A stretch of 64,000 nucleotides of DNA from Anaerolineae bacterium (lineage in GTDB: Bacteria; Chloroflexota; Anaerolineae; Aggregatilineales; Aggregatilineaceae), in the NCBI GenBank assembly GCA_023382715.1, contig JAHDWP010000001.1:339471-403470 (forward strand), given 5' to 3'. How positions within the stretch are numbered: position 1 is the first letter of the stretch; each line of letters starts with the position of its first letter. The translations under genes and the position numbers were made by a program. Below are positions 1 through 64,000 of this stretch, piece by piece. The notes below the pieces were generated by a model that saw nothing but the letters and a program-made list of their open reading frames with translations, had not been told where the DNA came from and made no database searches.

Positions 1-292
1 GCGGCACCTGGTCGGTGGAAGCCAGCACGCCGACGGCCATCGGCAGGTCGTAGGCAGGGCCTTCTTTGCGCAGGCTTGCCGGGGCCAGGTTGACGGTATA
101 GCGTTTGTTGGGGAACTGAAGGCCGCTGTTGCGGATGGCGGCGCGAACGCGCTCACGGCTCTCCTGCACCGCCGTATCGGGCAGTCCAACAACTGTGAAC
201 GCGGGGAGCGAATGGGGGTTGTAATCAACCTCTACCTGGACGATCTCCCCATCAAGACCGACAACGGCGCACGAATAGACTGTCGAGAGCAT
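1..292 (-). CDS. YifB/ComM-family Mg-chelatase-like ATPase, N-terminal fragment
   Basis: The minus strand reads in frame from an ATG at 292 off the left edge of the window, giving about 97 residues. The fragment opens [20 protein letters not shown] and continues with [26 protein letters not shown] and [21 protein letters not shown] (shown here in parts). This is the typical start of the YifB/ComM family, an AAA+ Mg-chelatase-like protein. In naturally transformable bacteria ComM is a branch-migration helicase for incoming DNA. The Walker A motif would lie beyond the window, so activity cannot be judged. It sits 87 bp downstream of the M1 peptidase gene on the same strand. A TATACT hexamer at 336-341 (minus) could be its -10 box, but no good -35 accompanies it. 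Confidence 0.85.
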
Positions 293-379
293 TCGTCACT
301 CGCGATGTGTGGCGTAACAGGACGCTGTGCGGATCAGTATACCCCAAACGAGCAAGTCCGCTCTGGCGTCCGGCGCGCG

Positions 380-1960
380 TCACGGAATCGAGTCCGGGTC
401 CTTCAGGACGTTGGCATCTGTCAGGTATTGCTGGCGGATGGGATGCGTGGCGGCGTACTGGCCGGGTTCGAGCGCGCGCCAAAAGTCGCCCGGCCTGGCG
501 ATGGCGCCGTGCATCTCGCTGACGTAACGCTGCAACCAGGCGAAAAACGCATCATCGCCCAGGGTGCGACGCATTTCGTGCAGCATCCGTGCGCCCTGCA
601 GATAGACCGCGTTGATGTACGGGCGCGGCCCTTCGAAGGTCGTGACCGGCACGTCCACATAGCCCGCCGGCGTGTAGTTGTTGATGCGGAACCCCCACCA
701 CCAGTCCACCAGGTCAGGGTGGTAATGCTCGTAGAAGATGAGTTCGCTGTACGTGGCGAGCGCTTCGTCCAGATAGGGGTCGCGGTTCTGATCATTGCCC
801 ACCGCCGCGTACCACCACTGATGCGACACCTCGTGCGCGGTGATCAGCGCCAGCCAGTCGTTGGCCGTCCCGCCCCACGTGCGAAACCAGGTTTCGCTGA
901 CGAAGACCAGCCCGCTGAACTCCATCCCATCGGGAAAATCACCCTCTACGACAGCCATGCGCGCAAAGGGATAGGGGCCAAAACGCGCCTCATACAGATC
1001 AATGGCGTCGGCTGCCGTGTGCAGGGCGTATCGCGCCGCTTCCAGCGATCCGCCGGCGGAGTCGCCCAGCGTGAATACCTCTACGGAGATGCCGTTTGCA
1101 GTGGACGTGGTGAGCAGGTTGAACTGATCGGAGACGGACAGGCTGACATCGCGCCCGCCGCACAGCTCAAAGCGCCATGATTGCGCGCCGGGGCGGGAGA
1201 AGGTTCCAGGGCCGGCCACACGCAGCCCGTCAGGGCCGTTTTCGACGCGCAAGGTCACCGCGTAGTCCGCTGAGCGCAGCACGAAAGACTCCCCGATCGG
1301 CCACAACTCATGAATGACCCAGCCGTTCTCCTGGCGGTACGCGGGAATCTGCGGAAACCACAGGCCAAGGTTGATCTGGCGCGCGCTGAAGCCCAGATAG
1401 CCTGTATGCCCGTGCCGGTACCCCTGGCGGATGGGTTGCAGCGCCAGCGAGAATTCCAGGCTGGCCTGTGCTGTGTCGCCCGGCCCCAGGGGGGACGGAA
1501 GGGGAAGGATGATCTGCGCATCGCGCAACACGTAGTCGCGCAGCGGCGGCTCGTCGCCGAGAGCGACACGGCTCAGCGTGAAGTTTTCCAGGTCAATCAC
1601 GCCCGGAATGGCCAGCACGAGCGCGTCGAGCGCCTGGCCGGTGTCGTTGCGAAAGGCGACTCGCTCAGTCACCCGCACAGAGCGCGTCGTCCAATCCAGC
1701 GTCGCGTCAATCGTGTAAACAAGATCGCTTGCGCCGCAGGCGGGGCCACCGGGCAGTGCCTCGGCAGAGGGTGTGGGCATGGGTGTCGCCTGCGGCGGTC
1801 GCGCGGCAACCGTGATCACCTCGCTGGCTCCCAGCGTGACATGGGGAGTTGCCGGCTGCGGCGAAGCCGGGCGCACGAGTGGCTCCGGGGCGCACGCCGC
1901 CAGGCAGAAGAGCATCGTCGCCAGGGCGCACAGTTTGGCAGCGGGGAAGACTCGGTTCAT
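380..1960 (-). CDS. M1-family (gluzincin) metallopeptidase lipoprotein
   Basis: A 526-residue predicted zinc aminopeptidase anchored to the outside of the membrane. The N-terminus has a lipoprotein signal ending in the lipobox LAAC, with the mature Cys near residue 22. The zinc motif HEVSH lies near residue 375 and is followed after 18 residues by the third ligand in the LDEALA stretch, the M1 pattern HEXXH-X18-E. A GMEFSG motif upstream stands in for the family's GAMEN substrate-binding motif. The start at 1960 was chosen because GAGG lies 9 nt upstream on the minus strand; an ATG at 1969 and a TTG at 1981 are in frame but less well placed. It is shorter than classical PepN (about 870 residues), so it appears to be a catalytic-core version. 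The substrate is unknown. Confidence 0.88.
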   Translation of the reverse strand: MNRVFPAAKLCALATMLFCLAACAPEPLVRPASPQPATPHVTLGASEVITVAARPPQATPMPTPSAEALPGGPACGASDLVYTIDATLDWTTRSVRVTERVAFRNDTGQALDALVLAIPGVIDLENFTLSRVALGDEPPLRDYVLRDAQIILPLPSPLGPGDTAQASLEFSLALQPIRQGYRHGHTGYLGFSARQINLGLWFPQIPAYRQENGWVIHELWPIGESFVLRSADYAVTLRVENGPDGLRVAGPGTFSRPGAQSWRFELCGGRDVSLSVSDQFNLLTTSTANGISVEVFTLGDSAGGSLEAARYALHTAADAIDLYEARFGPYPFARMAVVEGDFPDGMEFSGLVFVSETWFRTWGGTANDWLALITAHEVSHQWWYAAVGNDQNRDPYLDEALATYSELIFYEHYHPDLVDWWWGFRINNYTPAGYVDVPVTTFEGPRPYINAVYLQGARMLHEMRRTLGDDAFFAWLQRYVSEMHGAIARPGDFWRALEPGQYAATHPIRQQYLTDANVLKDPDSIP

Positions 1961-2107
1961 AAGCGGCATCCTCGGTGACAATCATACCGCCGCAGCCGGG
2001 CGACGGCTACCAGGCAGGCACGTGCTCCCCCTGCGATCAGCGGGCGCTGGCCGGACGCAGGGCATTAACCTCACCCCCAGCCGATATATAGACCGGAGAG
2101 ATAGTTG

Positions 2108-2205
2108 GGGTGCGTGCAAAACCTGTCAGGCGGTAGGGGCGCTGCTCTGCTGCACCCTGGCTTACCTCACCCCCGCTCGGCGCAGCGCGGCTGGGAGTGA
2201 GGTCA
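2108..2205 (+). repeat. Dispersed palindromic repeat, copy A
   Basis: Begins with TGCGTGCAAAACCTGTCAGG and ends with an inverted repeat whose arms are ACCTCACCCCC and a slightly mismatched GGGAGTGAGGTCA. The same start and palindrome occur at 14450, 33956 and 49354 on this strand and inverted at 26823. It lies upstream of lipA and points toward it. Confidence 0.8.
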
Positions 2206-2239
2206 CTGGCACCTGTTCGGCGGGAGCGTACGTGCAGGG

Positions 2240-2245
2240 TATAAT
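2240..2245 (+). promoter_or_regulatory. Candidate -10 box for lipA
   Basis: TATAAT lies 46 bp upstream of the lipA start. The hexamer at -35 spacing (2217-2222) is a poor match, so only the -10 is supported. Confidence 0.4.
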
Positions 2246-2291
2246 CTGCCTAGCCTGGGGTTGGAAGACACACTGAACACGGAGCAATTGA

Positions 2292-3239
2292 GTGGCCGAT
2301 CAGATTCGTACCGACGAGATAAACACAGTCAGCGGGAACGCCGATGCACGGTCAAAGCGGCGCCCCGAATGGATCAAGGTCCGCGCGCCGAGCGGCGAGA
2401 CCTACGAGATGGTGCGCGGCCTGATGCGCAGCAAGCAACTGCACACCGTCTGCGAAGAGGCGATGTGCCCCAACCTCGGCGAGTGCTGGGGCGCTGGGAC
2501 GGCGACATTCCTCATGCTGGGCGACACGTGCACGCGCTCGTGCCGCTTCTGCGACATCAAGACCGGAAGGCCTGCCCCTCTGGACTGGCAGGAGCCTAAT
2601 CGGATCGCGCAGTCGGTGAAAGCCATGAATCTGCGTCACGTGGTCATCACCAGCGTCAACCGCGACGAGCGGCCCGATGGCGGCGCGCCGATCTTCGCCA
2701 TGGTCATCCGGCGCATTCGCCAGGTGCAGCCGGGGTGCAGCATCGAAGTGCTCATCCCGGACTTCAAGGGCAATCGTGACGCGCTGAAGATCGTCATGGA
2801 CGCCCAGCCGGAGATTCTCAACCACAATGTCGAGACGGTCCCGCGCCTGTTCCGCCAGGTTCAGCCGCAGGATCACTACGAGTGGGCCGAAGCAACGCTG
2901 CGCAACGCCAAAGCGCTGGACCCGCTGGCGCTGACCAAGAGCGGCATCATGGTGGGGCTGGGCGAGACGTTCGACGAAGTCGTAGCCGTGCTGGAAGACC
3001 TGGCCTCGTGGGGCGTGGACATCCTGACTATCGGGCAGTACCTCCAGCCCAGCAAGAAGCACATGCCCATTGACCGCTATTACCGCCCGGAGGAATTCGC
3101 CGAGCTGAAGCGTATCGGGCTGGAACTGGGCTTCAAGTGGGTCGAGTCCGGCCCGCTGGTGCGCAGCAGCTACCACGCCGAGCAGCAGGTGCGTCAGCTT
3201 TCGCAGCGCTACCAGTTCCACTTGCGCGGCGAGAGTTAG
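2292..3239 (+). CDS. lipA: Lipoyl synthase
   Basis: A radical SAM enzyme that inserts two sulfur atoms into the octanoyl group on lipoyl-dependent proteins, completing lipoate cofactor synthesis. The 315-residue protein has the auxiliary [4Fe-4S] cluster motif at Cys54, Cys59 and Cys65, and the radical SAM motif CTRSCRFC at Cys80, Cys84 and Cys87. The C-terminal RSSY signature supplies the unusual serine ligand of the auxiliary cluster. Length and motifs match the family. The start is GTG at 2292, giving the N-terminus [10 protein letters not shown]. lipB and the lipoylated enzymes are not nearby; a strong terminator follows at 3265-3291, so it is probably monocistronic. Confidence 0.97.
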
Positions 3240-3264
3240 CACATCAGGGCAGCAGAAACTCAGC

Positions 3265-3291
3265 AAGCGCCGGATCGCTCCGGCGCTTTTT
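3265..3291 (+). terminator. Rho-independent terminator after lipA
   Basis: A perfect 10-bp stem (3265-3274 with 3279-3288), a 4-nt loop and a short T run on the plus strand, 25 bp after the lipA stop. It separates lipA from the convergent gene ending at 3323. Confidence 0.85.
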
Positions 3292-3322
3292 GATTGGTCC
3301 GTGCAGTCAGCGCATCAGGGGA

Positions 3323-4522
3323 TTACGTCTCGATAATTTTGTCGTCAATAAGCTGCTGCTGCACGCGCTGCCCGCGTGGATCGAAAGCGAAGTACGGCGC
3401 GTGAAGCTGAAATTCCATGTCGAGCATGGCGCGGCCCGCGCGGTTTTTCTCGACCGTGAAGACCACCCAATCCCGGTACTGGCGGGCCTGGTACGGGTTG
3501 AAGGCGACGTGCTCCTTTGACAGAATGTGATACTTGTTGTTCATGACGATGGCGATGTCGCACTCATAGTCAAGCGCTGAGCTGCCGCGCAGGTGGAACA
3601 GGTGCAGCCGGTTGGCCTTCAACCCTTCGCGGTCGGCGGCGACGATGGCCCACACCGGCACGCCCAGCGCCAGCGCCAGGTCCTTCAGCCCCTCGACCAC
3701 GATGGTCACTTTCTCTGCCTCGTCGGTGGCCCGCTCTGGGTGAATGGCTACCTTCTGCAGATAGTCCACGAAGACGGTCACGTTGCCGCCGGTCGCGTCG
3801 CACAGGCGGGCGGTCATCTCGCGGATGGCGCGCAGGGTGGTCACGGCGGGGCTGGCCTTGACCAGGATGAGTCGGTCGGCGTAGCGATTGATGCGCGCCA
3901 GGGCCATGGCGGTTTTGGCGTTTTCGCGCAGGATGGTCTGCAACGAGCCGCCGCCATCGGCTCCGCCGCGCAGGGTGCTCTTGGCCCGCTCGGCGATGAT
4001 CGTGTCGTACAGGTCCTTGAGGCGCACCCCGTTCTTCAGATCAATCTCCGGCGGGTTGATGCTTTCCAGGCACAACAGCCGGTTCATCAGGTGAGTTTCG
4101 GTGTGCTCGTAGGAGAGAAAGAACGCGAACTGGCCGCTGCGCATGGCGATGTTGCGCGCGATCTGCAGCGTGCCGATAGTCTTGCCAATGCCCTGGGCAC
4201 CGCCCAGCAGCACCAGCTCAGTCTTGCGCAGGCCGCCGCCGATCATGCCGTCGAGCGGATCGAAGCCAGTTGGGAGCGGGACGTACTCGGTTAGGTCACC
4301 GCGCACGACCATGTCGTTGGCTTCGGACATCACCTGGGCCAGGGTGCGCGGCATGTGGGCTGTGCTGCGATTGCTGCGACCTCGCGCCGTCACGCGCGGC
4401 TGGCGCGGCGCGCCGCCGGACACCCCCTCTCCTTCGGCTCCGCGCTGCTGAGCCGGATCCTGCGGGCGCGGGCTGGTGCTGGGTCGATCTGCCATATCAT
4501 CGTGGAAACGCCGTGTGGACAT
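3323..4522 (-). CDS. DnaB-like helicase C-terminal domain protein
   Basis: A 399-residue RecA-fold ATPase resembling the C-terminal half of replicative helicase DnaB. Visible motifs are Walker A GGAQGIGKT, Walker B VFVDYLQ, and a late segment reading RGSSALDYECDIAIVM followed by VEKNRAG, matching the end of the DnaB core. The N-terminal helical domain of DnaB that contacts primase is absent; a basic, low-complexity stretch of about 70 residues takes its place. It is therefore more likely an accessory helicase or RadA-like ATPase than the main replicative helicase. The start at 4522 was preferred because GAGGGG lies upstream; an in-frame start at 4591 has no ribosome site. It is divergent from the rplU operon. 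Confidence 0.75.
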   Translation of the reverse strand: MSTRRFHDDMADRPSTSPRPQDPAQQRGAEGEGVSGGAPRQPRVTARGRSNRSTAHMPRTLAQVMSEANDMVVRGDLTEYVPLPTGFDPLDGMIGGGLRKTELVLLGGAQGIGKTIGTLQIARNIAMRSGQFAFFLSYEHTETHLMNRLLCLESINPPEIDLKNGVRLKDLYDTIIAERAKSTLRGGADGGGSLQTILRENAKTAMALARINRYADRLILVKASPAVTTLRAIREMTARLCDATGGNVTVFVDYLQKVAIHPERATDEAEKVTIVVEGLKDLALALGVPVWAIVAADREGLKANRLHLFHLRGSSALDYECDIAIVMNNKYHILSKEHVAFNPYQARQYRDWVVFTVEKNRAGRAMLDMEFQLHAPYFAFDPRGQRVQQQLIDDKIIET

Positions 4523-4623
4523 ATCCCGTTCTTCCCCTCTTGGATCTCTCCAGGCTGCACTGATTGTACTGCCGGGCGCGGTTCTGCGCAATCCGCCTGA
4601 CGGGGTTCTCCCCTGATCCAGGA

Positions 4624-4652
4624 TTGACGGGGCTTCCCCCCGCCGCTATAAT
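4624..4652 (+). promoter_or_regulatory. Sigma-70-type promoter of the rplU operon
   Basis: TTGACG at 4624-4629, a 17-bp spacer and a perfect TATAAT at 4647-4652. Transcription should start near 4660, leaving a leader of about 115 nt before rplU. The leader contains short GC stems (for example GGCAG/CTGCC near 4686-4700) that could be an autoregulatory L21 leader, but I recognise no known leader consensus. Confidence 0.85.
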
Positions 4653-4773
4653 AGCGCGTCGGCGTTCTGGCCACTTCCAGGACGTGGGCAGTAAGCTGCC
4701 AATTTTCCCCGCTGGGGCGATCAGCAACGATTTGCTGCCAGCGGCGGCAAAGCGAAGATTGGAGACTCAAACC

Positions 4774-5091
4774 ATGTACGCGATTGTTCGAACGGGCGGG
4801 AGCCAACACCGCGCCGAGCCAGGGCTGGTCATTGATGTCGAGCGACTTCCGCACGAGGAAGGGGCCGAGATCGAGCTGACCGACGTCCTGTTGGTCGTGC
4901 CCGATGGCGGCGCGCCGCTGATCGGTCAGCCCCTGGTGGACGGGGCTGCGGTCAAGGCGACGGTCGTCAAGCAGGGGCGCGACAAGAAGATCTTTGTGTG
5001 GAAGTACAGCCCCAAGAAGCGGTTTCGCCGGCGCCGTGGCCACCGCCAGTACTACACGCGGCTGCGTATTGACAGCATCACCGGCGTATAG
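4774..5091 (+). CDS. rplU: 50S ribosomal protein L21
   Basis: A 105-residue ribosomal protein that binds 23S rRNA. It starts [13 protein letters not shown] and ends in the basic [21 protein letters not shown] region typical of bL21 (quoted here as a descriptive segment). The ATG at 4774 is preceded by GGAG at 4761-4764. It is the first gene of the bL21-bL27-bL31 cluster, a common bacterial arrangement for the first two genes; rpmA begins 27 bp downstream. Confidence 0.97.
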
Positions 5092-5118
5092 CAGCGAGTA
5101 TTTGAGGAGAGCGGACTC

Positions 5119-5403
5119 ATGGCACACAAAAAGGGTGGCGGCTCCACTCGCAATGGCCGCGATAGCAACAGCAAGCGCCTGGGCGTGAAGCGGTTTGGCG
5201 GCGAATACGTGATCCCCGGCAACATCATTGTCCGTCAGCGTGGCACCAAGTTCCACCCTGGCGCGAACGTGGGCATAGGGCGCGATCACACCATCTTTGC
5301 CACTGCCGAAGGGTATGTGGTCTTCGAGACCTTCGCGCGGGGCCGCAAGCGGATCAGTGTGCTGCCGGAACAGCCGGCGGCCAGCGCGGCCCAGCAGGCT
5401 TAG
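5119..5403 (+). CDS. rpmA: 50S ribosomal protein L27
   Basis: A 94-residue protein whose N-terminus [20 protein letters not shown] reaches toward the peptidyl-transferase centre. There is no Firmicutes-style cleavable N-terminal extension. The core segment [17 protein letters not shown] matches the family. The C-terminus carries a short Ala-rich tail. GAGGAG lies just upstream of the ATG. It is co-transcribed with rplU. Confidence 0.97.
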
Positions 5404-5497
5404 CCATTACTGCGGCGAGATAGACGTCAATCGTGAGGATACCGCCACGCATCCCCCTGTCACCAGGGAGCCGTGGCCGGAAAGGTTGAGAACACAC

Positions 5498-5965
5498 ATG
5501 CGTGAGAAAATTCATCCCCAGTGGTACCCGGAAGCGCGCGTTATCTGCGCCTGCGGCAATACCTGGACTGTGGGATCGACCGTCCCGGAAATCCGGACCG
5601 ATGTCTGCTCGGCCTGCCACCCCTTCTACACGGGCGAGCAGCGCATTGTGGACACCGAGGGCCAGGTTGATCGCTTCGTGAAGCGCCTGCTTGAGCGCGA
5701 TCGCAAGCTGGCCGAAGATGCGGCCCGTGAGCAAGAGCGCACCTCGCCCGAAGTGCCTATCGTGGACCTGGGCCTGGATAAGCGCTACGCCAACATCTTC
5801 ATCGAGGACGGCATTGAGGTCGTTGGCGACCTGTTGGCCCGCTGGAACGAAGGCGGCGACGCGGCAATCCTGGCCATCTCCGGCATCGGGCGCAAGGTGC
5901 TGGCCGATACCAAGAAACTGCTGCGCGCGCGCGGCTACGAGATTCCGGGGCAGACCGCGGAGTAG
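5498..5965 (+). CDS. rpmE: Ribosomal protein L31 fused to an RNA polymerase alpha-CTD-like helix-hairpin-helix domain
   Basis: A 155-residue protein. Residues 1-65 are bL31 of the zinc-binding type: [11 protein letters not shown], then CACGN and [10 protein letters not shown] supplying the Cys ligands. Residues about 66-90 are a charged linker. Residues about 90-150 read like the C-terminal domain of RpoA, with the pattern [18 protein letters not shown], then [21 protein letters not shown]. Typical bL31 is about 70 residues, so the second half is a fused domain. The ATG at 5498 was chosen because it opens the L31 domain; an upstream in-frame start at 5297 would overlap rpmA. It ends the rplU-rpmA unit, 94 bp after rpmA. 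Confidence 0.93.
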
Positions 5966-5990
5966 CTACCAGCACTGTGAGTTATCAGGC

Positions 5991-6024
5991 AAGGGCAGGT
6001 TCAGTCACAGAAACCTGCCCTTTT
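5991..6024 (+). terminator. Rho-independent terminator after rpmE
   Basis: An 11-bp perfect stem (5991-6001 with 6012-6022), a 10-nt loop and a T run. It lies 25 bp after the rpmE stop and separates the ribosomal protein operon from tdk. Confidence 0.85.
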
Positions 6025-6092
6025 GCTTAAGACCGGGCGAACGCTCGGCCAGGACGCTCAGCAGGGTCAAGACTGAAATTTGCGAGGGAGCG

Positions 6093-6674
6093 ATGAAACA
6101 TCACGGCGGGCGAGTCGAGGTTATCTGTGGCAGTATGTTCAGCGGCAAGACCGAAGAGCTGATCCGGCGCGTGCGCCGCGCCACTATAGCCAGACAGACC
6201 GTGCAGGTCTTCAAGCCGGCCATCGATTCCCGCCATGCACTTCAGCGCGTCACTTCGCACAACGGCCAGGACTTCGAGGCCATTCCAGTTAACGAAGCGC
6301 GCGCCATCCTCGACCAGTTGCAGCCGGGCACGACCGTCGTTGCCATTGACGAGGCGCAGTTCTTCGACGCGGCCATCGTCGGCGTGGTGGATCAGCTTGC
6401 CGCGCGCGGTATTCGGGTCATCCTGGCCGGGTTGGACACGGACTTTCGCGGCGAGCCGTTTGGGGCGATGCCAGACCTGCTCTGCCGCGCTGATGATGTG
6501 GTCAAGCTGCACGCGATCTGCATGGTCTGCGGCGAGGAAGCGGCGCGCACTCAGCGCCTGGTCAACGGCCAGCCAGCCAATTATCATGATCCGGTGATCA
6601 TGGTCGGCGCTGCCGAAGCGTATGAAGCCCGCTGCCGCGAGCATCACAGCGTCCCCGGACGGGAACTCGCCTAG
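6093..6674 (+). CDS. tdk: Thymidine kinase
   Basis: A 193-residue type II thymidine kinase that phosphorylates thymidine with ATP for nucleotide salvage. The P-loop GSMFSGKT is at residues 13-20. A DEAQFF motif gives the Walker B region, and a zinc site is formed by CMVCG and a late CREHH. The lasso region and the C-terminal substrate loop fit the family. The ATG at 6093 is preceded by GAGGGAG at 6084-6090; longer in-frame starts run back into rpmE and are rejected. Confidence 0.95.
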
Positions 6675-6717
6675 AGCCTGAGTCTCCAGGCACAGCGCCG
6701 AGCTGGCCTGCTGGGTG

Positions 6718-7947
6718 TCAGAGCACCAGCCGGGCCAGCATCAGCAGCGCCTCTTCTGATACCCCTGTGGCGATAGCCAGCGGGATAAAGTTGTAGACAA
6801 AGTGGGCCAGCATGGCGGCCCCCGTGCCGTACTGCTGGCGTAACCATCCAAAGGCTACGGCCACACCCAGGATGATCAGCCAGGCTGGTGTCAGCGTGTA
6901 CTGGGCGTGCGTCAGCGCAAAAGCGATGGCCGTTGGCCACAGCCCGAACACCGGCTGTAGCGCTCCCCGATAGGCGATCTCCTCACCCACCGCAGCAGTT
7001 GCCGCCAGCGCGAAGGCCAGCCCCAGCGTGGATACACTCTCAGACAGCGCTTCTGAGGCTTCGGTCTGCTTCTTATAGGTCTCTTCAGAGACCGCCCCCA
7101 TCCACACCATGGTGACCAGGATCACGTACATGAACAGCGCGAGGACGACGCCCAGCGTCACCAGAACTGCCTTGCCGCCGGGCCAGACCAGGCCGAGGCG
7201 CTGGAATGCCTGCCGCCAGTCGCGCCGTATTCCCAGCCCGACGCCCAGTCCGGCCAGGATCACGAACGGCAGCGCGTTGATCACCAGTTCCCAGACCGTC
7301 AGGCCGCCCTCATAGACCTCGGCCATGCCCGCCATTCCCCCGCCGAGGACGAAGCCGATCATCTGTACGCCCAGGAAATACACGCAAAGGATCATGGCCA
7401 CAGCGTGCACAGTCGAGTCTGGGCTGAAGCCGCGCGCCGGTTCTTCCTGAGACGGCCCATAAGCCCGATCATCGCCGGGGCGCACCTGGGTAAATGGGGG
7501 GCGCATTTGCTCAGTGTAGTAGTTGAGCATCTGGGGGAAAAGCGGAGTGCTCCCTGGATCAGTCTGCAGAAAGGCGCGGGGAGCCTCTGTTGGGGAGGCG
7601 TTTATCTGGGTTGGGACATTTCGCCGGGGGAACAGGAACGCTATCCTGCGTCGGACCTGCTCGATCAGCAGCGCGGTGCCGAGGCCCCCCGTCAGCAGCG
7701 CCAGGAGAAGCCCCGCCCAGGCTTCTGTCTTCTGCGGTGCACCTGGATCATCTGGCGACAGGTACGCCATGCTCAGCGGCCCGATCCCGTAGATGAGAAC
7801 GAGCAGCGCGTTGATCAGCAGCAGACTCGCGAATACTCCCCGCCGCAGTTGGGCGTTGCGCCGCTGATCGGCGAAATTGGCCGCGACGACTACCGCGCCC
7901 AGGATGATCAGCGCCAGAATCAGGGACACGACGTCTGCGCTGGACAA
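6718..7947 (-). CDS. CPBP-family intramembrane glutamic endopeptidase
   Basis: A 409-residue multi-pass membrane protein. Several hydrophobic segments are visible, including two in the first 75 residues. The C-terminal CPBP/CAAX-protease domain shows the three conserved motifs: GEEIAYRG (EExxxR, near residue 322), FALTHAQY, and HFVYNF. The family includes prenyl-protein proteases and membrane proteases involved in bacteriocin self-immunity or transport; no substrate can be named here. The N-terminal half (about residues 1-170), with a Pro-rich soluble loop, lies outside the core domain. The start is TTG at 7947 preceded by GAGGTGA. Confidence 0.85.
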   Translation of the reverse strand: MSSADVVSLILALIILGAVVVAANFADQRRNAQLRRGVFASLLLINALLVLIYGIGPLSMAYLSPDDPGAPQKTEAWAGLLLALLTGGLGTALLIEQVRRRIAFLFPRRNVPTQINASPTEAPRAFLQTDPGSTPLFPQMLNYYTEQMRPPFTQVRPGDDRAYGPSQEEPARGFSPDSTVHAVAMILCVYFLGVQMIGFVLGGGMAGMAEVYEGGLTVWELVINALPFVILAGLGVGLGIRRDWRQAFQRLGLVWPGGKAVLVTLGVVLALFMYVILVTMVWMGAVSEETYKKQTEASEALSESVSTLGLAFALAATAAVGEEIAYRGALQPVFGLWPTAIAFALTHAQYTLTPAWLIILGVAVAFGWLRQQYGTGAAMLAHFVYNFIPLAIATGVSEEALLMLARLVL

Positions 7948-8027
7948 CAGTCACCTCGCTCCTTTGTCGGGTTGCGAACGCCCCACCCATTGAGGCTGCG
8001 CCGTCATGTGCACGCCTGGCCCGCAGG

Positions 8028-8441
8028 TCACTCGTCCAACAGGCGCTGGTAGGCCCCCGCCCATGTGTCGGCCTCGCGGGTCAGCCGGGTGACCTTGATT
8101 TCCGCAAAATGGGGAAATAGCTCGACCAGCAAAAGCGGCAGCCGATCCCACTGCTCCCGCCGGATAATGGTCTCCAGCCGTCCGGCATACTCGCTTGCCC
8201 ATCCCCAACGCTGGCGAAGCTGCTCTGCCTTGACCCAATAATCGCGCTTTTCCCAGGCGGCGGCCGAGCTGTCAATGCCTTCGCCAATCGCCCGCAGGCA
8301 GAAGACAACCTGGGCCGCCATGTTGCGTGCATCGGCGTCCAGGTCGGCTTTTTGACTGAGGAGCCGCAGGAGTTCGGCAGCCGTGCGCATGTGCTGGTTG
8401 CGCACACTCGTTGGGTTATTGGCGTTAACTACACGTCCCAT
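8028..8441 (-). CDS. Small conserved helical protein of unknown function
   Basis: A 137-residue, mostly helical, soluble protein that I cannot assign to a family. It begins MGRVVNANNPTSVRNQHMR and has a Trp-rich central segment (AAAWEKRDYWVKAEQLRQRW). There is no signal peptide or membrane segment. The start at 8441 was chosen because GAGGAG lies 10 nt upstream; an in-frame ATG at 8459 lacks this. It lies between the CPBP protease gene and a kinase-like gene on the same strand, so it may share their transcript. Confidence 0.65.
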   Translation of the reverse strand: MGRVVNANNPTSVRNQHMRTAAELLRLLSQKADLDADARNMAAQVVFCLRAIGEGIDSSAAAWEKRDYWVKAEQLRQRWGWASEYAGRLETIIRREQWDRLPLLLVELFPHFAEIKVTRLTREADTWAGAYQRLLDE

Positions 8442-8594
8442 GCTTATCGTGCTCCTCATGTGGGGAGAGCGCAGAATCGCCAGAAGTGATTTTCCGCAAG
8501 CGCCGGGGCAACCTTAATGGCGAAACAGGCGGCTGTCAAGGGTTTCTGGTGGCCAATGCTGGCACAGCCCGGCTCGCTGGCCCAGGGAAGACGC

Positions 8595-9656
8595 TCACGG
8601 CAGTCTCACCGTGAGGTCCAGCTCAAACGCTCGATCGGGCTGCTGGCGCAGCACCAGCGCCCCGTTCTGGCGTTCGGCCAGCAGACTGGCTACGTAAAGC
8701 TGCATCCGGTGCAACTGCGGCCTTCTCTCTTCGCTGAGATCGCGCGGTGCCAGGAGCGCGAACAACCGCCCGGCCTCTTCCTGCGTCAGGTGTGGAGCGT
8801 GGTGCCGAAGCACAATATGCGCTTCAGTCTCGCGCTGATCCAGCCTGATTTGGATTGATCCGTCGCCAGACGATTCCCGCAAAGCGAACTCCAGGAGAAT
8901 GGACAGAATCTTGTGCAGCGCGGCGGGAGAAACGCGCGCTTGCAGAACGTCCGGCTTCGTGTTGTCAATCCCGTTCTGCAGCTCGACCTGGTAGGTGGGG
9001 TAGCGGTGTGCGGCGTCGTGCAGCCAGTGACGCACAAAGCGGGCGAGGAATACATCTTCCAGCTCAAAGTGATTGGGACTTGCTTCAAGGAACATGATAT
9101 CCAGCGCGATCTGAGTATACTGGGTGAGATCATTGGCGTTCTTGAGGATGTGCCCCAGGAACTCGCGCTGCTCGTCCTCTGAAAGACTGCCGATGTTGTT
9201 GCGCAGCAACTCAGCAAACCCGACAATCGCGCTGAGCGGCGTGCGCAGGTCATGAGAGATGGTGCTCAGGAACGGCTGTCGCCCTATCCCTGGCCGCCCC
9301 TCGGACGTGTCCTCGCGAAAGACTATCACGGTCCCGCCCAGCAGGCTGGCATCTTCCAGAGGGACTCGCTGCCAGGCGAGGCGGTGAGTGTGGCCCGACT
9401 GGGGCACCAGGTGCCCCCAGGATGTTCTCTCGCTCTCCTGCTGGGGCCGGAGGAGACTGCGCAGCGCGGGAATAGCCGATTCAGCGGCCTGTAGGAGCGC
9501 CAGAATCGCCGGCGGAATGTCCGGGATGCCCAGTAACTCGGACAGGCGGGTGTTGGCGAAGTGGATGATGCCCGCGTCGTCGAAGACGAGCACCCCTTCG
9601 CTTGAGCAAGAACCCCATGCACGGAGCACGGCCAACGTTGTCCCTGGGGGCATCAT
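8595..9656 (-). CDS. PAS-containing histidine kinase with a degenerate ATPase domain
   Basis: A 353-residue cytoplasmic protein. Residues about 15-125 look like a PAS sensor domain (EGVLVFDDAGIIHFANTRLSE). The dimerisation/phosphoacceptor segment has a normal H-box, STISHDLRTPLSAIVGFAELL, around residue 134. The region expected to be the HATPase domain is present in length but I cannot find the DxGxG (G1) or GxG (G2) ATP-lid motifs. It may be an inactive pseudokinase or use another kinase as partner. There is no membrane segment and no adjacent response regulator. Start ATG at 9656 with a GGAG upstream. Confidence 0.75.
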   Translation of the reverse strand: MMPPGTTLAVLRAWGSCSSEGVLVFDDAGIIHFANTRLSELLGIPDIPPAILALLQAAESAIPALRSLLRPQQESERTSWGHLVPQSGHTHRLAWQRVPLEDASLLGGTVIVFREDTSEGRPGIGRQPFLSTISHDLRTPLSAIVGFAELLRNNIGSLSEDEQREFLGHILKNANDLTQYTQIALDIMFLEASPNHFELEDVFLARFVRHWLHDAAHRYPTYQVELQNGIDNTKPDVLQARVSPAALHKILSILLEFALRESSGDGSIQIRLDQRETEAHIVLRHHAPHLTQEEAGRLFALLAPRDLSEERRPQLHRMQLYVASLLAERQNGALVLRQQPDRAFELDLTVRLP

Positions 9657-9817
9657 CTTGTCTTGTTGTCCTTCTCCGTCCTACCTTACCATAAACATTA
9701 GTTCAGGTTGCCCAAGTTGGCAACAGCAGGATCGGCGTTCAGCGCGAGCCGTGACTATCGTATCCGTCTGGCTGATATGCTATCATCTGGGAGGCGGGAG
9801 CCAGAGGGAAACATCGC

Positions 9818-10483
9818 ATGGCTGAGTTCTTACTCATTCGACACGCAGAGAACGACTGGGTCAGCACCGGGCGACTTGCTGGCTGGACTCCCGGCGTGCA
9901 TCTCAATGCGCACGGGAGGCTTCAGGCGGCGACCCTCGGCGAGCGCCTGGCAGGCATGCATCTGGGCGCGATCTACGCCAGCCCTTTGGAGCGGGCGGTG
10001 GAGACGGCGGAGGCGATCGCAGCCCCCTACCCCGGCCTGGTTGTGCAGTTGCTCGAAGGTGTCGGGGAAGTGCGCTTTGGCCGGTGGGAAGGCAAGCCGC
10101 TCAGCAAGCTCCGGCGACAACCATTGTGGGGCGCTGTCCAGAGCTACCCCAGCCGGGTAGCCTTTCCTGGCGGTGAGACTTTCCGCCAGGCTCAGGCCCG
10201 CGCCGTAGAGGCTATCGAGCAGTTGGCGGCGCGCCATCCTCAGCAGCGCATCGCCGTAGTCTCGCACAGCGACGTGATCAAGCTGATCCTCGCACACTTT
10301 CTGGGCCTGCATCTCGATCTCTTTCAGCGCATTGAGATTGCGCCGGCTTCGCTCTCGCTGCTCTACCTGGCTGCTGGCCGGCCCGCTATTCGCTGCATCA
10401 ATGACACCAGCCATTTGCCGCCCCGCCCTGCCCAGCCATCCAAAGAGGGAATTTGGCGGCGCGCATTGCTGAAAAAGCTGTGA
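9818..10483 (+). CDS. Histidine phosphatase family protein (MSMEG_4193-type)
   Basis: A 221-residue member of the phosphoglycerate-mutase-like branch. The catalytic RHG-type motif LIRHAEN places the nucleophile at His9. SPLERAVETAEAI, a mid-protein EGVGEVRFGRWEG and the second histidine in VVSHSDVIK complete the active site. The substrate is unknown. Together with the next two genes it forms a phosphatase-DUF3090-SCO1664 cluster, known (from memory) in Actinobacteria near mshC. A ribosome site GAGGGAA precedes the ATG at 9818. The C-terminus carries a basic tail. Confidence 0.88.
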   Translation: MAEFLLIRHAENDWVSTGRLAGWTPGVHLNAHGRLQAATLGERLAGMHLGAIYASPLERAVETAEAIAAPYPGLVVQLLEGVGEVRFGRWEGKPLSKLRRQPLWGAVQSYPSRVAFPGGETFRQAQARAVEAIEQLAARHPQQRIAVVSHSDVIKLILAHFLGLHLDLFQRIEIAPASLSLLYLAAGRPAIRCINDTSHLPPRPAQPSKEGIWRRALLKKL

Positions 10484-10486
10484 CGC

Positions 10487-10515
10487 TTGTCACCGCGCCG
10501 CGGTGTTCTTAGAAT
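10487..10515 (+). promoter_or_regulatory. Promoter for the DUF3090-SCO1664 pair
   Basis: TTGTCA at 10487-10492, a 17-bp spacer and TAGAAT at 10510-10515. A hairpin with 9-bp arms (10538-10546 and 10552-10560) lies in the leader, before the start at 10589. The pair can therefore be transcribed independently of the upstream phosphatase. Confidence 0.65.
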
Positions 10516-10588
10516 TGAGACGGATACAGACGCATGCTCAGGCAGTTGAGCTGTCTGAGTCTGTTGGAGAGAAGGAAAGCGAGACGAC

Positions 10589-11089
10589 ATGCCCCAGAGC
10601 ATCATCGAGCTTGACCCGGTTGACTTCATGACGATCGGTACGGTCGGCCCGAAAGGTCGCCGTGTGTTTCACCTGCAGGCCGGCAAGGCGGGACGGTTGG
10701 TGACGGTCATCATCGAGAAGCAACAAGCGCAGGCGTTGTCGGAGGCCATCGCTGAGATGCTCAGCGACTTGGAGGACAAGTCCCCTGGCGGGTCCGCGAA
10801 CCCGGGTAGCTCTCTGCGTTGGGATATGTCACTGCGCGAGCCGGTTGAGCCGCTCTTTCGGGCGGCTCAGATGGGCCTGGGGTATGACGAAGAGCGCGAC
10901 CTGATCGTGCTTGTCGCGCAGGAACTGACTGTTGACGAGGAGGATGAGCTGGCCCCTGACCCGCAGACGATCCGACTTTGGGGCACTCGTCAGCAGCTTC
11001 GCGCGTTGAGCGAGCACGCGCAGACTCTTGTTCAGCAAGGGCGTCCTGATCCTAGAAGTAACGGGTTCATGATCTACTACTGGACATGA
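10589..11089 (+). CDS. DUF3090-family protein
   Basis: A 166-residue protein of unknown function. The N-terminal half (ELDPVDFMTIGTVGPKGRRVFHLQAG and VIIEKQQAQALSEAI, given here as segments) and the middle (MGLGYDEERDLIVLVAQEL) match the family, which is usually found with a histidine phosphatase and an SCO1664 protein. Typical members end in a CPxCG...C zinc ribbon; here the tail reads QGRPDPRSNGFMIYYWT with no cysteine, so the ribbon is lost. Its stop overlaps the next start by ATGA, implying translational coupling. Confidence 0.85.
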   Translation: MPQSIIELDPVDFMTIGTVGPKGRRVFHLQAGKAGRLVTVIIEKQQAQALSEAIAEMLSDLEDKSPGGSANPGSSLRWDMSLREPVEPLFRAAQMGLGYDEERDLIVLVAQELTVDEEDELAPDPQTIRLWGTRQQLRALSEHAQTLVQQGRPDPRSNGFMIYYWT

Positions 11090-11868
11090 CCGGCGACGGA
11101 TCTCCCCCGGACGGGCTGTCTCTGCCGGAGCCGTTCGATGATCTTTCGGCTGATTTTGAGCGCGCCGAGGTGCTGCTCGCTCATGGCGAGATAGCCGAAG
11201 GTGTAGAGATGCTGCTCTGGGGGTCGAACTATGCCACGCTTATCACTGTGCGGGGCGCTGAGCGCTGCGTCCTGGCGGTCTATAAGCCGCAGCGAGGCGA
11301 ACGCCCGCTGTGGGATTTCCCCGATGGCACGCTGTGTTGCCGTGAATTGCTGGCATACCATATCTCCAAAACGCTGGGCTGGAATCTGGTCCCACCGACT
11401 GTGCTGCGCGAGGGGCCGCTGGGTCTGGGGTCGGTGCAGTTGTTCATTGCTCACAGCCCTGGGGTGACTTACTTCGGCCTGGACGATCGGTTCACTCTTC
11501 AGTTGCAGCGGTTCGCTGTGTTTGACTTCATTGTCAACAACGCAGATCGCAAAGGAGGGCATCTGTTGCTGGATGGACGGGGCAAGCTGTGGGGTATAGA
11601 TCATGGGTTGACTTTCCACGCCGCTTCCAAGCTGCGCACGGTGATTTGGGAGTTCGCTGGCCAGCCGGTCGAGGAGCGCTGGCTGTGCGATGTGGAAGTG
11701 TTGCGCGAACAACTGGCTCTGGGTGAGGCGCAGCTTGCCGTTCTGTTGCAGCGTTGCCTGATGCCGCGTGAAGTGGTGGCTTTGTCGCGGCGCGTTGAGT
11801 GGTTGCTTCGGGAGAAGCGTTTTCCGGTGCCGGGGCGCGGTCCTGTTGTGCCCTGGCCGCCGGTGTGA
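11086..11868 (+). CDS. SCO1664-family protein, PI3/4-kinase-like fold
   Basis: A 260-residue protein related to phosphatidylinositol-kinase/HipA-like folds. Expected motifs are visible: a nucleotide-binding lysine in LAVYKPQRGERPLWDFP, the catalytic-loop-like FDFIVNNADRKGGH, and the metal-binding-like GIDHGLTFH. It is soluble, with no membrane segment, so protein or small-molecule phosphorylation is more likely than lipid phosphorylation. It overlaps the DUF3090 gene by 4 bp. The adjacent phosphatase suggests a kinase/phosphatase pair acting on one substrate, which is an inference. Confidence 0.85.
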   Translation: MTGDGSPPDGLSLPEPFDDLSADFERAEVLLAHGEIAEGVEMLLWGSNYATLITVRGAERCVLAVYKPQRGERPLWDFPDGTLCCRELLAYHISKTLGWNLVPPTVLREGPLGLGSVQLFIAHSPGVTYFGLDDRFTLQLQRFAVFDFIVNNADRKGGHLLLDGRGKLWGIDHGLTFHAASKLRTVIWEFAGQPVEERWLCDVEVLREQLALGEAQLAVLLQRCLMPREVVALSRRVEWLLREKRFPVPGRGPVVPWPPV

Positions 11869-11980
11869 GGGGTTTTTGTGAGGTGTGTTGTGGGGGAAGG
11901 GTTAATGACTACGCGAAAGATCGTTCCGATTAAGCCCGTGCCCGCTCAGCCAGACTCCTCGCACAGGAATGATTGCGCGT

Positions 11981-14368
11981 TTACGGAATATCTTCCGACG
12001 GCAGCGCCGTCTCACCCACCGCAGGGGTGGCCGTCGCCGGAGAGACTACGTCCGCTGAGGTGGCTGTCGCCGTGCCGGGGCCGGGCGGCGGCGTTCGCGT
12101 CGCCGCTACCTCTGGCGGGGTTGCAGTCGGCGTGGCCGCAGCCGTAGAGGCCACGGTAGCAGCCATCTCGGCGGCGCGCTCAGCCACCGCCGCCACACGC
12201 TGCTCATACGCTGCATCGCGGAAGGGATAGCGATACAGGTCACCCCAGTACAGCACCCACTGGTAGGATTCCAGCGCCCGTGCAGGCTCATCCAGCGCCT
12301 CCAGGATGAGCGCGTGAACGTGCTGATCCACGGCGCTGTCGCGCACCAGCAGCGCTTGCGCGTTATCGTTGAGCGCCAGGCGCAGCGTCAGACGCCCCTG
12401 CCCTGCTGCTGGAGCGCCCCGTTGCATGACCTGGTGATATTGCGCCTGGGCGCGGTAAGAATAGGCATTGGCCCGCTGCGCTTCCTGCGGGAGTTCGGCG
12501 ATGAACGCATCCGACAGCAGAGTCAACACGCCGGAATAGTCACAGCTTAGCTGGTCTGGATACAGAGAGCACGTCTCAGCGAACATCTGCGCCTGTCTCA
12601 GGCGGTATTCTCGGTTATTCGGATCCAGAGCTACAAGCTGGCTGAGCCAGCCCTGGGCCGCGCTCAGATTCCCCTCGTGTAGCGCGATCGTCACCAGGCG
12701 CTCGATCAGCGCCGCTTCCCTTACCCCAGAGCCAAGCGTCACCGCCTTTTCGAGATCGTCGTAAGCCTGCGCCAGCCTGCCAGAGCTGTAACATAACTCG
12801 CCACGTAGCGCATATGCCCGCTGAACCACTGGCTCTGCGCGCTGCGGCAGGCTGGCTGCATTCTCCAATATCCGATTCAGGGCGGTCTCCGCCAGATCGA
12901 GGTTGCCTTCGCCCAACCGCGCCTCGGCCAGGTAAAGGTAGCCCGCCGGTTCCCCCGGATAATAGAGCAGCAACGTCTGCGCGCTGCGCACGCCCAGGCC
13001 GTAATACTGCACCCGGCGTTCGCCAGGCTGAGACTGTCCCGCCAGGCGCAGATAAGCGTCGGCCTGCAACTTCAGCGCGGGCAGCAGCGCCGGGTCGAGC
13101 ACCAGCGCCCGGCCAAGATGCTCCTGGGCGCTGGCTGGCTGACCATCTGCCAGCTCGATCTCGGCTGCCAGAACCAGCAGATTCAGATCATTCGGTCGGC
13201 TCACCAGGGCGGGCATGACCGTCCCCCGTGCAGCGGCCAGATCGCCGCGCGCCATCTCCACGCGCGCTTTCGTCAGCACCGCCGGGATCAGCCGGCTATC
13301 CCGCTCCAACGCCTGCATCGCCAGGTCAAGCGCGGCGGTGCTGCGGTTATCCTGCCGGTAACGTATCTCCGCCAGCCCCGCCAGCAGAACAGGCTCGCCC
13401 CGGCAGGACGTGAAGCCCCGCTCCGGCTCGTAGTTCTGCGCCCACTCCAGCAGCGCGGTCGCTTTCTGATAGTCGCGCATGGCGGCCAGGCTCAGCGCTT
13501 CATAGTAGACCAGGACGGCATAGCAGTGCGGTTCCGAGCGCTCGCGCTCTTCCTGCAACATTGTCTGTGCCGTCGAGTAATTCCCCAGCCAGTAGTGCGC
13601 CACCGCCTCTTCAACCAGGCGAGCGACGCTGGCGTTGACACGGGGATAAATCTCGGTCGGCTCGGCCAGCGCAAAGGGATCGCCCCGGACGAGATCGCGC
13701 GGGATGACGGTCGGCGGCACGGCCATCGTCAGCGGGAATTCTGTGGGAGTCGGCCCGCCTACGGTAGGGGTAAGAGTCGGGCGCGGCGTCAGGCTGGGAA
13801 CGCGCGTGTTGATCTGGCCAACCTGTGGGCCAACCCCTTCCAGAACCCCTGTCGCCCGAATCGCGAAGAACCCGCCAACGCCCAGCGCCACCAGCATGAC
13901 CAGGGCCGCGGTGATCATCACCTGGCGCAGCCGGGCGGCGCCCCGCTCAGCGTAGCGCCCGCGACGCTTGTGCGCCCAAGCGGCGTCACCAGCACTGATA
14001 GGCTGCGGATCGTACCCGCGCAGAAAATCCTCGGCAGCCTGAAGCACGCGCGCATACTTGCCCTCATCGAGCGTCGGCACAGTTACGCCGCCAATCGCCT
14101 CGCTCCCCTGCCGGCCCGGTTCTACGCCCAAAGCGCGCAGCCCCTTCAGCGCGAATTCGTTCTGCGGGTTGACCTCCAGCAGCTTCCTGAGGCAGAACAG
14201 GCGCTCGCTGTCATCGGACGCGACGCTGCTGAGCCACATCCAGCCGATTTCGTTGCGCGGGTCCATCCGCACGACGTTCGCCAGGATCGAGCGCGCGGCA
14301 TCGCGCTGGCCCCCGCGTGCAGCAGCAATGCCCTGATGCAGAAGTTGGTTCAGCGATTCCTGCCCCAT
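11981..14368 (-). CDS. Membrane-anchored TPR protein
   Basis: A 795-residue protein. About 150 N-terminal residues contain TPR-like repeats and face the cytoplasm. A single membrane segment follows (VMITAALVMLVALGVGGFFAI, near residue 152; quoted to show hydrophobicity). A Thr/Pro linker and a long series of TPR-like helices follow outside, and the last 70 residues are low-complexity Thr/Pro/Ala. Such proteins usually scaffold protein complexes at the surface; no specific partner can be named. The start at 14368 has GAGGAG just upstream; in-frame alternatives lie at 14398 and 14419. Confidence 0.8.
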   Translation of the reverse strand: MGQESLNQLLHQGIAAARGGQRDAARSILANVVRMDPRNEIGWMWLSSVASDDSERLFCLRKLLEVNPQNEFALKGLRALGVEPGRQGSEAIGGVTVPTLDEGKYARVLQAAEDFLRGYDPQPISAGDAAWAHKRRGRYAERGAARLRQVMITAALVMLVALGVGGFFAIRATGVLEGVGPQVGQINTRVPSLTPRPTLTPTVGGPTPTEFPLTMAVPPTVIPRDLVRGDPFALAEPTEIYPRVNASVARLVEEAVAHYWLGNYSTAQTMLQEERERSEPHCYAVLVYYEALSLAAMRDYQKATALLEWAQNYEPERGFTSCRGEPVLLAGLAEIRYRQDNRSTAALDLAMQALERDSRLIPAVLTKARVEMARGDLAAARGTVMPALVSRPNDLNLLVLAAEIELADGQPASAQEHLGRALVLDPALLPALKLQADAYLRLAGQSQPGERRVQYYGLGVRSAQTLLLYYPGEPAGYLYLAEARLGEGNLDLAETALNRILENAASLPQRAEPVVQRAYALRGELCYSSGRLAQAYDDLEKAVTLGSGVREAALIERLVTIALHEGNLSAAQGWLSQLVALDPNNREYRLRQAQMFAETCSLYPDQLSCDYSGVLTLLSDAFIAELPQEAQRANAYSYRAQAQYHQVMQRGAPAAGQGRLTLRLALNDNAQALLVRDSAVDQHVHALILEALDEPARALESYQWVLYWGDLYRYPFRDAAYEQRVAAVAERAAEMAATVASTAAATPTATPPEVAATRTPPPGPGTATATSADVVSPATATPAVGETALPSEDIP

Positions 14369-14793
14369 GCTCCTCGTCCCCGTCAGCAAGCAGGCCATGC
14401 GCTCATTGTACAACAACACGCTCTACGCAGAAAATTCCGCCAATCGCAAGGGGCATGCAAAACCTGTCAGATAGGAGTGCTGCTCTGCTGCGCCCCCTTT
14501 TACCTCATCCCCGCTTGGCGCTGACGCGCCTCGCCGCCCCCTCTCCATTCGAATGGGGAGGGGACAAGCCGAGCGCAGCGAGGCTGGGGGTGAGGTCAAC
14601 GCCCCCTGCCAAGCGAGTCGCTCCTCAAGCCCCCCGCCAGCAAAGCCAGGGGAAGGGCCGAGGGGCTGAGGGTCTTCGACAACTGCCTGACAACCCGCTT
14701 ATGGACCCCGAAACCGCCAATCCGGTGCTGCGCTGGATTAACAGGGGTATACTCGGTTGCCGGATGTTGCTCCACACGTATGGGGGGTGCGCC
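14369..14793. other. Intergenic region between divergent genes, with repeat copy B
   Basis: A 425-bp spacer between the TPR gene and thpR. Most of it (14450-14698) is the longest copy of the dispersed repeat. A TATACT hexamer at 14748-14753 is the best -10 candidate for thpR. I see no gene here. Confidence 0.6.
14450..14698 (+). repeat. Dispersed palindromic repeat, copy B (longest)
   Basis: Starts GGGCATGCAAAACCTGTCAG, contains the TTACCTCATCCCC / GGGGGTGAGGTCA palindrome arms, an inner palindrome around ATTCGAAT (about 14549-14556), and ends with GACAACTGCCTGACAACCCGC. Both ends are shared with the inverted copy at 26708-26823. Confidence 0.8.
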
Positions 14794-15387
14794 ATGACCG
14801 ATACCTGGCGGCTGTTCATCGCTCTTCCCCTTCCGGACTCAGTGATTGCAGTCCTGGAGGAAACTCAGCGCGCGCTGAAGAAAACAGCGTCACAGCGGGC
14901 CGTCACCTGGGTCGCCCCGCGCAATATCCACCTCACGCTCAAATTCCTGGGTGAAACGCCGATCAGCCAGCGAGACGCGATCGCCGAGGCGCTGGCGCGC
15001 GTCGCGACGCAACACGACGCATTCTCCCTGAGCACGGCGCACCTCGGCTGCTTTCCCGACCATCGCAGCCCGCGCGTGGTGTGGGTGGGCCTGGCTGGCG
15101 ATCAGGCGGCTCTGCGCCGGCTGCAAGAGTCGGTTGAGCGCGCTATCGCGCCGCTCGGCTATCCCGCTGAGAACCGCCCCTTCAGTCCGCATTTGACACT
15201 GGGGCGCGTGCGCCGTGATGTGCGGCGCGAGGACGCGCAGCGCCTGGGCGCTGTTGTGCGCGAAGCTGTGCTGTCCGGCGAAGCGTCGTGGTTGGTCACT
15301 GAGTTGGTGCTGTTCCGCAGCGAGTTGCGGCCCGGAGGTGCTGACTATACGAAATTATCCAGCGTCCCTCTGCAAGACGCCCGCTGA
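14794..15387 (+). CDS. thpR: RNA 2',3'-cyclic phosphodiesterase
   Basis: A 197-residue member of the 2H phosphoesterase superfamily that opens 2',3'-cyclic phosphates on RNA ends. The two catalytic HxT motifs are HLTLKFLG near residue 46 and HLTLGRVR near residue 132. The N-terminal WRLFIALPLPD signature is typical. The ATG at 14794 follows a GGGGGGTG stretch; earlier in-frame starts run into the repeat. No functional partner is adjacent. Confidence 0.92.
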   Translation: MTDTWRLFIALPLPDSVIAVLEETQRALKKTASQRAVTWVAPRNIHLTLKFLGETPISQRDAIAEALARVATQHDAFSLSTAHLGCFPDHRSPRVVWVGLAGDQAALRRLQESVERAIAPLGYPAENRPFSPHLTLGRVRRDVRREDAQRLGAVVREAVLSGEASWLVTELVLFRSELRPGGADYTKLSSVPLQDAR

Positions 15388-15522
15388 CCACGAACAGCGC
15401 CGCGCGCCTGTAAAATTCGTCAGAGAGGGCGAGCCGGGCGTGACGCAGCTCGGAGTGCAGGCAATGCCTTGCGCCCAGCCAGCCGCTGACGGCCTGGGCG
15501 CGCAACTCGCCGCGCCGCATCC

Positions 15523-15552
15523 CTGGCATCCGCGGGCGTCCGCTGCTACAAT
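15523..15552 (+). promoter_or_regulatory. Candidate promoter of rsfS
   Basis: CTGGCA at 15523-15528, an 18-bp spacer and TACAAT at 15547-15552. The -35 is a 4/6 match, so the call is moderate. Confidence 0.45.
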
Positions 15553-15580
15553 GTTTTCAAGGACAGTCCGCTAGCATCAT

Positions 15581-15597
15581 AGGAGGATAGCCCACTG
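15581..15597 (+). promoter_or_regulatory. Shine-Dalgarno site that decides the CTG start of rsfS
   Basis: AGGAGG at 15581-15586, then 8 nt, then CTG at 15595. The site is one of the strongest ribosome-binding sites in the window and has no canonical start codon within range in the rsfS frame. Confidence 0.8.
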
Positions 15598-15942
15598 GAA
15601 CCCGCAGAACTGGCTCGCGCCATCGTCAACCTGGCCACCGACAAGAAGGGCGAAGACATCGTCCTCATGGATATGCGCCAGGTCTCCCCTATCACCGACT
15701 ACTTCATCATCGTGAGCGCCACGTCCGATCGCCAGATCAAGGCGATTATCGAGCACGTCACCACCGAGATCAAGAAGCAGCATGGCGTCCTGCCCTGGCA
15801 TGTTGAGGGCGATCCCTCCAACGGCTGGGTTCTGGTGGACTATGCCGATGTCGTCGTGCACGGGTTTCTCCCGGAACGACGCGCCTATTACGATCTGGAA
15901 GGCTTGTGGCGCGAGGCGCCGGTCGTGGTGCATATCCGGTGA
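15595..15942 (+). CDS. rsfS: Ribosomal silencing factor RsfS, apparent CTG start
   Basis: A 115-residue factor that binds L14 and blocks subunit joining when nutrients are scarce. The protein reads EPAELARAIVNLATDKKGED, then DYFIIVSATSDRQIKAI and WHVEGDPSNGWVLVDYADVVVH, matching the family along its full length. In frame, a TAG at 15580 is followed by no ATG, GTG or TTG until ATG 15667, which would remove 24 conserved residues. CTG at 15595 sits 8 nt after a perfect AGGAGG (15581-15586), so CTG is the likely start. Typical family length is 105-120, in agreement. Confidence 0.9.
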   Translation: MEPAELARAIVNLATDKKGEDIVLMDMRQVSPITDYFIIVSATSDRQIKAIIEHVTTEIKKQHGVLPWHVEGDPSNGWVLVDYADVVVHGFLPERRAYYDLEGLWREAPVVVHIR

Positions 15943-16028
15943 AGGCGGCGCGGGGATATTGCCCGCGCCGCTACGCGCACCTGTCACCGGGCCAGGGCCT
16001 GCCCTCTTCAGCTCAGGGAAGCATCCGC

Positions 16029-16484
16029 TCAGGGCTTCTCGAAAATCCAGCGATCAACGTCGCGCCCCCAGGCCAGCAGTCCGCTTTCGCCAAAGAACAG
16101 CGCAACCTCTTTTTCGCCGTTCTCGACCGAGTCGGAGCCATGCACCAGGTTGCGGCCCACCTCCAGCCCGAAATCGCCACGAATGGAGCCGGCGCCAGCG
16201 TCAGCGGGATTCGTAGCGCCGATGGTGCCGCGCGCCGCCTTGACTGCATCCGTGCCTTCCAGCGCCATCACAACCACCGGCGCGGACGTGATATAGTCCA
16301 GCAAGGACTCGTAAAATGACTTCCCCTTGTGCACCGCATAATGCCGGGCGGCGAGATCACGATCCATCTGCATCAGCTTCATGCCGACAATGCGCAGGCC
16401 GCGCCGCTCAAAACGGGCCACGATCTCGCCGATCAGGCCGCGCTGCACTGCGTCCGGTTTGATGATAATCAGCGTACGTTCCAC
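16029..16484 (-). CDS. ndk: Nucleoside diphosphate kinase
   Basis: A 151-residue enzyme that transfers the gamma-phosphate of ATP to nucleoside diphosphates through a phosphohistidine. The active-site segment is NLVHGSDS with His115. ERTLIIIKPDAVQRGLIGEI opens the protein and the Kpn-loop region RGTIGATNP is present. The GTG start at 16484 is preceded by GGGAGG; an upstream in-frame ATG at 16559 would add 25 residues absent from the family. The promoter at 16531-16559 overlaps a palindrome. Confidence 0.96.
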   Translation of the reverse strand: MERTLIIIKPDAVQRGLIGEIVARFERRGLRIVGMKLMQMDRDLAARHYAVHKGKSFYESLLDYITSAPVVVMALEGTDAVKAARGTIGATNPADAGAGSIRGDFGLEVGRNLVHGSDSVENGEKEVALFFGESGLLAWGRDVDRWIFEKP

Positions 16485-16522
16485 AAGTCCTCCCGTGATA
16501 GCGTGGAGCAAACACAAGACAA

Positions 16523-16559
16523 CGGGCTGAATTGTAGCTTCAGCCCGCCTGATAGCCAA
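16523..16559 (-). promoter_or_regulatory. ndk promoter with an overlapping palindrome
   Basis: On the minus strand: TTGGCT (16554-16559), a 17-bp spacer, TACAAT (16531-16536). A palindrome with 9-bp arms (16523-16531 and 16539-16547) covers the -10. It could be an operator for ndk or, because a T-rich stretch follows on the minus strand, the terminator of the acidic TPR operon ending at 16623. Confidence 0.6.
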
Positions 16560-16622
16560 CTCCGCAGAGCCGCGAACGCGCCCAACCGCGCGATCTAGCG
16601 CTCCCGAATTAGCCCCCTACCC

Positions 16623-19079
16623 CTACAACTGCTCCAGCGCCTTTCGGTAGGAATAGAGCGCTTCCTTGAGCCGCCCCCGGCGCAGGTAAGCGTCGCCCAG
16701 CATCCGGTGAATGCGCGTCTCCGCTGGGTGATCCTCGACGAACGCAGACAGATCGTTGACCACGTCCGGCAGATAGTGGCCCTCTTCAATCAACACCTCG
16801 TACTGAGTGAAGCTTTCTGGCAGTTCATCGAGCGCCCACAGCGCGCGGGCCAGCGCGATCCTGTTAGCGTAATCGTCTGGAGCCTCGGCCAGCCGCTGCT
16901 GGTACGCCGCAAGCTGCTCGCTCTCCGGCGCTGCGAATACTGCCCGCTTCGGGGGTGCCTCAACAACCGGTTCTTCCCGCGCGGGGGAGTCCTCGTCCTC
17001 CGTCCAGCGCAGCCTAGCGACCGCTGGCCGGTCGAAATCCCGTAGCCAGCCGGCGTCCATCTCCGCATCACGCGTATCCGTTTCGGGAAGGGCTTCCAGC
17101 CAGGCCTGATCGTCTGCGACGGGCGCATCACGGTCGGCCACGCTGCGCAGCCAGTCGGACATATCGGCTTCCGAAAAGGCCGGCGCGCCTGGCCCTTCTT
17201 CCTCCTCGTCCAATAACCAGGCAGGCATTTCCACCGGCACTGCCTGCTGCAACGCCGACTCGCTTTCTTCTCCCTCAAATGCCAACTCGGCGGCTGGCCC
17301 CGCAGTGTCCGCCTCCGTCATGCGAACTTCGTCCAGCGCATCCTCTGCCGCCTGCTCAGCGACCGCATAGAATTCGTCCACCGCCTCGCTGAGCAAGTCC
17401 AACGCTGGCAGGTCCAGATCGTCCGTCTCCAGGGCGGCGTCCTCAGCAGTTTCCAGCGCGCCTTCTGCGACAACAAGGCCGCCCTCTGGCTCCGCAAGCT
17501 CCTCAGCGACCGCGTCCTCTGCCATGTCTTCCAGCCAGCCGGGTACCTCTGGCTCAGCGGACTCCAGGCCGAGCAAGGCAGCCGCCTCCGCCTCAGAAAT
17601 GTCTTCCAGCGGGCGCATCTCGGCGATCCAGGCGGGCAGATCGGCGCTGGGGCTGGCTGGCCCTGCTCCCTCAAGGTCGCCAGAGTCAAGCGCTTCCCTG
17701 GCTTCGCGGGCTGCGGCCAATCGGGCAGCCTGCCGCTTGAGCCAGGCAAGCTCCTGCTCTCCGCTCAGCTCGCCGCGCTCCAGCGCCCGCTCAATCTCCT
17801 CATCGGTCATGCCCGCCAACAAGTCGGCGTGACCTCTCTGCAGGGCAGCGTGCACATCGCCCTCATCCACAGCCAGGTACTCGGACAGATCAGGCTCTGA
17901 TTCGGTCGCCAGATCTTCCAGCCACGACAGCGCATCCGGGACATCCTCGCCCTCCCCTACCGGAGAGAGCAGCCCTGCGGCATCCTCAGATTCGAGGATA
18001 GCGCCAAACGTCATCGCCTCATCAGGCGTGACATCAGAGCGGCGATTGAGGCTCGTCAGCCAGTCGGAAGCGTCGCTGCTGTCCAGCAGAGGCAGACCAT
18101 CTTCCTCGCCAGTGACGAACTCCTGCGGCTCGAACGCTTCAGAAGGCGCGCGCGGCGGTTCTTCCCACGCAACCTCTCCCCCGCCAGCCAGAGTCTCGCT
18201 GACCAAGTCCCAGTCGGCAAAGCCTGGCTCCTCGGCTTCCGCATCCACCGGCTCGCGCTCTACGGACATGCGGCTGGCCTCAAAGCGGAAGTCGCCCGGT
18301 TCATCAATGACCGCATCCTCCAGCGGTTGCTCAAATGAGAAGTCCGCAGCCGTTACAGGCCCCTCGGCCCTGGCGCCCTGCCACACAGCCGTGCTCTCCA
18401 GCCAAGGCATGGCGTCCGCGCCGTCCAGAATATCCGCGTCCCCGCTGTCACGAAGACCCTCCGCAAGAAACGCCTCCGCCTCCTGCTCAGCCGGGATGAC
18501 AGCCTCGCCCAACTCATCGCCGCCGATCTCGTCCGCCTCGAAGTCCCCTTCTGCAAGAGAGAACGCCGGCTCAACAGGGGTTTCGCCCTCAGGCGCAGAC
18601 CAACTGAAGCTGTCGTCTTCTTCGGCCCGCACATGAATCAGAGTGTCTTCGTCGGGCTGCACGGAGATGCCCTGCAGCCAGCGCATCGGATCGGCGGCAG
18701 AGGGAGCAACCGGCTCCTCCTGGTCATCCTCTACCGGCACGGCCTCGGGTTCAGGCTCGTCGGAACCGGCAGGCCAGAGATCGTCCGCGCTTCCAGGTTC
18801 TTCCGCCGGCTCGTCATAACTTGCATGGCGCCGCGTCGCTTCATCCGGCAGATCCAGCGCCGGAGCGCGCCCATCGAGCAGAATCGAATAGGGCACGTAA
18901 CCTGGCTCGTCTATTTCCACGTTCTCAGGGACGGGAATGTCCAGGTCAGCCGCCGTGATCAGCTCGTCTTCGCTGGCGCCCTGCCGCTTCGCTAGACTCT
19001 CCAGCCAGGCCATCTGCTCTTCGGGGGTCATCCGCTCAAAGTCAAATTCGTCGCCCGGTTCAGCAGGGGGCTGTCCCAT
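16623..19079 (-). CDS. Large acidic protein with C-terminal TPR repeats
   Basis: An 818-residue, strongly acidic protein that I cannot assign to a characterised family. Residues 1 to about 700 are rich in Asp, Glu, Ala and Ser and probably disordered, with many short recurring WL-type motifs such as DAMPWLEST, DALSWLEDLATE and SDWLTSLNRR. The last 100 or so residues form TPR-like helices (NRIALARALWALDELPESF; HRMLGDAYLRRGRLKEALYS). There is no signal peptide or membrane segment. The start at 19079 has GAGGAGG 8 nt upstream. It lies 64 bp downstream of a related larger gene and is probably co-transcribed. Confidence 0.8.
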   Translation of the reverse strand: MGQPPAEPGDEFDFERMTPEEQMAWLESLAKRQGASEDELITAADLDIPVPENVEIDEPGYVPYSILLDGRAPALDLPDEATRRHASYDEPAEEPGSADDLWPAGSDEPEPEAVPVEDDQEEPVAPSAADPMRWLQGISVQPDEDTLIHVRAEEDDSFSWSAPEGETPVEPAFSLAEGDFEADEIGGDELGEAVIPAEQEAEAFLAEGLRDSGDADILDGADAMPWLESTAVWQGARAEGPVTAADFSFEQPLEDAVIDEPGDFRFEASRMSVEREPVDAEAEEPGFADWDLVSETLAGGGEVAWEEPPRAPSEAFEPQEFVTGEEDGLPLLDSSDASDWLTSLNRRSDVTPDEAMTFGAILESEDAAGLLSPVGEGEDVPDALSWLEDLATESEPDLSEYLAVDEGDVHAALQRGHADLLAGMTDEEIERALERGELSGEQELAWLKRQAARLAAAREAREALDSGDLEGAGPASPSADLPAWIAEMRPLEDISEAEAAALLGLESAEPEVPGWLEDMAEDAVAEELAEPEGGLVVAEGALETAEDAALETDDLDLPALDLLSEAVDEFYAVAEQAAEDALDEVRMTEADTAGPAAELAFEGEESESALQQAVPVEMPAWLLDEEEEGPGAPAFSEADMSDWLRSVADRDAPVADDQAWLEALPETDTRDAEMDAGWLRDFDRPAVARLRWTEDEDSPAREEPVVEAPPKRAVFAAPESEQLAAYQQRLAEAPDDYANRIALARALWALDELPESFTQYEVLIEEGHYLPDVVNDLSAFVEDHPAETRIHRMLGDAYLRRGRLKEALYSYRKALEQL

Positions 19080-19143
19080 GACGGCATCCTCCTCAGCGTC
19101 GCGGCGCGTCACAGCCGCGCCAGATCACGGCGCAACCTGCGCG

Positions 19144-22100
19144 CTATTGCTCGTCTTCGTTAACATCGCGGAGCCATTCAGGGGGTTCCGATTTCTCATC
19201 TCGGCTGACGCCCAATGAGCTATCCAGCCCCCCTTCAAGCGGCTTGCGCAACCAGATCGGCAGCCAGTCACCGAACGAGAAGTCCTCTGGTACCGGCTCA
19301 TCCTCATACTCTTCTGGCAGAACGTCCGCCGGTTCGCCCGTCTCAGCAGCGACCAGCGGGAACGACCATTCATCCTCTGCTGCGACCGGCTCCTCGTCAG
19401 CCAGCACGTCTTCGCTGGCCACCAGAACGATCTCAGCTTCGGCGTCGCCAGATAGAAGCTCCTCCACCGCGTCCCACTCGTCAGTGATGTCCACGTCTGC
19501 GACCGCTTCCGGTGGCTCAGACGCAATGAGATCGGCTTCGTCCAAGTCCTGGGCGTCGAGCGCGGCTTCCTGCGCTTCCGCGATGCCCTCGTCAGCAAAT
19601 TCCTCGCCCAGCTTGTCGGCCTCGGAGTCAGCAATGGCCAGCAGCCAGCTTGGGACCTCCCCCTCCTCTGCCGGGGCATCCAGGTCGAAGGGGAAATCTG
19701 TCTCACGCGCTGGCAGCGGCTCGCCGCGCTCGTCTCCACTGTCCGCTTCAAAGACGAAAGTATCTGCGCGGACGCCGCCCTCCACATCCAGCGCGCCCAC
19801 CAACGCCCGGTCGTCCGCCAGCCCTGGTTCGCCGCTCAGCAGCGCGCCAACCTCTTCGCTCAGGTCCGGGGCGACTTCCTCGCCCGTAAAAGCGGCCATC
19901 CAGTCCGGTTGCTCATCGGGCTGGAGAATGCCCGTATCGTGGGCAGAGGCGTACTGCGGCACCTTGTCAGGGCTGCCCCCTTCAAAAGGATCATACGGCT
20001 GGGTGAGGAGCGCTGCCAGGTCGTCCAGCGCGTCTTCAGCGGGAATCGCCTTTTCCTCCGAGCCAGCCAGCCCCTCCAGCCAGGCCGGGCCGGTCTCTTC
20101 TACCGCCTGGTCGCCCGGCTCGCCAGGCCCGGCGTGGTCTGCCGCGTCCTGGCGCTCGGCCTCTGCCAGCGAGGCGGCCTCCAGCGCGATCGTCTCATCC
20201 AGCAGCTTCGTCTTGTCGACAAGCTTCCCAGCCAGCATCTCCGCAGAAACTGGCGCGCTCTCTTCAGGTTCGGGCAAGCCCAGCCAATCCGCTTCGCCCG
20301 CTTCGGCCTCAAGCAGCCCCGCACCTTCGTCAATGAGCGCCGCAGACTCCTGGGCAGTTCCCCAGGTCTCCCACTCGGCCAACAGCGCCGCTCCCTGGTC
20401 GGCCACCTCATCTTCAAGCTCGCCCAGCGGCTCGTCACTCGTCAGAGCCTCAAGGGCCTGTTCTTCCTCCAGCGTCAGCCCCTTTTCGTCGGCAATTACG
20501 GTTCGCTCCGAAAGGGGGGCCGCTTCCTGAATCCACGCGGGCAGATCGGTGGCAAGCTGTGCTTCGCCCTCTTCATCGCCCGGTACAAGATCCGCCCCGC
20601 TCGCAGCAGCAATGGCCGCCAGGAAGTCGGCGTCGGCCACATCCGCCCCGTCCAGGGAGTCCTCCAGCCACGACATCGCGTCTCCGAACTCAGCCCGATC
20701 GCGCTCTTCCTGCTCGGCAGGCATCTCCGCCAGCGGGGGGCGCTCGCTCACCAGCGTATCGTCTGGCGCGGACATGGCTGGCTCACCGGACTCGGCAGCT
20801 TCCGGCGCGCTGGCAGGTATCTCGCCCTCGTCGCCCGCTAGGCCCACATCCCAGGCGGGCAGCCATTCCGGCGCGGAGATGGCCTCCGCATCCTTCTGAC
20901 CAGCAGCCGGCACTTCGTCAAACAACAGGAAGTCCTGGAATGCGGCGTCAATCTCGTCGCGAAGGCGCTCACTTTCACCTGGTTCGACTCCGCCCCCTGC
21001 GAGGGGAAGCTCGTCCAGGAAGCGCAATTCGTCGGAAGTGACGAACTGTGTGATCTCGGCCATCGGCGGCGCAGCCGGGGCGCTCTCCTCTTCAGGGCTG
21101 CGCGGTGCTTCCGCCTCCAGCGCGTCCTGGAACGCCGCCCAATCCAGGTCGTCCTCTCCGATCTGCTCGAAATCGGGCGCTTCGGCGGGCTGATCCATCG
21201 GGTCGGCGTGCGCGAGCGCGCTCTCTTCAAACGGTGGCTGATCCGGGGCCTCTTCGCGCTGAACAACTGGCTCTTCGCCTGGCCCGGCCTCGGCAGATGG
21301 CGCTGGCTCGCTCTCCCACGCGAAGGGGAAGTCGGCCGGCTGCTGATCTGCCTCGCTGAGAGGTGCGGAGAATACCTCGTCGTCGGTCGTCTCCGCCCAG
21401 TCCGCGTCGAAAATGCCAATCGTGGCAAACAGGTCTTCCGAGTCCGCCTGCTCTCCGGGCGAGTCTGCTTCCGGCAATATCGCTTCGGGCAGCGTCAGCT
21501 CATCGCTGTCCCCGGCAGCGGCGCGCAACTCATCCCACACGTCCAGCTCCCCTGGCAGCTCCACTTCCTGGGGAGTCGGCGCTGGGGTTTCGGGCGCAGC
21601 GTCCTCAGGCAGGGTTAACTCCTCTTCAAACAGCCAGTCGGCTTCAATGGCCGCACCTTCTGATTCGCCCGTAGCCGCCTCGGCGAAGAAATCTGGCACG
21701 GCCTCTTCAGCGCTCCCCCCGGCGCGTTGAGCGGCTGTGGGCGCCGCGAACCAATCCGGCGGGGGCGCGTTCCGCCAGTCCGCCAATTCCTCGACGCCCG
21801 CCTGTTCGAAGGCCGCTTCGGCCCCAAAGAGCGCCGTCATGTCAATGTGATCGGGGCCGGGAGGCGCTGTACCTTCGGCAGGCCGCGCCGCTTGCGGAGG
21901 GGCCGCCCACAGATCGCCCGCGTCCAGCTCTGCATCCAGATCGTGGACCCAGCTAGGCGTCTCAGTCAACAGTTCCGTCTGGCTCTGGCGATAGTAGTCA
22001 AGGCGCTCCAGCTCGACATAACTGGCGTTTTCCGCGCCGGGCTGAAGGATGTATGCCGCCACATACGGGTCGAGCGCCTCAACGCGATCCAGGAACGGCC

Positions 22101-22782
22101 TGGCATCTGTCGGGCGCTCGTTGTCCAGCCAAAGCTGGGCAAGAATACGGTTGGCGGCCAGGCAATTGGGCAGGCGCTTGAGCACGCGTACAGCCATTTC
22201 GCCCGCTTCCACCTCGTGCCAGCCGCTCCACAGGGCCTCGGCCAGCATCACCTGAAGATCAACCCGCTCCGCGTCCTGGGTAAGCGCCGCCTGTAATTCA
22301 GCGGCAGCCTGGTCGTACAACTGGCCATTCATGTACTGCCGTGCCAACGCCCCGCGCGTCAACTGAATGCGCGCCGGCGCGTGCTCTTCGCCGTCGCGCT
22401 TGACGTACAACTCGCGCAAGGCATCTTGCAGCGCGGCATTGCCGGGCATCTGTTCGTAAGCGCGCTCCAGGTGCCAGATCGCCCGATCCAGCTCCTCATT
22501 GCGGTCATGAGTCTCGCTCAGGCCCAGGTGAGCTACGTAGTCGTTGGGCACCGCAGCCAGCACTCGCCGGAACACCTCTGCCGCCTCGGTGAAATGCTCA
22601 TCAAGGTGCTCCTGGTGTCCCTTTTGCAACAATGCCTTCCCCAGCAGACGATAGGTTTCTACGTTCTGCGGGAAATGCTGGAGAATGTACCGGCAATGGC
22701 TGATGACTTCTGTCGGAGCTTCCTGTTCGAGCATCCGGCCCAGCTCGTCAAGATACGCCCGGAGCGTGATCATTTCGGCCAT
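19144..22782 (-). CDS. Very large acidic protein with N-terminal TPR repeats
   Basis: A 1212-residue protein. Residues about 1-260 are TPR-like repeats (YRLLGKALLQKGHQEH; HLGLSETHDRNEELDRAIWH; ARQYMNGQLYDQAAAELQ). The rest is acidic and low in complexity, with recurring PxWL motifs (PAWIQEAAPL, GPAWLEGL, PSWLLAI), and it ends PPEWLRDVNEDEQ. No signal peptide or transmembrane segment is seen. It resembles the downstream gene in composition and motifs, but its TPR block is at the opposite end. The function is unknown; a scaffold or client-binding role is inferred from the repeats. The ATG at 22782 has only a weak ribosome site. Confidence 0.8.
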   Translation of the reverse strand: MAEMITLRAYLDELGRMLEQEAPTEVISHCRYILQHFPQNVETYRLLGKALLQKGHQEHLDEHFTEAAEVFRRVLAAVPNDYVAHLGLSETHDRNEELDRAIWHLERAYEQMPGNAALQDALRELYVKRDGEEHAPARIQLTRGALARQYMNGQLYDQAAAELQAALTQDAERVDLQVMLAEALWSGWHEVEAGEMAVRVLKRLPNCLAANRILAQLWLDNERPTDARPFLDRVEALDPYVAAYILQPGAENASYVELERLDYYRQSQTELLTETPSWVHDLDAELDAGDLWAAPPQAARPAEGTAPPGPDHIDMTALFGAEAAFEQAGVEELADWRNAPPPDWFAAPTAAQRAGGSAEEAVPDFFAEAATGESEGAAIEADWLFEEELTLPEDAAPETPAPTPQEVELPGELDVWDELRAAAGDSDELTLPEAILPEADSPGEQADSEDLFATIGIFDADWAETTDDEVFSAPLSEADQQPADFPFAWESEPAPSAEAGPGEEPVVQREEAPDQPPFEESALAHADPMDQPAEAPDFEQIGEDDLDWAAFQDALEAEAPRSPEEESAPAAPPMAEITQFVTSDELRFLDELPLAGGGVEPGESERLRDEIDAAFQDFLLFDEVPAAGQKDAEAISAPEWLPAWDVGLAGDEGEIPASAPEAAESGEPAMSAPDDTLVSERPPLAEMPAEQEERDRAEFGDAMSWLEDSLDGADVADADFLAAIAAASGADLVPGDEEGEAQLATDLPAWIQEAAPLSERTVIADEKGLTLEEEQALEALTSDEPLGELEDEVADQGAALLAEWETWGTAQESAALIDEGAGLLEAEAGEADWLGLPEPEESAPVSAEMLAGKLVDKTKLLDETIALEAASLAEAERQDAADHAGPGEPGDQAVEETGPAWLEGLAGSEEKAIPAEDALDDLAALLTQPYDPFEGGSPDKVPQYASAHDTGILQPDEQPDWMAAFTGEEVAPDLSEEVGALLSGEPGLADDRALVGALDVEGGVRADTFVFEADSGDERGEPLPARETDFPFDLDAPAEEGEVPSWLLAIADSEADKLGEEFADEGIAEAQEAALDAQDLDEADLIASEPPEAVADVDITDEWDAVEELLSGDAEAEIVLVASEDVLADEEPVAAEDEWSFPLVAAETGEPADVLPEEYEDEPVPEDFSFGDWLPIWLRKPLEGGLDSSLGVSRDEKSEPPEWLRDVNEDEQ

Positions 22783-22831
22783 GGTCCACTCGCTTCCGAT
22801 ATCGGGCCACCCTGCCCCAGCTTTTCAACTC

Positions 22832-22860
22832 ATTATGCAATGGTGATTCCAAAAGCGCAA
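22832..22860 (-). promoter_or_regulatory. Promoter of the acidic TPR operon
   Basis: On the minus strand: TTGCGC (22855-22860), a 17-bp spacer and CATAAT (22832-22837), about 50 bp before the start at 22782. Confidence 0.55.
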
Positions 22861-22875
22861 GGCAGGCGAAGGATA

Positions 22876-23907
22876 TTAGGACAGCCCGTGAATATATCTT
22901 AACTCTTCTATAATCGGCCTCACGTCTGGGGCCTGGCCTCCGGCTGGCCCCAGCGGGTCGGCGGCACCCTCGTCGCCCAGCAGCGCGCGGATGGTGTTCG
23001 CCCAGCCATAGCTCAGCACTGCCAGGTCATAGCCGCCTTCCATCACGAACACGATCCGCCCCACGCACCACGTCCCGGCCCCCTCAATCAGGTTGCGCGC
23101 CAGGCGGTCGTAGCCGCCCAACGACAGGGTCAGGCTGGCCAGGGGATCGGCCCAGTGCGCATCGAACCCCAGGGAGACCAGCACGAGATTGGGCTGGAAA
23201 CGATCGAGCGCGGGCAATACGAGCGCGGAGAATACCTGCCAGAACCCTTCATCTCCTACGCCGGGCGGCAGCGGCACGTTGAGGGTGAAGCCTCGCCCGG
23301 CGCCGCGCCCGATTTCGGCCATGTTCCCCGTTCCGGGGTAGAGCGGCGCTTGGTGCGTGGAGATGTACAAAACCGCCGGATCGTCGTAGAAGATGTCCTG
23401 CGTCCCGTTGCCGTGGTGGACATCATAGTCCACGATGGCCACGCGCTCGACACCCTGAACCCGCAAAGCATAGCGCGCCGCGACCGCGACATTGTTGATC
23501 AGGCAGAAGCCCATCGCCCGCGACCGCGTGGCGTGGTGCCCCGGCGGGCGGATCAGCGCGGCAGCGTTGCGAGCTTCGCCTGCCAGCACCGCCTCTACCG
23601 CGCGGACAGCCCCGCCCGCCGCCAGGCAGGCGATCTCATAAGAACTGGGCGTGGCATAGGTATCCGGCTCCAGCAGGCGCGGCCCAGGCAGCCTCATCGT
23701 CGCCCGAAGCTGATCCAGGTACTGGGGCGTGTGGACAGCGCTCAGCAGGCTGGGATCAACCGGTTGCAGCGACTCATTACGCACACGCCCCGCAAGGCCA
23801 TCCTCGACCAGGCGGCGGCGCACTGTCTGTAGCCGCCCGGCGTGTTCGGGGTGGCCCGGCAGGTCGTGCGCGTCCGGCTGGGAGCCTGTCACCACGAGCG
23901 TGGTCAA
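22876..23907 (-). CDS. Histone deacetylase/acetoin-utilisation family deacetylase
   Basis: A 343-residue zinc hydrolase of the class II HDAC/acetylpolyamine amidohydrolase group. The conserved RPPGHHA is at residues 120-126, the zinc ligands in DYDVHHGNGTQ (Asp162, His164) follow, and the third ligand is in SLGFDAH. GGYD late in the protein supplies the Gly-Gly-Tyr of the active site. The bacterial substrate could be an acetylated protein or polyamine; none is indicated by context. The start is a TTG at 23907 with GAGG upstream; a GTG a few codons later is an alternative. Confidence 0.9.
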   Translation of the reverse strand: MTTLVVTGSQPDAHDLPGHPEHAGRLQTVRRRLVEDGLAGRVRNESLQPVDPSLLSAVHTPQYLDQLRATMRLPGPRLLEPDTYATPSSYEIACLAAGGAVRAVEAVLAGEARNAAALIRPPGHHATRSRAMGFCLINNVAVAARYALRVQGVERVAIVDYDVHHGNGTQDIFYDDPAVLYISTHQAPLYPGTGNMAEIGRGAGRGFTLNVPLPPGVGDEGFWQVFSALVLPALDRFQPNLVLVSLGFDAHWADPLASLTLSLGGYDRLARNLIEGAGTWCVGRIVFVMEGGYDLAVLSYGWANTIRALLGDEGAADPLGPAGGQAPDVRPIIEELRYIHGLS

Positions 23908-23965
23908 GGGGTTTTCATCCTCTTTGTGTTTGCCCCTTTCTGAATCCCACCCGATTTTACAGTCA

Positions 23966-24014
23966 AACCAAAAAAGACGGCGACTCCGGTGATGTACCCC
24001 ACCGTGAGTCGCCG
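23966..24014 (-). terminator. Rho-independent terminator after hppA
   Basis: On the minus strand, a stem of 9 bp (24014-24006 with 23986-23978) is followed by a run of Ts (TCTTTTTTGG). It lies about 75 bp after the hppA stop. Confidence 0.85.
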
Positions 24015-24087
24015 CATACGACCAGCATTTGTCAGGAAGCCAGCGCGAGATTCATGGCCCGCGCCCCGCTCCGTGCCTGGCAGAGAG

Positions 24088-26523
24088 TCAGTCCGCAGAC
24101 ACCATGTCAGCCGTCACGCGCTCAGCCACTTCCTCGGTCAGCAGCGTATCCTCGCGGTCGCTGCGCCGCACCGCCCAGACGATGAGCACAATGGCAATCG
24201 CCACCCCGATCAGAATGCCCGCGCTGTACCCTTCGTACTCCACCACGAGCGGAGCGGCGATCAGCGCCACCAGGTTCATCACCTTGATCATGGGGTTGAG
24301 GGCGGGGCCAGCCGTATCCTTCAGCGGATCGCCGACCGTGTCGCCCACGACGCTCGCCTTGTGGTTCTCGCTCCCCTTGCCGCCGTAGTAGCCGTCTTCG
24401 ACGTACTTCTTCGCGTTATCCCACGCGCCGCCGGCATTGGACATGAACACCGCCAGCAACTGCCCGGACAGGATCACGCCGGCCAGGAAGCCGCCCAATG
24501 CCTCGACCTTCAACAGAAAGCCCACCGCGATCGGCGCGAGCACCGCGATCAGGCCGAGCGGAACCAGCTCAACCTGCGCCGACTGTGTGGAGATGGTCAC
24601 GGCGTTGGCGTAGTCGGGGGTCTTGGCTCCACTGGCGATCTCCGGGTCGCGGAGCTGACGGCGCACTTCGGCCATGATCAGCCCCGACGCGCGATTGACC
24701 GCCTTGATCAGCAGGCCGCTGAAGAGCAGCGGCAACGAGCCGCCGATGAGCAGGCCCACAAACACCACCGGGTTCGCCAGGTTGACGATTTCCTCGAAAT
24801 TCGGGTCCACGCGCTGGATGTCGGAGAAGAAGCTGCCGAAGAGCGACACCGCCGCGATCACCGCCGAGCCAATCGCTACGCCCTTGGTGATAGCCTTCGT
24901 AGTGTTGCCCGCCGCATCCAGATCGGCCATGATCTGGCGCGCCGTGGGACTCATCCCTGCCAGTTCACCGATGCCGTTCGCGTTGTCGGAAATCGGTCCG
25001 AAGGTGTCCATGCTCACGTTGTTGCCCGTGTGCGAGAGCATCCCGACGCCGATCAGCGTGACGCCGAAGAGGATGTACTTGTAGCTGTGCACATCCGGCA
25101 CCGCGTGCATGCTCACCAGGAACAGGGCGGCCACCATGATCCACATCGCCGAGAAGAAGCCCTCCACGATATGGCCATGCATCCGCCCGCGCACCACCTG
25201 GACGGCGGCCAGCACCAGCCCGATCAACACCACCGGCAGCTTGAGATTGTTCGGGAACTCGAAGCTGTAGACCAGGATCGCCGCCGACAGGCTGCCGACA
25301 ATGACGAACAGCGCCCATACGCTGGACAGATAGCCCAGCGATAGCCCTTCGAGGATGACCGACGCCGGCCCGAAGCGCGTCGAAGCGGCGATGGTCTGCA
25401 CGCGCTTGCTCTTGGCGCTGGTGGCGTACGAGGTGAGCGGGTTGAAGGTCACGGCCAGGCCCACTCCCACAGCGACCAGCGTCGCCAGCGAAAGCTGCCC
25501 CGCGTAGAGCCATGCCAGCAGGAAAGTCGAGCCGATGGTGATGCCGCTCGACACCTCGTAGCTCTTGAACATGGCCTCTTCGGCATCGTCCACGCGCCAC
25601 AGCGACACCGCATACGTGCCGACGATGGAACTCACCACACCGATGCCGCGCACCAGCAGCGGCAGGACAATCCAGTACAGCTCGCCATTGAGCGCGGTCA
25701 GCGCCAGGCCGAGGATCAGGCTGGAGACGATGGTTACCTCATAGGACTCGAAGATGTCCGCCGCCATACCCGCGCAGTCGCCCACGTTGTCGCCAACGAG
25801 ATCGGCCACCACTGCCGCATTGCGCGGATCGTCCTCCTCCATCCCCGCCTCGACCTTGCCGACCAGGTCGGCGCCCACGTCGGCTGCCTTCGTGTAGATG
25901 CCACCGCCCACGCGCATGAAGAGTGCCAGCAGCGTCCCGCCGAAGCCGAAACCCAGCAGCACATCCGGGGACGCTTTGCCGAAGATGATGAAGATGATCG
26001 TGCCGCCGAACAGACCCAGGCCGTCGGTCAGCATCCCGGTGATCGTGCCGGAACGATAGGCGATCTTCAGCGCCTCCTGGTAGCCGCCGCGCTCCGCCGC
26101 TGCTGCAACGCGCACGTTTCCCTGCACAGCCATGTTCATGCCAAAGAAGCCAACCATCGCCGAGAACGACGACCCCATCACAAAGGCCAGCGCGCGCGCG
26201 ATGGCAATGACCAGGCGGGCCTTGTCTCTGTCCCCATCAAAGTACTCGTTGGCCTCCGGGGTCGGGCTGACCACAAACACGCTCAGAAACATCGCAATGG
26301 TCAGCAGGGCAATGAGCACGACCACGGTCTTGAGTTGCGTGCGCAGGTAGGCATTCGCGCCGTCACGGATATGCCCCCAGTGACGCTGCATCTCCGCATT
26401 GCCCTTGTCGGCAGCCATGATGTAGTTCCGCAGCCACAGCGCATAGCCGAGCGCTACGCCGGCTATAGCAAGGACGACGAAAATCATCACTTGCTCAAAT
26501 ACCTCAATATCCATTTGGAACAT
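24088..26523 (-). CDS. hppA: Membrane-bound H+-translocating pyrophosphatase (K+-independent type)
   Basis: An 811-residue integral membrane pump that couples pyrophosphate hydrolysis to proton export. About 16 hydrophobic segments are expected and many are visible. The catalytic signature DVGADLVGKVEAG, then NVGDCAGMAADIFESYEV is intact. The diagnostic segment reads GNTTKAITKG, with Lys where K+-dependent enzymes have Ala, so a K+-independent H+ pump is predicted. The start at 26523 follows GGAGGGG; an in-frame start at 26565 lacks support. A promoter and repeat copy E lie upstream and a terminator downstream, so it is probably monocistronic. Confidence 0.96.
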   Translation of the reverse strand: MFQMDIEVFEQVMIFVVLAIAGVALGYALWLRNYIMAADKGNAEMQRHWGHIRDGANAYLRTQLKTVVVLIALLTIAMFLSVFVVSPTPEANEYFDGDRDKARLVIAIARALAFVMGSSFSAMVGFFGMNMAVQGNVRVAAAAERGGYQEALKIAYRSGTITGMLTDGLGLFGGTIIFIIFGKASPDVLLGFGFGGTLLALFMRVGGGIYTKAADVGADLVGKVEAGMEEDDPRNAAVVADLVGDNVGDCAGMAADIFESYEVTIVSSLILGLALTALNGELYWIVLPLLVRGIGVVSSIVGTYAVSLWRVDDAEEAMFKSYEVSSGITIGSTFLLAWLYAGQLSLATLVAVGVGLAVTFNPLTSYATSAKSKRVQTIAASTRFGPASVILEGLSLGYLSSVWALFVIVGSLSAAILVYSFEFPNNLKLPVVLIGLVLAAVQVVRGRMHGHIVEGFFSAMWIMVAALFLVSMHAVPDVHSYKYILFGVTLIGVGMLSHTGNNVSMDTFGPISDNANGIGELAGMSPTARQIMADLDAAGNTTKAITKGVAIGSAVIAAVSLFGSFFSDIQRVDPNFEEIVNLANPVVFVGLLIGGSLPLLFSGLLIKAVNRASGLIMAEVRRQLRDPEIASGAKTPDYANAVTISTQSAQVELVPLGLIAVLAPIAVGFLLKVEALGGFLAGVILSGQLLAVFMSNAGGAWDNAKKYVEDGYYGGKGSENHKASVVGDTVGDPLKDTAGPALNPMIKVMNLVALIAAPLVVEYEGYSAGILIGVAIAIVLIVWAVRRSDREDTLLTEEVAERVTADMVSAD

Positions 26524-26651
26524 GTTGCGGTACCCCTCCTGGTGGGCAGCGGCCCAACGTGTCACCCGATGCAGGTAGCTCCAGTTGATTCAGTACAGGC
26601 TGCCGTTGTCGCCACTCGGCGCTGTGCGGCATCGAAAAAACAACGGGCCGC

Positions 26652-26681
26652 ATTGTACCGCGAAGCCGCGCGTACAGCCAA
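26652..26681 (-). promoter_or_regulatory. Promoter of hppA
   Basis: On the minus strand: TTGGCT (26676-26681), an 18-bp spacer and TACAAT (26652-26657). A TTGACA at 26689-26694 is too far from any -10 to serve this start. The same TTGGCT/TACAAT pair occurs at ndk. Confidence 0.55.
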
Positions 26682-26707
26682 TACGTTCTGTCAAGGGGGG
26701 TCCACGA

Positions 26708-26823
26708 GCGAGTTGTCAGGCAGTGGTCGAAGGCCCCTGTCCCCCGGCCCCTTTCTCCAGCCAAGCCAGGGGAAGGGGAGAGCCGCCTGCCAGATCGTCC
26801 CCCCTCTGGTTTTGCACGCACTC
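26708..26823 (-). repeat. Dispersed palindromic repeat, copy E (inverted, divergent)
   Basis: Read on the minus strand it begins GTGCGTGCAAAACC and ends with a match to the right end of copy B (CACTGCCTGACAACTCGC). The centre is shortened. It points toward hppA, on the same strand. Confidence 0.65.
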
Positions 26824-26855
26824 CTGCCAAACGCCAGTATTGCAGGGCACGATCG

Positions 26856-27860
26856 TCAGAACAGGCGCGTGATCTCGTCCACCAGGGGGCGCTCCAGCGC
26901 GCCGCGCGCCACATCGTATACGCCAGCCGGCCCGGCGATCATGTGCCCCAGGTGATAGACAGGGATGCCCGCCCTCGCGTATGCATCCCGCATAGCGGGC
27001 AGGTGCGTGGGGTCAACCGTGAGCAGCAGCGCGCCGGAAGCAATAGCGCGCGCCGGGTCTAATCCGAAGAAGCGGCACAGCGCCGCCGCCTCTGGCAACC
27101 AGGGCTGGATCTCGCCATAGAGCGACACCTGCACGCCACACTGGCTGGCTTCAGCCAGCTCCCACAGCGCCGTCACGACTCCACCCTCAGTCGGGTCGTG
27201 CATGCTGGTCACGCCGTCCACGCTCATCGCCACCGCCGCATCGCGAACAATGCTGATGCCGGGCACATGCAGGAACGCGGCAGCCCGGTCGAGCAGCTCT
27301 TCCGGGAAGTGGCCCGCCAGTTCGTCGCGCTTCTCGCGGGCGATGATGGCCGCAGCCTCGACCGGCGCACCTTTGCTGAGCAGAATCGCATCGCCGGGCC
27401 GTGCCCCGCCTGTGCGCACCGTTCGCTCCGGGGAGACTTCTCCCAACATGCAGCCCACCACGATCGGACGGTTGAGGCCGTAGGTCACCTCGCTGTGCCC
27501 GCCGGCAACCGTCACGCCAAGATCGCGGCACGCCGCCCCAATCTGCGCAAAGATTGTCTGCGCCAGGTCCGCCGTTGCGCTTTCTTCCGGGAGCAGGACA
27601 GTCGCCAGGAACCACAGCGGCGTGGCCCCTATTGTGGCGATGTCGTTGGCGCACACCTGCACCGCGTACCAGCCGATCTCGTCAGTGGCAAAAGTGATCG
27701 GGTCGGTCTTGGCGACCAGGTGGCGATCCGGCAGCGCGATCACTGCCGCGTCTTCGCCGATCTGCGGCCCCAGCACCAGGCGTGGATGGGCTGTCGGCAA
27801 CCCGGTCAGCAGGTCGGCCAGTAGATCGTGAGGAATTTTGCCCACCGGCAGCCGGGTCAT
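26856..27860 (-). CDS. AIR synthase-related (HypE/ThiL/SelD superfamily) protein
   Basis: A 334-residue protein of the PurM-like ATP-binding fold. Evidence includes an N-terminal GPQIGEDAAVIALPD, a DEIGWYAVQVCANDIATIGATP segment (the dimer-interface signature), a GGHSEVTYG motif and a late MHDPTEGGVVTALWELAEAS. It resembles HypE, which activates a carbamoyl group for hydrogenase maturation, but the C-terminal Cys tail of HypE is missing (it ends DEITRLF). It is therefore not a HypE by sequence. Its place next to fdhD suggests a role in formate dehydrogenase or thio-cofactor maturation, as an inference. A structured leader with an upstream ORF precedes the ATG at 27860. Confidence 0.85.
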   Translation of the reverse strand: MTRLPVGKIPHDLLADLLTGLPTAHPRLVLGPQIGEDAAVIALPDRHLVAKTDPITFATDEIGWYAVQVCANDIATIGATPLWFLATVLLPEESATADLAQTIFAQIGAACRDLGVTVAGGHSEVTYGLNRPIVVGCMLGEVSPERTVRTGGARPGDAILLSKGAPVEAAAIIAREKRDELAGHFPEELLDRAAAFLHVPGISIVRDAAVAMSVDGVTSMHDPTEGGVVTALWELAEASQCGVQVSLYGEIQPWLPEAAALCRFFGLDPARAIASGALLLTVDPTHLPAMRDAYARAGIPVYHLGHMIAGPAGVYDVARGALERPLVDEITRLF

Positions 27861-27884
27861 GGCTCACTCTCTGCCTCATCTTCC

Positions 27885-27921
27885 CCACAAAAGGCAGGTC
27901 CCCGAAGCAGCTTCGGGGACC
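27885..27921 (-). terminator. Terminator-like hairpin before the AIR-synthase-like gene
   Basis: A perfect 11-bp GC-rich stem (27897-27907 with 27911-27921) and 3-nt loop, followed on the minus strand by TGCCTTTTG. The T run is short and displaced, so it could be an attenuator or a pausing hairpin rather than a full terminator. Confidence 0.5.
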
Positions 27922-27929
27922 CCGGTCTT

Positions 27930-27980
27930 GAGCGCTGTGACACCGGCTACTTCAACCGAAGGAGGGGTGTCACAGCGCTC
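27930..27980 (-). promoter_or_regulatory. Long hairpin overlapping the leader ORF
   Basis: Perfect 15-bp arms at 27930-27944 and 27966-27980 enclose a 21-nt loop that can itself form CTTC-GGTT-GAAG on the minus-strand RNA. The 3' half of the leader ORF is inside it. Confidence 0.75.
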
Positions 27981-28003
27981 CACTGCATACTACCATCGTG
28001 CAT
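27947..28003 (-). CDS. Possible 18-residue leader peptide ORF
   Basis: ATG at 28003 follows a perfect AGGAGG with 8-nt spacing (28012-28017). The peptide reads MHDGSMQWSAVTPLLRLK and stops at TAG, 27947-27949, inside the loop of the large hairpin. A ribosome on this ORF would cover the 5' arm of the hairpin, as in translation-dependent attenuation. There is no run of a single regulatory amino acid. Translation is inferred from the ribosome site alone. Confidence 0.5.
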   Translation of the reverse strand: MHDGSMQWSAVTPLLRLK

Positions 28004-28083
28004 GGACACCACCTCCTTCTGTTTGAGATGGCATTTCGGCGGCAAGCCCTGTGCCAGGCAGCAGGACCGTACCGTGTAGCTTG

Positions 28084-28113
28084 ATTATCGCACAGGCAGC
28101 TACGCCGTGTCAA
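28084..28113 (-). promoter_or_regulatory. Promoter of the structured leader
   Basis: On the minus strand: a perfect TTGACA (28108-28113), an 18-bp spacer and GATAAT (28084-28089). Transcription should begin near 28075, giving a leader of about 215 nt before the ATG at 27860. Confidence 0.75.
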
Positions 28114-28156
28114 ACAAAGGCCGGAGCCAAACGGCTCAGCCGGGACGCGCGCAGTC

Positions 28157-29002
28157 TCACCGCTCGTCCTGGCCGACCAGCCCCAGCCGCTCCGGGCAGG
28201 TATAGACGCGCATGTTGCCCAGGCGCAGGTATCCCACCACGCAGATATTCCAGACCGCAGCCATCTGCACGGAGATGCTCGTCGGGGCCGTCCGGCTGGC
28301 GACCAGCGGCACGCCCATCTGCCGCGCTTTGAGCAGCATTTCCGAGCTGATGCGCCCGCTGGTCAGCAGCATCCGGTCGCGCGGATCGATCCCGGCCAGC
28401 AGCGCCTTGCCCATCAGCTTGTCAATCGTGTTGTGCCGTCCCACGTCTTCCGCCGTGAACAGCACCGAGTTCTCGTCCGCCAGGACGGATGTGTGAATGC
28501 CGCGCACCTGCCGGTACAGCCGCGCCGTGGCGTTGAGATCGCGCATCCGGTCGTGGAGCGCCTGCGGTGTTGTCGCGAACGCTGTCTCCAGCGGGGGATG
28601 ATCGTCGGTGATGGACTGGAAGGTGATCCCGCTGCCACAGCCAGAGGTCAGCGTGAGGCGGCGCGGCGCAGCGAAGTCGTCCGTGCGCAGGAAAATATCC
28701 ACCGTCGTCCTGCTCACGTTGCACTGCACCAGCCCCACGTCGGCATCGGACTGGATCACCCCCTCATTGAACAGAAAGCCCAGCGCCAGCGCCTCCTGTT
28801 CCACCGGGCTGCACATGAGCGTCGCCAGCTCGCGCCCGTTGACGTACAGCCCCAGGTGAATCTCCTGCGGCACGCCGCCGGCAACCAGCTCGGCGCCCTC
28901 GCCGGACACAGACCAGTAACTCGCCGGCAGCGCCCCCGGCGCGAAGATGGCTTCAATAGGGGAAAGGACCGTCACCAGGTATCTCCATACTGGCGCAGGC
29001 AT
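28157..29002 (-). CDS. fdhD: Formate dehydrogenase accessory sulfurtransferase FdhD
   Basis: A 281-residue protein that passes sulfur to the molybdenum/tungsten bis-MGD cofactor so that formate dehydrogenase becomes active. Family segments include ELATLMCSPVEQEALALGFLFNEG, then FTAEDVGRHNTIDKLMG and LTSGRISSEMLLKA, shown as pieces. The loop that carries CxxC in E. coli FdhD here reads TSGCGSG, with only one cysteine. The ATG at 29002 has no ribosome site; a GTG at 28975 has GGAG 7 nt upstream and may be the true start. It is the third gene of the minus-strand formate dehydrogenase cluster, after the diaphorase and ferredoxin-subunit genes. Confidence 0.93.
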   Translation of the reverse strand: MPAPVWRYLVTVLSPIEAIFAPGALPASYWSVSGEGAELVAGGVPQEIHLGLYVNGRELATLMCSPVEQEALALGFLFNEGVIQSDADVGLVQCNVSRTTVDIFLRTDDFAAPRRLTLTSGCGSGITFQSITDDHPPLETAFATTPQALHDRMRDLNATARLYRQVRGIHTSVLADENSVLFTAEDVGRHNTIDKLMGKALLAGIDPRDRMLLTSGRISSEMLLKARQMGVPLVASRTAPTSISVQMAAVWNICVVGYLRLGNMRVYTCPERLGLVGQDER

Positions 29003-29025
29003 GGTCGCGCACGCCAGCTGTCATC

Positions 29026-29739
29026 TCAGCCAGACTTGCGCCGGTTCTTCTTCAGGAAGCGCGTGTTCTCCCAAATCTGTTCCAGCGTCCAGCCTTGCTC
29101 CAGCCCGAACTCGATCTTCGGCTTCAGCGCCCCGGTTGGGCACACGCTGACGCACTGGCCGCAGAACACGCATGAGGAATCCGGCAGGGGCACGCCGAAG
29201 CCGGTGGATACATGCGTATCGAATCCCCGGTGATCGAACGTTAGGGCGTAGGTGTACTGGGCGTCCTCCGCGCAGACCTGCACGCAGCGCCAGCACAACA
29301 CGCACTGACTGTAATCGCGCACATAGAAGGGGTTGTCATCAATGAGCGCGTGATCGCGTTTTGCCGCCGACGGGAACCGGTCGGGCTGTGCCTCATAGTC
29401 GTCCAGCAGCGTCTGAATTGCCGGCGCTTCGGCCAGGTTGACCGCTGAGTTGAGCATTTCCAGGATGGTGCGCCGGCTGCGCTCCACGCGCTCGTTGCGC
29501 GTCTCGACGACCATCCCCGCCCGGCACGGCACGATGCAAGCCGGTTGCAACAACCGCCCGCCGTCCACATCCACCACGCAGACCCGGCATAGCCCGTTGG
29601 GCGTCGTCGCCTCGTGGTAACAGATGACCGGCACCTCGATACCCACCGACCGGGCTGCCTCCAGGATGGTCGTGCCCGCCGCAACCGTCACCGGCTGGCC
29701 GTCAATCGTCAGTGTGATCATCTCACTGGTGTCGCTCAT
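29026..29739 (-). CDS. HoxU/NuoG-like iron-sulfur subunit
   Basis: A 237-residue electron-transfer subunit. Residues about 1-80 are a [2Fe-2S] ferredoxin domain ([15 protein letters not shown] and a downstream ACIVPC). Residues about 150-205 hold two [4Fe-4S] motifs, [11 protein letters not shown] and [12 protein letters not shown]. The central His-Cys3 cluster segment found in most NuoG/HoxU/FdsA relatives lacks its cysteines here (the region reads [15 protein letters not shown]). It is probably the electron wire between the formate dehydrogenase catalytic subunit and the NuoEF diaphorase. It sits 42 bp after the NuoEF gene and 23 bp before fdhD. Confidence 0.9.
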
Positions 29740-29781
29740 CCTCTGCCCCTTTACGCTCGTCGCGCCTTGAGCCGCGCCGCG

Positions 29782-31497
29782 TCACGCTTCTTCTCCGAAC
29801 AGCGCCGGCCACTTGCGCAGCGCGCTCAGCACCGCCATAGCCGCCGTCTGCCCCAGCCCACACAGCGACGCCTCAGTCATCGTCAGGCCGACGTCGCGCA
29901 GTCGTTCAACATCGCCCGGCAGCGGTTGCTCCAGGCGGTCAAGAATCTCCATCTGGCGCTGCGTCCCAAGCTGGCAGGGGAAGCATTTGCCGCAGCTTTC
30001 ATGGGCGAAGAAATGCCCCAGCCGGCGCAACACGTCGCGCAGATCAACCTCGCTGTTGAAGACCATCACCGCCCCGGAACCCAGCGTCGTCCCCGCCGCC
30101 TGCAGGGCCTCGTAGGTGAGCGGCACGTCAATTTCGTCCGCGCGGAGGAACGTCCCCGCCGCACCGCCCATCAGCACCGCCTGCGGCTCGCCGACGAAGC
30201 CCGCGCAGTGCCCTTCCAGCAGCTCGCGCAGCGTCAGTCCAAAGGGAATTTCATACACGCCCGGACGCCGCACATGCCCGCTCACCGAGACGAGCTTGGT
30301 GCCTGTGCTCTTCTCCGTGCCCCACTGCCGGAACCACCCCGCCCCGTTGCGGATGATGGCTGGCACAGCACACAGCGTCTCGACATTGTTGATAGAGGTG
30401 GGCCGGTTGAACAGACCATGCGTCGTTGGATACGGCGGCTTGATGCGCGGAAAGCCGCGCTTGCCTTCAATCGCTTCAAAGAGGGCCGTCTCTTCGCCGC
30501 AGATGTACGCTCCTCCCCCGCGCCGCACTTCAACCGAGCAGGAGAAGTCCGTGCCCATGATCCGCTCGCCCAGCAACCCTGCGCTCTGCGCTTCGCGGAT
30601 GGCCGCTTCCATGATAGTCGTGGCTTCTGGATATTCACCGCGAACGAACACGAACGCATAGCGCGCCTGGATCGCGTAGGCGGCCAGCAACAGGCCTTCC
30701 AGCAGCAAATGAGGCCGGTGCTCCATCAGCACGCGATCCTTGAACGTGCCTGGCTCGCTCTCGTCGGCGTTGCAGACGGCGTAATGAGGCTGGCCCGCCG
30801 CGCCGCGCGTGAAGCGCCACTTCATGCCGGTCGGGAACCCTGCCCCACCACGCCCGACCAGGCCGGATGCCTCCACTTCCGCGCTGACCTGTTCCGGCGT
30901 CAGGGTGAGGAGCGCCCGCCGCAATGCCGCGTAATCGCCATACTCCGCCAGCGATTCAGCGTGATTCGGCACCGCGCCAGCGAGAAACACCTGGCGCTCG
31001 CCATCCACGACCGCCGCACGCGCCGGGCGCTGGCCATCGAGCAGCGCCGCGATGTCGGTCACGGGAGCGTGCGAATACTCTCCTTCGCCCCGCTGGCAGA
31101 CAAGCGCCGCTGGCGCATGCTCGCACAAGCCCAGGCACGTACCGCGCTTGATGGTGTAGCGCCCGTCGGCGGTCGTCTCGCCGGGCCGCACGCCCAGGCG
31201 CGCGCAAAGTTCGTCAACCACCGAGTCGGCTCCGGCCACCCCGCAGGACGGGTCGGTGCACACGTGGATGACCGTCTCACCTTCCGGCTCATCGGAGAAG
31301 AGCGTGTAGAAGCCGATCACGCCGTAGATCTCGGCAATCGGGACACGCAGCGTGCGCGAGATGCTCTGCGCCGTCTCCGGGTCAATATAGCCTGCCTCGT
31401 GCTGCGCGTCCCACAGCATCGGCAGCAGAGCTTCGCGCCCGCGCCCGGCGTAGCGCGCCACAATCTCGTCCAGGCGTGTCCGTGTTATCTCGGCCAT
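29782..31497 (-). CDS. NuoE-NuoF fusion, NADH-oxidising diaphorase subunit of formate dehydrogenase
   Basis: A 571-residue fusion. The N-terminal 150 residues are NuoE-like, with the [2Fe-2S] ligands CTDPSC and CLGLC. The rest is NuoF-like: GRGGAGFPTGMKW for FMN/NADH, the glycine-rich GEETALFEAIEGKRG, and the N3 [4Fe-4S] ligands SCGKCFPC plus a later Cys in EASLCGLG. It should exchange electrons with NAD(H). The divergent catalytic subunit and the ferredoxin subunit next to it make a soluble NAD-linked formate dehydrogenase. The ATG at 31497 was chosen because it opens the NuoE domain (MAEITRTRLDEIV); 27 residues of upstream frame are not conserved-looking. Confidence 0.93.
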   Translation of the reverse strand: MAEITRTRLDEIVARYAGRGREALLPMLWDAQHEAGYIDPETAQSISRTLRVPIAEIYGVIGFYTLFSDEPEGETVIHVCTDPSCGVAGADSVVDELCARLGVRPGETTADGRYTIKRGTCLGLCEHAPAALVCQRGEGEYSHAPVTDIAALLDGQRPARAAVVDGERQVFLAGAVPNHAESLAEYGDYAALRRALLTLTPEQVSAEVEASGLVGRGGAGFPTGMKWRFTRGAAGQPHYAVCNADESEPGTFKDRVLMEHRPHLLLEGLLLAAYAIQARYAFVFVRGEYPEATTIMEAAIREAQSAGLLGERIMGTDFSCSVEVRRGGGAYICGEETALFEAIEGKRGFPRIKPPYPTTHGLFNRPTSINNVETLCAVPAIIRNGAGWFRQWGTEKSTGTKLVSVSGHVRRPGVYEIPFGLTLRELLEGHCAGFVGEPQAVLMGGAAGTFLRADEIDVPLTYEALQAAGTTLGSGAVMVFNSEVDLRDVLRRLGHFFAHESCGKCFPCQLGTQRQMEILDRLEQPLPGDVERLRDVGLTMTEASLCGLGQTAAMAVLSALRKWPALFGEEA

Positions 31498-31619
31498 TGC
31501 GGAGCCTTTCTGGAACAGCGGGCCTTCAAGAGTCGGCTGTGCGCCCGTAAGTAGACTATAATCAACGCAATAATGCAAACAGATGCCTGATAAATCAAGG
31601 TCTACGGGAGTTGATCACG
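31498..31619. promoter_or_regulatory. Divergent promoter region of the formate dehydrogenase cluster
   Basis: For the plus strand, a perfect TATAAT lies at 31557-31562, with a weak TCGGCT 18 bp upstream. For the minus strand, TTGATT (31593-31598), a 17-bp spacer and CATTAT (31570-31575) are present. The two -10 boxes are 7 bp apart, so transcription in the two directions probably competes or is co-regulated. Confidence 0.55.
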
Positions 31620-33788
31620 ATGCAACCTGCCGCACCTCTTGCACCCGATCGCGTCGTCCGCACCACCTGCCCCTATTGCGGCGTGGGCTGCCAGATGGAA
31701 TTATATCTCAAAGACGGCGTCATCTACCGAGTCGGCGCGCCCTTCGACGCCGCGCCCAACTATGGCAAGCTGTGCGTCAAGGGGCGCTATGGCACAGACT
31801 TCACCATGCACCCCCGCCGGCTGACCACGCCCCTCATCCGGGCCGGCGCGCCCGGCGAGTTCCGCCCTGCCACCTGGGACGAAGCGCTAACCCTGGTCAG
31901 CGAGCAACTGGCGCGCATCGTCCGCGAGAGCGGCGGCGACAGCATCGCCACCTACGCCTCCGCCAAGGCCACCAACGAGGACAATTATGTCTTTCAGAAG
32001 TGGGTGCGCGCTGTGCTCAAGACCAACAACGTGGATCACTGCGCCCGGCTCTGCCATGCAGGCAGCGTCACCGGCCTGCAATTGGCCATCGGCTCCAGCG
32101 CCATGAGCAACAGCATCGCCGAGATGAAGGACCTGGACACGTTCATCATCACCGGCAGCAACACCAGCGAAACCCACCCGGTGATCAGCCTCTTCCTCAA
32201 GCGCGCCGTCCGCCAGAACGGTGCCCGGCTGATCGTCATTGATCCGCGCCAGATCGAGATGACCGAGTTCGCCACCTTGTGGCTGCGTCAGAGACCAGGC
32301 ACCGATGTGGCCGTCTTCCAGGCGATGGCCCACGTCATCGTAGCCGAAAAGCTGTATAACGAAACGTTCATCAACCAGCGCGCCGAAGGATTTGCCGAGT
32401 ACGCAGGCTCGCTGGCCGCGTTCACGCCCGAATGGGCAGAGGGCGTCAGCGGCGTCCCGGCGGACGACATCCGCGCTGCCGCGCGCCTGTACGCCGCCGC
32501 GCAAAGCGCCGCCATTTACTGGGGCATGGGCATCTCGCAGAGCACGCACGGCACCGATAACGCCCTCGCCCTGACCAACCTCGCCCTGCTGACCGGCCAC
32601 ATCGGCAGGCCAGGCACCGGTCTCAATCCACTGCGCGGCCAGAACAATGTGCAGGGCTGCTCGGACAGCGGCGGCCTGCCCAACGTCTTCACCGCCTACC
32701 AGGGGGTGAACGACGACGCGATCCGCGCTCGCTTCGAGCGCGCCTGGCAGACGGCGCTCCCGTCGCATCCCGGCCTCACCGTGACCGAGATGGTGGACGG
32801 CGCGTTGCTGGGCAACGTGCGTGCGATGGTCGTCCTGGGCGAGAACCCGCTGATGAGCGAGCCGAACCTGGCCCACGCTCGCCATGCGCTGGAAGCGCTC
32901 GATTTCCTGGTCTGCATAGACATCTTCCCGAACGAGACCAGCGAGCACGCCCATGTGATCTTGCCAGCAGCCAGCTTCGCCGAGAAGGACGGCACCTTCA
33001 CCAACAGCGATCGGCGCGTGCAGCGCGTACGCCAGGCGCTGCCGCTCACCGGCGACTCGCGCCTGGACTGGCAGATCGTCTGTGATCTGGCCCGCCGCAT
33101 GGAGCAACTGCTCGGTGTGACCGGCAGCGCGGGCTTCGACTATCGCAGCGCCGGGGACATCTGGGAAGAGATGCGCCAGGTGACGCCCGACTTCTACGGC
33201 ATCACCTACGAGCGCCTGGAGCGCGAAGGGGGCGTGCATTGGCCATGCCCATCGCTCGATCACCCCGGCACGCCCATCCTCTTCGCCGACAGCTTTCCGC
33301 GTGGCAAGGGCAAGTTCTGGGCGCTCGACTTCGGCACAGAGAGCGAGTTGCCGGATGATGAGTACCCCTTCCACCTGACGACGGGCCGCGTGCTCTACCA
33401 CTGGCATGGTGGCACACTTTCCCGGCAGTCGCGGCTGGATGACATCTTCCCCGAAGCCGTGCTCGAAGTCCACCCCGACGACGCTGCCGCGCTCGATCTT
33501 GTCTCCGGCGACTGGGTTAAAGTCTCCTCGCGGCGGGGAAGCGTCACCTGCCGGGCGCTGGTCACCGGGCGCTCGCCCCAGGGGACCGTTTTCCTGCCAT
33601 TTCACTTCGCCGAGGCCGCGGCCAACAAGCTGACTCTCAATAAGATTGACCCGCGCGCCAAGATTCCTGACTTCAAGATGGCCGCGGTCGCGCTGCGCAA
33701 GACCGACCCGCCCGGCGACCGTCCGGGCGCGGATGAGGCACTGGCCGATCGCGGGGCGATCAAGGACCCACTCGAACACATCCACTGA
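31620..33788 (+). CDS. Formate dehydrogenase catalytic subunit (Mo/W-bis-MGD)
   Basis: A 722-residue molybdopterin oxidoreductase. The N-terminal [4Fe-4S] motif is CPYCGVGC...LCVKG. The metal-ligand segment is [13 protein letters not shown], with Cys in place of selenocysteine, which identifies formate dehydrogenase rather than nitrate reductase. The C-terminal domain ([18 protein letters not shown]) binds the cofactor. It lacks the N-terminal ferredoxin domains of larger FdhA/FdsA proteins; these are encoded separately in the divergent operon. The ATG at 31620 has GGGAG 9 nt upstream; TTG 31611 is less likely. It probably oxidises formate to CO2 and reduces NAD+ through the divergently encoded subunits. 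Confidence 0.95.
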
Positions 33789-33825
33789 CGCATCCGGCGC
33801 GGCGTTGCGACCTGGCCGGGCATCA

Positions 33826-33935
33826 CTGCCGAGGCGCAGAGTGCGCGGAGAAGGGCAGAGAGCTTCACTGGCTCTCCTCAATGTCCCCCTCAGCGTTCTC
33901 TGCGCTTCGGCGTTTCAGCGATCTCGCCTCCCCTG
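33826..33935. repeat. cgcagag-type inverted repeat, copy 1
   Basis: Left arm GAGGCGCAGAGTGCGCGGAG and right arm CTCTGCGCTTCGGCG are imperfectly complementary. The second copy is at 47628-47727. Elements of this kind are scattered through many bacterial genomes; I know of no firm function. Confidence 0.6.
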
Positions 33936-33955
33936 CCTGGCAGCATCCCAGGCGG

Positions 33956-34127
33956 ATGCGTGCAAAACCTGTCAGGCGGTAGGGGCGCTGCTCTGCTGCA
34001 CCCCCTTGACCTCACCCCCGCTCGGCGCTGACGCGCCTCACCGCCGGGCAAGCCAAGCGCAGCGCGGCTGGGGGGTGAGGTCAACGCCCCCCGCCCGGCG
34101 AATCGCTGTCAGCCTTTGCGCGCACCC
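33956..34127 (+). repeat. Dispersed palindromic repeat, copy C
   Basis: Starts ATGCGTGCAAAACCTGTCAG. The palindrome arms TGACCTCACCCCC and GGGGGGTGAGGTCA are nearly perfect. The tail CGCTGTCAGCCTTTG is shared with copy D. Confidence 0.8.
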
Positions 34128-34142
34128 AGGCCCCGATCCGAT

Positions 34143-34171
34143 TTGCGCGTTCAGATCGGGGTTGCTAGACT
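34143..34171 (+). promoter_or_regulatory. Promoter of the secreted protein at 34215
   Basis: TTGCGC (34143-34148), a 17-bp spacer and TAGACT (34166-34171), beginning 16 bp after the end of repeat copy C. Confidence 0.55.
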
Positions 34172-34214
34172 CGCAAGGTTGGCCCGCGCGAAGATCGAGT
34201 CCCAGGGGGCGGGG

Positions 34215-34976
34215 ATGGCACGGGGACACTGGCTGAGCACTCTGTTGACTGCCGTGTATCTGTGGGTGGCAGCGCCTTCGATCGTAGAGGCCCAGTCACC
34301 TGATCAGATACTGAGCACGATCACCTTTCCGGCGGACGGTGCGCAGTTATTCGGGTTCGTCAACATCCTGGGCAGCGCCGCCCACCCGGTGGGATTCGCC
34401 CGCTATACGCTCGAATACGACGATCTGAGCGATCCCAATATCTTGTGGCTGGCTGTGCAGCCGCCTGTGCAGCAGCAGGTGCGTGACGGCGTGCTGGGCA
34501 CCTGGGACACCAGCCTTGTGCCCGACGGTTTCTACCGGCTGCGGCTGCGCGTGTTTCTGGATGATGAGCGCACCGGCGAGTACCTTGTCTCGAACCTGCG
34601 CGTCGCCAACAGCCTGCCGACGCCCGTCCCTACCCTGCCGGTGATCAACATGGCGCCGGTCAGCCCGGTGCTCTCGCCCGGCCCGTCGCCCACGTCGCTC
34701 ATTTTCCAGCCGCCAGGCAGCGAAGGGCCGGGTGAGCAGCCAGGTTTTGTGCAGCCGCCGGCATCCATTCCGCCGGGCGGCATCGGCTCGCCGGAAGAAG
34801 AGCGGACGGTTGCACGGGTCAACACTCGGCGCATCACCAATGCCTTCTGTGCGGGCATCTACCTGGTCGCTGTGGGATTCGCGCTGATGCTCGGCTACCT
34901 CTTGCTGCGCCGCCGCGCCCGCATCTCCCAGGCGGCGGACTGGCAGCCGCCGCATCGCTGGCGAGACGATACGTAA
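34215..34976 (+). CDS. Secreted, membrane-anchored protein of unknown function
   Basis: A 253-residue protein. It has an N-terminal signal peptide (cleavage probably after IVEA near residue 27), an extracellular domain of about 120 residues (STITFPADGAQLFGFVNILG; DGFYRLRLRVFLDD) that looks like a beta-sandwich, a Pro-rich stalk, and one C-terminal membrane segment followed by a basic stretch. I do not recognise a named family. The ATG at 34215 opens the signal peptide; longer frames upstream run into the promoter. pth follows after 57 bp, so the two may be co-transcribed. Confidence 0.7.
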   Translation: MARGHWLSTLLTAVYLWVAAPSIVEAQSPDQILSTITFPADGAQLFGFVNILGSAAHPVGFARYTLEYDDLSDPNILWLAVQPPVQQQVRDGVLGTWDTSLVPDGFYRLRLRVFLDDERTGEYLVSNLRVANSLPTPVPTLPVINMAPVSPVLSPGPSPTSLIFQPPGSEGPGEQPGFVQPPASIPPGGIGSPEEERTVARVNTRRITNAFCAGIYLVAVGFALMLGYLLLRRRARISQAADWQPPHRWRDDT

Positions 34977-35033
34977 CCCGTGCCAGGGGCGATCAACATA
35001 CGGCGTTTCTTGAAGTCAGGGCGGGTGTCTGGC

Positions 35034-35684
35034 ATGTTTCTCGTCGTGGGACTGGGCAATCCGGGCCGGGAGTACACGAACACCCGGCACAACATCGGCT
35101 TTCGCTGCGTGGATGCGCTGGCGGCGCGCCACAGCCTCGCCTTCGAGGACAAGAAGAAGTCGAAGTCGAAAATCGCGCTGGGCAGCATCCAGGGCCAGCG
35201 CGTGCTGCTGGCCAAGCCGCAGACATACATGAACCTCAGCGGGGGGGCTGTGCAAGGTCTGGCGGCGTTCTACCAGATCGCGCCCCTCCAGATCATGGTT
35301 ATCTTCGACGACCTCGACTTGCCTGTCGGCACGCTGCGCATCCGCCCGCAGGGTGGCTCCGGCGGGCACAAAGGCGTCACCGATATCATCCAACGGCTGG
35401 GCACGCAGGGCTTCCCGCGCATTCGCGTCGGCATTGGCCGCCCGGACTCGCCGATGGACCCCGCCAGCTATGTCCTGCGACCCTTCGCGGGGGCGGACGA
35501 AGCAGCCATCGCGGGGGCCGTCGAGCGCGTGATCCTGGCCGTTGAGACCTGGCTGACCGGCGACATTGACCTGGCGATGAATCGCTACAACGGCTCGCCG
35601 GAAGAGATCGCCCAGCGCACCGCCCGGCCAACTGCGCCCGCCGTGCCTGCATCACCGGCTGATAAAACAGATCATGACTCCTGA
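35034..35684 (+). CDS. pth: Peptidyl-tRNA hydrolase
   Basis: A 216-residue enzyme that releases stalled peptidyl-tRNAs. The start FLVVGLGNPGREYTNTRHNIG contains the catalytic His19. MVIFDDLDLP carries the conserved Asp near residue 92, and GGSGGHKG is present. About 30 C-terminal residues are Ala/Pro-rich and extra to the core. The ATG at 35034 is set by the family start; the in-frame start at 34980 adds residues not in the family. It overlaps mfd by 11 bp, implying coupling. Confidence 0.96.
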   Translation: MFLVVGLGNPGREYTNTRHNIGFRCVDALAARHSLAFEDKKKSKSKIALGSIQGQRVLLAKPQTYMNLSGGAVQGLAAFYQIAPLQIMVIFDDLDLPVGTLRIRPQGGSGGHKGVTDIIQRLGTQGFPRIRVGIGRPDSPMDPASYVLRPFAGADEAAIAGAVERVILAVETWLTGDIDLAMNRYNGSPEEIAQRTARPTAPAVPASPADKTDHDS

Positions 35685-38600
35685 CCTGCCGGGCCAGCCC
35701 ACTCGTGAGCGCGGCGCGCTGAGCCTGGCCGGCCTGCTCACCGGCCTGCGCCAGACCCACGTCTACCAGGCGGTGCTCACCGGGCTGCGCGCTGGACAGC
35801 CCCTGCCCGATCAGCACTTGCTGCGCGCGGCGCGGCCCTTCGTCGTCGCGGGCCTGGCCCAGGACGTGCAGTGTCCAACCGTGATCCTCACCGGGCGCGT
35901 TGACCGCGCTCACGACCTGGCCGAGCAGCTCCCCGTCTGGTCGCCCGGCCAGCCCGTCCTGCGCTTCGCCGAACCCTCGTCGCTCTTCTACGAGCGCGCC
36001 CCCTGGACGGCGCGCACCATCCAGGCTCGCCTGCAGACGCTGGCCGCCCTGGCCCGGCCCATCGGACAGCGCAGCGACGAAGGTCCGCCGCCGATCATCA
36101 TCACCTCCGCCCACGCCCTGCTGCAAAAGACTCTGCCGGTCCGCGAGTTCCTCACCGGGACCCGTGTCCTGCGCGTAGGCGCGCAGAGCCAGCCGGAAGC
36201 CCTGCTGCGCACCTGGCTTCAGTCCGGCTACACGCCCGCCAACGTCGTGGTCGAGCCGGGCACGTTCAGTCGTCGGGGCGGGATCGTAGACGTCTTTCCC
36301 ATGTCGGCGGCGCTGCCCGTGCGCATCGAGTTCTTCGGCGACGAGATCGAGAGTCTGCGTACCTTCATCCCGCAAACGCAGCGCTCTGCCGAGAGCATCG
36401 CCCAGGTGACGATCATCCCGGCCCGCGAAGCCCTGCCTCGCCACGCACCCCGCGTCGCCGAGCAGTTGGCGGCCTGGTTCGCCGCCCAGCCCGAAGCGAG
36501 CGCCGATGCCGCCTCGGCCCGCCCGGACCGTGAACTGCTGGCCGATGGCGCCGTCTTCCCGCACCTCGAGTTCTACGCGCCCTTTCTCTACAGCCAGCCG
36601 GCCAGCCTCTTCGACTACCTCCCCGACGACGCCCTGATCGTTGTGGACGACTGGGGCGAGCTGGAAGACAGCGTGAGCGATCTGGAAGAGCAGGCCGTCG
36701 CCACGCGCGATGACCGCGAGCGCGCCGGGCAGCTTCCCCGAGGCTGCCCGCTGCCGTACCTCACCTGGGCCGCGATCCAGGACGAGCTGTCCACCCGCCA
36801 GGTGCTCCATCTTGGCGCGCCCACCGAAGCGTTGCCCGGCGACTCGCCGGCCCTCGGCGACTGCTTCGCGCCCGGCCAGCGTTATGGCGGCCAACTGCGC
36901 AGCGTGCTGGACGACATCGCCCGCGCGCTGGATCAGGGTGAGCAGATCATTGTCGTGACACAACAGGCGCAGCGCGTCGCCGAGCTGTGGGGCGAGCGTC
37001 ACGACTACGCCCCGCCCCGGAGTCACATCGCCGCTGCGGACTCGTCCGTGCCGCTGGCCTTCGTTGAGGGCACGCTCGCCGAGGGCTGGACTCTGGCGGG
37101 CGCAGAACGACGACTGCTGCTGCTCAGCGACGCCGAGATCTTCGGCTGGCGCCGTCCAGAGCCACGTCGCCGCAGGCAGGCGCGCGCCCTGCCGCCCGAA
37201 GCCAACTTCGCCGATCTCGCTGTGGGCGATTACGTCGTGCACGTCGAGCACGGCATCGGGCGCTTCGCCGGCCTGCAGAAACGGGTGATGGATGCGAGCG
37301 AGCGCGAGTACCTGGTGCTCGAATACGCGGGCAGCGATCTTCTCTACGTGCCCATCCACCAGGCCGACCGCATCGCGCGCTACGTCGGCGCGGACGACCG
37401 CCCGCCCGCGCTCAGCCGCCTGGGTACGCAGGAGTGGCACCGCACCAAAGAGGGCACGCGCCGCGCTGTCGAGGAAGTGGCGCGCGAGCTGCTCGAACTC
37501 TACGCGGCCCGATCGCAGGTGCAGGGGCACGTCTTCAGCCCGGACACGCCCTGGCAGCACGAACTGGAAGCCTCGTTCCCTTACGTGGAGACGGACGATC
37601 AACTGCGCGCGCTCTCCGCAGTCAAGGCGGACATGGAGCGCCCGCAGCCCATGGATCGCCTGATCTGCGGCGATGTGGGATATGGCAAGACGGAAGTCGC
37701 GCTCAGGGCAGCCTTCAAAGCGGTGATGGACGGCAAGCAGGTGGCCCTGCTGGTGCCGACGACGGTGCTCGCCCAGCAGCACCTCACCACGTTCTCGCGC
37801 CGCCTGCTGCCCTTCCCGGTCAACGTGGAAATGCTCTCGCGCTTTCGCAGCCCCGCCGAACAGCGCCAGATTCTCTACGCGCTGGCCCAGGGCCAGGTAG
37901 ACATCCTCATCGGGACGCACCGGCTGCTCCAGCCGGATGTGGGCTTCAAAGACCTGGGGCTGCTGATCATTGACGAGGAACAGCGCTTCGGCGTCACCCA
38001 CAAGGAGCACCTCAAGAGCCTGCGCACCGAAGTGGACGTGCTGACGCTCACCGCCACGCCTATCCCGCGCACGCTGTATATGAGCCTGGCCGGCATCCGC
38101 GACATCAGCATGATCCAGACCCCGCCGGAGGAGCGGCTGCCCATCGTCACGCACGTGGGGAGTTATAACCCCAAGCTCGTGCGCCAGGCCATCCTGCGCG
38201 AGATGGATCGCGCAGGGCAGGTTTTCTTCGTCCACAACCGCGTCCAGACCATTGACACCATCGCCGCCCGCCTGCGCGATCTGGTGCCGGAGGCCGAGAT
38301 CGCCGTCGGGCACGGCCAGATGGACGAGCAGCGCCTGGAAGTGGTCATGAACGCCTTCGCGCGTGGCGATTTCGACGTGCTGGTGTCCACGTCCATCATC
38401 GAGAGCGGCCTGGACATCCCCAACGCCAACACGCTGATCGTGGATCGCGCCGACTGGTTCGGCCTGGCCCAGCTTTACCAGCTACGCGGGCGCGTCGGGC
38501 GCGGCGCGCATCAGGCTTATGCCTACTTCTTCCACCCGCGCACCAGCCGCCTGACGCCCGAAGCCCGCGCGCGCCTGGAGACGATCAGCGAGCAGACCGA

Positions 38601-39228
38601 GCTGGGCGCGGGCATGTCCATCGCCATGCGCGACCTGGAGATACGCGGCGCGGGCGATCTGCTGGGCACGCGGCAGAGCGGCCACATCGCTGCTGTGGGA
38701 TTCCACCTCTATACTCAGCTGCTGGCCCAGGCCGTGCGCCATCTGCGGGGCGAAAGCCCCCCGCCCCAACTGCCCATCGCCACGTCCACCGTGACCATTG
38801 ACCTGCCTGTCCCCGCTTATATCCCCACGACGTTTGTGGACGATCCTGCCTTGCGCATCCAGCTTTACCGGCGCATGGCTGAGATTGACCGGCTGCGCGC
38901 TGTTGATGAGATGCGCGACGAGCTGGCTGATCGCTTCGGCCTGCTGCCCCGCGCCGTCAATGGCTTGCTGTTCCAGATACAGATCAAGCTGCTCGCCCAG
39001 CAAGCCGACGCGACGGCCATCTCCAGCGAGAACGGTCAGCTTGGGATTCGCCTGCCCTATCTGGCGACGGTTGACCGCGCTGCCCTGCAAGAGAGCCTCG
39101 GCGCCGATACGCGCGTCAGCCGCGTGGCCGTGTGGCTCCCCTGCGAAACGCAGGAAGAGAGTGTCTGGCAGGCGCGGCTGGTGCAAATTCTGGAGCGCCT
39201 GGCCGAGTTCGTCCGGCAACCCGCGTGA
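35674..39228 (+). CDS. mfd: Transcription-repair coupling factor
   Basis: An 1184-residue ATP-dependent translocase that removes stalled RNA polymerase and recruits UvrA. The N-terminal third is UvrB-like. The RNA polymerase interaction domain shows [18 protein letters not shown] near residue 520. The translocase core has Walker [12 protein letters not shown] near residue 665 and DEEQ near residue 767. The TRG and C-terminal domains follow, giving the normal length of about 1150. It overlaps the end of pth by 11 bp. A motif-rich spacer follows before the convergent degV. Confidence 0.96.
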
Positions 39229-39491
39229 AATCCCACATATCCCACGCCGCGGAGGGCGCTAACCCACATCCTGTGGGATAACCGCGTCCGCTACGCCAGA
39301 GTGCACGGGGCAATTGCGCGCCGCGCTCACTATCCCACATGGCGTGGGATACCCGCGCGCTGCCACTGCAATTCGCGCGCGGCAAACAGAATCCCACATA
39401 TCCCACGAAACGTGGGATATGTATTTGGGATAATGTGGGATAGGTGGGATACGGTGTGGGTAATGCTGGATATGTGGGAAAACGTGTGGGA
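39229..39491. repeat. GTGGGAT/ATCCCAC motif array between mfd and degV
   Basis: This 263-bp spacer between convergent genes contains about eleven copies of GTGGGAT or its complement ATCCCAC, often paired as ATCCCACATATCCCAC or as short palindromes such as the one around 39339-39350. The same ATCCCACATATCCCAC unit recurs at 47531-47546. Many alternative hairpins are possible; no classical U-tract terminator is seen. Confidence 0.7.
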
Positions 39492-40346
39492 TTACGCCGA
39501 CCATTCCACGTTGATGCCCAGCGCCCCAGGCCCCACATGCACGCCCAACACAGCCGTCGCATACGAGATATAGGCTTCGCCGGGGTTGTAGCGCGCCACA
39601 GCCGCATCGCGCAACGCCCGCGCCTCGTCTTCCACGCCGCCGTGAATGATGCTCAGCCGCGCCATCTGCTTCCCGCCCGCGACCTGTCCGATATGCGTCA
39701 GGATGTATTCGGTGGCCCGCTTGCGCGTGCGCACCTTGTCCACCGGTTGAACGACCCCGTCGCGCAGCTCAAGCACGGGCTTGATATTCAGCGCCGTCCC
39801 CAGCAGCCGGCTCGCTCCACCGATTCTGCCGCCCTTGTGCAGATAGTCGAGGCTTTCCACGATGAACAGCAGGTGCGTGCGCGTTGCCGTTTCCCGCAGC
39901 GCCTCCGCGACAGCCTCCGCGCCCTGCCCGGCGTCGCGCGCTCGCGCCGCCGCCAGCATCGCGAAGCCGAGCGCCCAGGATGTCTGCCGGGTGTCCACTA
40001 CGTGCACCGGAAAATCCACCATCTCGCGCGCCTGCATCGCGGAGGCATAGGTGCCGCTGATACTGCTGGAGATCACGCCACAGACCACCTCCTCGGCGTT
40101 CTCCGTCTCGCGCGCCCGGCGATACAGGTCAGCGAAGTCCTGCGGTGAGACCTGCGAAGTCTTGGGCAGCTCGCGCGCCACGGCCAGCCGGCTAAACAAC
40201 TCCGCCTCGGTGATATCCACCCCATCGCGGTAGCTCTCCTCGCCCCACAGGACATAGAGGGGAGCCATATAGATATGATGCTGAGCCGCAAGATCGTGGG
40301 GGAGATTGCACGTGCTATCTGTTACAAGAGCGACTGGCGAACTCAT
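39492..40346 (-). CDS. DegV-family fatty-acid-binding protein
   Basis: A 284-residue protein of the DegV/FakB fold. The conserved DST segment (VALVTDSTCNLP), TSQVSP and SSSISGTY match lipid-binding residues, and GRIGG is present. FakB proteins present fatty acids to the kinase FakA; no FakA-like gene is in the window, so the role is inferred from family only. The ATG at 40346 has AGGAGG upstream. It starts 34 bp after the TolB-like lipoprotein gene on the same strand and is probably co-transcribed. Confidence 0.92.
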   Translation of the reverse strand: MSSPVALVTDSTCNLPHDLAAQHHIYMAPLYVLWGEESYRDGVDITEAELFSRLAVARELPKTSQVSPQDFADLYRRARETENAEEVVCGVISSSISGTYASAMQAREMVDFPVHVVDTRQTSWALGFAMLAAARARDAGQGAEAVAEALRETATRTHLLFIVESLDYLHKGGRIGGASRLLGTALNIKPVLELRDGVVQPVDKVRTRKRATEYILTHIGQVAGGKQMARLSIIHGGVEDEARALRDAAVARYNPGEAYISYATAVLGVHVGPGALGINVEWSA

Positions 40347-40380
40347 GGGCCTTACTCCTCCTTGTGGGTATCCATTCCTG

Positions 40381-41961
40381 CTAACCGCTGACAGCTTTCC
40401 CCACCCAGCCCAGCAACCGGATTTCGCCCCTCAGACGACTGGTGAGGTTGCGCGAGTTGTACCCGCTGGGATTGGCAATGAACAGGTCCAGCCGGCCGTC
40501 TGCCGCCCCTGCGCGCGTCTGGAATCCCGCATAGGCGAGCCATAGCCCATCCGGTGAATAGCGCGGGTCGCACGCGCCGGGCGTGGTCGCCGCCGTGACG
40601 AGTTCCAGGGTGCTGCGGGCCACGACCAGCCCATACGGGCACTGCCCGTTGCGCCCGCCGAAGGCTACCCACTCGCCGCCCGGCGACCAGGCCGCCGCAA
40701 AGCCAAAACGTGGGAAGAGGAACCGGTCTGTGCTGCCGATCAGCCCCCCGTTGGCATCGCGCATCACTATCAACGGCGGATCGGCCACTTCATGGTAGAT
40801 CACCTGCTGTCCGCCCGGCGCCCAGGCCGCGCCGAGGTTCAACACTCCCGCCGCGTCCGACACTTTGCGCACCGTCCCCGCCCGCACGTTAGTGATCCAG
40901 ATCGCAGATTCGGCGGAGAATGGGTCGGACAGCCCGGTTGTGAACGTCACTTGCAGGTTGCTCACCCAGACCGGCGGGCCGTCCACGATCATCTCGGTCA
41001 CTTGCTGCACGCTGCCGGTTTCCAGATTAAGCACAAACAGGTTGCCGCCGGTCGGCGGGGCCGCATCCAGCGCAGAGCACGATCCCGGCTCGTCGGGCAC
41101 CCAGGTCGGGCACTGCGAGCGATCCGAGACGAACGCCAGCATACGGCCATCGGGCGACCAGGCGGGCCACAGATCGTACGCACCATGCTGAGTGACATTC
41201 GTGAAATTCGATCCGTCCGCCGAGATCGTGAAGATGTCAACATCATAAGCGGTGGGCAGGGCCAGGGCCAGTTGTGTTCCGTCTGGCGACCACACCGGCT
41301 GGTGGTTGGGGATGCCGCGCGGGGCCAGCGATGGGATATTGACCAGGCGCAGGCTGATCCCCAGGGTGAGATCCAGCAGGTACAGCCCGCCTGCCCGCGT
41401 GCCATCGGCCAGCAAGGTCGGTTCCACGAAATACACCAGCTTGCTACCATCGGGTGCCCAATAGACACGATCATCCGTCGTTACCGGCAGATCGAGCACT
41501 TCAATAAGCTGGCCGCTCGACGGATTCACCAGAAACAGCGTCTCCACTTCGGTATCGGGCACTGGCGTATCCGGGTTCGAGGTGCCGCCCGTGCGCTCGT
41601 TCAGGCTCACCACCGCAAAATACGGACGATCCAGCCCACCCCGCACTTCCGACGGAATATCCACCGGCGTCCACTGGTCATAGGCCAGGCCCGCCGCCGC
41701 ATACGGCGTGGCGGTGGGCGTGAGCGGCGCCGTTGGCGGGGGCGTGGCTGAGGGTCGCGGAGTCGCCGAAGGCCGAGCGGTTGCCGTGTGCGTCGCCTCT
41801 GGTGTCGGCGTCAGCGTGACCGTCGCGGTCGCCGCCGGCGTGACGGTGAGCGTCGGCGGCGGCGGCAGCGTAGGCGTCTCCGTCGGCGACTGCATTTCAA
41901 AGTTGCAGCCGGTCAGGATGAGCGCGCATCCGGCCAGCGTCAGTATTCCGAGTCGTATCAC
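40381..41961 (-). CDS. TolB-type beta-propeller lipoprotein
   Basis: A 526-residue surface lipoprotein. The signal peptide ends in the lipobox LTGC (mature Cys near residue 19). A Thr/Pro-rich stalk of about 65 residues follows. The rest carries at least six WD40-like/TolB repeats, recognisable as VYWAPDGSKLVY, PVWSPDGTQLALA, PAWSPDGRMLAFVSD, AAWAPGGQQVIYHE, AAWSPGGEWVAFGG and PRYSPDGLWLAYAG. The ligand is unknown. The start is GTG at 41961 with only a weak ribosome site. degV follows after 34 bp. Confidence 0.88.
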   Translation of the reverse strand: MIRLGILTLAGCALILTGCNFEMQSPTETPTLPPPPTLTVTPAATATVTLTPTPEATHTATARPSATPRPSATPPPTAPLTPTATPYAAAGLAYDQWTPVDIPSEVRGGLDRPYFAVVSLNERTGGTSNPDTPVPDTEVETLFLVNPSSGQLIEVLDLPVTTDDRVYWAPDGSKLVYFVEPTLLADGTRAGGLYLLDLTLGISLRLVNIPSLAPRGIPNHQPVWSPDGTQLALALPTAYDVDIFTISADGSNFTNVTQHGAYDLWPAWSPDGRMLAFVSDRSQCPTWVPDEPGSCSALDAAPPTGGNLFVLNLETGSVQQVTEMIVDGPPVWVSNLQVTFTTGLSDPFSAESAIWITNVRAGTVRKVSDAAGVLNLGAAWAPGGQQVIYHEVADPPLIVMRDANGGLIGSTDRFLFPRFGFAAAWSPGGEWVAFGGRNGQCPYGLVVARSTLELVTAATTPGACDPRYSPDGLWLAYAGFQTRAGAADGRLDLFIANPSGYNSRNLTSRLRGEIRLLGWVGKAVSG

Positions 41962-42070
41962 GTGAACAAACCCACTCTCATTTCACCAGCCAGGCAAGCG
42001 CTGTGCGCTGCGCAGCACTCACCGCGCAACAGGTGTGATCCTAACCGAACTCTGCTCGTGATACATAGTC

Positions 42071-43555
42071 TCATTTGGGCAGCGGGGCCTGCGTTTTTTT
42101 GAGCACATAGTAGGAGCCGCGCTTCTCGCCCATTTTGATCAGGATGCCTCGGCTCACCAGGTCGGCAAAGTCGCGCCGGATCGTCTCTGAGTGGACTTCC
42201 GGGCAAAGCTCCTGCAGGTCCTTATTGGTGATGCGCGCGTTCCGGCGGTTGATCAGGAAGTCGAGCGCAAGCTCCTGGCGGCGGTTGATAGGCTCGCCGC
42301 GAAACACACCGCCGAACAGCTCCGGCTCTGCGCTTATCGTCTCGGCGACAGGTTTGTTGGTCAGCATCACGCGAAAACCGCCGGCTGTCTCCGCAAACCG
42401 GGGATCAGGAAGGTTCATTTCGCGCATGAGGGCGATTACGCGGTCCACGCCATAGCCCAGCCGCTCGATGAAGCCCAAGTCAGACAACACCTGGACTATC
42501 GCCGAGTTGCGCGAGAAGCGCTCGTCCACGATGTTGTCAACAGTGACCGGCCCCGGCAGTCCTCCTGGGCTGGTGATCTCCAGCCGGTCGGAAAACAGAT
42601 ACAGGCGGATGCCATCCCCCTGGATGCTGTAATCGCGGTGGGCCACAGCGTTGACCACCAGCTCGCGCACAGCCTTCAGCGGGTATTCCGTCTGCTCGCT
42701 GCGCGCCATGCGGTCGCCAAGCTGGACTCCTTTGCGCAGGTTGTCCACCAGGAACGTCTCTGCACGCTGTATCTGCTGCGGGAGCGTCCCGCCGATGTCC
42801 TGCCGTGTGAAGACATCGCCCATCTCGCCACCAGCGAAGCGCGCCGCCGTGATGTCCGCGCCGCGCAAGAACTGCTGTGGATCGCGGCCAAAGAGCAGAA
42901 TGCCCGCATTGGTCGGCACCAGGATGTCATCCCGCCGGGTCAGGCAGCCGCGCTTGAGCAGCACCTGTTCCGGCGAAGCGCCACCTATGCCGCTCAGCCC
43001 CATCGCGTAAGCCTCTACCTGCTCCCAGTCCAGGTCAGTCCGGCGCGCATTACGAGCAGGCTCCGCCTCGAAAGTCACATCCCCCCGCTCCAGCATCAGC
43101 CGGCGCAGGTCAGCGGGAGTCATGGCAGTGTTCGCCGTTCCCACGCGCTGCAAGAAACGCCCCGCCAGCGCGTAGACATAGGGCATCCCGCGCGGCACCT
43201 GGACCACCACCATCGGCGATCCGTGCGTCTGAATCAGTTGCGGCATGGGGATGATCAGCGGCGGCTCGATGGACAGCGCCGCCTCCAGCACGCAGTTGAT
43301 GGCATTCTCGGCGTCATCCACGCCCACAGGCCGATCAGAGCGCGGCGCGACGCCCAGCAACAGCGTGCCCCCGCGCGCGTTGGCCATCGCCACCAGCATA
43401 GCGGCGATATCGCTCACCGGCGCACGACCAGGCAGCCAGTCCACCGTCTCGCTCCGTCCAGCGGCCAGCAAGTCCAGAATCCCCTGCTGCGTGAATCTCT
43501 CCTGCGCCTCGAAGAAGCGTGCCTTATGCATCACCGGGTTGCTGTTAGACTGCAT
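42071..43555 (-). CDS. AlbA_2 / HATPase_c_4 domain protein (RecG-like helicase-related regulator)
   Basis: A 494-residue protein. Residues about 25-140 form the AlbA_2 (Schlafen-like AAA-4) domain, with ETVDWLPGR and [13 protein letters not shown]. Residues about 230-380 form the HATPase_c_4 domain, with [15 protein letters not shown] and [11 protein letters not shown]. The C-terminal 90 residues look like a winged helix ([22 protein letters not shown]). Such proteins are often annotated as RecG-related transcriptional regulators; the role is not established. The start at 43555 overlaps the end of lon by 11 bp and has AGGGGGCG upstream, so it is translationally linked to lon. Confidence 0.85.
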
Positions 43556-45995
43556 GGTCGCCCCCTGCCGAAGTCCCGTCACGGACGCCGGCGGCAGGCG
43601 AGCGCGATTCCGGGCCGCCTTGCGGCGGGAGCAGCGCCCACCCCAGCACCTCGTCCATGTGCGCCACCAGCTTGAGATCGATCTCGCGCAACACGCGCTT
43701 GGGAATCTCGGCCAGGTCTTTCTCGTTGCGCTTGGGCAGCAGCACCTGCCGGACGCCCGCGCGGTGCGCCGTCAGAATCTTCTCGCGGACTCCCCCCACC
43801 GGCAGCACGCGCCCGCGCAGCGTGATCTCGCCCGTCATAGCCACGTCGCGGCGCACCTTGCGCTGCGTCAGCGCCGAGATCAGGGCCGTCGCCAGCGTGA
43901 TCCCCGCCGACGGCCCGTCTTTGGGAATGGCCCCCTCCGGCAGGTGGATATGAATATCCAGCCGGTCGAATTCATCCGGCTCGATCCCCCACTGCCGCGC
44001 CCGCGACCGCGTGAAGCTCAGCGCCGCCTGCGCTGACTCCTGCATCACATCGCCAAGCTGCCCGGTGAGCAGCAATGCCCCCTTGCCCGGCATCAGCGTC
44101 ACCTCAATCGCCATGATGTCGCCGCCGGCTTCAGTCCAGGCCAGCCCCGTCGCCACGCCGACCTCGTCCATCTCCTCGGCCAGCATGGGCAGGAAGAGCG
44201 GCGGGCCTAGGTACGCGGACAGCCTGGCAGCGGTGATCTGCCGGGTGAGGCGCTTCCCTTCGGCGATACGCCGCGCCAGCTTGCGGCACACCTTGGCGAT
44301 CTCGCGCTCCAGGTTGCGCACGCCTGCCTCATACGTGTACTCGCGACAGATCAGGCGCAGCGCGGACTCGTCGAAGTGCACGCCGCGCCCCTCCAGGCCG
44401 TGCTGCTTGAGCTGGCGCGGGATGAGGAAGTGCCGGGCAATGCTGATCTTCTCATCCTCCACATAGCCGGGGAACTCGATCACCTCCATGCGGTCCAGCA
44501 GCGCCGGCGGGATGGGGTCCAGATAGTTCGCCGTCGTGATGAAGAACACGCGCGAAAGATCGTAACTGACATCCAGGTAGTGATCTGAGAAAGCGTGGTT
44601 CTGCTCTGGGTCGAGCACTTCCAGCAGCGCCGCCGCCGGGTCTCCGCGGAAATCGGCGCCCAGCTTGTCAATCTCGTCCAGCATGAACACCGGGTTGATC
44701 GTCCCGGCGCGGCGCATTGTCTGGACGATGCGCCCTGGCAGCGCGCCGATGTACGTCCGCCGATGCCCGCGAATCTCAGCTTCGTCGTGCACGCCGCCCA
44801 GGCTGACGCGCACGAATTCGCGCCCCAGCGCGCTGGCGATGCTCTTGCCCAGCGAAGTCTTGCCGGTGCCCGGCGGCCCGACAAAACACAGGATCGGCGT
44901 CTTCATCTGTTCGCCGGCCAGTTGGTGCACCGCCAGATATTCCAGAATGCGCTCTTTCGCTTTGGGCAGGCCGTAGTGCTCAGCATCCAGCACGCGCGCC
45001 GCATGGGCCAGATCGAGGGTGTCTTCGGACTGCGCCAGCCAGGGCAGGTCGAGCAGCCAGTCGAGGTACGTGCGGATAATCCCCACCTCCGGGGCCATCG
45101 GCGGGATCATCAGCAGCCTGCCCAGTTCCTTGAGCGCCTTGTCTTTCGCTTCGGCGGTCATTTCCTTCTGCTCGATGCGCTCGCGCAGCTCGCCAAGCTC
45201 CTGTTGGAAAATATCCGCCTCGCCCAGCTCGTGCTGGATCACGCGCATCTGCTCGCGCAGGAACATCTCGCGCTGGCCGCGATCCACTTCGCGGCGCACC
45301 TGTGACTGGATGCTCTCCTCCAGTTCCAGCACCTCCAGCTCGCGCCCCAGCAGCGCGCTCACCTTGCGCAGGCGCTCGGCAGGATCGGTCATGGCCAGCA
45401 GCGCCTGTCTTTCTTCCAGGCTCAAGTCGAGCGTGGAGGCGATCATGTCCGCCAGCCAGCCCGGCTCGTCAATGTTCAAGGCGTAAATGTACACTTCTTC
45501 GGGAAGCTGCGGGCTAAGATCAACACACTTCTGAAATAGACTCAGCACAGCCCGCATCAGCGCCATCACTTCGCGCGTGTCCGGCGACTCTTCGGCGAGG
45601 GGGCGCGCCCGCACCCGGTAGTAGGGAGTCGTCTGCACGAACTCCACGACCTGCACGCGCCGCCGCCCCTGGGCCAGCACATTGGTCCCGCCGTCGGGCA
45701 GGTGCATCAGGCGCCCCAGGGCCATCTCGGTACCCAGCGCGTGCAACTCATCCGGAGCGAAGGTCGTCTCCTTCGAATCGTCCACCAGCACGCCGATGAC
45801 CGTCTCGCGGCGCGCCTGCGCCTCGCTCACAGCGGTGATGTCCACATCGCGCTGCAAGGCCAGCGGCGTCACCATATTCGGAAAGACGACCATGCCCACC
45901 AGCGGTACGAGCGTCGCTTCGATCAGCCCTTCCGCATCCGGCTCCGCGTCCTTGATCGTGTAGAAATCGTGCAAACCGTGTCCAATCATCACCAC
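43545..45995 (-). CDS. lon: ATP-dependent protease La (Lon)
   Basis: An 816-residue AAA+ protease that degrades damaged and regulatory proteins. The N-terminal substrate domain ([18 protein letters not shown]) is followed by Walker [10 protein letters not shown] near residue 373. The C-terminal Ser-Lys dyad is in PKDGPSAG (Ser near 693) and [14 protein letters not shown] (Lys 43 residues later, the same spacing as in E. coli Lon). The start is a GTG at 45995 with AGGA upstream; an ATG two codons later is an alternative. The AlbA_2 gene overlaps its end. Confidence 0.97.
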
Positions 45996-46050
45996 GAGCC
46001 AGCTTTCCTGACTACCTGCCGGGCGGTTGCCTCCGCGCCGCGCGCGCCGG

Positions 46051-47442
46051 TCAAAATGCCACGCTCTCCGAAGGGAGCGGTCCCTCGACGGTCGTCTTGA
46101 CCACGTGCCCGACGGGCAATCCGCACACCGTCCGCACCTCGCCCACGATGAACAGCGAGCCGGTCGTCAGGATCATACCGGCTGGCCCCGCCACCCTTTG
46201 CGCGTAGCGCAGAGCCTCGCCCACATCAGGAATCTGGTGCACCGGGCCGGCGAAGCCGACTTCTCGCGCCTTCTCCTCGACAATCGCCGGTTCCAGAGCG
46301 CGTGGGTGGACGGCCTGTGCGGCGATCAGCACGTCCACTGCGGACAGCAGCGCCCGGAACATCCCCGTCACGTCTTTATCAGCCGACGCGCCGAAGATGA
46401 GCACCAGCGGACGCCGGTGAAACAGCGTGCCCAGCGTCGCGCGCAGCCTCAGCGCCGATTCCCCATTGTGCGCCGCGTCCAGGACGAGCAAAGGCTCGCG
46501 CGCCACGACTTCCAGGCGGCCCGGCCAGTCCACGCGCTCGAAGCCGCACCGGATGCCCTCCGGCGTCACCGCGATTCCCGCCTCGGCCACACGCTCCAGG
46601 GCCGCCAGCGCCACCGTGCCGTTGAGCGCCTGGTGCTCGCCGGTCAGCGCCGTGCAGTAGGATGCGGGCGGCCCCCCGGCTGGCCCGGCCTGGAACCATT
46701 CGCAGTTGAGCGTCCCCCGCTCAGCCGTGTACGTCCAGTCGCGCCCGACGAGCACAAGCGGCGAACCGTTGTCCGCTGCCACCTGCTCCAGAACGACGAG
46801 GGCCTCCGCCGGCTGCGGCGCGCTGACCACCGGCACGCCCGGCTTGATGATCCCCGCTTTCTCGCGCGCGATGGACTCCAGCGAGTCCCCCAGCAGATGG
46901 GTGTGGTCATAGCTCAGGCTGGTGATCACCGACACAACTGGCGTCACGACGTTCGTGGCGTCCAGGCGCCCGCCCAGCCCCACCTCGACGACGGCAATGT
47001 CCACCTGCTGTTGAGCGAAGTAGAGAAAGGCCAGGGCGGTAGTCACTTCAAACCAGGTGATGTCCGGGATGGTATCCACAATGGGCCGAAGCTGATTGAC
47101 CAGCGCTGTGAAATCCTCCGGGCTGATCAATTCGCCGTTGATGCGAAAGCGCTCGCGATAATCCTGCAGGTGCGGCGAGGAATACAGAGCGGCTTTCAGC
47201 CCCGAAGCGTGCAGCGCCGAGGCGCACATGGCCCCGACCGATCCCTTGCCTTTGGTGCCAGTGATGTGGATCACCGGGTAGGCGCGGTGCGGGTTGCCGA
47301 GCGCCTCCAGCACGGCGCGCGGGCGCTCCAGCGTCATCACCTCTGGAGCGTAGCGCATGTGGCGCTCCACTTCCCAGTTTACGAAGCCGTAGAGATAATC
47401 CAGGGCGTCAGAGTACGTTGCGAGGGTGTTCGCCGGTGACAT
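46051..47442 (-). CDS. folC: Bifunctional folylpolyglutamate/dihydrofolate synthase
   Basis: A 463-residue Mur-ligase-like enzyme that adds glutamate to folates and may also make dihydrofolate. The P-loop is [10 protein letters not shown], followed by [25 protein letters not shown] and the ADP-binding DAAHNGES. Start ATG 47442 was chosen for its GGAG upstream and because residues before it are not family-like. It lies 55 bp before lon on the same strand, so co-transcription is possible. Confidence 0.95.
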
Positions 47443-47530
47443 GTGGTCTCCATGAGTGCGACAGCCAGAGCGCAGACGTGGGCAGTATTCGGCCAGGCCG
47501 CCAGGTCTGCAATGCACCCGCGAACCATGT

Positions 47531-47555
47531 CGTGCATTATCCCACATATCCCACA
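47531..47555. repeat. Short outlier of the ATCCCAC motif array
   Basis: Two tandem ATCCCACAT units upstream of folC, identical to the unit found twice at 39229-39410. Confidence 0.6.
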
Positions 47556-47627
47556 TACTACCGTTAAACAGGGCACCTTACAAGGGTGACCTTCGCCAGG
47601 GGATGCGGCTTACAATGGGAGTGAAAC

Positions 47628-47727
47628 GCTTGAATCGCAGAGACGCAGAGGGCGTGGAGCAAGGCTGGCACTCCCCTGCCTAACCCAGCTTTTCTCTGCG
47701 CTCTCTGCGCCTCAGCGGTGATCTCTT
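47628..47727. repeat. cgcagag-type inverted repeat, copy 2
   Basis: Left arm AATCGCAGAGACGCAGAG and right arm CTCTGCGCTCTCTGCGCC can pair imperfectly. Related to the copy at 33826-33935, with a similar size and a similar CAGCGGTGATCTC tail. Confidence 0.65.
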
Positions 47728-47888
47728 GCCCCGGCAATGAGATACGCCCCTTCGCCAACCACGGCACGCACAAGAGGGTGAGTCCCTCCGGAATCCTGGC
47801 GGCACGCCGACGTGCGTCGCCCCAAGCCCCGCCCTTCTGGTACAATAGGCCGCCAGACACCCGCTCTGGCTGGCTCTGCGAGGGGATT

Positions 47889-49280
47889 ATGCGCCTCCCG
47901 AAGATGATCGTTCTGCTGGCTGCGCTGGCTGCGCTGGCAGCCGCGCTGGTGATCGGCTACCTGGTGCTGCGCCCGCCGGTCGCCTTGCTGACCGCCGCCT
48001 CGTTCGACAGGCCGCGCATCTCGCCCAACGCCGACGGCGAAGATGACCTGGCGGTGATCGAGTACAGGCTGTCGCGGCCCGCCGCCGTCAGCATTTATCT
48101 GAGCGCGCCCAATGACGACCGCTACTACTTCCGCCAGGATGAACGCCGCTCAGCAGGCCGTTACCGCGTGCTCTTCAGCGGCGTCGTGGGCGGCTATACG
48201 CTGCCCGGCGAGACTATCGCGGGGGTTATCGAGAGCCGACTGATCCCGAACGACACCTATACCTGGGTCATCGAAGCGGCAGGTGATGGCGAGACCGAGC
48301 AGAAATCTGGCACGCTCATTGTCGCCGAGGCAGACAGCGCCCTGCCCGAAATCACCGCTTTCGAGATCAGCCCTGCCGAGTTTACGCCCAACCAGGACGG
48401 CATCCGCGACCGGGTGAGCGTCAACGTCTACCTGGCCAAGCCCGCCAGCCTGTCCGTCTATCTTGAAGATGTCGCCGGCCAGCGCTACTTTCTGACCGAG
48501 CGCGAAGAAGGTCGCCAGCCGGGGGATATGGGCAATCACGAGTACGACTACGACGGCGGCGTGGACCAGGGGATGGTGCCGCCGCCCGATGGCGAGTACG
48601 CCGTCTTCGCCGTCGCGCAGGACGACGAGGGTCAGCGCATCGTGCGCGAGGAGCGTCTGGCGATCCGCGATGGGGGCCTGCCCCTGGTGGAGATCGTCCC
48701 GCAGAAGGTGGGGGCCGTCGTCTATTTCAGCTGGATGCCCTACGCTGAGCGTTACTACACGAGCCTGGATACCGCTGGTGAGAAACTCGCCAAACCAGAA
48801 GGAGTCATCTCCGATCTCACCACGTTGACGCTCGCCCAGGGCGATCTGCTCGTCTTCAAGCTCACTGTCCACAACTACGGCGCAACCCCAGTCCGCACCG
48901 CCGGGCCTTTTCCCGGCACAGTCTATCAGTTCGACCAGACGGCGGCCAGCCTGGAAGCCTACGAGGAATCCGGCGCGTGGCGCATCGGCATCAACTGCCA
49001 CACAGCCTACAGCGACTTCCCCTGGCGCTGGGCGCTCGGCCCGCTCGACGAGTTACAGGCCGTCTACGACGACGAGCGCGACGAGACATACTACTACCTG
49101 CTGCCCGGCCAGCGGGCCGAGGTCTGGGGGGCCATCCGCATGACGGAAATCCGCAAAGCCCGCAACCCGCAGGAATGTTGGGCGGGCCTCATTCACGAGG
49201 ACGTGGGCATCCCGCCCTTCCAAAGCCGTGTCGGGGCGCGCGAGATCGAGCTGGTCGTGCCCCCCGCCGCGCCAGGCTAA
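47889..49280 (+). CDS. Secreted protein with FlgD-Ig-like domains
   Basis: A 463-residue protein with an N-terminal membrane anchor or uncleaved signal (MIVLLAALAALAAALVIGYL). Two FlgD-Ig-like domains follow, recognised by PRISPNADGEDDLAVIEYRL with its VSIYLSA strand, and FTPNQDGIRDRVSVNVYLA with LSVYLED. The C-terminal 170 residues contain an unassigned domain rich in Tyr and Trp. A cell-surface role is inferred. The ATG at 47889 has GAGGGG upstream; longer frames run into the intergenic repeat. Confidence 0.8.
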   Translation: MRLPKMIVLLAALAALAAALVIGYLVLRPPVALLTAASFDRPRISPNADGEDDLAVIEYRLSRPAAVSIYLSAPNDDRYYFRQDERRSAGRYRVLFSGVVGGYTLPGETIAGVIESRLIPNDTYTWVIEAAGDGETEQKSGTLIVAEADSALPEITAFEISPAEFTPNQDGIRDRVSVNVYLAKPASLSVYLEDVAGQRYFLTEREEGRQPGDMGNHEYDYDGGVDQGMVPPPDGEYAVFAVAQDDEGQRIVREERLAIRDGGLPLVEIVPQKVGAVVYFSWMPYAERYYTSLDTAGEKLAKPEGVISDLTTLTLAQGDLLVFKLTVHNYGATPVRTAGPFPGTVYQFDQTAASLEAYEESGAWRIGINCHTAYSDFPWRWALGPLDELQAVYDDERDETYYYLLPGQRAEVWGAIRMTEIRKARNPQECWAGLIHEDVGIPPFQSRVGAREIELVVPPAAPG

Positions 49281-49353
49281 GCAGGCGCGCATCGGGCTGC
49301 CGGGCGAACCCGCAAGGTATTTCGCCCCTCATGCCAGATTTGTTCAGCGGGGC

Positions 49354-49486
49354 GGGTGCGTGCAAAACCTGTCAGGCGGTAGGGCAGCGCCCTGGCTTAC
49401 CTCACCCCCACTCGGCGCTGATGCGCGGCTGGGGGTGAAGTCCATGCCCCCGCCCGGCAAGTCGCTGTCAGCCTTTGCCCGCACCC
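49354..49486 (+). repeat. Dispersed palindromic repeat, copy D
   Basis: Starts GGGTGCGTGCAAAACCTGTC, has the palindrome arms TTACCTCACCCCC and GGGGGTGAAG, and ends CGCTGTCAGCCTTTGCCCGC, shared with copy C. Confidence 0.8.
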
Positions 49487-49506
49487 GTTCGTGCGGGGTG
49501 CGCGCC

Positions 49507-49535
49507 TTGCCCCGCCCGGCCAACTGCTGTACCAT
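49507..49535 (+). promoter_or_regulatory. Promoter of the PhnD-like lipoprotein gene
   Basis: TTGCCC (49507-49512), a 17-bp spacer and TACCAT (49530-49535), 20 bp after repeat copy D. It predicts a leader of about 30 nt. Confidence 0.5.
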
Positions 49536-49561
49536 GATGAGCCAGTGCGAGTGAGTATGGC

Positions 49562-49575
49562 GGAGGTGTGCCATC
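49562..49575 (+). promoter_or_regulatory. Shine-Dalgarno site before the ATC start
   Basis: GGAGGT at 49562-49567, 5 nt, then ATC at 49573. The ATG at 49557 and GTG at 49568 nearby are in other frames. Confidence 0.65.
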
Positions 49576-50676
49576 AAACAGCGGCCACACATCAGCAAAG
49601 CCCTGGTCACAGGGACGCTGCTCATCACCATCCTTCTCACGGCCTGCGGCTCCGGCGGCGACCGGCGGGCAACGCCCATCCCCACGCGCATCCCGCCGAC
49701 TCCCACTCTGCGCTCGACCGCCCTGCCCGATGCCCCCGAAGCGCCGGCCATCGGCGCGCCGGAACGCCCCATCACCGTCTACCTGGCGCTGTCAGAGGAG
49801 CTTGTCACCAGCAACGCGCGTCAGCTTGGGCGCGAGCTGCAACGCCAACTGGGTGAGGAGACCGGCCTGACCTTCGCCGTCTCGTTCGCAGACGAGAATA
49901 CGGCGCTCGCCAGCCTGTGCAGCGGCGCGCCCACCTTCGCCTGGACGAGCGCCTTCACGTATGCCGCCGCCCGGCGTCAGTGCGAAGTTGAGCCGTTGCT
50001 GGCCGCCAGACGCGGGCGCACCCCAACGTTCGAGATCGGGCAGGCGAGCGAGATCGTTGGGCGGGCCGACATCGCCGCGTTGGAACAACTGGCCGGGCAG
50101 ACGTTCTGCCGCAGCGCCCAGCAGGACACACCCACAGCCTGGATCATCCCCGCCCTGCTCATGGGCAGCCGGGGCGTCAACCCGTTCATTGACCTGGATA
50201 CCGTGCGCGACTACGACAGCGATCAGGCATTGGTGCGCGCGCTCTATGACGGAGAGTGCGCGGCAGCGGCCCTGCGCGCGGGCGACTTCGAGAAGGCACT
50301 CCTGGCCCTGGCCCAGGAAGCCCGGACTGCAGAGGAGCAGCTTCCCACCTACGACGAGCTTGCTGCGGCGCTGCACATCATCCTGCCTGCCGGAGACACC
50401 ACAGCGCCCGCCAACCCCAGCCAGTGGGCGGGCGTCCCCGCTGACGTCATCCCTTACGAGGTACTAGTTGCCGCGCCGGAGAGCGCCTTGCCGTCGCCTT
50501 TCCGCGACAGCGCCAAGGCCGTGCTCACTGCCTTCTTCACCGACCGCATAGACGGGCCAACGCGGGCCAGGCGGCTGCTGGCTGCCGACGGGGTTTTCGC
50601 AGTCGAAGCCCGGCACTATCGTTCGTTCCTGACCATGTTAGCGGACGCCGGTTGGGACATGGCCTTCACCCGATGA
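49573..50676 (+). CDS. PhnD-like substrate-binding lipoprotein, apparent ATC start
   Basis: A 367-residue lipoprotein resembling ABC-type phosphate/phosphonate-binding proteins. From 49573 the frame reads IKQRPHISKALVTG, then LLITILLTAC with the lipobox LTAC, a Thr/Pro stalk, and a solute-binding region (FCRSAQQDTPTAWIIPALLM; YDGECAAAALRAGDFEKA). In frame, a TGA at 49552 is followed by no ATG, GTG or TTG before the signal peptide. ATC at 49573 lies 5 nt after GGAGGT (49562-49567) and gives a complete basic signal peptide. A sequencing frameshift is the main alternative. No ABC permease or ATPase is adjacent. Confidence 0.75.
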   Translation: MKQRPHISKALVTGTLLITILLTACGSGGDRRATPIPTRIPPTPTLRSTALPDAPEAPAIGAPERPITVYLALSEELVTSNARQLGRELQRQLGEETGLTFAVSFADENTALASLCSGAPTFAWTSAFTYAAARRQCEVEPLLAARRGRTPTFEIGQASEIVGRADIAALEQLAGQTFCRSAQQDTPTAWIIPALLMGSRGVNPFIDLDTVRDYDSDQALVRALYDGECAAAALRAGDFEKALLALAQEARTAEEQLPTYDELAAALHIILPAGDTTAPANPSQWAGVPADVIPYEVLVAAPESALPSPFRDSAKAVLTAFFTDRIDGPTRARRLLAADGVFAVEARHYRSFLTMLADAGWDMAFTR

Positions 50677-50733
50677 GCCGGACAGATCGCGCATTGCGCG
50701 CGCACGCCCGTACCTCTCGCCCAGGGTAATGTC

Positions 50734-51711
50734 ATGTCCCCCGATCTGGCCGTTGTCATCGTCTCGTGGAACACGCGCGACCTCACCCTCAACGCCCTGC
50801 GCACCCTCATCGCCGACCTGGACGCGCACGGCCCCGCCGCCCAGGTCTGGGTGGTAGACTGTGCCTCCGCCGACGGCACGCCGGACGCCATCCGCCAGCA
50901 ATTCTCGCAGGTGCAGCTCATCGCCAGCGCCGACAACCTGGGCTTTGCCGCCGGTAACAACCTCGCCTTGGAGCGGATGGGATTCAGCCGGTCGCCCGGC
51001 CAACCAGCCGACGGCGATTTGCCGCGCGCCGTCTACTTCCTCAACCCGGACACCGAGACGACTCCCGGCGCGACGCGGGCGCTCTACGACGCGCTGCTGC
51101 GCCTGCCCTCTGTCGGGGTCGTCGGCGCGCAGCTCGCTTACGGAGACGGGGCTTTTCAGCACGGTGCGTTCAGGTTTCCCGGCCTTGCCCAACTCATCAT
51201 CGAGCTGTTCCCCGTTCCGGCGCGCCTGTACGACTCGCCGCTCAACGGGCGCTACCCGCGCCAGCGCTACGCCAGCGGTGAGCCATTTCCGGTGGATCAC
51301 ACCCTCGGCGCAACGATGATGGTCAGGCGCGAGGTGATCGCCGCCACCGGCATGTTCGACGAAGGATATTTCATGTACTGCGAGGAGATTGACTGGAGCC
51401 TGCGCATTCGGCGCGCCGGCTGGCAGATCTACGCGGTTCCGGCGGCGCGGGTCGTTCACCTGGGCGGGCAGAGCACCGGGCAAATTCGCGCGGCCAGCCT
51501 GATCAACCTATGGCGCAGCCGCCTGCGCCTGTTCGACCGGCACTACGCCCGGCCCCGGCGCGCCCTGGCCCGCTGGCTGGTGCGCGCAGGGATGCGCTGG
51601 CGCCTGTGGCAGACGGAACGCGCCTACCGCACCGGCGCGCTCTCGGCGGCAGACAGAGAAGCCCTGACCACCGCCTACCGGGCCGTTCTGGAGGCCGCGA
51701 AAACCTCATGA
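50734..51711 (+). CDS. GT2-family glycosyltransferase, rhamnosyltransferase-like
   Basis: A 325-residue GT-A-fold enzyme. It starts DLAVVIVSWNTRDLTLNAL, has VVDCASADGTPDAIRQQF for nucleotide-sugar binding, FLNPDTETTPGA as the metal-binding DxD-like region, and a late FDEGYFMYCEEIDWSLRIRRAGW typical of WbbL-like rhamnosyltransferases (shown in parts). It probably adds sugar to a cell-wall glycan. ATG 50734 has no strong ribosome site. It overlaps the next glycosyltransferase by ATGA. Confidence 0.9.
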   Translation: MSPDLAVVIVSWNTRDLTLNALRTLIADLDAHGPAAQVWVVDCASADGTPDAIRQQFSQVQLIASADNLGFAAGNNLALERMGFSRSPGQPADGDLPRAVYFLNPDTETTPGATRALYDALLRLPSVGVVGAQLAYGDGAFQHGAFRFPGLAQLIIELFPVPARLYDSPLNGRYPRQRYASGEPFPVDHTLGATMMVRREVIAATGMFDEGYFMYCEEIDWSLRIRRAGWQIYAVPAARVVHLGGQSTGQIRAASLINLWRSRLRLFDRHYARPRRALARWLVRAGMRWRLWQTERAYRTGALSAADREALTTAYRAVLEAAKTS

Positions 51712-52463
51712 GCAGCGATCTGGCCGCCGTCATCCTGGCCCACAACGAGGCCGAGAATATCGTCGCCTGCATCGAGAGCGTGCGCTGGACGGGCCACGTG
51801 GTCGTGGTCGTGGACACACGCAGCAGCGATGCCACCGCCGATCTGGCTGCGCAGGCCGGCGCCGAAGTCCTGCCCCACCGCTTCGAGAACTACGCCCAGC
51901 AGCGCAACGCGGCGCTGACCCTGGTCGAGACGGAATGGGTCTTCTTCGTGGACGCTGACGAGCGTTCCACCCCTGCCCAGGCGGAAGAGATACGCGCCAC
52001 CCTCGCCCGCCCCGCCCATAACGGCTACTGGATTCCGCGCCACAACTACATCTTCGGCAAACTCACCCGGCACACAGGCTGGTACCCGGATTACCAGATG
52101 CGCCTGCTGCGGCGCAGGCACGCACGCTACGATCCGCAGCGCCAGGTTCACGAGCTAGTCCTGCTGGATGGCGAGCCGGGCCACCTGACCGAGCCGCTCA
52201 TCCACTACAACTACCGCAGCCTGCGCCAGTTCCGTGAGAAGCAGCAGCGCTACGTAGCCTTTGACGCGCGCATTCTGCACGAGCAGGGGATCAAGCCGCG
52301 ACCGCACAAGTTCATCACGCAACCGCTGCGCCACTTCTACTGGCGCTTTGTCACCCTGCAAGGTTACCGCGATGGCTGGCACGGGCTGCGGCTGAGTCTG
52401 CTCATGGCCTGGTACGAATTGCAGAAGTACGTGCACCTGCGCCGCCTCGCGCGGCAGGAGTGA
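51708..52463 (+). CDS. GT2-family glycosyltransferase, WaaE-like
   Basis: A 251-residue glycosyltransferase. AAVILAHNEAENIVACIESV opens the domain, VVVDTRSSDATADLA binds the nucleotide, and FFVDADERSTP is the DxD motif. NYAQQRNAAL and VHELVLLDG match KdtX/WaaE-type enzymes that modify lipid-linked sugars. It shares a 4-bp overlap with the preceding gene, so the two are translationally coupled. Confidence 0.9.
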   Translation: MSSDLAAVILAHNEAENIVACIESVRWTGHVVVVVDTRSSDATADLAAQAGAEVLPHRFENYAQQRNAALTLVETEWVFFVDADERSTPAQAEEIRATLARPAHNGYWIPRHNYIFGKLTRHTGWYPDYQMRLLRRRHARYDPQRQVHELVLLDGEPGHLTEPLIHYNYRSLRQFREKQQRYVAFDARILHEQGIKPRPHKFITQPLRHFYWRFVTLQGYRDGWHGLRLSLLMAWYELQKYVHLRRLARQE

Positions 52464-52472
52464 TCTCGCGCT

Positions 52473-53594
52473 TCAGCGAGCGCGCCGCTCCGCGACGATC
52501 TCCGCCAGGGCGTGCAATCCCCCGGCCACCACGCCATGTCCGCCGAGCAGAACCGGCAGCGGAGCCGCCTGCGCGGCGGCAGTGAACTCGCGCAGCCAGA
52601 GATCGTGGATGGCGTCGAGCAAATAGAGGTCCGAGGCGAAGCGCTCGTCCGTCCCAGGATAGCGCCCGGCAGCGGCCATCAGCACCCGCGAATCAATGAT
52701 CGCCACGTCGGCCATCTGCGCCAGCTCTTCGAAGAAGTCGCCCGGCCCCCAGCGCGCGATCATGCGCTCTACCAGCGAGCGCGCTTCGCCGCGCGCCAGC
52801 CGTTCGCTGGCGGCCATGCCCCGCTCCTCCGAGCAGACCCGTATCCAGCACTGCGTCGCCCGGCTGAGCGCCTCCCACGCCTGGGGAGCGACTCGCCCGA
52901 TTAGCGCCGCCCGGCTCCCGTCGCGGGCCAACACAGCCAGCACAGCCTCGACGGGGATGCGCGCCAGCAGCGGATCCTCCAGCGCCGCATGCAGCCGGGG
53001 CGAGCAGGCCGGGTGCGCCCGCACTATCGCCAGGTCAGCGGGCGTGTCCAGGTCCAGGCGCGCCGCAGGCGGCAGATTCGCCGGAGTGCTGACCGTCCAA
53101 CCGCCGTCCTCCTGCAGCATCCAGGCGAGGCTGTTGTCGCGGTTCGCCCGCCGGAGGACGGGCAGCGCCTCCTGCGCCTGGGTGAAGGCAACCCAATCGC
53201 TGGAGTGCAGGTTGTTCGTCAGGGCAAGGCGCTCATCGTGCGCGCGCGCGCCGCGCAGCGTCTCCCCCACCTGCGCGATCATCTCCTGAGCGAGCAGGGG
53301 TGCGCTGCCCGCCCCGAAGTACAGCACGTGCGCCAGCTCAAACCGTTCGATCACCCCCGCCAGGCGCTGGCCGAAGTGAAATGGCCCAACGTCCCGATCG
53401 GGCAGGCAATTCGCCTGAGCGGACAGCCAGCCAAGCTCCGGGCCGGCGACGACGATCGGGCAGACGCCAACCTCCGCTAGAGCGGCGATCAGGTCGGCTG
53501 CGGCTGCCTGGAGTGCCCGGCCCAGCAATTGCTCAGCCGCCGTCGGCCCCGCATGGCCGATCATGATCACCGCGCCGGTTCTCTCCTGGCTCAT
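52473..53594 (-). CDS. CofC-like nucleotidyltransferase-type domain plus unassigned C-terminal domain
   Basis: A 373-residue protein. The N-terminal 200 residues look like a MobA/CofC-type nucleotidyltransferase: HVLYFGAGSAPLLAQEM for the metal site and LDLDTPADLAIVRAHP near the end of the domain. The canonical N-terminal LxxGxGxR loop is not evident, so catalysis is doubtful. Residues 210-373 form a separate region (FFEELAQMADVAIIDSRVLMAA; HDLWLREFTAAA) that I cannot assign. Start 53594 lacks an ideal ribosome site; an ATG at 53564 is possible. It is convergent with the glycosyltransferase pair. Confidence 0.6.
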   Translation of the reverse strand: MSQERTGAVIMIGHAGPTAAEQLLGRALQAAAADLIAALAEVGVCPIVVAGPELGWLSAQANCLPDRDVGPFHFGQRLAGVIERFELAHVLYFGAGSAPLLAQEMIAQVGETLRGARAHDERLALTNNLHSSDWVAFTQAQEALPVLRRANRDNSLAWMLQEDGGWTVSTPANLPPAARLDLDTPADLAIVRAHPACSPRLHAALEDPLLARIPVEAVLAVLARDGSRAALIGRVAPQAWEALSRATQCWIRVCSEERGMAASERLARGEARSLVERMIARWGPGDFFEELAQMADVAIIDSRVLMAAAGRYPGTDERFASDLYLLDAIHDLWLREFTAAAQAAPLPVLLGGHGVVAGGLHALAEIVAERRAR

Positions 53595-53610
53595 CCTTCG
53601 CCTACCCACA

Positions 53611-53648
53611 AGAAAACGGGGCCGGGAACGCCCTTCCGCGCCCGGCCC
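53611..53648 (-). terminator. Rho-independent terminator after hpf
   Basis: On the minus strand, an 8-bp GC stem (53648-53641 with 53626-53619) and a 14-nt loop are followed by CGTTTTCTT. It lies 20 bp after the hpf stop and closes the long unit that begins with the response regulator near 63300. Confidence 0.75.
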
Positions 53649-53668
53649 AGGCTTGCACACTCAGCTCG

Positions 53669-54247
53669 TCACTCCGTCTGCGGCTCCAGCACGCCGTAAT
53701 TGCCGTCCTCACGCCGGTAGAGCACGCCGATCTTGGCCGTGTCTGCGTTGTAGAAGATGAAGAAATTGTGGCCGAGCAGCTCCATCTGGTCAATCGCTTC
53801 ATCTTCGCTCATGGGCACCAGCATCACCGCCTTGCGGCGTACAATGGACGTCTTCTCCTCCGCTTCTTCTTCGGCCACCTGGCCGGGCACCGGCTCGACC
53901 GATTGCAGGGCCTGCTCCGACTCGTAGAAACGGCTGGCGCCGCGCGGCTTGCGCTTGCCCTTGTACCGCTCGATCTGACGATACATCTTATCCAGCGCCA
54001 CGTCCAGCGCCGCGTAAATATCAGGCTGCCGCTTTTCTTCCGAGCGCAGAATCGCCCCGCGCGTGTTGCGCAGGGTCAGTTGAGCGATGCACTGATCCAT
54101 GCCCTGCTTGCGCCGCTCAATAGCCAGGTCCACACGTACTTCGTGAATATTCGGCAGATAGCGATCCAGTCTGCTCACTTTCTTTTCAACATGCTCCTGC
54201 AAGCGAGGCGTCACATCAACATTTCGCGTGTGTATCTTGAGTTCCAT
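53669..54247 (-). CDS. hpf: Ribosome hibernation-promoting factor, long form
   Basis: A 192-residue long-form HPF that dimerises ribosomes into inactive 100S particles. The N-terminal S30AE domain runs from MELKIHTRNVDVTPRLQEHV to about residue 100. An acidic linker (VAEEEAEEKTS) follows, then the C-terminal dimerisation domain (RRKAVMLVPMSEDEAIDQME; FFIFYNADTAKIGVLYRR). The ATG at 54247 has GGAGCGGG upstream; an earlier in-frame start overlaps comF. It lies 31 bp after comF. Confidence 0.96.
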   Translation of the reverse strand: MELKIHTRNVDVTPRLQEHVEKKVSRLDRYLPNIHEVRVDLAIERRKQGMDQCIAQLTLRNTRGAILRSEEKRQPDIYAALDVALDKMYRQIERYKGKRKPRGASRFYESEQALQSVEPVPGQVAEEEAEEKTSIVRRKAVMLVPMSEDEAIDQMELLGHNFFIFYNADTAKIGVLYRREDGNYGVLEPQTE

Positions 54248-54278
54248 AACCCGCTCCTTTGCAGTGTGGCGATTGCGC

Positions 54279-55040
54279 TCACTCCTCAGCAGGTGAGGCA
54301 TGCCCACCCGCGTCAGCAGCCTTGTAGACTGCGCTGGCCAGCACCAGGCCATAGACGCGCCGCGCGCCCGACGCTCGCAGCGCCTCCGCACAGGCTGCCA
54401 GCGTAGCCCCTGTCGTCAGCACATCATCAACGAGGACTATACTCAGATTATCAACACGCAGAGGGTCTGCTGCAAAAGCTCCGGCCACATTCTCCCGGCG
54501 AGCCTGCGCATCCAGGTGTGTCTGCGTCTCGGTGTGGCGCACGCGCGCAACGGCCCCTTCCACATAAGGCTGACCGATCAGGCTGGCCACCTGGTTCGCC
54601 AGCAGTGCCGACTGGTTATAGCCGCGCTCCGCCTGCCGCCGGGCGTGCAGCGGGACCGCGCAGAAGAAGTCCGCCGTCCAGCCATCGCCCGGCCACGCCT
54701 CGGCCAGCAGCCTGCCCAACGGCTCGGCCATCCGCCGCACCCCCTGATACTTCAGGGCATAAATGGCGCTCATCGCCGGCCCTTCAAACACAGTGCGCGT
54801 GCGCACTGCGTCCAGCCCCGCCACCGCGCGCTGCGGCCCCGGCCCAAGCTGGGCCGTGCAGCGTTCGCACAGCAGACTCCCGATGCGCGTGCAGTGAACA
54901 CACTGTGGGGGATAGAGCAGGTCGAGCGCAGCCGTAACAACGCGCCGCGCCGTGAGCGCGAGTGGGCCTGCTGCCAAGCGGTCACGCAGCCCCTCCAGCC
55001 GCCGGTGCTGGCCGAGATGATCTTCGAACGAGCTTGTCAA
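54279..55040 (-). CDS. comF: ComF-family phosphoribosyltransferase-like protein
   Basis: A 253-residue protein of the competence ComF/GntX family. The N-terminal zinc motif is CVHC...CERC, and the C-terminal PRTase domain has IVLVDDVLTTGATL. ComF is needed for DNA uptake in several bacteria, perhaps acting in the cytoplasm on incoming DNA. It follows tadC after 31 bp and precedes hpf by 31 bp. The start is TTG at 55040 with a weak ribosome site; the true start could be somewhat later. Confidence 0.9.
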   Translation of the reverse strand: MTSSFEDHLGQHRRLEGLRDRLAAGPLALTARRVVTAALDLLYPPQCVHCTRIGSLLCERCTAQLGPGPQRAVAGLDAVRTRTVFEGPAMSAIYALKYQGVRRMAEPLGRLLAEAWPGDGWTADFFCAVPLHARRQAERGYNQSALLANQVASLIGQPYVEGAVARVRHTETQTHLDAQARRENVAGAFAADPLRVDNLSIVLVDDVLTTGATLAACAEALRASGARRVYGLVLASAVYKAADAGGHASPAEE

Positions 55041-55071
55041 TTCAATCTCAGACTCAGGTCGCCTGCGCCGA

Positions 55072-56013
55072 TCAAAAGCCGCCGAACACGCCAGACTCGA
55101 TGAGAATCACGACGGAAGGCCCCAGCAGCACGATCCACAGCGACGGGAACACCAGAAACACCATCGGAATCATCATCTTGACCGGCGCTTGCTGAGCCTT
55201 CTCCTGAGCGCGCTGGCGGCGCTTGACACGCATCTGGTCCGACTGGATGCGCAGAATCTTGGCGATGCTCACGCCAAGCTGTTCGGCCTGGACGAGCGCC
55301 GCCACGAAGCTGGTCACGTCGGGCACATCCATGCGATACGACATGTCGCGCAGGGCTTCGCTGCGCCGCTTGCCTAGTTGAATCTCCTGCAGCACGCGCC
55401 CAAAAGCGATCGCCAGGTCGTTATCCCACTTGGCGTAGACCTTGCTCATCGCCTGTTCAAAGCCCAGCCCGGCCTCCACGCAGATCGTCAGCAGGTCGAG
55501 CGCATCGGGCAGCGACTTCACAATAGCATCCTTGCGCCGGCTGATCTGCCCTTTGAGTTGCAGCATGGGCAGATAATAGCCGAGGAGCGCCCCGCCAACG
55601 GTCCCCATCGTCCCTTTGGCGACGCCCCAATCGGTGAACATGAAGAACAGCACGAACGCCCCAACGCCCATCACGAGAGTCAGGGCGATGCGCTGGCCGA
55701 AGAAGACCGCCGGCTCCATCGTCTGCGACTTGCCCGCCAGCTCGATCTGGCGGCGGATGCTCTCAATCTGGTTCTCTGGGGTGAATTTGATGGCAAAACG
55801 GGCGAGCGCCCGGTACGTGGGAATGATGACACGCTCGCGAGTGCTCAGCGACAGCTCGATCTGCTCCAGGCTGGCTGGCACATCGCGGTCTCCGTATTCG
55901 GCCAGCCGCTTCTCCAGCGGATTGTCGTCTGCTTTATCGCTGTGCCCAACCAGGATAAGCCCGCCGAGCAAGACCACGCCCGCCACAATCAGCGCCAGAA
56001 TCGTGATATCCAT
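55072..56013 (-). CDS. tadC: Tad pilus inner-membrane platform protein TadC
   Basis: A 313-residue type II secretion F-family protein. Membrane segments occur at about residues 3-23, 105-150 and 270-305. The central FSF domain reads KSLPDALDLLTICVEAGLGFEQAM and FVAALVQAEQLGVSIAKILR (two parts). It is paired with tadB as in Tad/Flp systems. The ATG at 56013 has GGGAGG upstream. Confidence 0.93.
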   Translation of the reverse strand: MDITILALIVAGVVLLGGLILVGHSDKADDNPLEKRLAEYGDRDVPASLEQIELSLSTRERVIIPTYRALARFAIKFTPENQIESIRRQIELAGKSQTMEPAVFFGQRIALTLVMGVGAFVLFFMFTDWGVAKGTMGTVGGALLGYYLPMLQLKGQISRRKDAIVKSLPDALDLLTICVEAGLGFEQAMSKVYAKWDNDLAIAFGRVLQEIQLGKRRSEALRDMSYRMDVPDVTSFVAALVQAEQLGVSIAKILRIQSDQMRVKRRQRAQEKAQQAPVKMMIPMVFLVFPSLWIVLLGPSVVILIESGVFGGF

Positions 56014-56052
56014 CCTACCCTCCCAAACGTGCGAGCGCGCTGTGAGCCTGTG

Positions 56053-57030
56053 TCAGTACTTGATATCCACGATCTTTTGGATAATCGCAGCACCTGTCGC
56101 AATCAGGCCCAATCCGCAGCCCAGCATGGGCCACCCGCACATGCGATTCTCAACGAGATTCGACATGTAGCCTGGACTCACCACATAGAGAAACAGCGTC
56201 AGGATGATCGGCAGTAACGAGATAAGCCAGCCCGTGATTCGGCCCTGGGCCGTCAGCACCGAGATTTCGCCCTTCAGCTTGATACGATCGCGGATCGTGT
56301 GGCTGATCGAGTCCAGAACCTCGGCCAGGTTGCCACCGACCTCGCGCTGAATATTGACCGCCGTGTTGACCAGGTCGAGATCATCGCTGGGCATGCGCGC
56401 CAGCAGGTGGTCGAGTGCATCATCCATAGGGATGCCAAGCTGCACCTCCATGACCACGCGCTTGAACTCCGACGACGTTGGCTCAGGCGCCTCGCGCGAG
56501 ATCGCCTCCATCGCCTGTAGCACCGCGTAGCCTGCGCGCAGAGCGTTCACCCACAGCGCCAGCGTATCAGGAAGCTGGTTTTCGAACGTCTTTAGACGCT
56601 TGGACTGTTTGCGCGCCACATAAAGACGGGGGAAGAAAAAGCCGGCAACCGCCGCGACTCCGCCACCAATTGGCGAGGCGAAGAGCACCATGCCGACGAG
56701 GAAACCGCCAATCCCCGTGATGACGTGCAGCGCCATAAACTCGGAGACGGTCAGCTTCAGGTCGGCCCGCGAAAGCTGCACGCGCCATTTCTGCGCAAAG
56801 CCCCGGTCGGCCAGCATGGCATCAAGCCGCCGGGTGATGAGGCTCGCCTCGTGTGCAGGATCGGGCTGCTGCAGGTCCTCGAAGTCCGCGAGCAGACTGC
56901 TGTATTCGGTGGTGTACCGTCCCAGTCGTTCTTCGATCTGCTCGCGCCGTTCTGCGCGAATGCTGACGATCCCGGCGATCAGGATGATCACCGCCAGGAC
57001 TCCCGCTGCGCCGGCTATCGCAATCTCCAT
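56053..57030 (-). CDS. tadB: Tad pilus inner-membrane platform protein TadB
   Basis: A 325-residue F-family platform protein with an N-terminal membrane segment, a central double segment near residues 105-140, and a C-terminal pair. The domain segment LPDTLALWVNALRAGYAVLQAME and LVNTAVNIQREVGGNLAEVL are typical. It lies 39 bp before tadC and 106 bp after tadA. Confidence 0.93.
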   Translation of the reverse strand: MEIAIAGAAGVLAVIILIAGIVSIRAERREQIEERLGRYTTEYSSLLADFEDLQQPDPAHEASLITRRLDAMLADRGFAQKWRVQLSRADLKLTVSEFMALHVITGIGGFLVGMVLFASPIGGGVAAVAGFFFPRLYVARKQSKRLKTFENQLPDTLALWVNALRAGYAVLQAMEAISREAPEPTSSEFKRVVMEVQLGIPMDDALDHLLARMPSDDLDLVNTAVNIQREVGGNLAEVLDSISHTIRDRIKLKGEISVLTAQGRITGWLISLLPIILTLFLYVVSPGYMSNLVENRMCGWPMLGCGLGLIATGAAIIQKIVDIKY

Positions 57031-57136
57031 AGGTGCCCGCCCTCCCCCACGGTGCCCTGCCCTGATCTGGCACAGTGTGTCAGTAGGAGCCTGGTGAGCC
57101 AGCCCCTACGGTGCTACTGCTGCATGGCGCTCGCCG

Positions 57137-58537
57137 TCAATAGCGCGAAACGCCAATTCCAAACACCGACGGTGGCAGGTGAATACCAGCCGCCTCGATC
57201 TTGTCAATGAACTTGGGGCGCAGCCCTGTCGGGCGGATGCGCCCGATGACCTTGCCAGCTTCCAGGCCGGTCTGCTCAAACTCAAAAATGTCGGACATCG
57301 TGATCACGTCACCTTCCATCCCCTGGATCTCGGTGACCTTAACCACCTTGCGCGTGCCGTCGCGCATCCGCTCCTGGTGAATGACCAGGTCGAGGGCCGA
57401 AGCCACCTGCTCGCGGATGGCGCGCACGGGCAGGTCCATGCCCGCCATCAAGCACATCGTTTCCAGGCGCGCCAGGGTGTCGCGCGGGCTGTTCGAGTGC
57501 GCCGTCGTCAGCGATCCTTCGTGACCAGTGTTCATCGCCTGGAGCATGTCCAGCGCCTCGCCTGCGCGGCACTCGCCCACCACGATCCGGTCGGGGCGCA
57601 TACGCAGCGAGTTGACGACCAGGTCGCGAATGCTGATCTCGCCGCGCCCCTCAATATTGGACGGGCGACTTTCCAGCGAGACGACATGCTCCTGCCGTAG
57701 CTGAAGCTCAGCGGCGTTCTCGATAGTGATGATCCGCTCGTCGTTCGGGATGAACCCAGACAGAACGTTGAGCAGAGTCGTCTTGCCAGAGCCAGTGCCG
57801 CCCGACACCACGATGTTCAGCCGGGCGATGACACACGCCCGCAGGAATTCTGCGATCTCGGGGCTGACAGAGCCGAAACGGATCAGGTCTTCCACCGTGA
57901 AAGGCCGCCGCGAGAACTTGCGGATAGTGATCGTCGGCCCGCACAGGCTGATCGGGCGGATGACCGCGTTGACGCGCGACCCGTCGGGCAGACGGGCATC
58001 CACTGTGGGCGAGCTTTCGTCAATACGACGGCCCAGCGGTGCCACGATGCGATCCAGCACGCGCAGGACATGATCTTCGTCTTCGAAGGTCACATTGGAG
58101 CGCAGGATGTTGCCGGCGCGCTCGATGTAGACGTTCTTGGGGCCATTGACCATGATCTCGGTGATCGTGTCGTCGGCGAGCAATGGCTCCAGCGGCCCGA
58201 AGCCCAGGATTTCGGCGACAATCGCCTCGAAAAGCTGTTGCCGCTCGGCGCGTCCCAGCACAATGCTTTCTTCATTGAGGATGGTCGTGAACAGCTCCTC
58301 AATGGTCGTCCGCACTTCGGGAGAACGCGGGTCCACGCTGGTGTCCAGCTCGGCCAACAGCTTGTTCTGGATGCGCACCTTCAGGTCCTGGTAACCGCTC
58401 CCTTCCCCACGACGGGCCGCGGCCACAGCCGAAGACGCTGCCGGCACCTGAGTTCGCCGGCGCACCTGTTCCAGCTTGGACTCGTCGGGGCTGTCCGGCC
58501 CCTGTCCGCCACGCTCAATACGCCGCAAAAGGGACAT
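57137..58537 (-). CDS. tadA: Tad pilus assembly ATPase TadA/CpaF
   Basis: A 466-residue secretion ATPase that powers pilus assembly. Walker A VVSGGTGSGKTTLLN is near residue 248. The His box, RMRPDRIVVGECRAGEALDML and MNTGHEGSLTTAHSN are typical of CpaF. The N-terminal 60 residues form a linker to the pilotin or receiver partner. The ATG at 58537 has GGAGG upstream. No Flp pilin, TadV peptidase or RcpA secretin is in this window. Confidence 0.95.
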   Translation of the reverse strand: MSLLRRIERGGQGPDSPDESKLEQVRRRTQVPAASSAVAAARRGEGSGYQDLKVRIQNKLLAELDTSVDPRSPEVRTTIEELFTTILNEESIVLGRAERQQLFEAIVAEILGFGPLEPLLADDTITEIMVNGPKNVYIERAGNILRSNVTFEDEDHVLRVLDRIVAPLGRRIDESSPTVDARLPDGSRVNAVIRPISLCGPTITIRKFSRRPFTVEDLIRFGSVSPEIAEFLRACVIARLNIVVSGGTGSGKTTLLNVLSGFIPNDERIITIENAAELQLRQEHVVSLESRPSNIEGRGEISIRDLVVNSLRMRPDRIVVGECRAGEALDMLQAMNTGHEGSLTTAHSNSPRDTLARLETMCLMAGMDLPVRAIREQVASALDLVIHQERMRDGTRKVVKVTEIQGMEGDVITMSDIFEFEQTGLEAGKVIGRIRPTGLRPKFIDKIEAAGIHLPPSVFGIGVSRY

Positions 58538-58601
58538 ATGCCGCCTCCACTCGTCTCAACCTTCGCCCGCCAATGCGTCCCACTTCCATTGTACACCCAT
58601 C

Positions 58602-59921
58602 CTACGAGCCGCCGAACAGCGCCCGTATGCCGCTCTTGGAGCGTTGTTCGCCCGTCTGGGGGCTTTCCTCTGGCGCCTTTTCCTGCTCCACCGTTTTGCG
58701 CACCAGCGCCGCCAGGTCTACCAGTTCCTTGCCCGGTGAGCGCGATTTCATCTTGGCTACCAGGGGCACGCCCTGGTTGACCGCCGTGAGCACCGCCTGA
58801 TCGTCGAGCGGGATGGCCGCGGCCACCGAATGCTTGAGATGCGTCTCAATTGAAGCGGTCGGCACAGCGCCGCGCCCGCGCTCTCGCTCTGGCACCACCC
58901 GGTTCAGCACAAAGAGCACCTTGTCCGACAGGCCTGCTGGTTCTTTAAGGCCGTCCAGGAGGTCCAGCACTTTGCGGATGTTGCGCACAGATGGAATCGT
59001 TGGGTTGGCCACCAGGATGATCCGCTCGGCGATATCGAACAGCTTCAGCGTGGTATCGTCATACTGGGTCGGCGTGTCAACCACGATGAAATCATACGAT
59101 TTCGCCAGCAGCTTGACGACCTCTTTCACAGCTTCCGACGTGATGTCATAGGCCATCTCCGGGTGCGGCGGAGCGACCAGCACCTTCAACCCGCTGCCAT
59201 GCGTCACCAGCACGCTATCAATCATTTCCTGGTCAATGTCGCTCACCGCCTTCGCCAGATCAGCAATGCTCGACGTGGATTGCACGTTCAGAAACGCATC
59301 CACATCGCCGAACTGAAGGTTGGCATCCACCAGCAGCACGCTGGTGTCGGAGCGCATCAGCGCAGCCGCTACGTTAGTGGCCAGCATCGTCACGCCCGCG
59401 CCCGCCTGTGGGCTGTACACAACGATGACGTGCCCGGCTCCTACTGACGGCGTGAGCGCGCTGCGCTTGGCCTCGCGCGACACAGCCGTCCGCAGCGAGG
59501 ACATCTGCACCTCTTGCTGGCGAATCGGCTCGTTGCGGTCGTAGACGCGCCGAATCGTCGCGTAAAGCTCTTCGCTGGAGACCGGCTTGGTGAGGAAGTC
59601 GCGCGCCCCGGCCAGCATCGCCTGGCGCAAATATCCCGACTCGTTCTGTACCGACATGATCACCACAGCGGCAGTGCGCACTGCCGTGCTGATCGCTTTG
59701 GTCGCCGTGATGCCGTCCATGTCGGGCATGTTGATGTCCATCAGCACCACATCGGGCTTGTGCTGCGTCGCCAGGTCTATCGCCTCGCGGCCCGTGCCAG
59801 CGCCATCCCCGCCCACGACCTCGATATCCGGCTCGAACGCGAGCAGCTTGCGGATGTTCTCGCGCGTATCCGGGATATCGTCCACGATCAGCACTTTGAT
59901 GACTTGCTTCTCACTGCTCAT
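58602..59921 (-). CDS. cpaE: CpaE/TadZ-like protein with receiver domain and MinD-like ATPase fold
   Basis: A 439-residue pilus-localisation protein. Residues 1-125 are a response-regulator receiver with phospho-acceptor Asp in LMDINMPDMDG and the Lys in LTKPVS. Residues about 160-400 are a MinD/ParA fold, but the deviant Walker A site reads SPQAGAGVTMLATN, lacking the signature lysines, so ATP hydrolysis is doubtful. The receiver may let the adjacent histidine kinase control pilus assembly. It lies 64 bp before tadA. Confidence 0.9.
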   Translation of the reverse strand: MSSEKQVIKVLIVDDIPDTRENIRKLLAFEPDIEVVGGDGAGTGREAIDLATQHKPDVVLMDINMPDMDGITATKAISTAVRTAAVVIMSVQNESGYLRQAMLAGARDFLTKPVSSEELYATIRRVYDRNEPIRQQEVQMSSLRTAVSREAKRSALTPSVGAGHVIVVYSPQAGAGVTMLATNVAAALMRSDTSVLLVDANLQFGDVDAFLNVQSTSSIADLAKAVSDIDQEMIDSVLVTHGSGLKVLVAPPHPEMAYDITSEAVKEVVKLLAKSYDFIVVDTPTQYDDTTLKLFDIAERIILVANPTIPSVRNIRKVLDLLDGLKEPAGLSDKVLFVLNRVVPERERGRGAVPTASIETHLKHSVAAAIPLDDQAVLTAVNQGVPLVAKMKSRSPGKELVDLAALVRKTVEQEKAPEESPQTGEQRSKSGIRALFGGS

Positions 59922-60066
59922 TGGTGTCTTCCCATCTCGCCGATCAGACCCTCTCTGGCTTCACCCCAGGCACGCCCCCAGTGACACGCGAAGGGCATGC
60001 GGACGCCAGCGCGAGCGCGTGCCCTTCATGCCATTTTAACGCAAAGACAATTATTCCGACACGCGC

Positions 60067-61269
60067 TTATTGTGTTGACGCTTCTACGCTCGACCTGGCC
60101 AGGAAGTCGTACAACCGCCCGATGTCGAACCGCCGCACACTGGTGATGGGCGGCTCCAGCGCATATTCGAGCGCGACGGGCGGCTGAGCGTTGTACGTCC
60201 GGATCATATAGTCAAGCGTCACCGGGTCGGTGGCCACTTCGGTTGTATCGCCAGCCGTGCGCAGCGCCAGCGTGATCGGAATCTGCGCGTCAACCGCCCA
60301 GGTCAGCACCAGCGCATCCTGCGGCGTCACGGCGAGAGTGATGATCAACGGCGCAAACGGCGTCACTGTAGGCAGCGGCGTCGTCGCTTGCCCACCTTCG
60401 CCAGGCGGCGGCAGAGTTTCGATCTGCTGAGGTGTCGGCGTCGCCCCGATGATGTCTCCACCCGGCGGGAAGTACCCCACACGCAACACCCAGGCGCCGG
60501 TCACCGTCCGCTGAGTCACCAGGCGCGGGCGCTGCGACGACTCACTGGGACTCAGCAGCACCCCTTCCGGCGAGAGCGTGCTCGCCTCTGGGCGGCCCTG
60601 GCGTGGCGAGCCGATGCTCAGCTCGCCCGTCTCCAGGCGCGTGATCAGCGAAACGTTATTGGGCATCCGGGTCTGGAAAGCAGGATCAACATCAATGTAG
60701 AGGAACGAGAGGATAACGTCCACGAAGTCGCCAGCCTGAATGCCATAGGCCACCTGCCCCACGCCGGTTGGATCAAGTGGGACAGAGATGGCCACGCGCG
60801 ACTCATCCCCTTCGAACGCGCGCATAAGAGCGGCGGCGTCCGACCCTGTACGGGCAACTTCGTACAGATTGGGCACCACCTGACGAGCCAGAATCGGAGA
60901 GCCGCGGAAGATCTCGGTGCGCGCCACCTGCCCGATCACATCCTCCAGTTCAGCGGCGGTGAAATAGTTGCCCGCTTCTGGCAACGCTTCCTGAGGCCAG
61001 GGCACCACACCGATGCCGTCAGGCGGGATCACGATCCCACGAGGCAAGTCCTGGACGGCGACCACGATCTCAACCATGTTGAGAGCGCGCATCCCGGCAT
61101 CCGGGGCTGTTATCCCTCCCCCCTGCTCGCCGCCCGTAACTTCCCCCCCCACCTCCGTGGCCTGGGCGACAGTCTCCTCGTCGCCACCATCGTCGCGCAT
61201 GAGGACGACAACCAGCACGACCACCAGCAGAATGATCGCGCCCAGTAGAATGAGCACCCGACCTCGCAT
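60067..61269 (-). CDS. cpaB: Flp pilus assembly protein CpaB
   Basis: A 400-residue protein with an N-terminal membrane anchor (LILLGAIILLVVVLVVVLM), an SAF domain (VVAVQDLPRGIVIPPDGIG) and the RcpC/CpaB body (VAISVPLDPTGVGQVAYGIQ; GDFVDVILSF). The C-terminal 200 residues include a Pro/Thr-rich linker and a domain of unclear function. In diderm bacteria CpaB interacts with the secretin; none is present here. The ATG at 61269 follows GGGAGG. It is upstream of cpaE by 145 bp. Confidence 0.88.
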   Translation of the reverse strand: MRGRVLILLGAIILLVVVLVVVLMRDDGGDEETVAQATEVGGEVTGGEQGGGITAPDAGMRALNMVEIVVAVQDLPRGIVIPPDGIGVVPWPQEALPEAGNYFTAAELEDVIGQVARTEIFRGSPILARQVVPNLYEVARTGSDAAALMRAFEGDESRVAISVPLDPTGVGQVAYGIQAGDFVDVILSFLYIDVDPAFQTRMPNNVSLITRLETGELSIGSPRQGRPEASTLSPEGVLLSPSESSQRPRLVTQRTVTGAWVLRVGYFPPGGDIIGATPTPQQIETLPPPGEGGQATTPLPTVTPFAPLIITLAVTPQDALVLTWAVDAQIPITLALRTAGDTTEVATDPVTLDYMIRTYNAQPPVALEYALEPPITSVRRFDIGRLYDFLARSSVEASTQ

Positions 61270-61457
61270 AGGGTTTCCTCCCGAATAGTCCGAACCGGCC
61301 CGGAGTTTGCATCAGGCCCCAATGGGTTGCTATCTAGTGTATTCCTATGGCAAAAATGCGCAAACAGGCCAAGAGTCCTATAACAGGCAGGGGCAGAGCG
61401 CTATCACGCAGCCCTGCCCCTGCAGAATACACACCGAAAGATGCCCGACCAGCGCCA

Positions 61458-62537
61458 TTAAACCGCCGGCAGCAAGATCACGAAGCGACTCACGTCCTCC
61501 TCCGTGCTCGTGATCTCCAGCGCGCCTCCTACCAACTCGATGCGCTCCTGAAGCGTGCGCAGGCCCAGGACATCGCTTTGCCCCGTATGAGAGAGCACCT
61601 CACCCGCATCGAAGCCGCGCCCGTCGTGCTCAATAGATGCCTTGAGCCATTCGGGGCCGACGTCCACCACAATGTTGATGGATTTCGCGCCCAGGTTATC
61701 GCGCGCGTTGCCCATCACAGCCTGGATCGAGCGGAACATCATGACCTCAATGTGACTCGGCAGCCGGCGCTCGTCTCCCACCACGCTCAGTTGCGTCTTG
61801 ATGCCTGTCTTATCTCCATAGGCCTCCGCATAGCGCCGGATGGTGGGCACCAGCCCCAGGTCGTCCAGCATCATCGGGCGCAAGTCGAAGATGAAATCGC
61901 GCACTTTCTGAAAGGTCGTGCTGGCCACCGTCTTCAGATTGCCCAGCTCCTCTTCAGCGCGATCGGGATTGCGGTCAAAGAGCCGCTGGCAAATCTCTGC
62001 CTGGAGGATGAAGTTGGTCAACGACTGCGCCGGCCCATCGTGCATTTGCCGGGCCAGCCGTTGGCGCTCGGCCTCCTGGGCCTCGACCACGTTGATGATC
62101 GCCCGCCGAGACAGGCGGCCCGCTTCCCCTTCGCTCTGTTCCGCCCCAGAAGCGATCACTGACCGGAACACGGCGTCTGGCCCCAGGCTGCGCACCAACC
62201 GCAGCAACCTGCCCAGCAACTCCTCGAAATGCTGCAATTCCTTGAGCGTGGCTTTGGCTTTCTCCAACTGCCCCTGCAACGTGAGCAGGCGCGTCTTAAT
62301 ATCCGATGCGCTATCATAGGCCGCCTTGATGTCGGCGCGGGGAATCGTGTCAAAATTCGTCTCCACGCGGCTGAGCTGCGCGCTGATCGCCACATGACGA
62401 TCGCGGATACGCCCCACTTCAAGCTGCGTCTGCTCGATCAACTGCTGGTTTTCCAGCACGCGCTTGCGAATGTTCTCGTACTCGATCTCGAATTCGCGCA
62501 GCACTTCGTCCTGGGGGACCGCAGCACCATGAGCCAT
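61458..62537 (-). CDS. DegS/NarX-type sensor histidine kinase
   Basis: A 359-residue cytoplasmic kinase. The first 115 residues are a coiled-coil signalling region. The HisKA_3 box reads ERQRLARQMHDGPAQSLTN with phospho-acceptor His near residue 166, and the HATPase domain has EHDGRGF and LGLRTLQER as its G1 and G2 motifs. There is no membrane segment, as in DegS. The ATG at 62537 has AGGAG 8 nt upstream; a GTG at 62543 is too close to it. It lies 39 bp after the response-regulator gene, forming a DegS-DegU-like pair at the head of the Tad operon. Confidence 0.92.
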   Translation of the reverse strand: MAHGAAVPQDEVLREFEIEYENIRKRVLENQQLIEQTQLEVGRIRDRHVAISAQLSRVETNFDTIPRADIKAAYDSASDIKTRLLTLQGQLEKAKATLKELQHFEELLGRLLRLVRSLGPDAVFRSVIASGAEQSEGEAGRLSRRAIINVVEAQEAERQRLARQMHDGPAQSLTNFILQAEICQRLFDRNPDRAEEELGNLKTVASTTFQKVRDFIFDLRPMMLDDLGLVPTIRRYAEAYGDKTGIKTQLSVVGDERRLPSHIEVMMFRSIQAVMGNARDNLGAKSINIVVDVGPEWLKASIEHDGRGFDAGEVLSHTGQSDVLGLRTLQERIELVGGALEITSTEEDVSRFVILLPAV

Positions 62538-62576
62538 CGCCACCGCTCCTCAGCTATTCGTTATCCGAACAAGTCA

Positions 62577-63302
62577 TCATTTCGCTTGCTTGTTATCTTG
62601 CGCGCGCACCCACCCCCGTTGCAGCGCATACACCGCCGCCTGCGTCCGGTCGCGCACGTCGAGCTTCTTGAGAATCGAGGTCATGTGATTCTTGACTGTC
62701 TGGTGGCTGATCCCCAACGTCTGTGCGATCTCTTTGTTGCTCTTGCCGCGCGTCACAAATTGGAGAATCTCCATCTCGCGCGCGCTGAGCGGCACAAAGC
62801 GCTCGCCGAGGTCCATCACAGAGGGGCTGGCCGCTGTCTCTGCGCCTGTATCCAGCCATTGCCGAAGCTCAGCGCCGGTGAACGTCCTTCCGGCCACCAC
62901 GAAATTGCCGTGCATGACCGAGCGCACCACCTCGACCAGCTTCTCCGGCTCGATGTCTTTGGGGCAATAGGCCGCGCCGCCAGAGCGCATGGCGTGCAGC
63001 ACCTGTTCCAGGTCGTCATAGGCCGTCAGCAGCACCACCGCAATATCGGTCTGCTCCGCTTTCAGCCGGCTGGCGACTTGCAAGCCGTTGATGCCCGGCA
63101 GGTTGATGTCCAGCAGCAGCATGTCGGGATGCAGCTCGTGCACCAGTTGCAGGGCTTCTTCGCCCGTTGACGCTTCGGCCAGCACCTCGATGTCGTCCTC
63201 GGTGGCGAAGATGTTGCGCAGCCCCTGGCGGAATACCGGGTGGTCGTCCACGATCACCAGCCGAATCCTCGCTGGAGTCAAAGGGGTATTGTCCTGGTCC
63301 AT
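62577..63302 (-). CDS. LuxR/NarL-family response regulator, DegU-like
   Basis: A 241-residue response regulator. The receiver has IVDDHPVFRQGL, the phospho-acceptor Asp in LLLDINLPGINGL, and a Lys in YCPKDIE. A linker follows, then the LuxR-type HTH: LSAREMEILQFVTRGKSNKEIAQ with ISHQTVKNHMTSILKKL. Two starts are possible, ATG 63302 and GTG 63332; 63302 gives the usual short N-terminus. It heads the minus-strand unit with the histidine kinase and the tad genes. A candidate promoter (TTGTGA, 17 bp, TATGCT) lies upstream on the minus strand. Confidence 0.92.
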   Translation of the reverse strand: MDQDNTPLTPARIRLVIVDDHPVFRQGLRNIFATEDDIEVLAEASTGEEALQLVHELHPDMLLLDINLPGINGLQVASRLKAEQTDIAVVLLTAYDDLEQVLHAMRSGGAAYCPKDIEPEKLVEVVRSVMHGNFVVAGRTFTGAELRQWLDTGAETAASPSVMDLGERFVPLSAREMEILQFVTRGKSNKEIAQTLGISHQTVKNHMTSILKKLDVRDRTQAAVYALQRGWVRAQDNKQAK

Positions 63303-63426
63303 CAGCAGGCGCTCACTCCAGTTAGCAGCCACGCCCCTCGGCCAACTGCTGCAGGCGTAATCTTAGCATAGTTCATGGCCCCCGATCTCACAATAGAACA
63401 TCTGCTCGATGACCTCTTTCATCCGG

Positions 63427-64000
63427 CTACCAGGCGCACCCCGCCGGCCAGGCCAGGCGATAGATTGCCATGTTGCCGCCACCCGCCGCCGGGGCATAAG
63501 GTGCGCCGGTGACGAAGATGGGCGCTCCGCCCAGGCGGGGATCGTCAGGCGGAACCGGGCGCTGATCGGGCATGACCATCAGGTACACAGCGCCACGCGC
63601 GCACATCAGCCGCATGATCGCCTCTCCGTCGCGGAAGAGCGGCACAATCTCCGGGCTGACCAGCCCCGCCAGATCGAGGATGGGGCGCGGCGCGAAGTAG
63701 CCCACCGCGCCAATGTCGTGCACAGCGAGCAGATCGTCCTCCGCCAGATTCGCCCTCACCCACCGGGCAGCCGCCACCATCTCCGTGTTGATGATGCGCA
63801 CGTCCGCGCCGTACTGCCGCGCGCCAATGATCCAGAAGCCGCCAGTCACCAGCAGCAGCGCCAGGGCCAGGCTGCGCGACAGCACGCGCCCCGCCGCAGA
63901 TCGCCGCCCGCGCTGCACCAGCGCCAGCGTGCCCCCCACCCCAAAGATCAGCAGCGCCGGGATCACTGGCATCACGTAGCGCCCGTGCTGATAGCTGGCC
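63427..64000 (-). CDS. C-terminal part of a membrane glycosyltransferase-like protein (partial)
   Basis: The minus-strand frame continues off the right edge. The visible 190 residues start SYQHGRYVMPVIPALLIF, have two further hydrophobic segments (TLALVQRG; SLALALLLVTGGFWIIG) and a soluble C-terminal domain of about 120 residues (HDIGAVGYFAPRPILDLAGL). The HGRYVMP motif and layout resemble dolichyl-phosphate mannose-type (GT39/ArnT-like) transferases of Chloroflexota, but the catalytic part is outside the window. The stop is at 63427. Confidence 0.65.
   Translation of the reverse strand, partial: ASYQHGRYVMPVIPALLIFGVGGTLALVQRGRRSAAGRVLSRSLALALLLVTGGFWIIGARQYGADVRIINTEMVAAARWVRANLAEDDLLAVHDIGAVGYFAPRPILDLAGLVSPEIVPLFRDGEAIMRLMCARGAVYLMVMPDQRPVPPDDPRLGGAPIFVTGAPYAPAAGGGNMAIYRLAWPAGCAW

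Follow-up and report, generated by a model that had tools for sequence, protein, structure and literature searches.

Structure of the locus

The window analysed in this study (the whole stretch of 64,000 nt) belongs to a contig of an Anaerolineae bacterium of the phylum Chloroflexota. Its minus strand carries a compact element, comprising a promoter, a short ORF and two hairpins, which is directly followed by a gene of the AIR-synthase superfamily. The features are as follows.

28084-28113, minus strand: sigma70-type promoter of the RNA gene, TTGACA-18-GATAAT (TTGACA 28113-28108, GATAAT 28089-28084)
28025-28032, minus strand: conserved 5'-UTR motif GCYAUCYC, in the window GCCATCTC; possible P1 partner of the Shine-Dalgarno (SD) sequence
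28005-28019, minus strand: strand A, extended SD GAAGGAGGTGGTGTC, the complement of the 16S 3' tail and of strand B
27947-28003, minus strand: 18-codon ORF MHDGSMQWSAVTPLLRLK, TAG stop at 27949-27947
27958-27971, minus strand: strand B, anti-SD GACACCCCTCCTTC within the ORF, whose partners are strand A (28005-28019) or, in part, strand C
27930-27980, minus strand: hairpin P3 (5' arm 27980-27966; 3' arm, i.e. strand C, 27944-27930)
27889-27922, minus strand: hairpin P4 and T run, predicted intrinsic terminator of the RNA
26856-27860, minus strand: AIR-synthase-superfamily gene (PF00586/PF02769; 334 aa; start at 27860), directly 3' of the element

An earlier note on this DNA had described the promoter, the SD, the ORF and the hairpins, and direct reading of the minus strand found all of them in place. 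A spacing of 8 nt separates the AGGAGG sequence from the ATG at 28003, the TAG stop lies in the loop of P3 (a perfect 15-bp hairpin), and the second hairpin, noted as one of 11 bp with a T run ahead of the gene, is the terminator-like P4 (11-12 bp, 27922-27896, with a CTTTT tail). The promoter is the sole promoter-like site in the region 27700-28400 (0.1 expected in shuffled sequences), and the predicted folding energy of the 218-nt leader is -102.9 kcal/mol, compared with -81.8±4.4 kcal/mol for dinucleotide shuffles (z -4.8). Such an arrangement goes beyond chance, since it recurs throughout the phylum and in relatives that share no more than 58-85% identity in the AIR-like protein.

Occurrence of the element in Chloroflexota

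The first relatives were gathered by way of the AIR-like gene. This search yielded 11 loci with an intact leader (that of the window included), one of them in a genome of another family. A covariance model built from the first ten leader loci detected the element in 206 of 396 genomes of the class; within the window's family it was present in 16 of 18, and two further families of the order gave strong matches. With a second model (87 rows) it was detected in 242 of 397 sampled class genomes, almost always as a single copy, and divergent copies were found in other Chloroflexota classes. An independent strict DNA pattern, run over 84,980 species, retrieved 52 loci, every one of which is titled Chloroflexota, Chloroflexi or a subgroup thereof; these named loci (L153-L204) might serve as the seed of a database family. 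One weak match within the phylum (L224) was judged to be a false positive and left out. A genomic repeat or mobile element was also considered and rejected, the window's genome containing one copy only.

None of the 4227 families of Rfam 15 matched the window at the gathering threshold, the lax threshold gave nothing better than E 1.1, and a scan of 16 relative loci produced no match at the element, which agrees with the first impression that no known riboswitch or leader-peptide family was recognizable here. Literature searches among open-licence papers likewise found no description of it. Chloroflexi-1 (RF01698), an RNA motif from a Chloroflexota genome (PMC2864571), resembles the element in being an RNA motif of this phylum, but in the Rfam scans it matched neither the window nor the Chloroflexus/Herpetosiphon-like loci. 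As judged by comparative sequence analysis, the element is a previously undescribed RNA gene that has been kept across a large and poorly studied phylum.

Several divergent loci have peculiarities of their own. In a Herpetosiphon-like genome (L214) a convergent 23S rRNA gene (3448-6094) has its 3' end some 350 nt away from the element (3001-3094); five sister contigs of this locus stop close by, perhaps at rRNA operons. In another class, the copies at two loci (L219 and L221, both near position 3001) have longer, cysteine-containing peptides (MDHSSCKACVPSS... and MDYRSCRACGPNN..., respectively) and a different hairpin layout.

A predicted three-strand switch around the Shine-Dalgarno sequence

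The comparative support is unusually strong for both the structural switch and the translated ORF. Double compensatory changes were observed at 12 of the 13 pairs of P3, with 96% of cells paired (104 rows). Strand B belongs to both the 5' arm and the loop of this hairpin. The diagnostic pair of the A:B duplex is A-U in 56 cases, G-C in 25 and G-U in three, with two mismatches, and the covariation score for A:B reaches 0.418, against 0.271 for shuffled and at most 0.23 for slid strands. Both states of this pair occur inside each of three families (f42, f52 and f58), and in 104 of 118 copies the native duplex is better than one with swapped partners. The covariation extends to all three strands, with the combinations A-U-A and G-C-G in A, B and C, i.e. 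the same base of B tracks both of its partners. The comparison thus shows A:B and B:C to be mutually exclusive pairings, which are predicted to form a three-strand switch around the SD. Tree-supported independent changes of the A:B pair are few because the tree of the element is poorly resolved, and a tree-based sign test on this pair is underpowered.

Fold predictions for the window copy give the same alternation. Before strand C has been made, the A:B form wins (-55.9 vs -41.1 kcal/mol), while at full length the P3 form is better by 12 kcal/mol (-95.1 vs -83.1 kcal/mol). The 16S 3' end had no match in the window's own assembly and was taken from another member of the family (G011). The family has a canonical 16S tail, GGCTGGATCACCTCCTT, with which strand A can pair over about ten bases.

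A further hairpin, P1, may mask the SD by pairing it with the upstream GCYAUCC motif. It is suggestive in the folds, with native pairing better than swapped in only 66 of 118 copies, and no covariation support for it was found among the 118 relatives. According to the predictions, SD accessibility increases by more than 0.3 at full length in only seven of 118 copies; the SD remains mostly paired in these folds because P1 takes over. Since P1 provides this cover and has no covariation behind it, the nature of the "on" state is uncertain.

The position of the stop codon is another constant of the element. Counted from the 5' arm of P3, the stop follows at 16.5±2.9 nt regardless of loop length, and loop length correlates with the distance from the stop to the 3' arm (0.91) and hardly with the 5' side (0.15), so that extra loop sequence sits after the stop. 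When read against typical ribosome footprints, this fixed spacing suggests a geometry in which a terminating ribosome would cover the anti-SD.

The short ORF and its peptide

In all 118 copies one frame behind the SD is open for 14-22 codons from an ATG or GTG, while the other two frames fit a length of 15-20 codons in only three and one of them. This pattern indicates that the short ORF is translated; the check proposed at the outset, i.e. covariation and ORF conservation in relatives, was thus passed strongly on both counts.

It is conceivable that the peptide itself is the product of the gene, and that A:B and P3 only tune the expression of an autoregulated micropeptide. The constancy of frame, start, stop and length in all copies fits this explanation, as does a peptide start that recurs in the class (M-D-x-S-S-x-K-x-S-A-V-A). 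Nevertheless, we consider it rather unlikely, for three reasons. The C-terminal half of the peptide differs completely between classes. The SAVASLL/SAVASPP portion is fixed by the P3/anti-SD strand. Finally, the conservation of the serine-rich start is of a nucleotide kind: SSxK is kept as NGT-NGT-A triplets in which AGT, CGT, TGT and GGT interchange, and serine is encoded by AGT in 185 of 258 cases (72%, compared with 9.4% in neighbouring genes) and by TCN in only 14 of 258. The triplet conservation and the AGT bias point to selection on the nucleotide sequence itself. Control codons for an amino acid were also considered and rejected, because the frequent AGT is swapped for CGT, TGT and GGT and no single amino acid is kept.

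A changing peptide within a constant architecture favours the state of the RNA over the peptide as the product. We think that selection acts on the process of translation and on the RNA state rather than on the peptide, and the element would then be an RNA that reports or responds to translation status.

Proposed mode of action

On balance, the element is probably a translated small RNA gene of Chloroflexota, free-standing and normally present in one copy, with a three-strand translation switch in its transcript. During transcription, strand A would pair first with B, which would mask the SD; as C emerges it would take B from A, leaving A free for a 30S subunit; in the full-length RNA the SD may nonetheless remain covered by P1, a weaker hairpin further upstream. 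A ribosome, once loaded, would translate past B and reach its stop in the P3 loop, where its body would cover the anti-SD and so prevent recapture of the SD. The RNA would thereby have two states, set by ribosome loading and termination.

A more specific proposal, which we put forward tentatively, is that of a phylum-wide housekeeping RNA measuring translation capacity. Such an RNA would be a mini-mRNA whose conformation reports initiation and termination, with 16S rRNA and the anti-SD copy inside the ORF competing for the extended SD, and it would act on other targets. If this is true, attenuator-like switches are not confined to leaders and can also be genes in their own right.

The RNA might also act in trans as an antisense molecule, whose exposed CCUCC-type loop binds the SD sequences of other mRNAs and for which translation of its own ORF is the off-switch. 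In nearly all copies the anti-SD is indeed placed in the loop of the P3 form, and an independent gene whose promoter and terminator signals are strong would suit this role. We regard it as a fairly improbable explanation, in view of the A:B covariation, which shows strand B to be matched to its own SD beyond what a generic SD would require.

Relationship to the downstream gene

The signals of an independent transcription unit are kept along with the element. A promoter matching at least 10 of 12 positions is present at the expected place in 88 of 100 relatives (1.5% of shuffled upstream regions), and the terminator hairpin has a stem of at least 9 bp in 116 of 118, with a run of three or more T in 94. 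Of 100 loci, 18 have the AIR-like gene behind the element and 82 do not; in at least 32 of the 100 the downstream gene is convergent. Convergent neighbours include HNH-type (15), phosphofructokinase-type (9) and rhodanese-type (8) genes, the names being our reading of the sequences. On its sequence signals, the element is therefore best regarded as a translated small RNA gene that stands alone, usually occurs once per genome and has its own promoter and terminator.

These data bear directly on the reading of the earlier note, according to which the element is a transcription attenuator, or leader, of the AIR-synthase-like gene. The 18 AIR-adjacent loci, which come from several families, do speak for it: the gene is always on the same strand, with its ATG 48-155 nt after P3, and mostly there is no space for a separate promoter between terminator and gene. 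Moreover, wherever genomes of the window's order contain both element and gene (12 genomes), the two are adjacent. Outside the order, however, 31 of 70 element-bearing genomes have no close AIR relative, and among the other 39 the gene is located elsewhere in about 31 and adjacent in about eight. No antiterminator invading P4 was seen either; P4 forms independently in the predicted folds of both states, and no partner strand for it was noticed. A leader of this gene is thus an unlikely account of the element, and a leader specific to AIR or fdhD was rejected as a general explanation, the downstream gene being mostly unrelated or on the opposite strand. What stands of the suggested translation-sensitive attenuator is a structured RNA linked to translation, and what does not is general attenuation of the AIR-like gene. 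The suggested link to cofactor or formate dehydrogenase maturation is not supported as a general explanation, fdhD being a neighbour at only six of 100 loci, each of which belongs to the family of the window. The alternative that the earlier note held equally possible, an independent short RNA (about 190 nt), is favoured by the element's own promoter and terminator signals and by the non-conserved downstream gene. Where the AIR-like gene directly follows the terminator, it is probably also fed by read-through, and a leader role is plausible there as a secondary use.

That the element is non-functional, being either a mobile repeat or an intergenic spacer in which hairpins and an ORF arose by chance, is hardly credible in the face of deep conservation with covariation, usually at one copy per genome.

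Comparison with known systems

Leader-peptide attenuators of the erm, cat and trp type contain a short ORF overlapping mutually exclusive hairpins, and they control a fixed gene in cis. Upstream ORFs in the leaders of Staphylococcus aureus rbf (PMC13009471) and Escherichia coli topAI-yjhQ (PMC12121999) were used as further comparison systems. The element shares with all of them a short ORF with a strong SD, mutually exclusive hairpins and a state that would depend on the ribosome. It departs from them in two respects: (i) they control a fixed gene in cis, whereas the element ends at its own terminator and its downstream gene is not conserved, and (ii) the masked SD is that of the short ORF itself. 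Unlike leader-peptide attenuators, it also lacks a series of control codons specific to a single amino acid. A short ORF over exclusive structures is present (as seen from the triple covariation and frame conservation), while the AIR-like gene follows on the same strand at only the 18 of 100 loci mentioned above. Having neither a fixed target gene nor control codons, the element falls outside the definition of a leader-peptide attenuator.

Another group to be considered is that of the dual-function or peptide-coding small RNAs, such as SgrS, RNAIII and SR1. We know of no dual-function small RNA with a switch formed by an SD, an anti-SD inside the ORF and a 3' arm, nor of one in which a stop codon is held at a fixed distance in a hairpin loop. 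Like the RNAs of this group (surveyed in PMC5521070), the element is a small independent unit which, by its sequence signals, has its own promoter, its own terminator and a tiny ORF, the latter predicted to be translated in all 118 copies.

Genes adjoining the element in the window

The AIR-like protein (26856-27860, minus strand) scores well below the curated NCBIfam cut-offs for HypE (87.6 vs 251.6), SelD (80 vs 125) and ThiL (74.9 vs 184), yet it is kept across the order and the class; it is a member of the superfamily without assignment to any of these families. In two genomes of another family a 6S RNA is located directly behind the AIR-like gene (L016, 1268-1446; L027, 1254-1429). On the plus strand of the window, a formate dehydrogenase alpha subunit is encoded at 31611-33788, with nuoE/F-type and nuoG-type subunits and fdhD as neighbours; the cysteine in its ARLCHAG motif presumably occupies the Sec/Cys ligand position.
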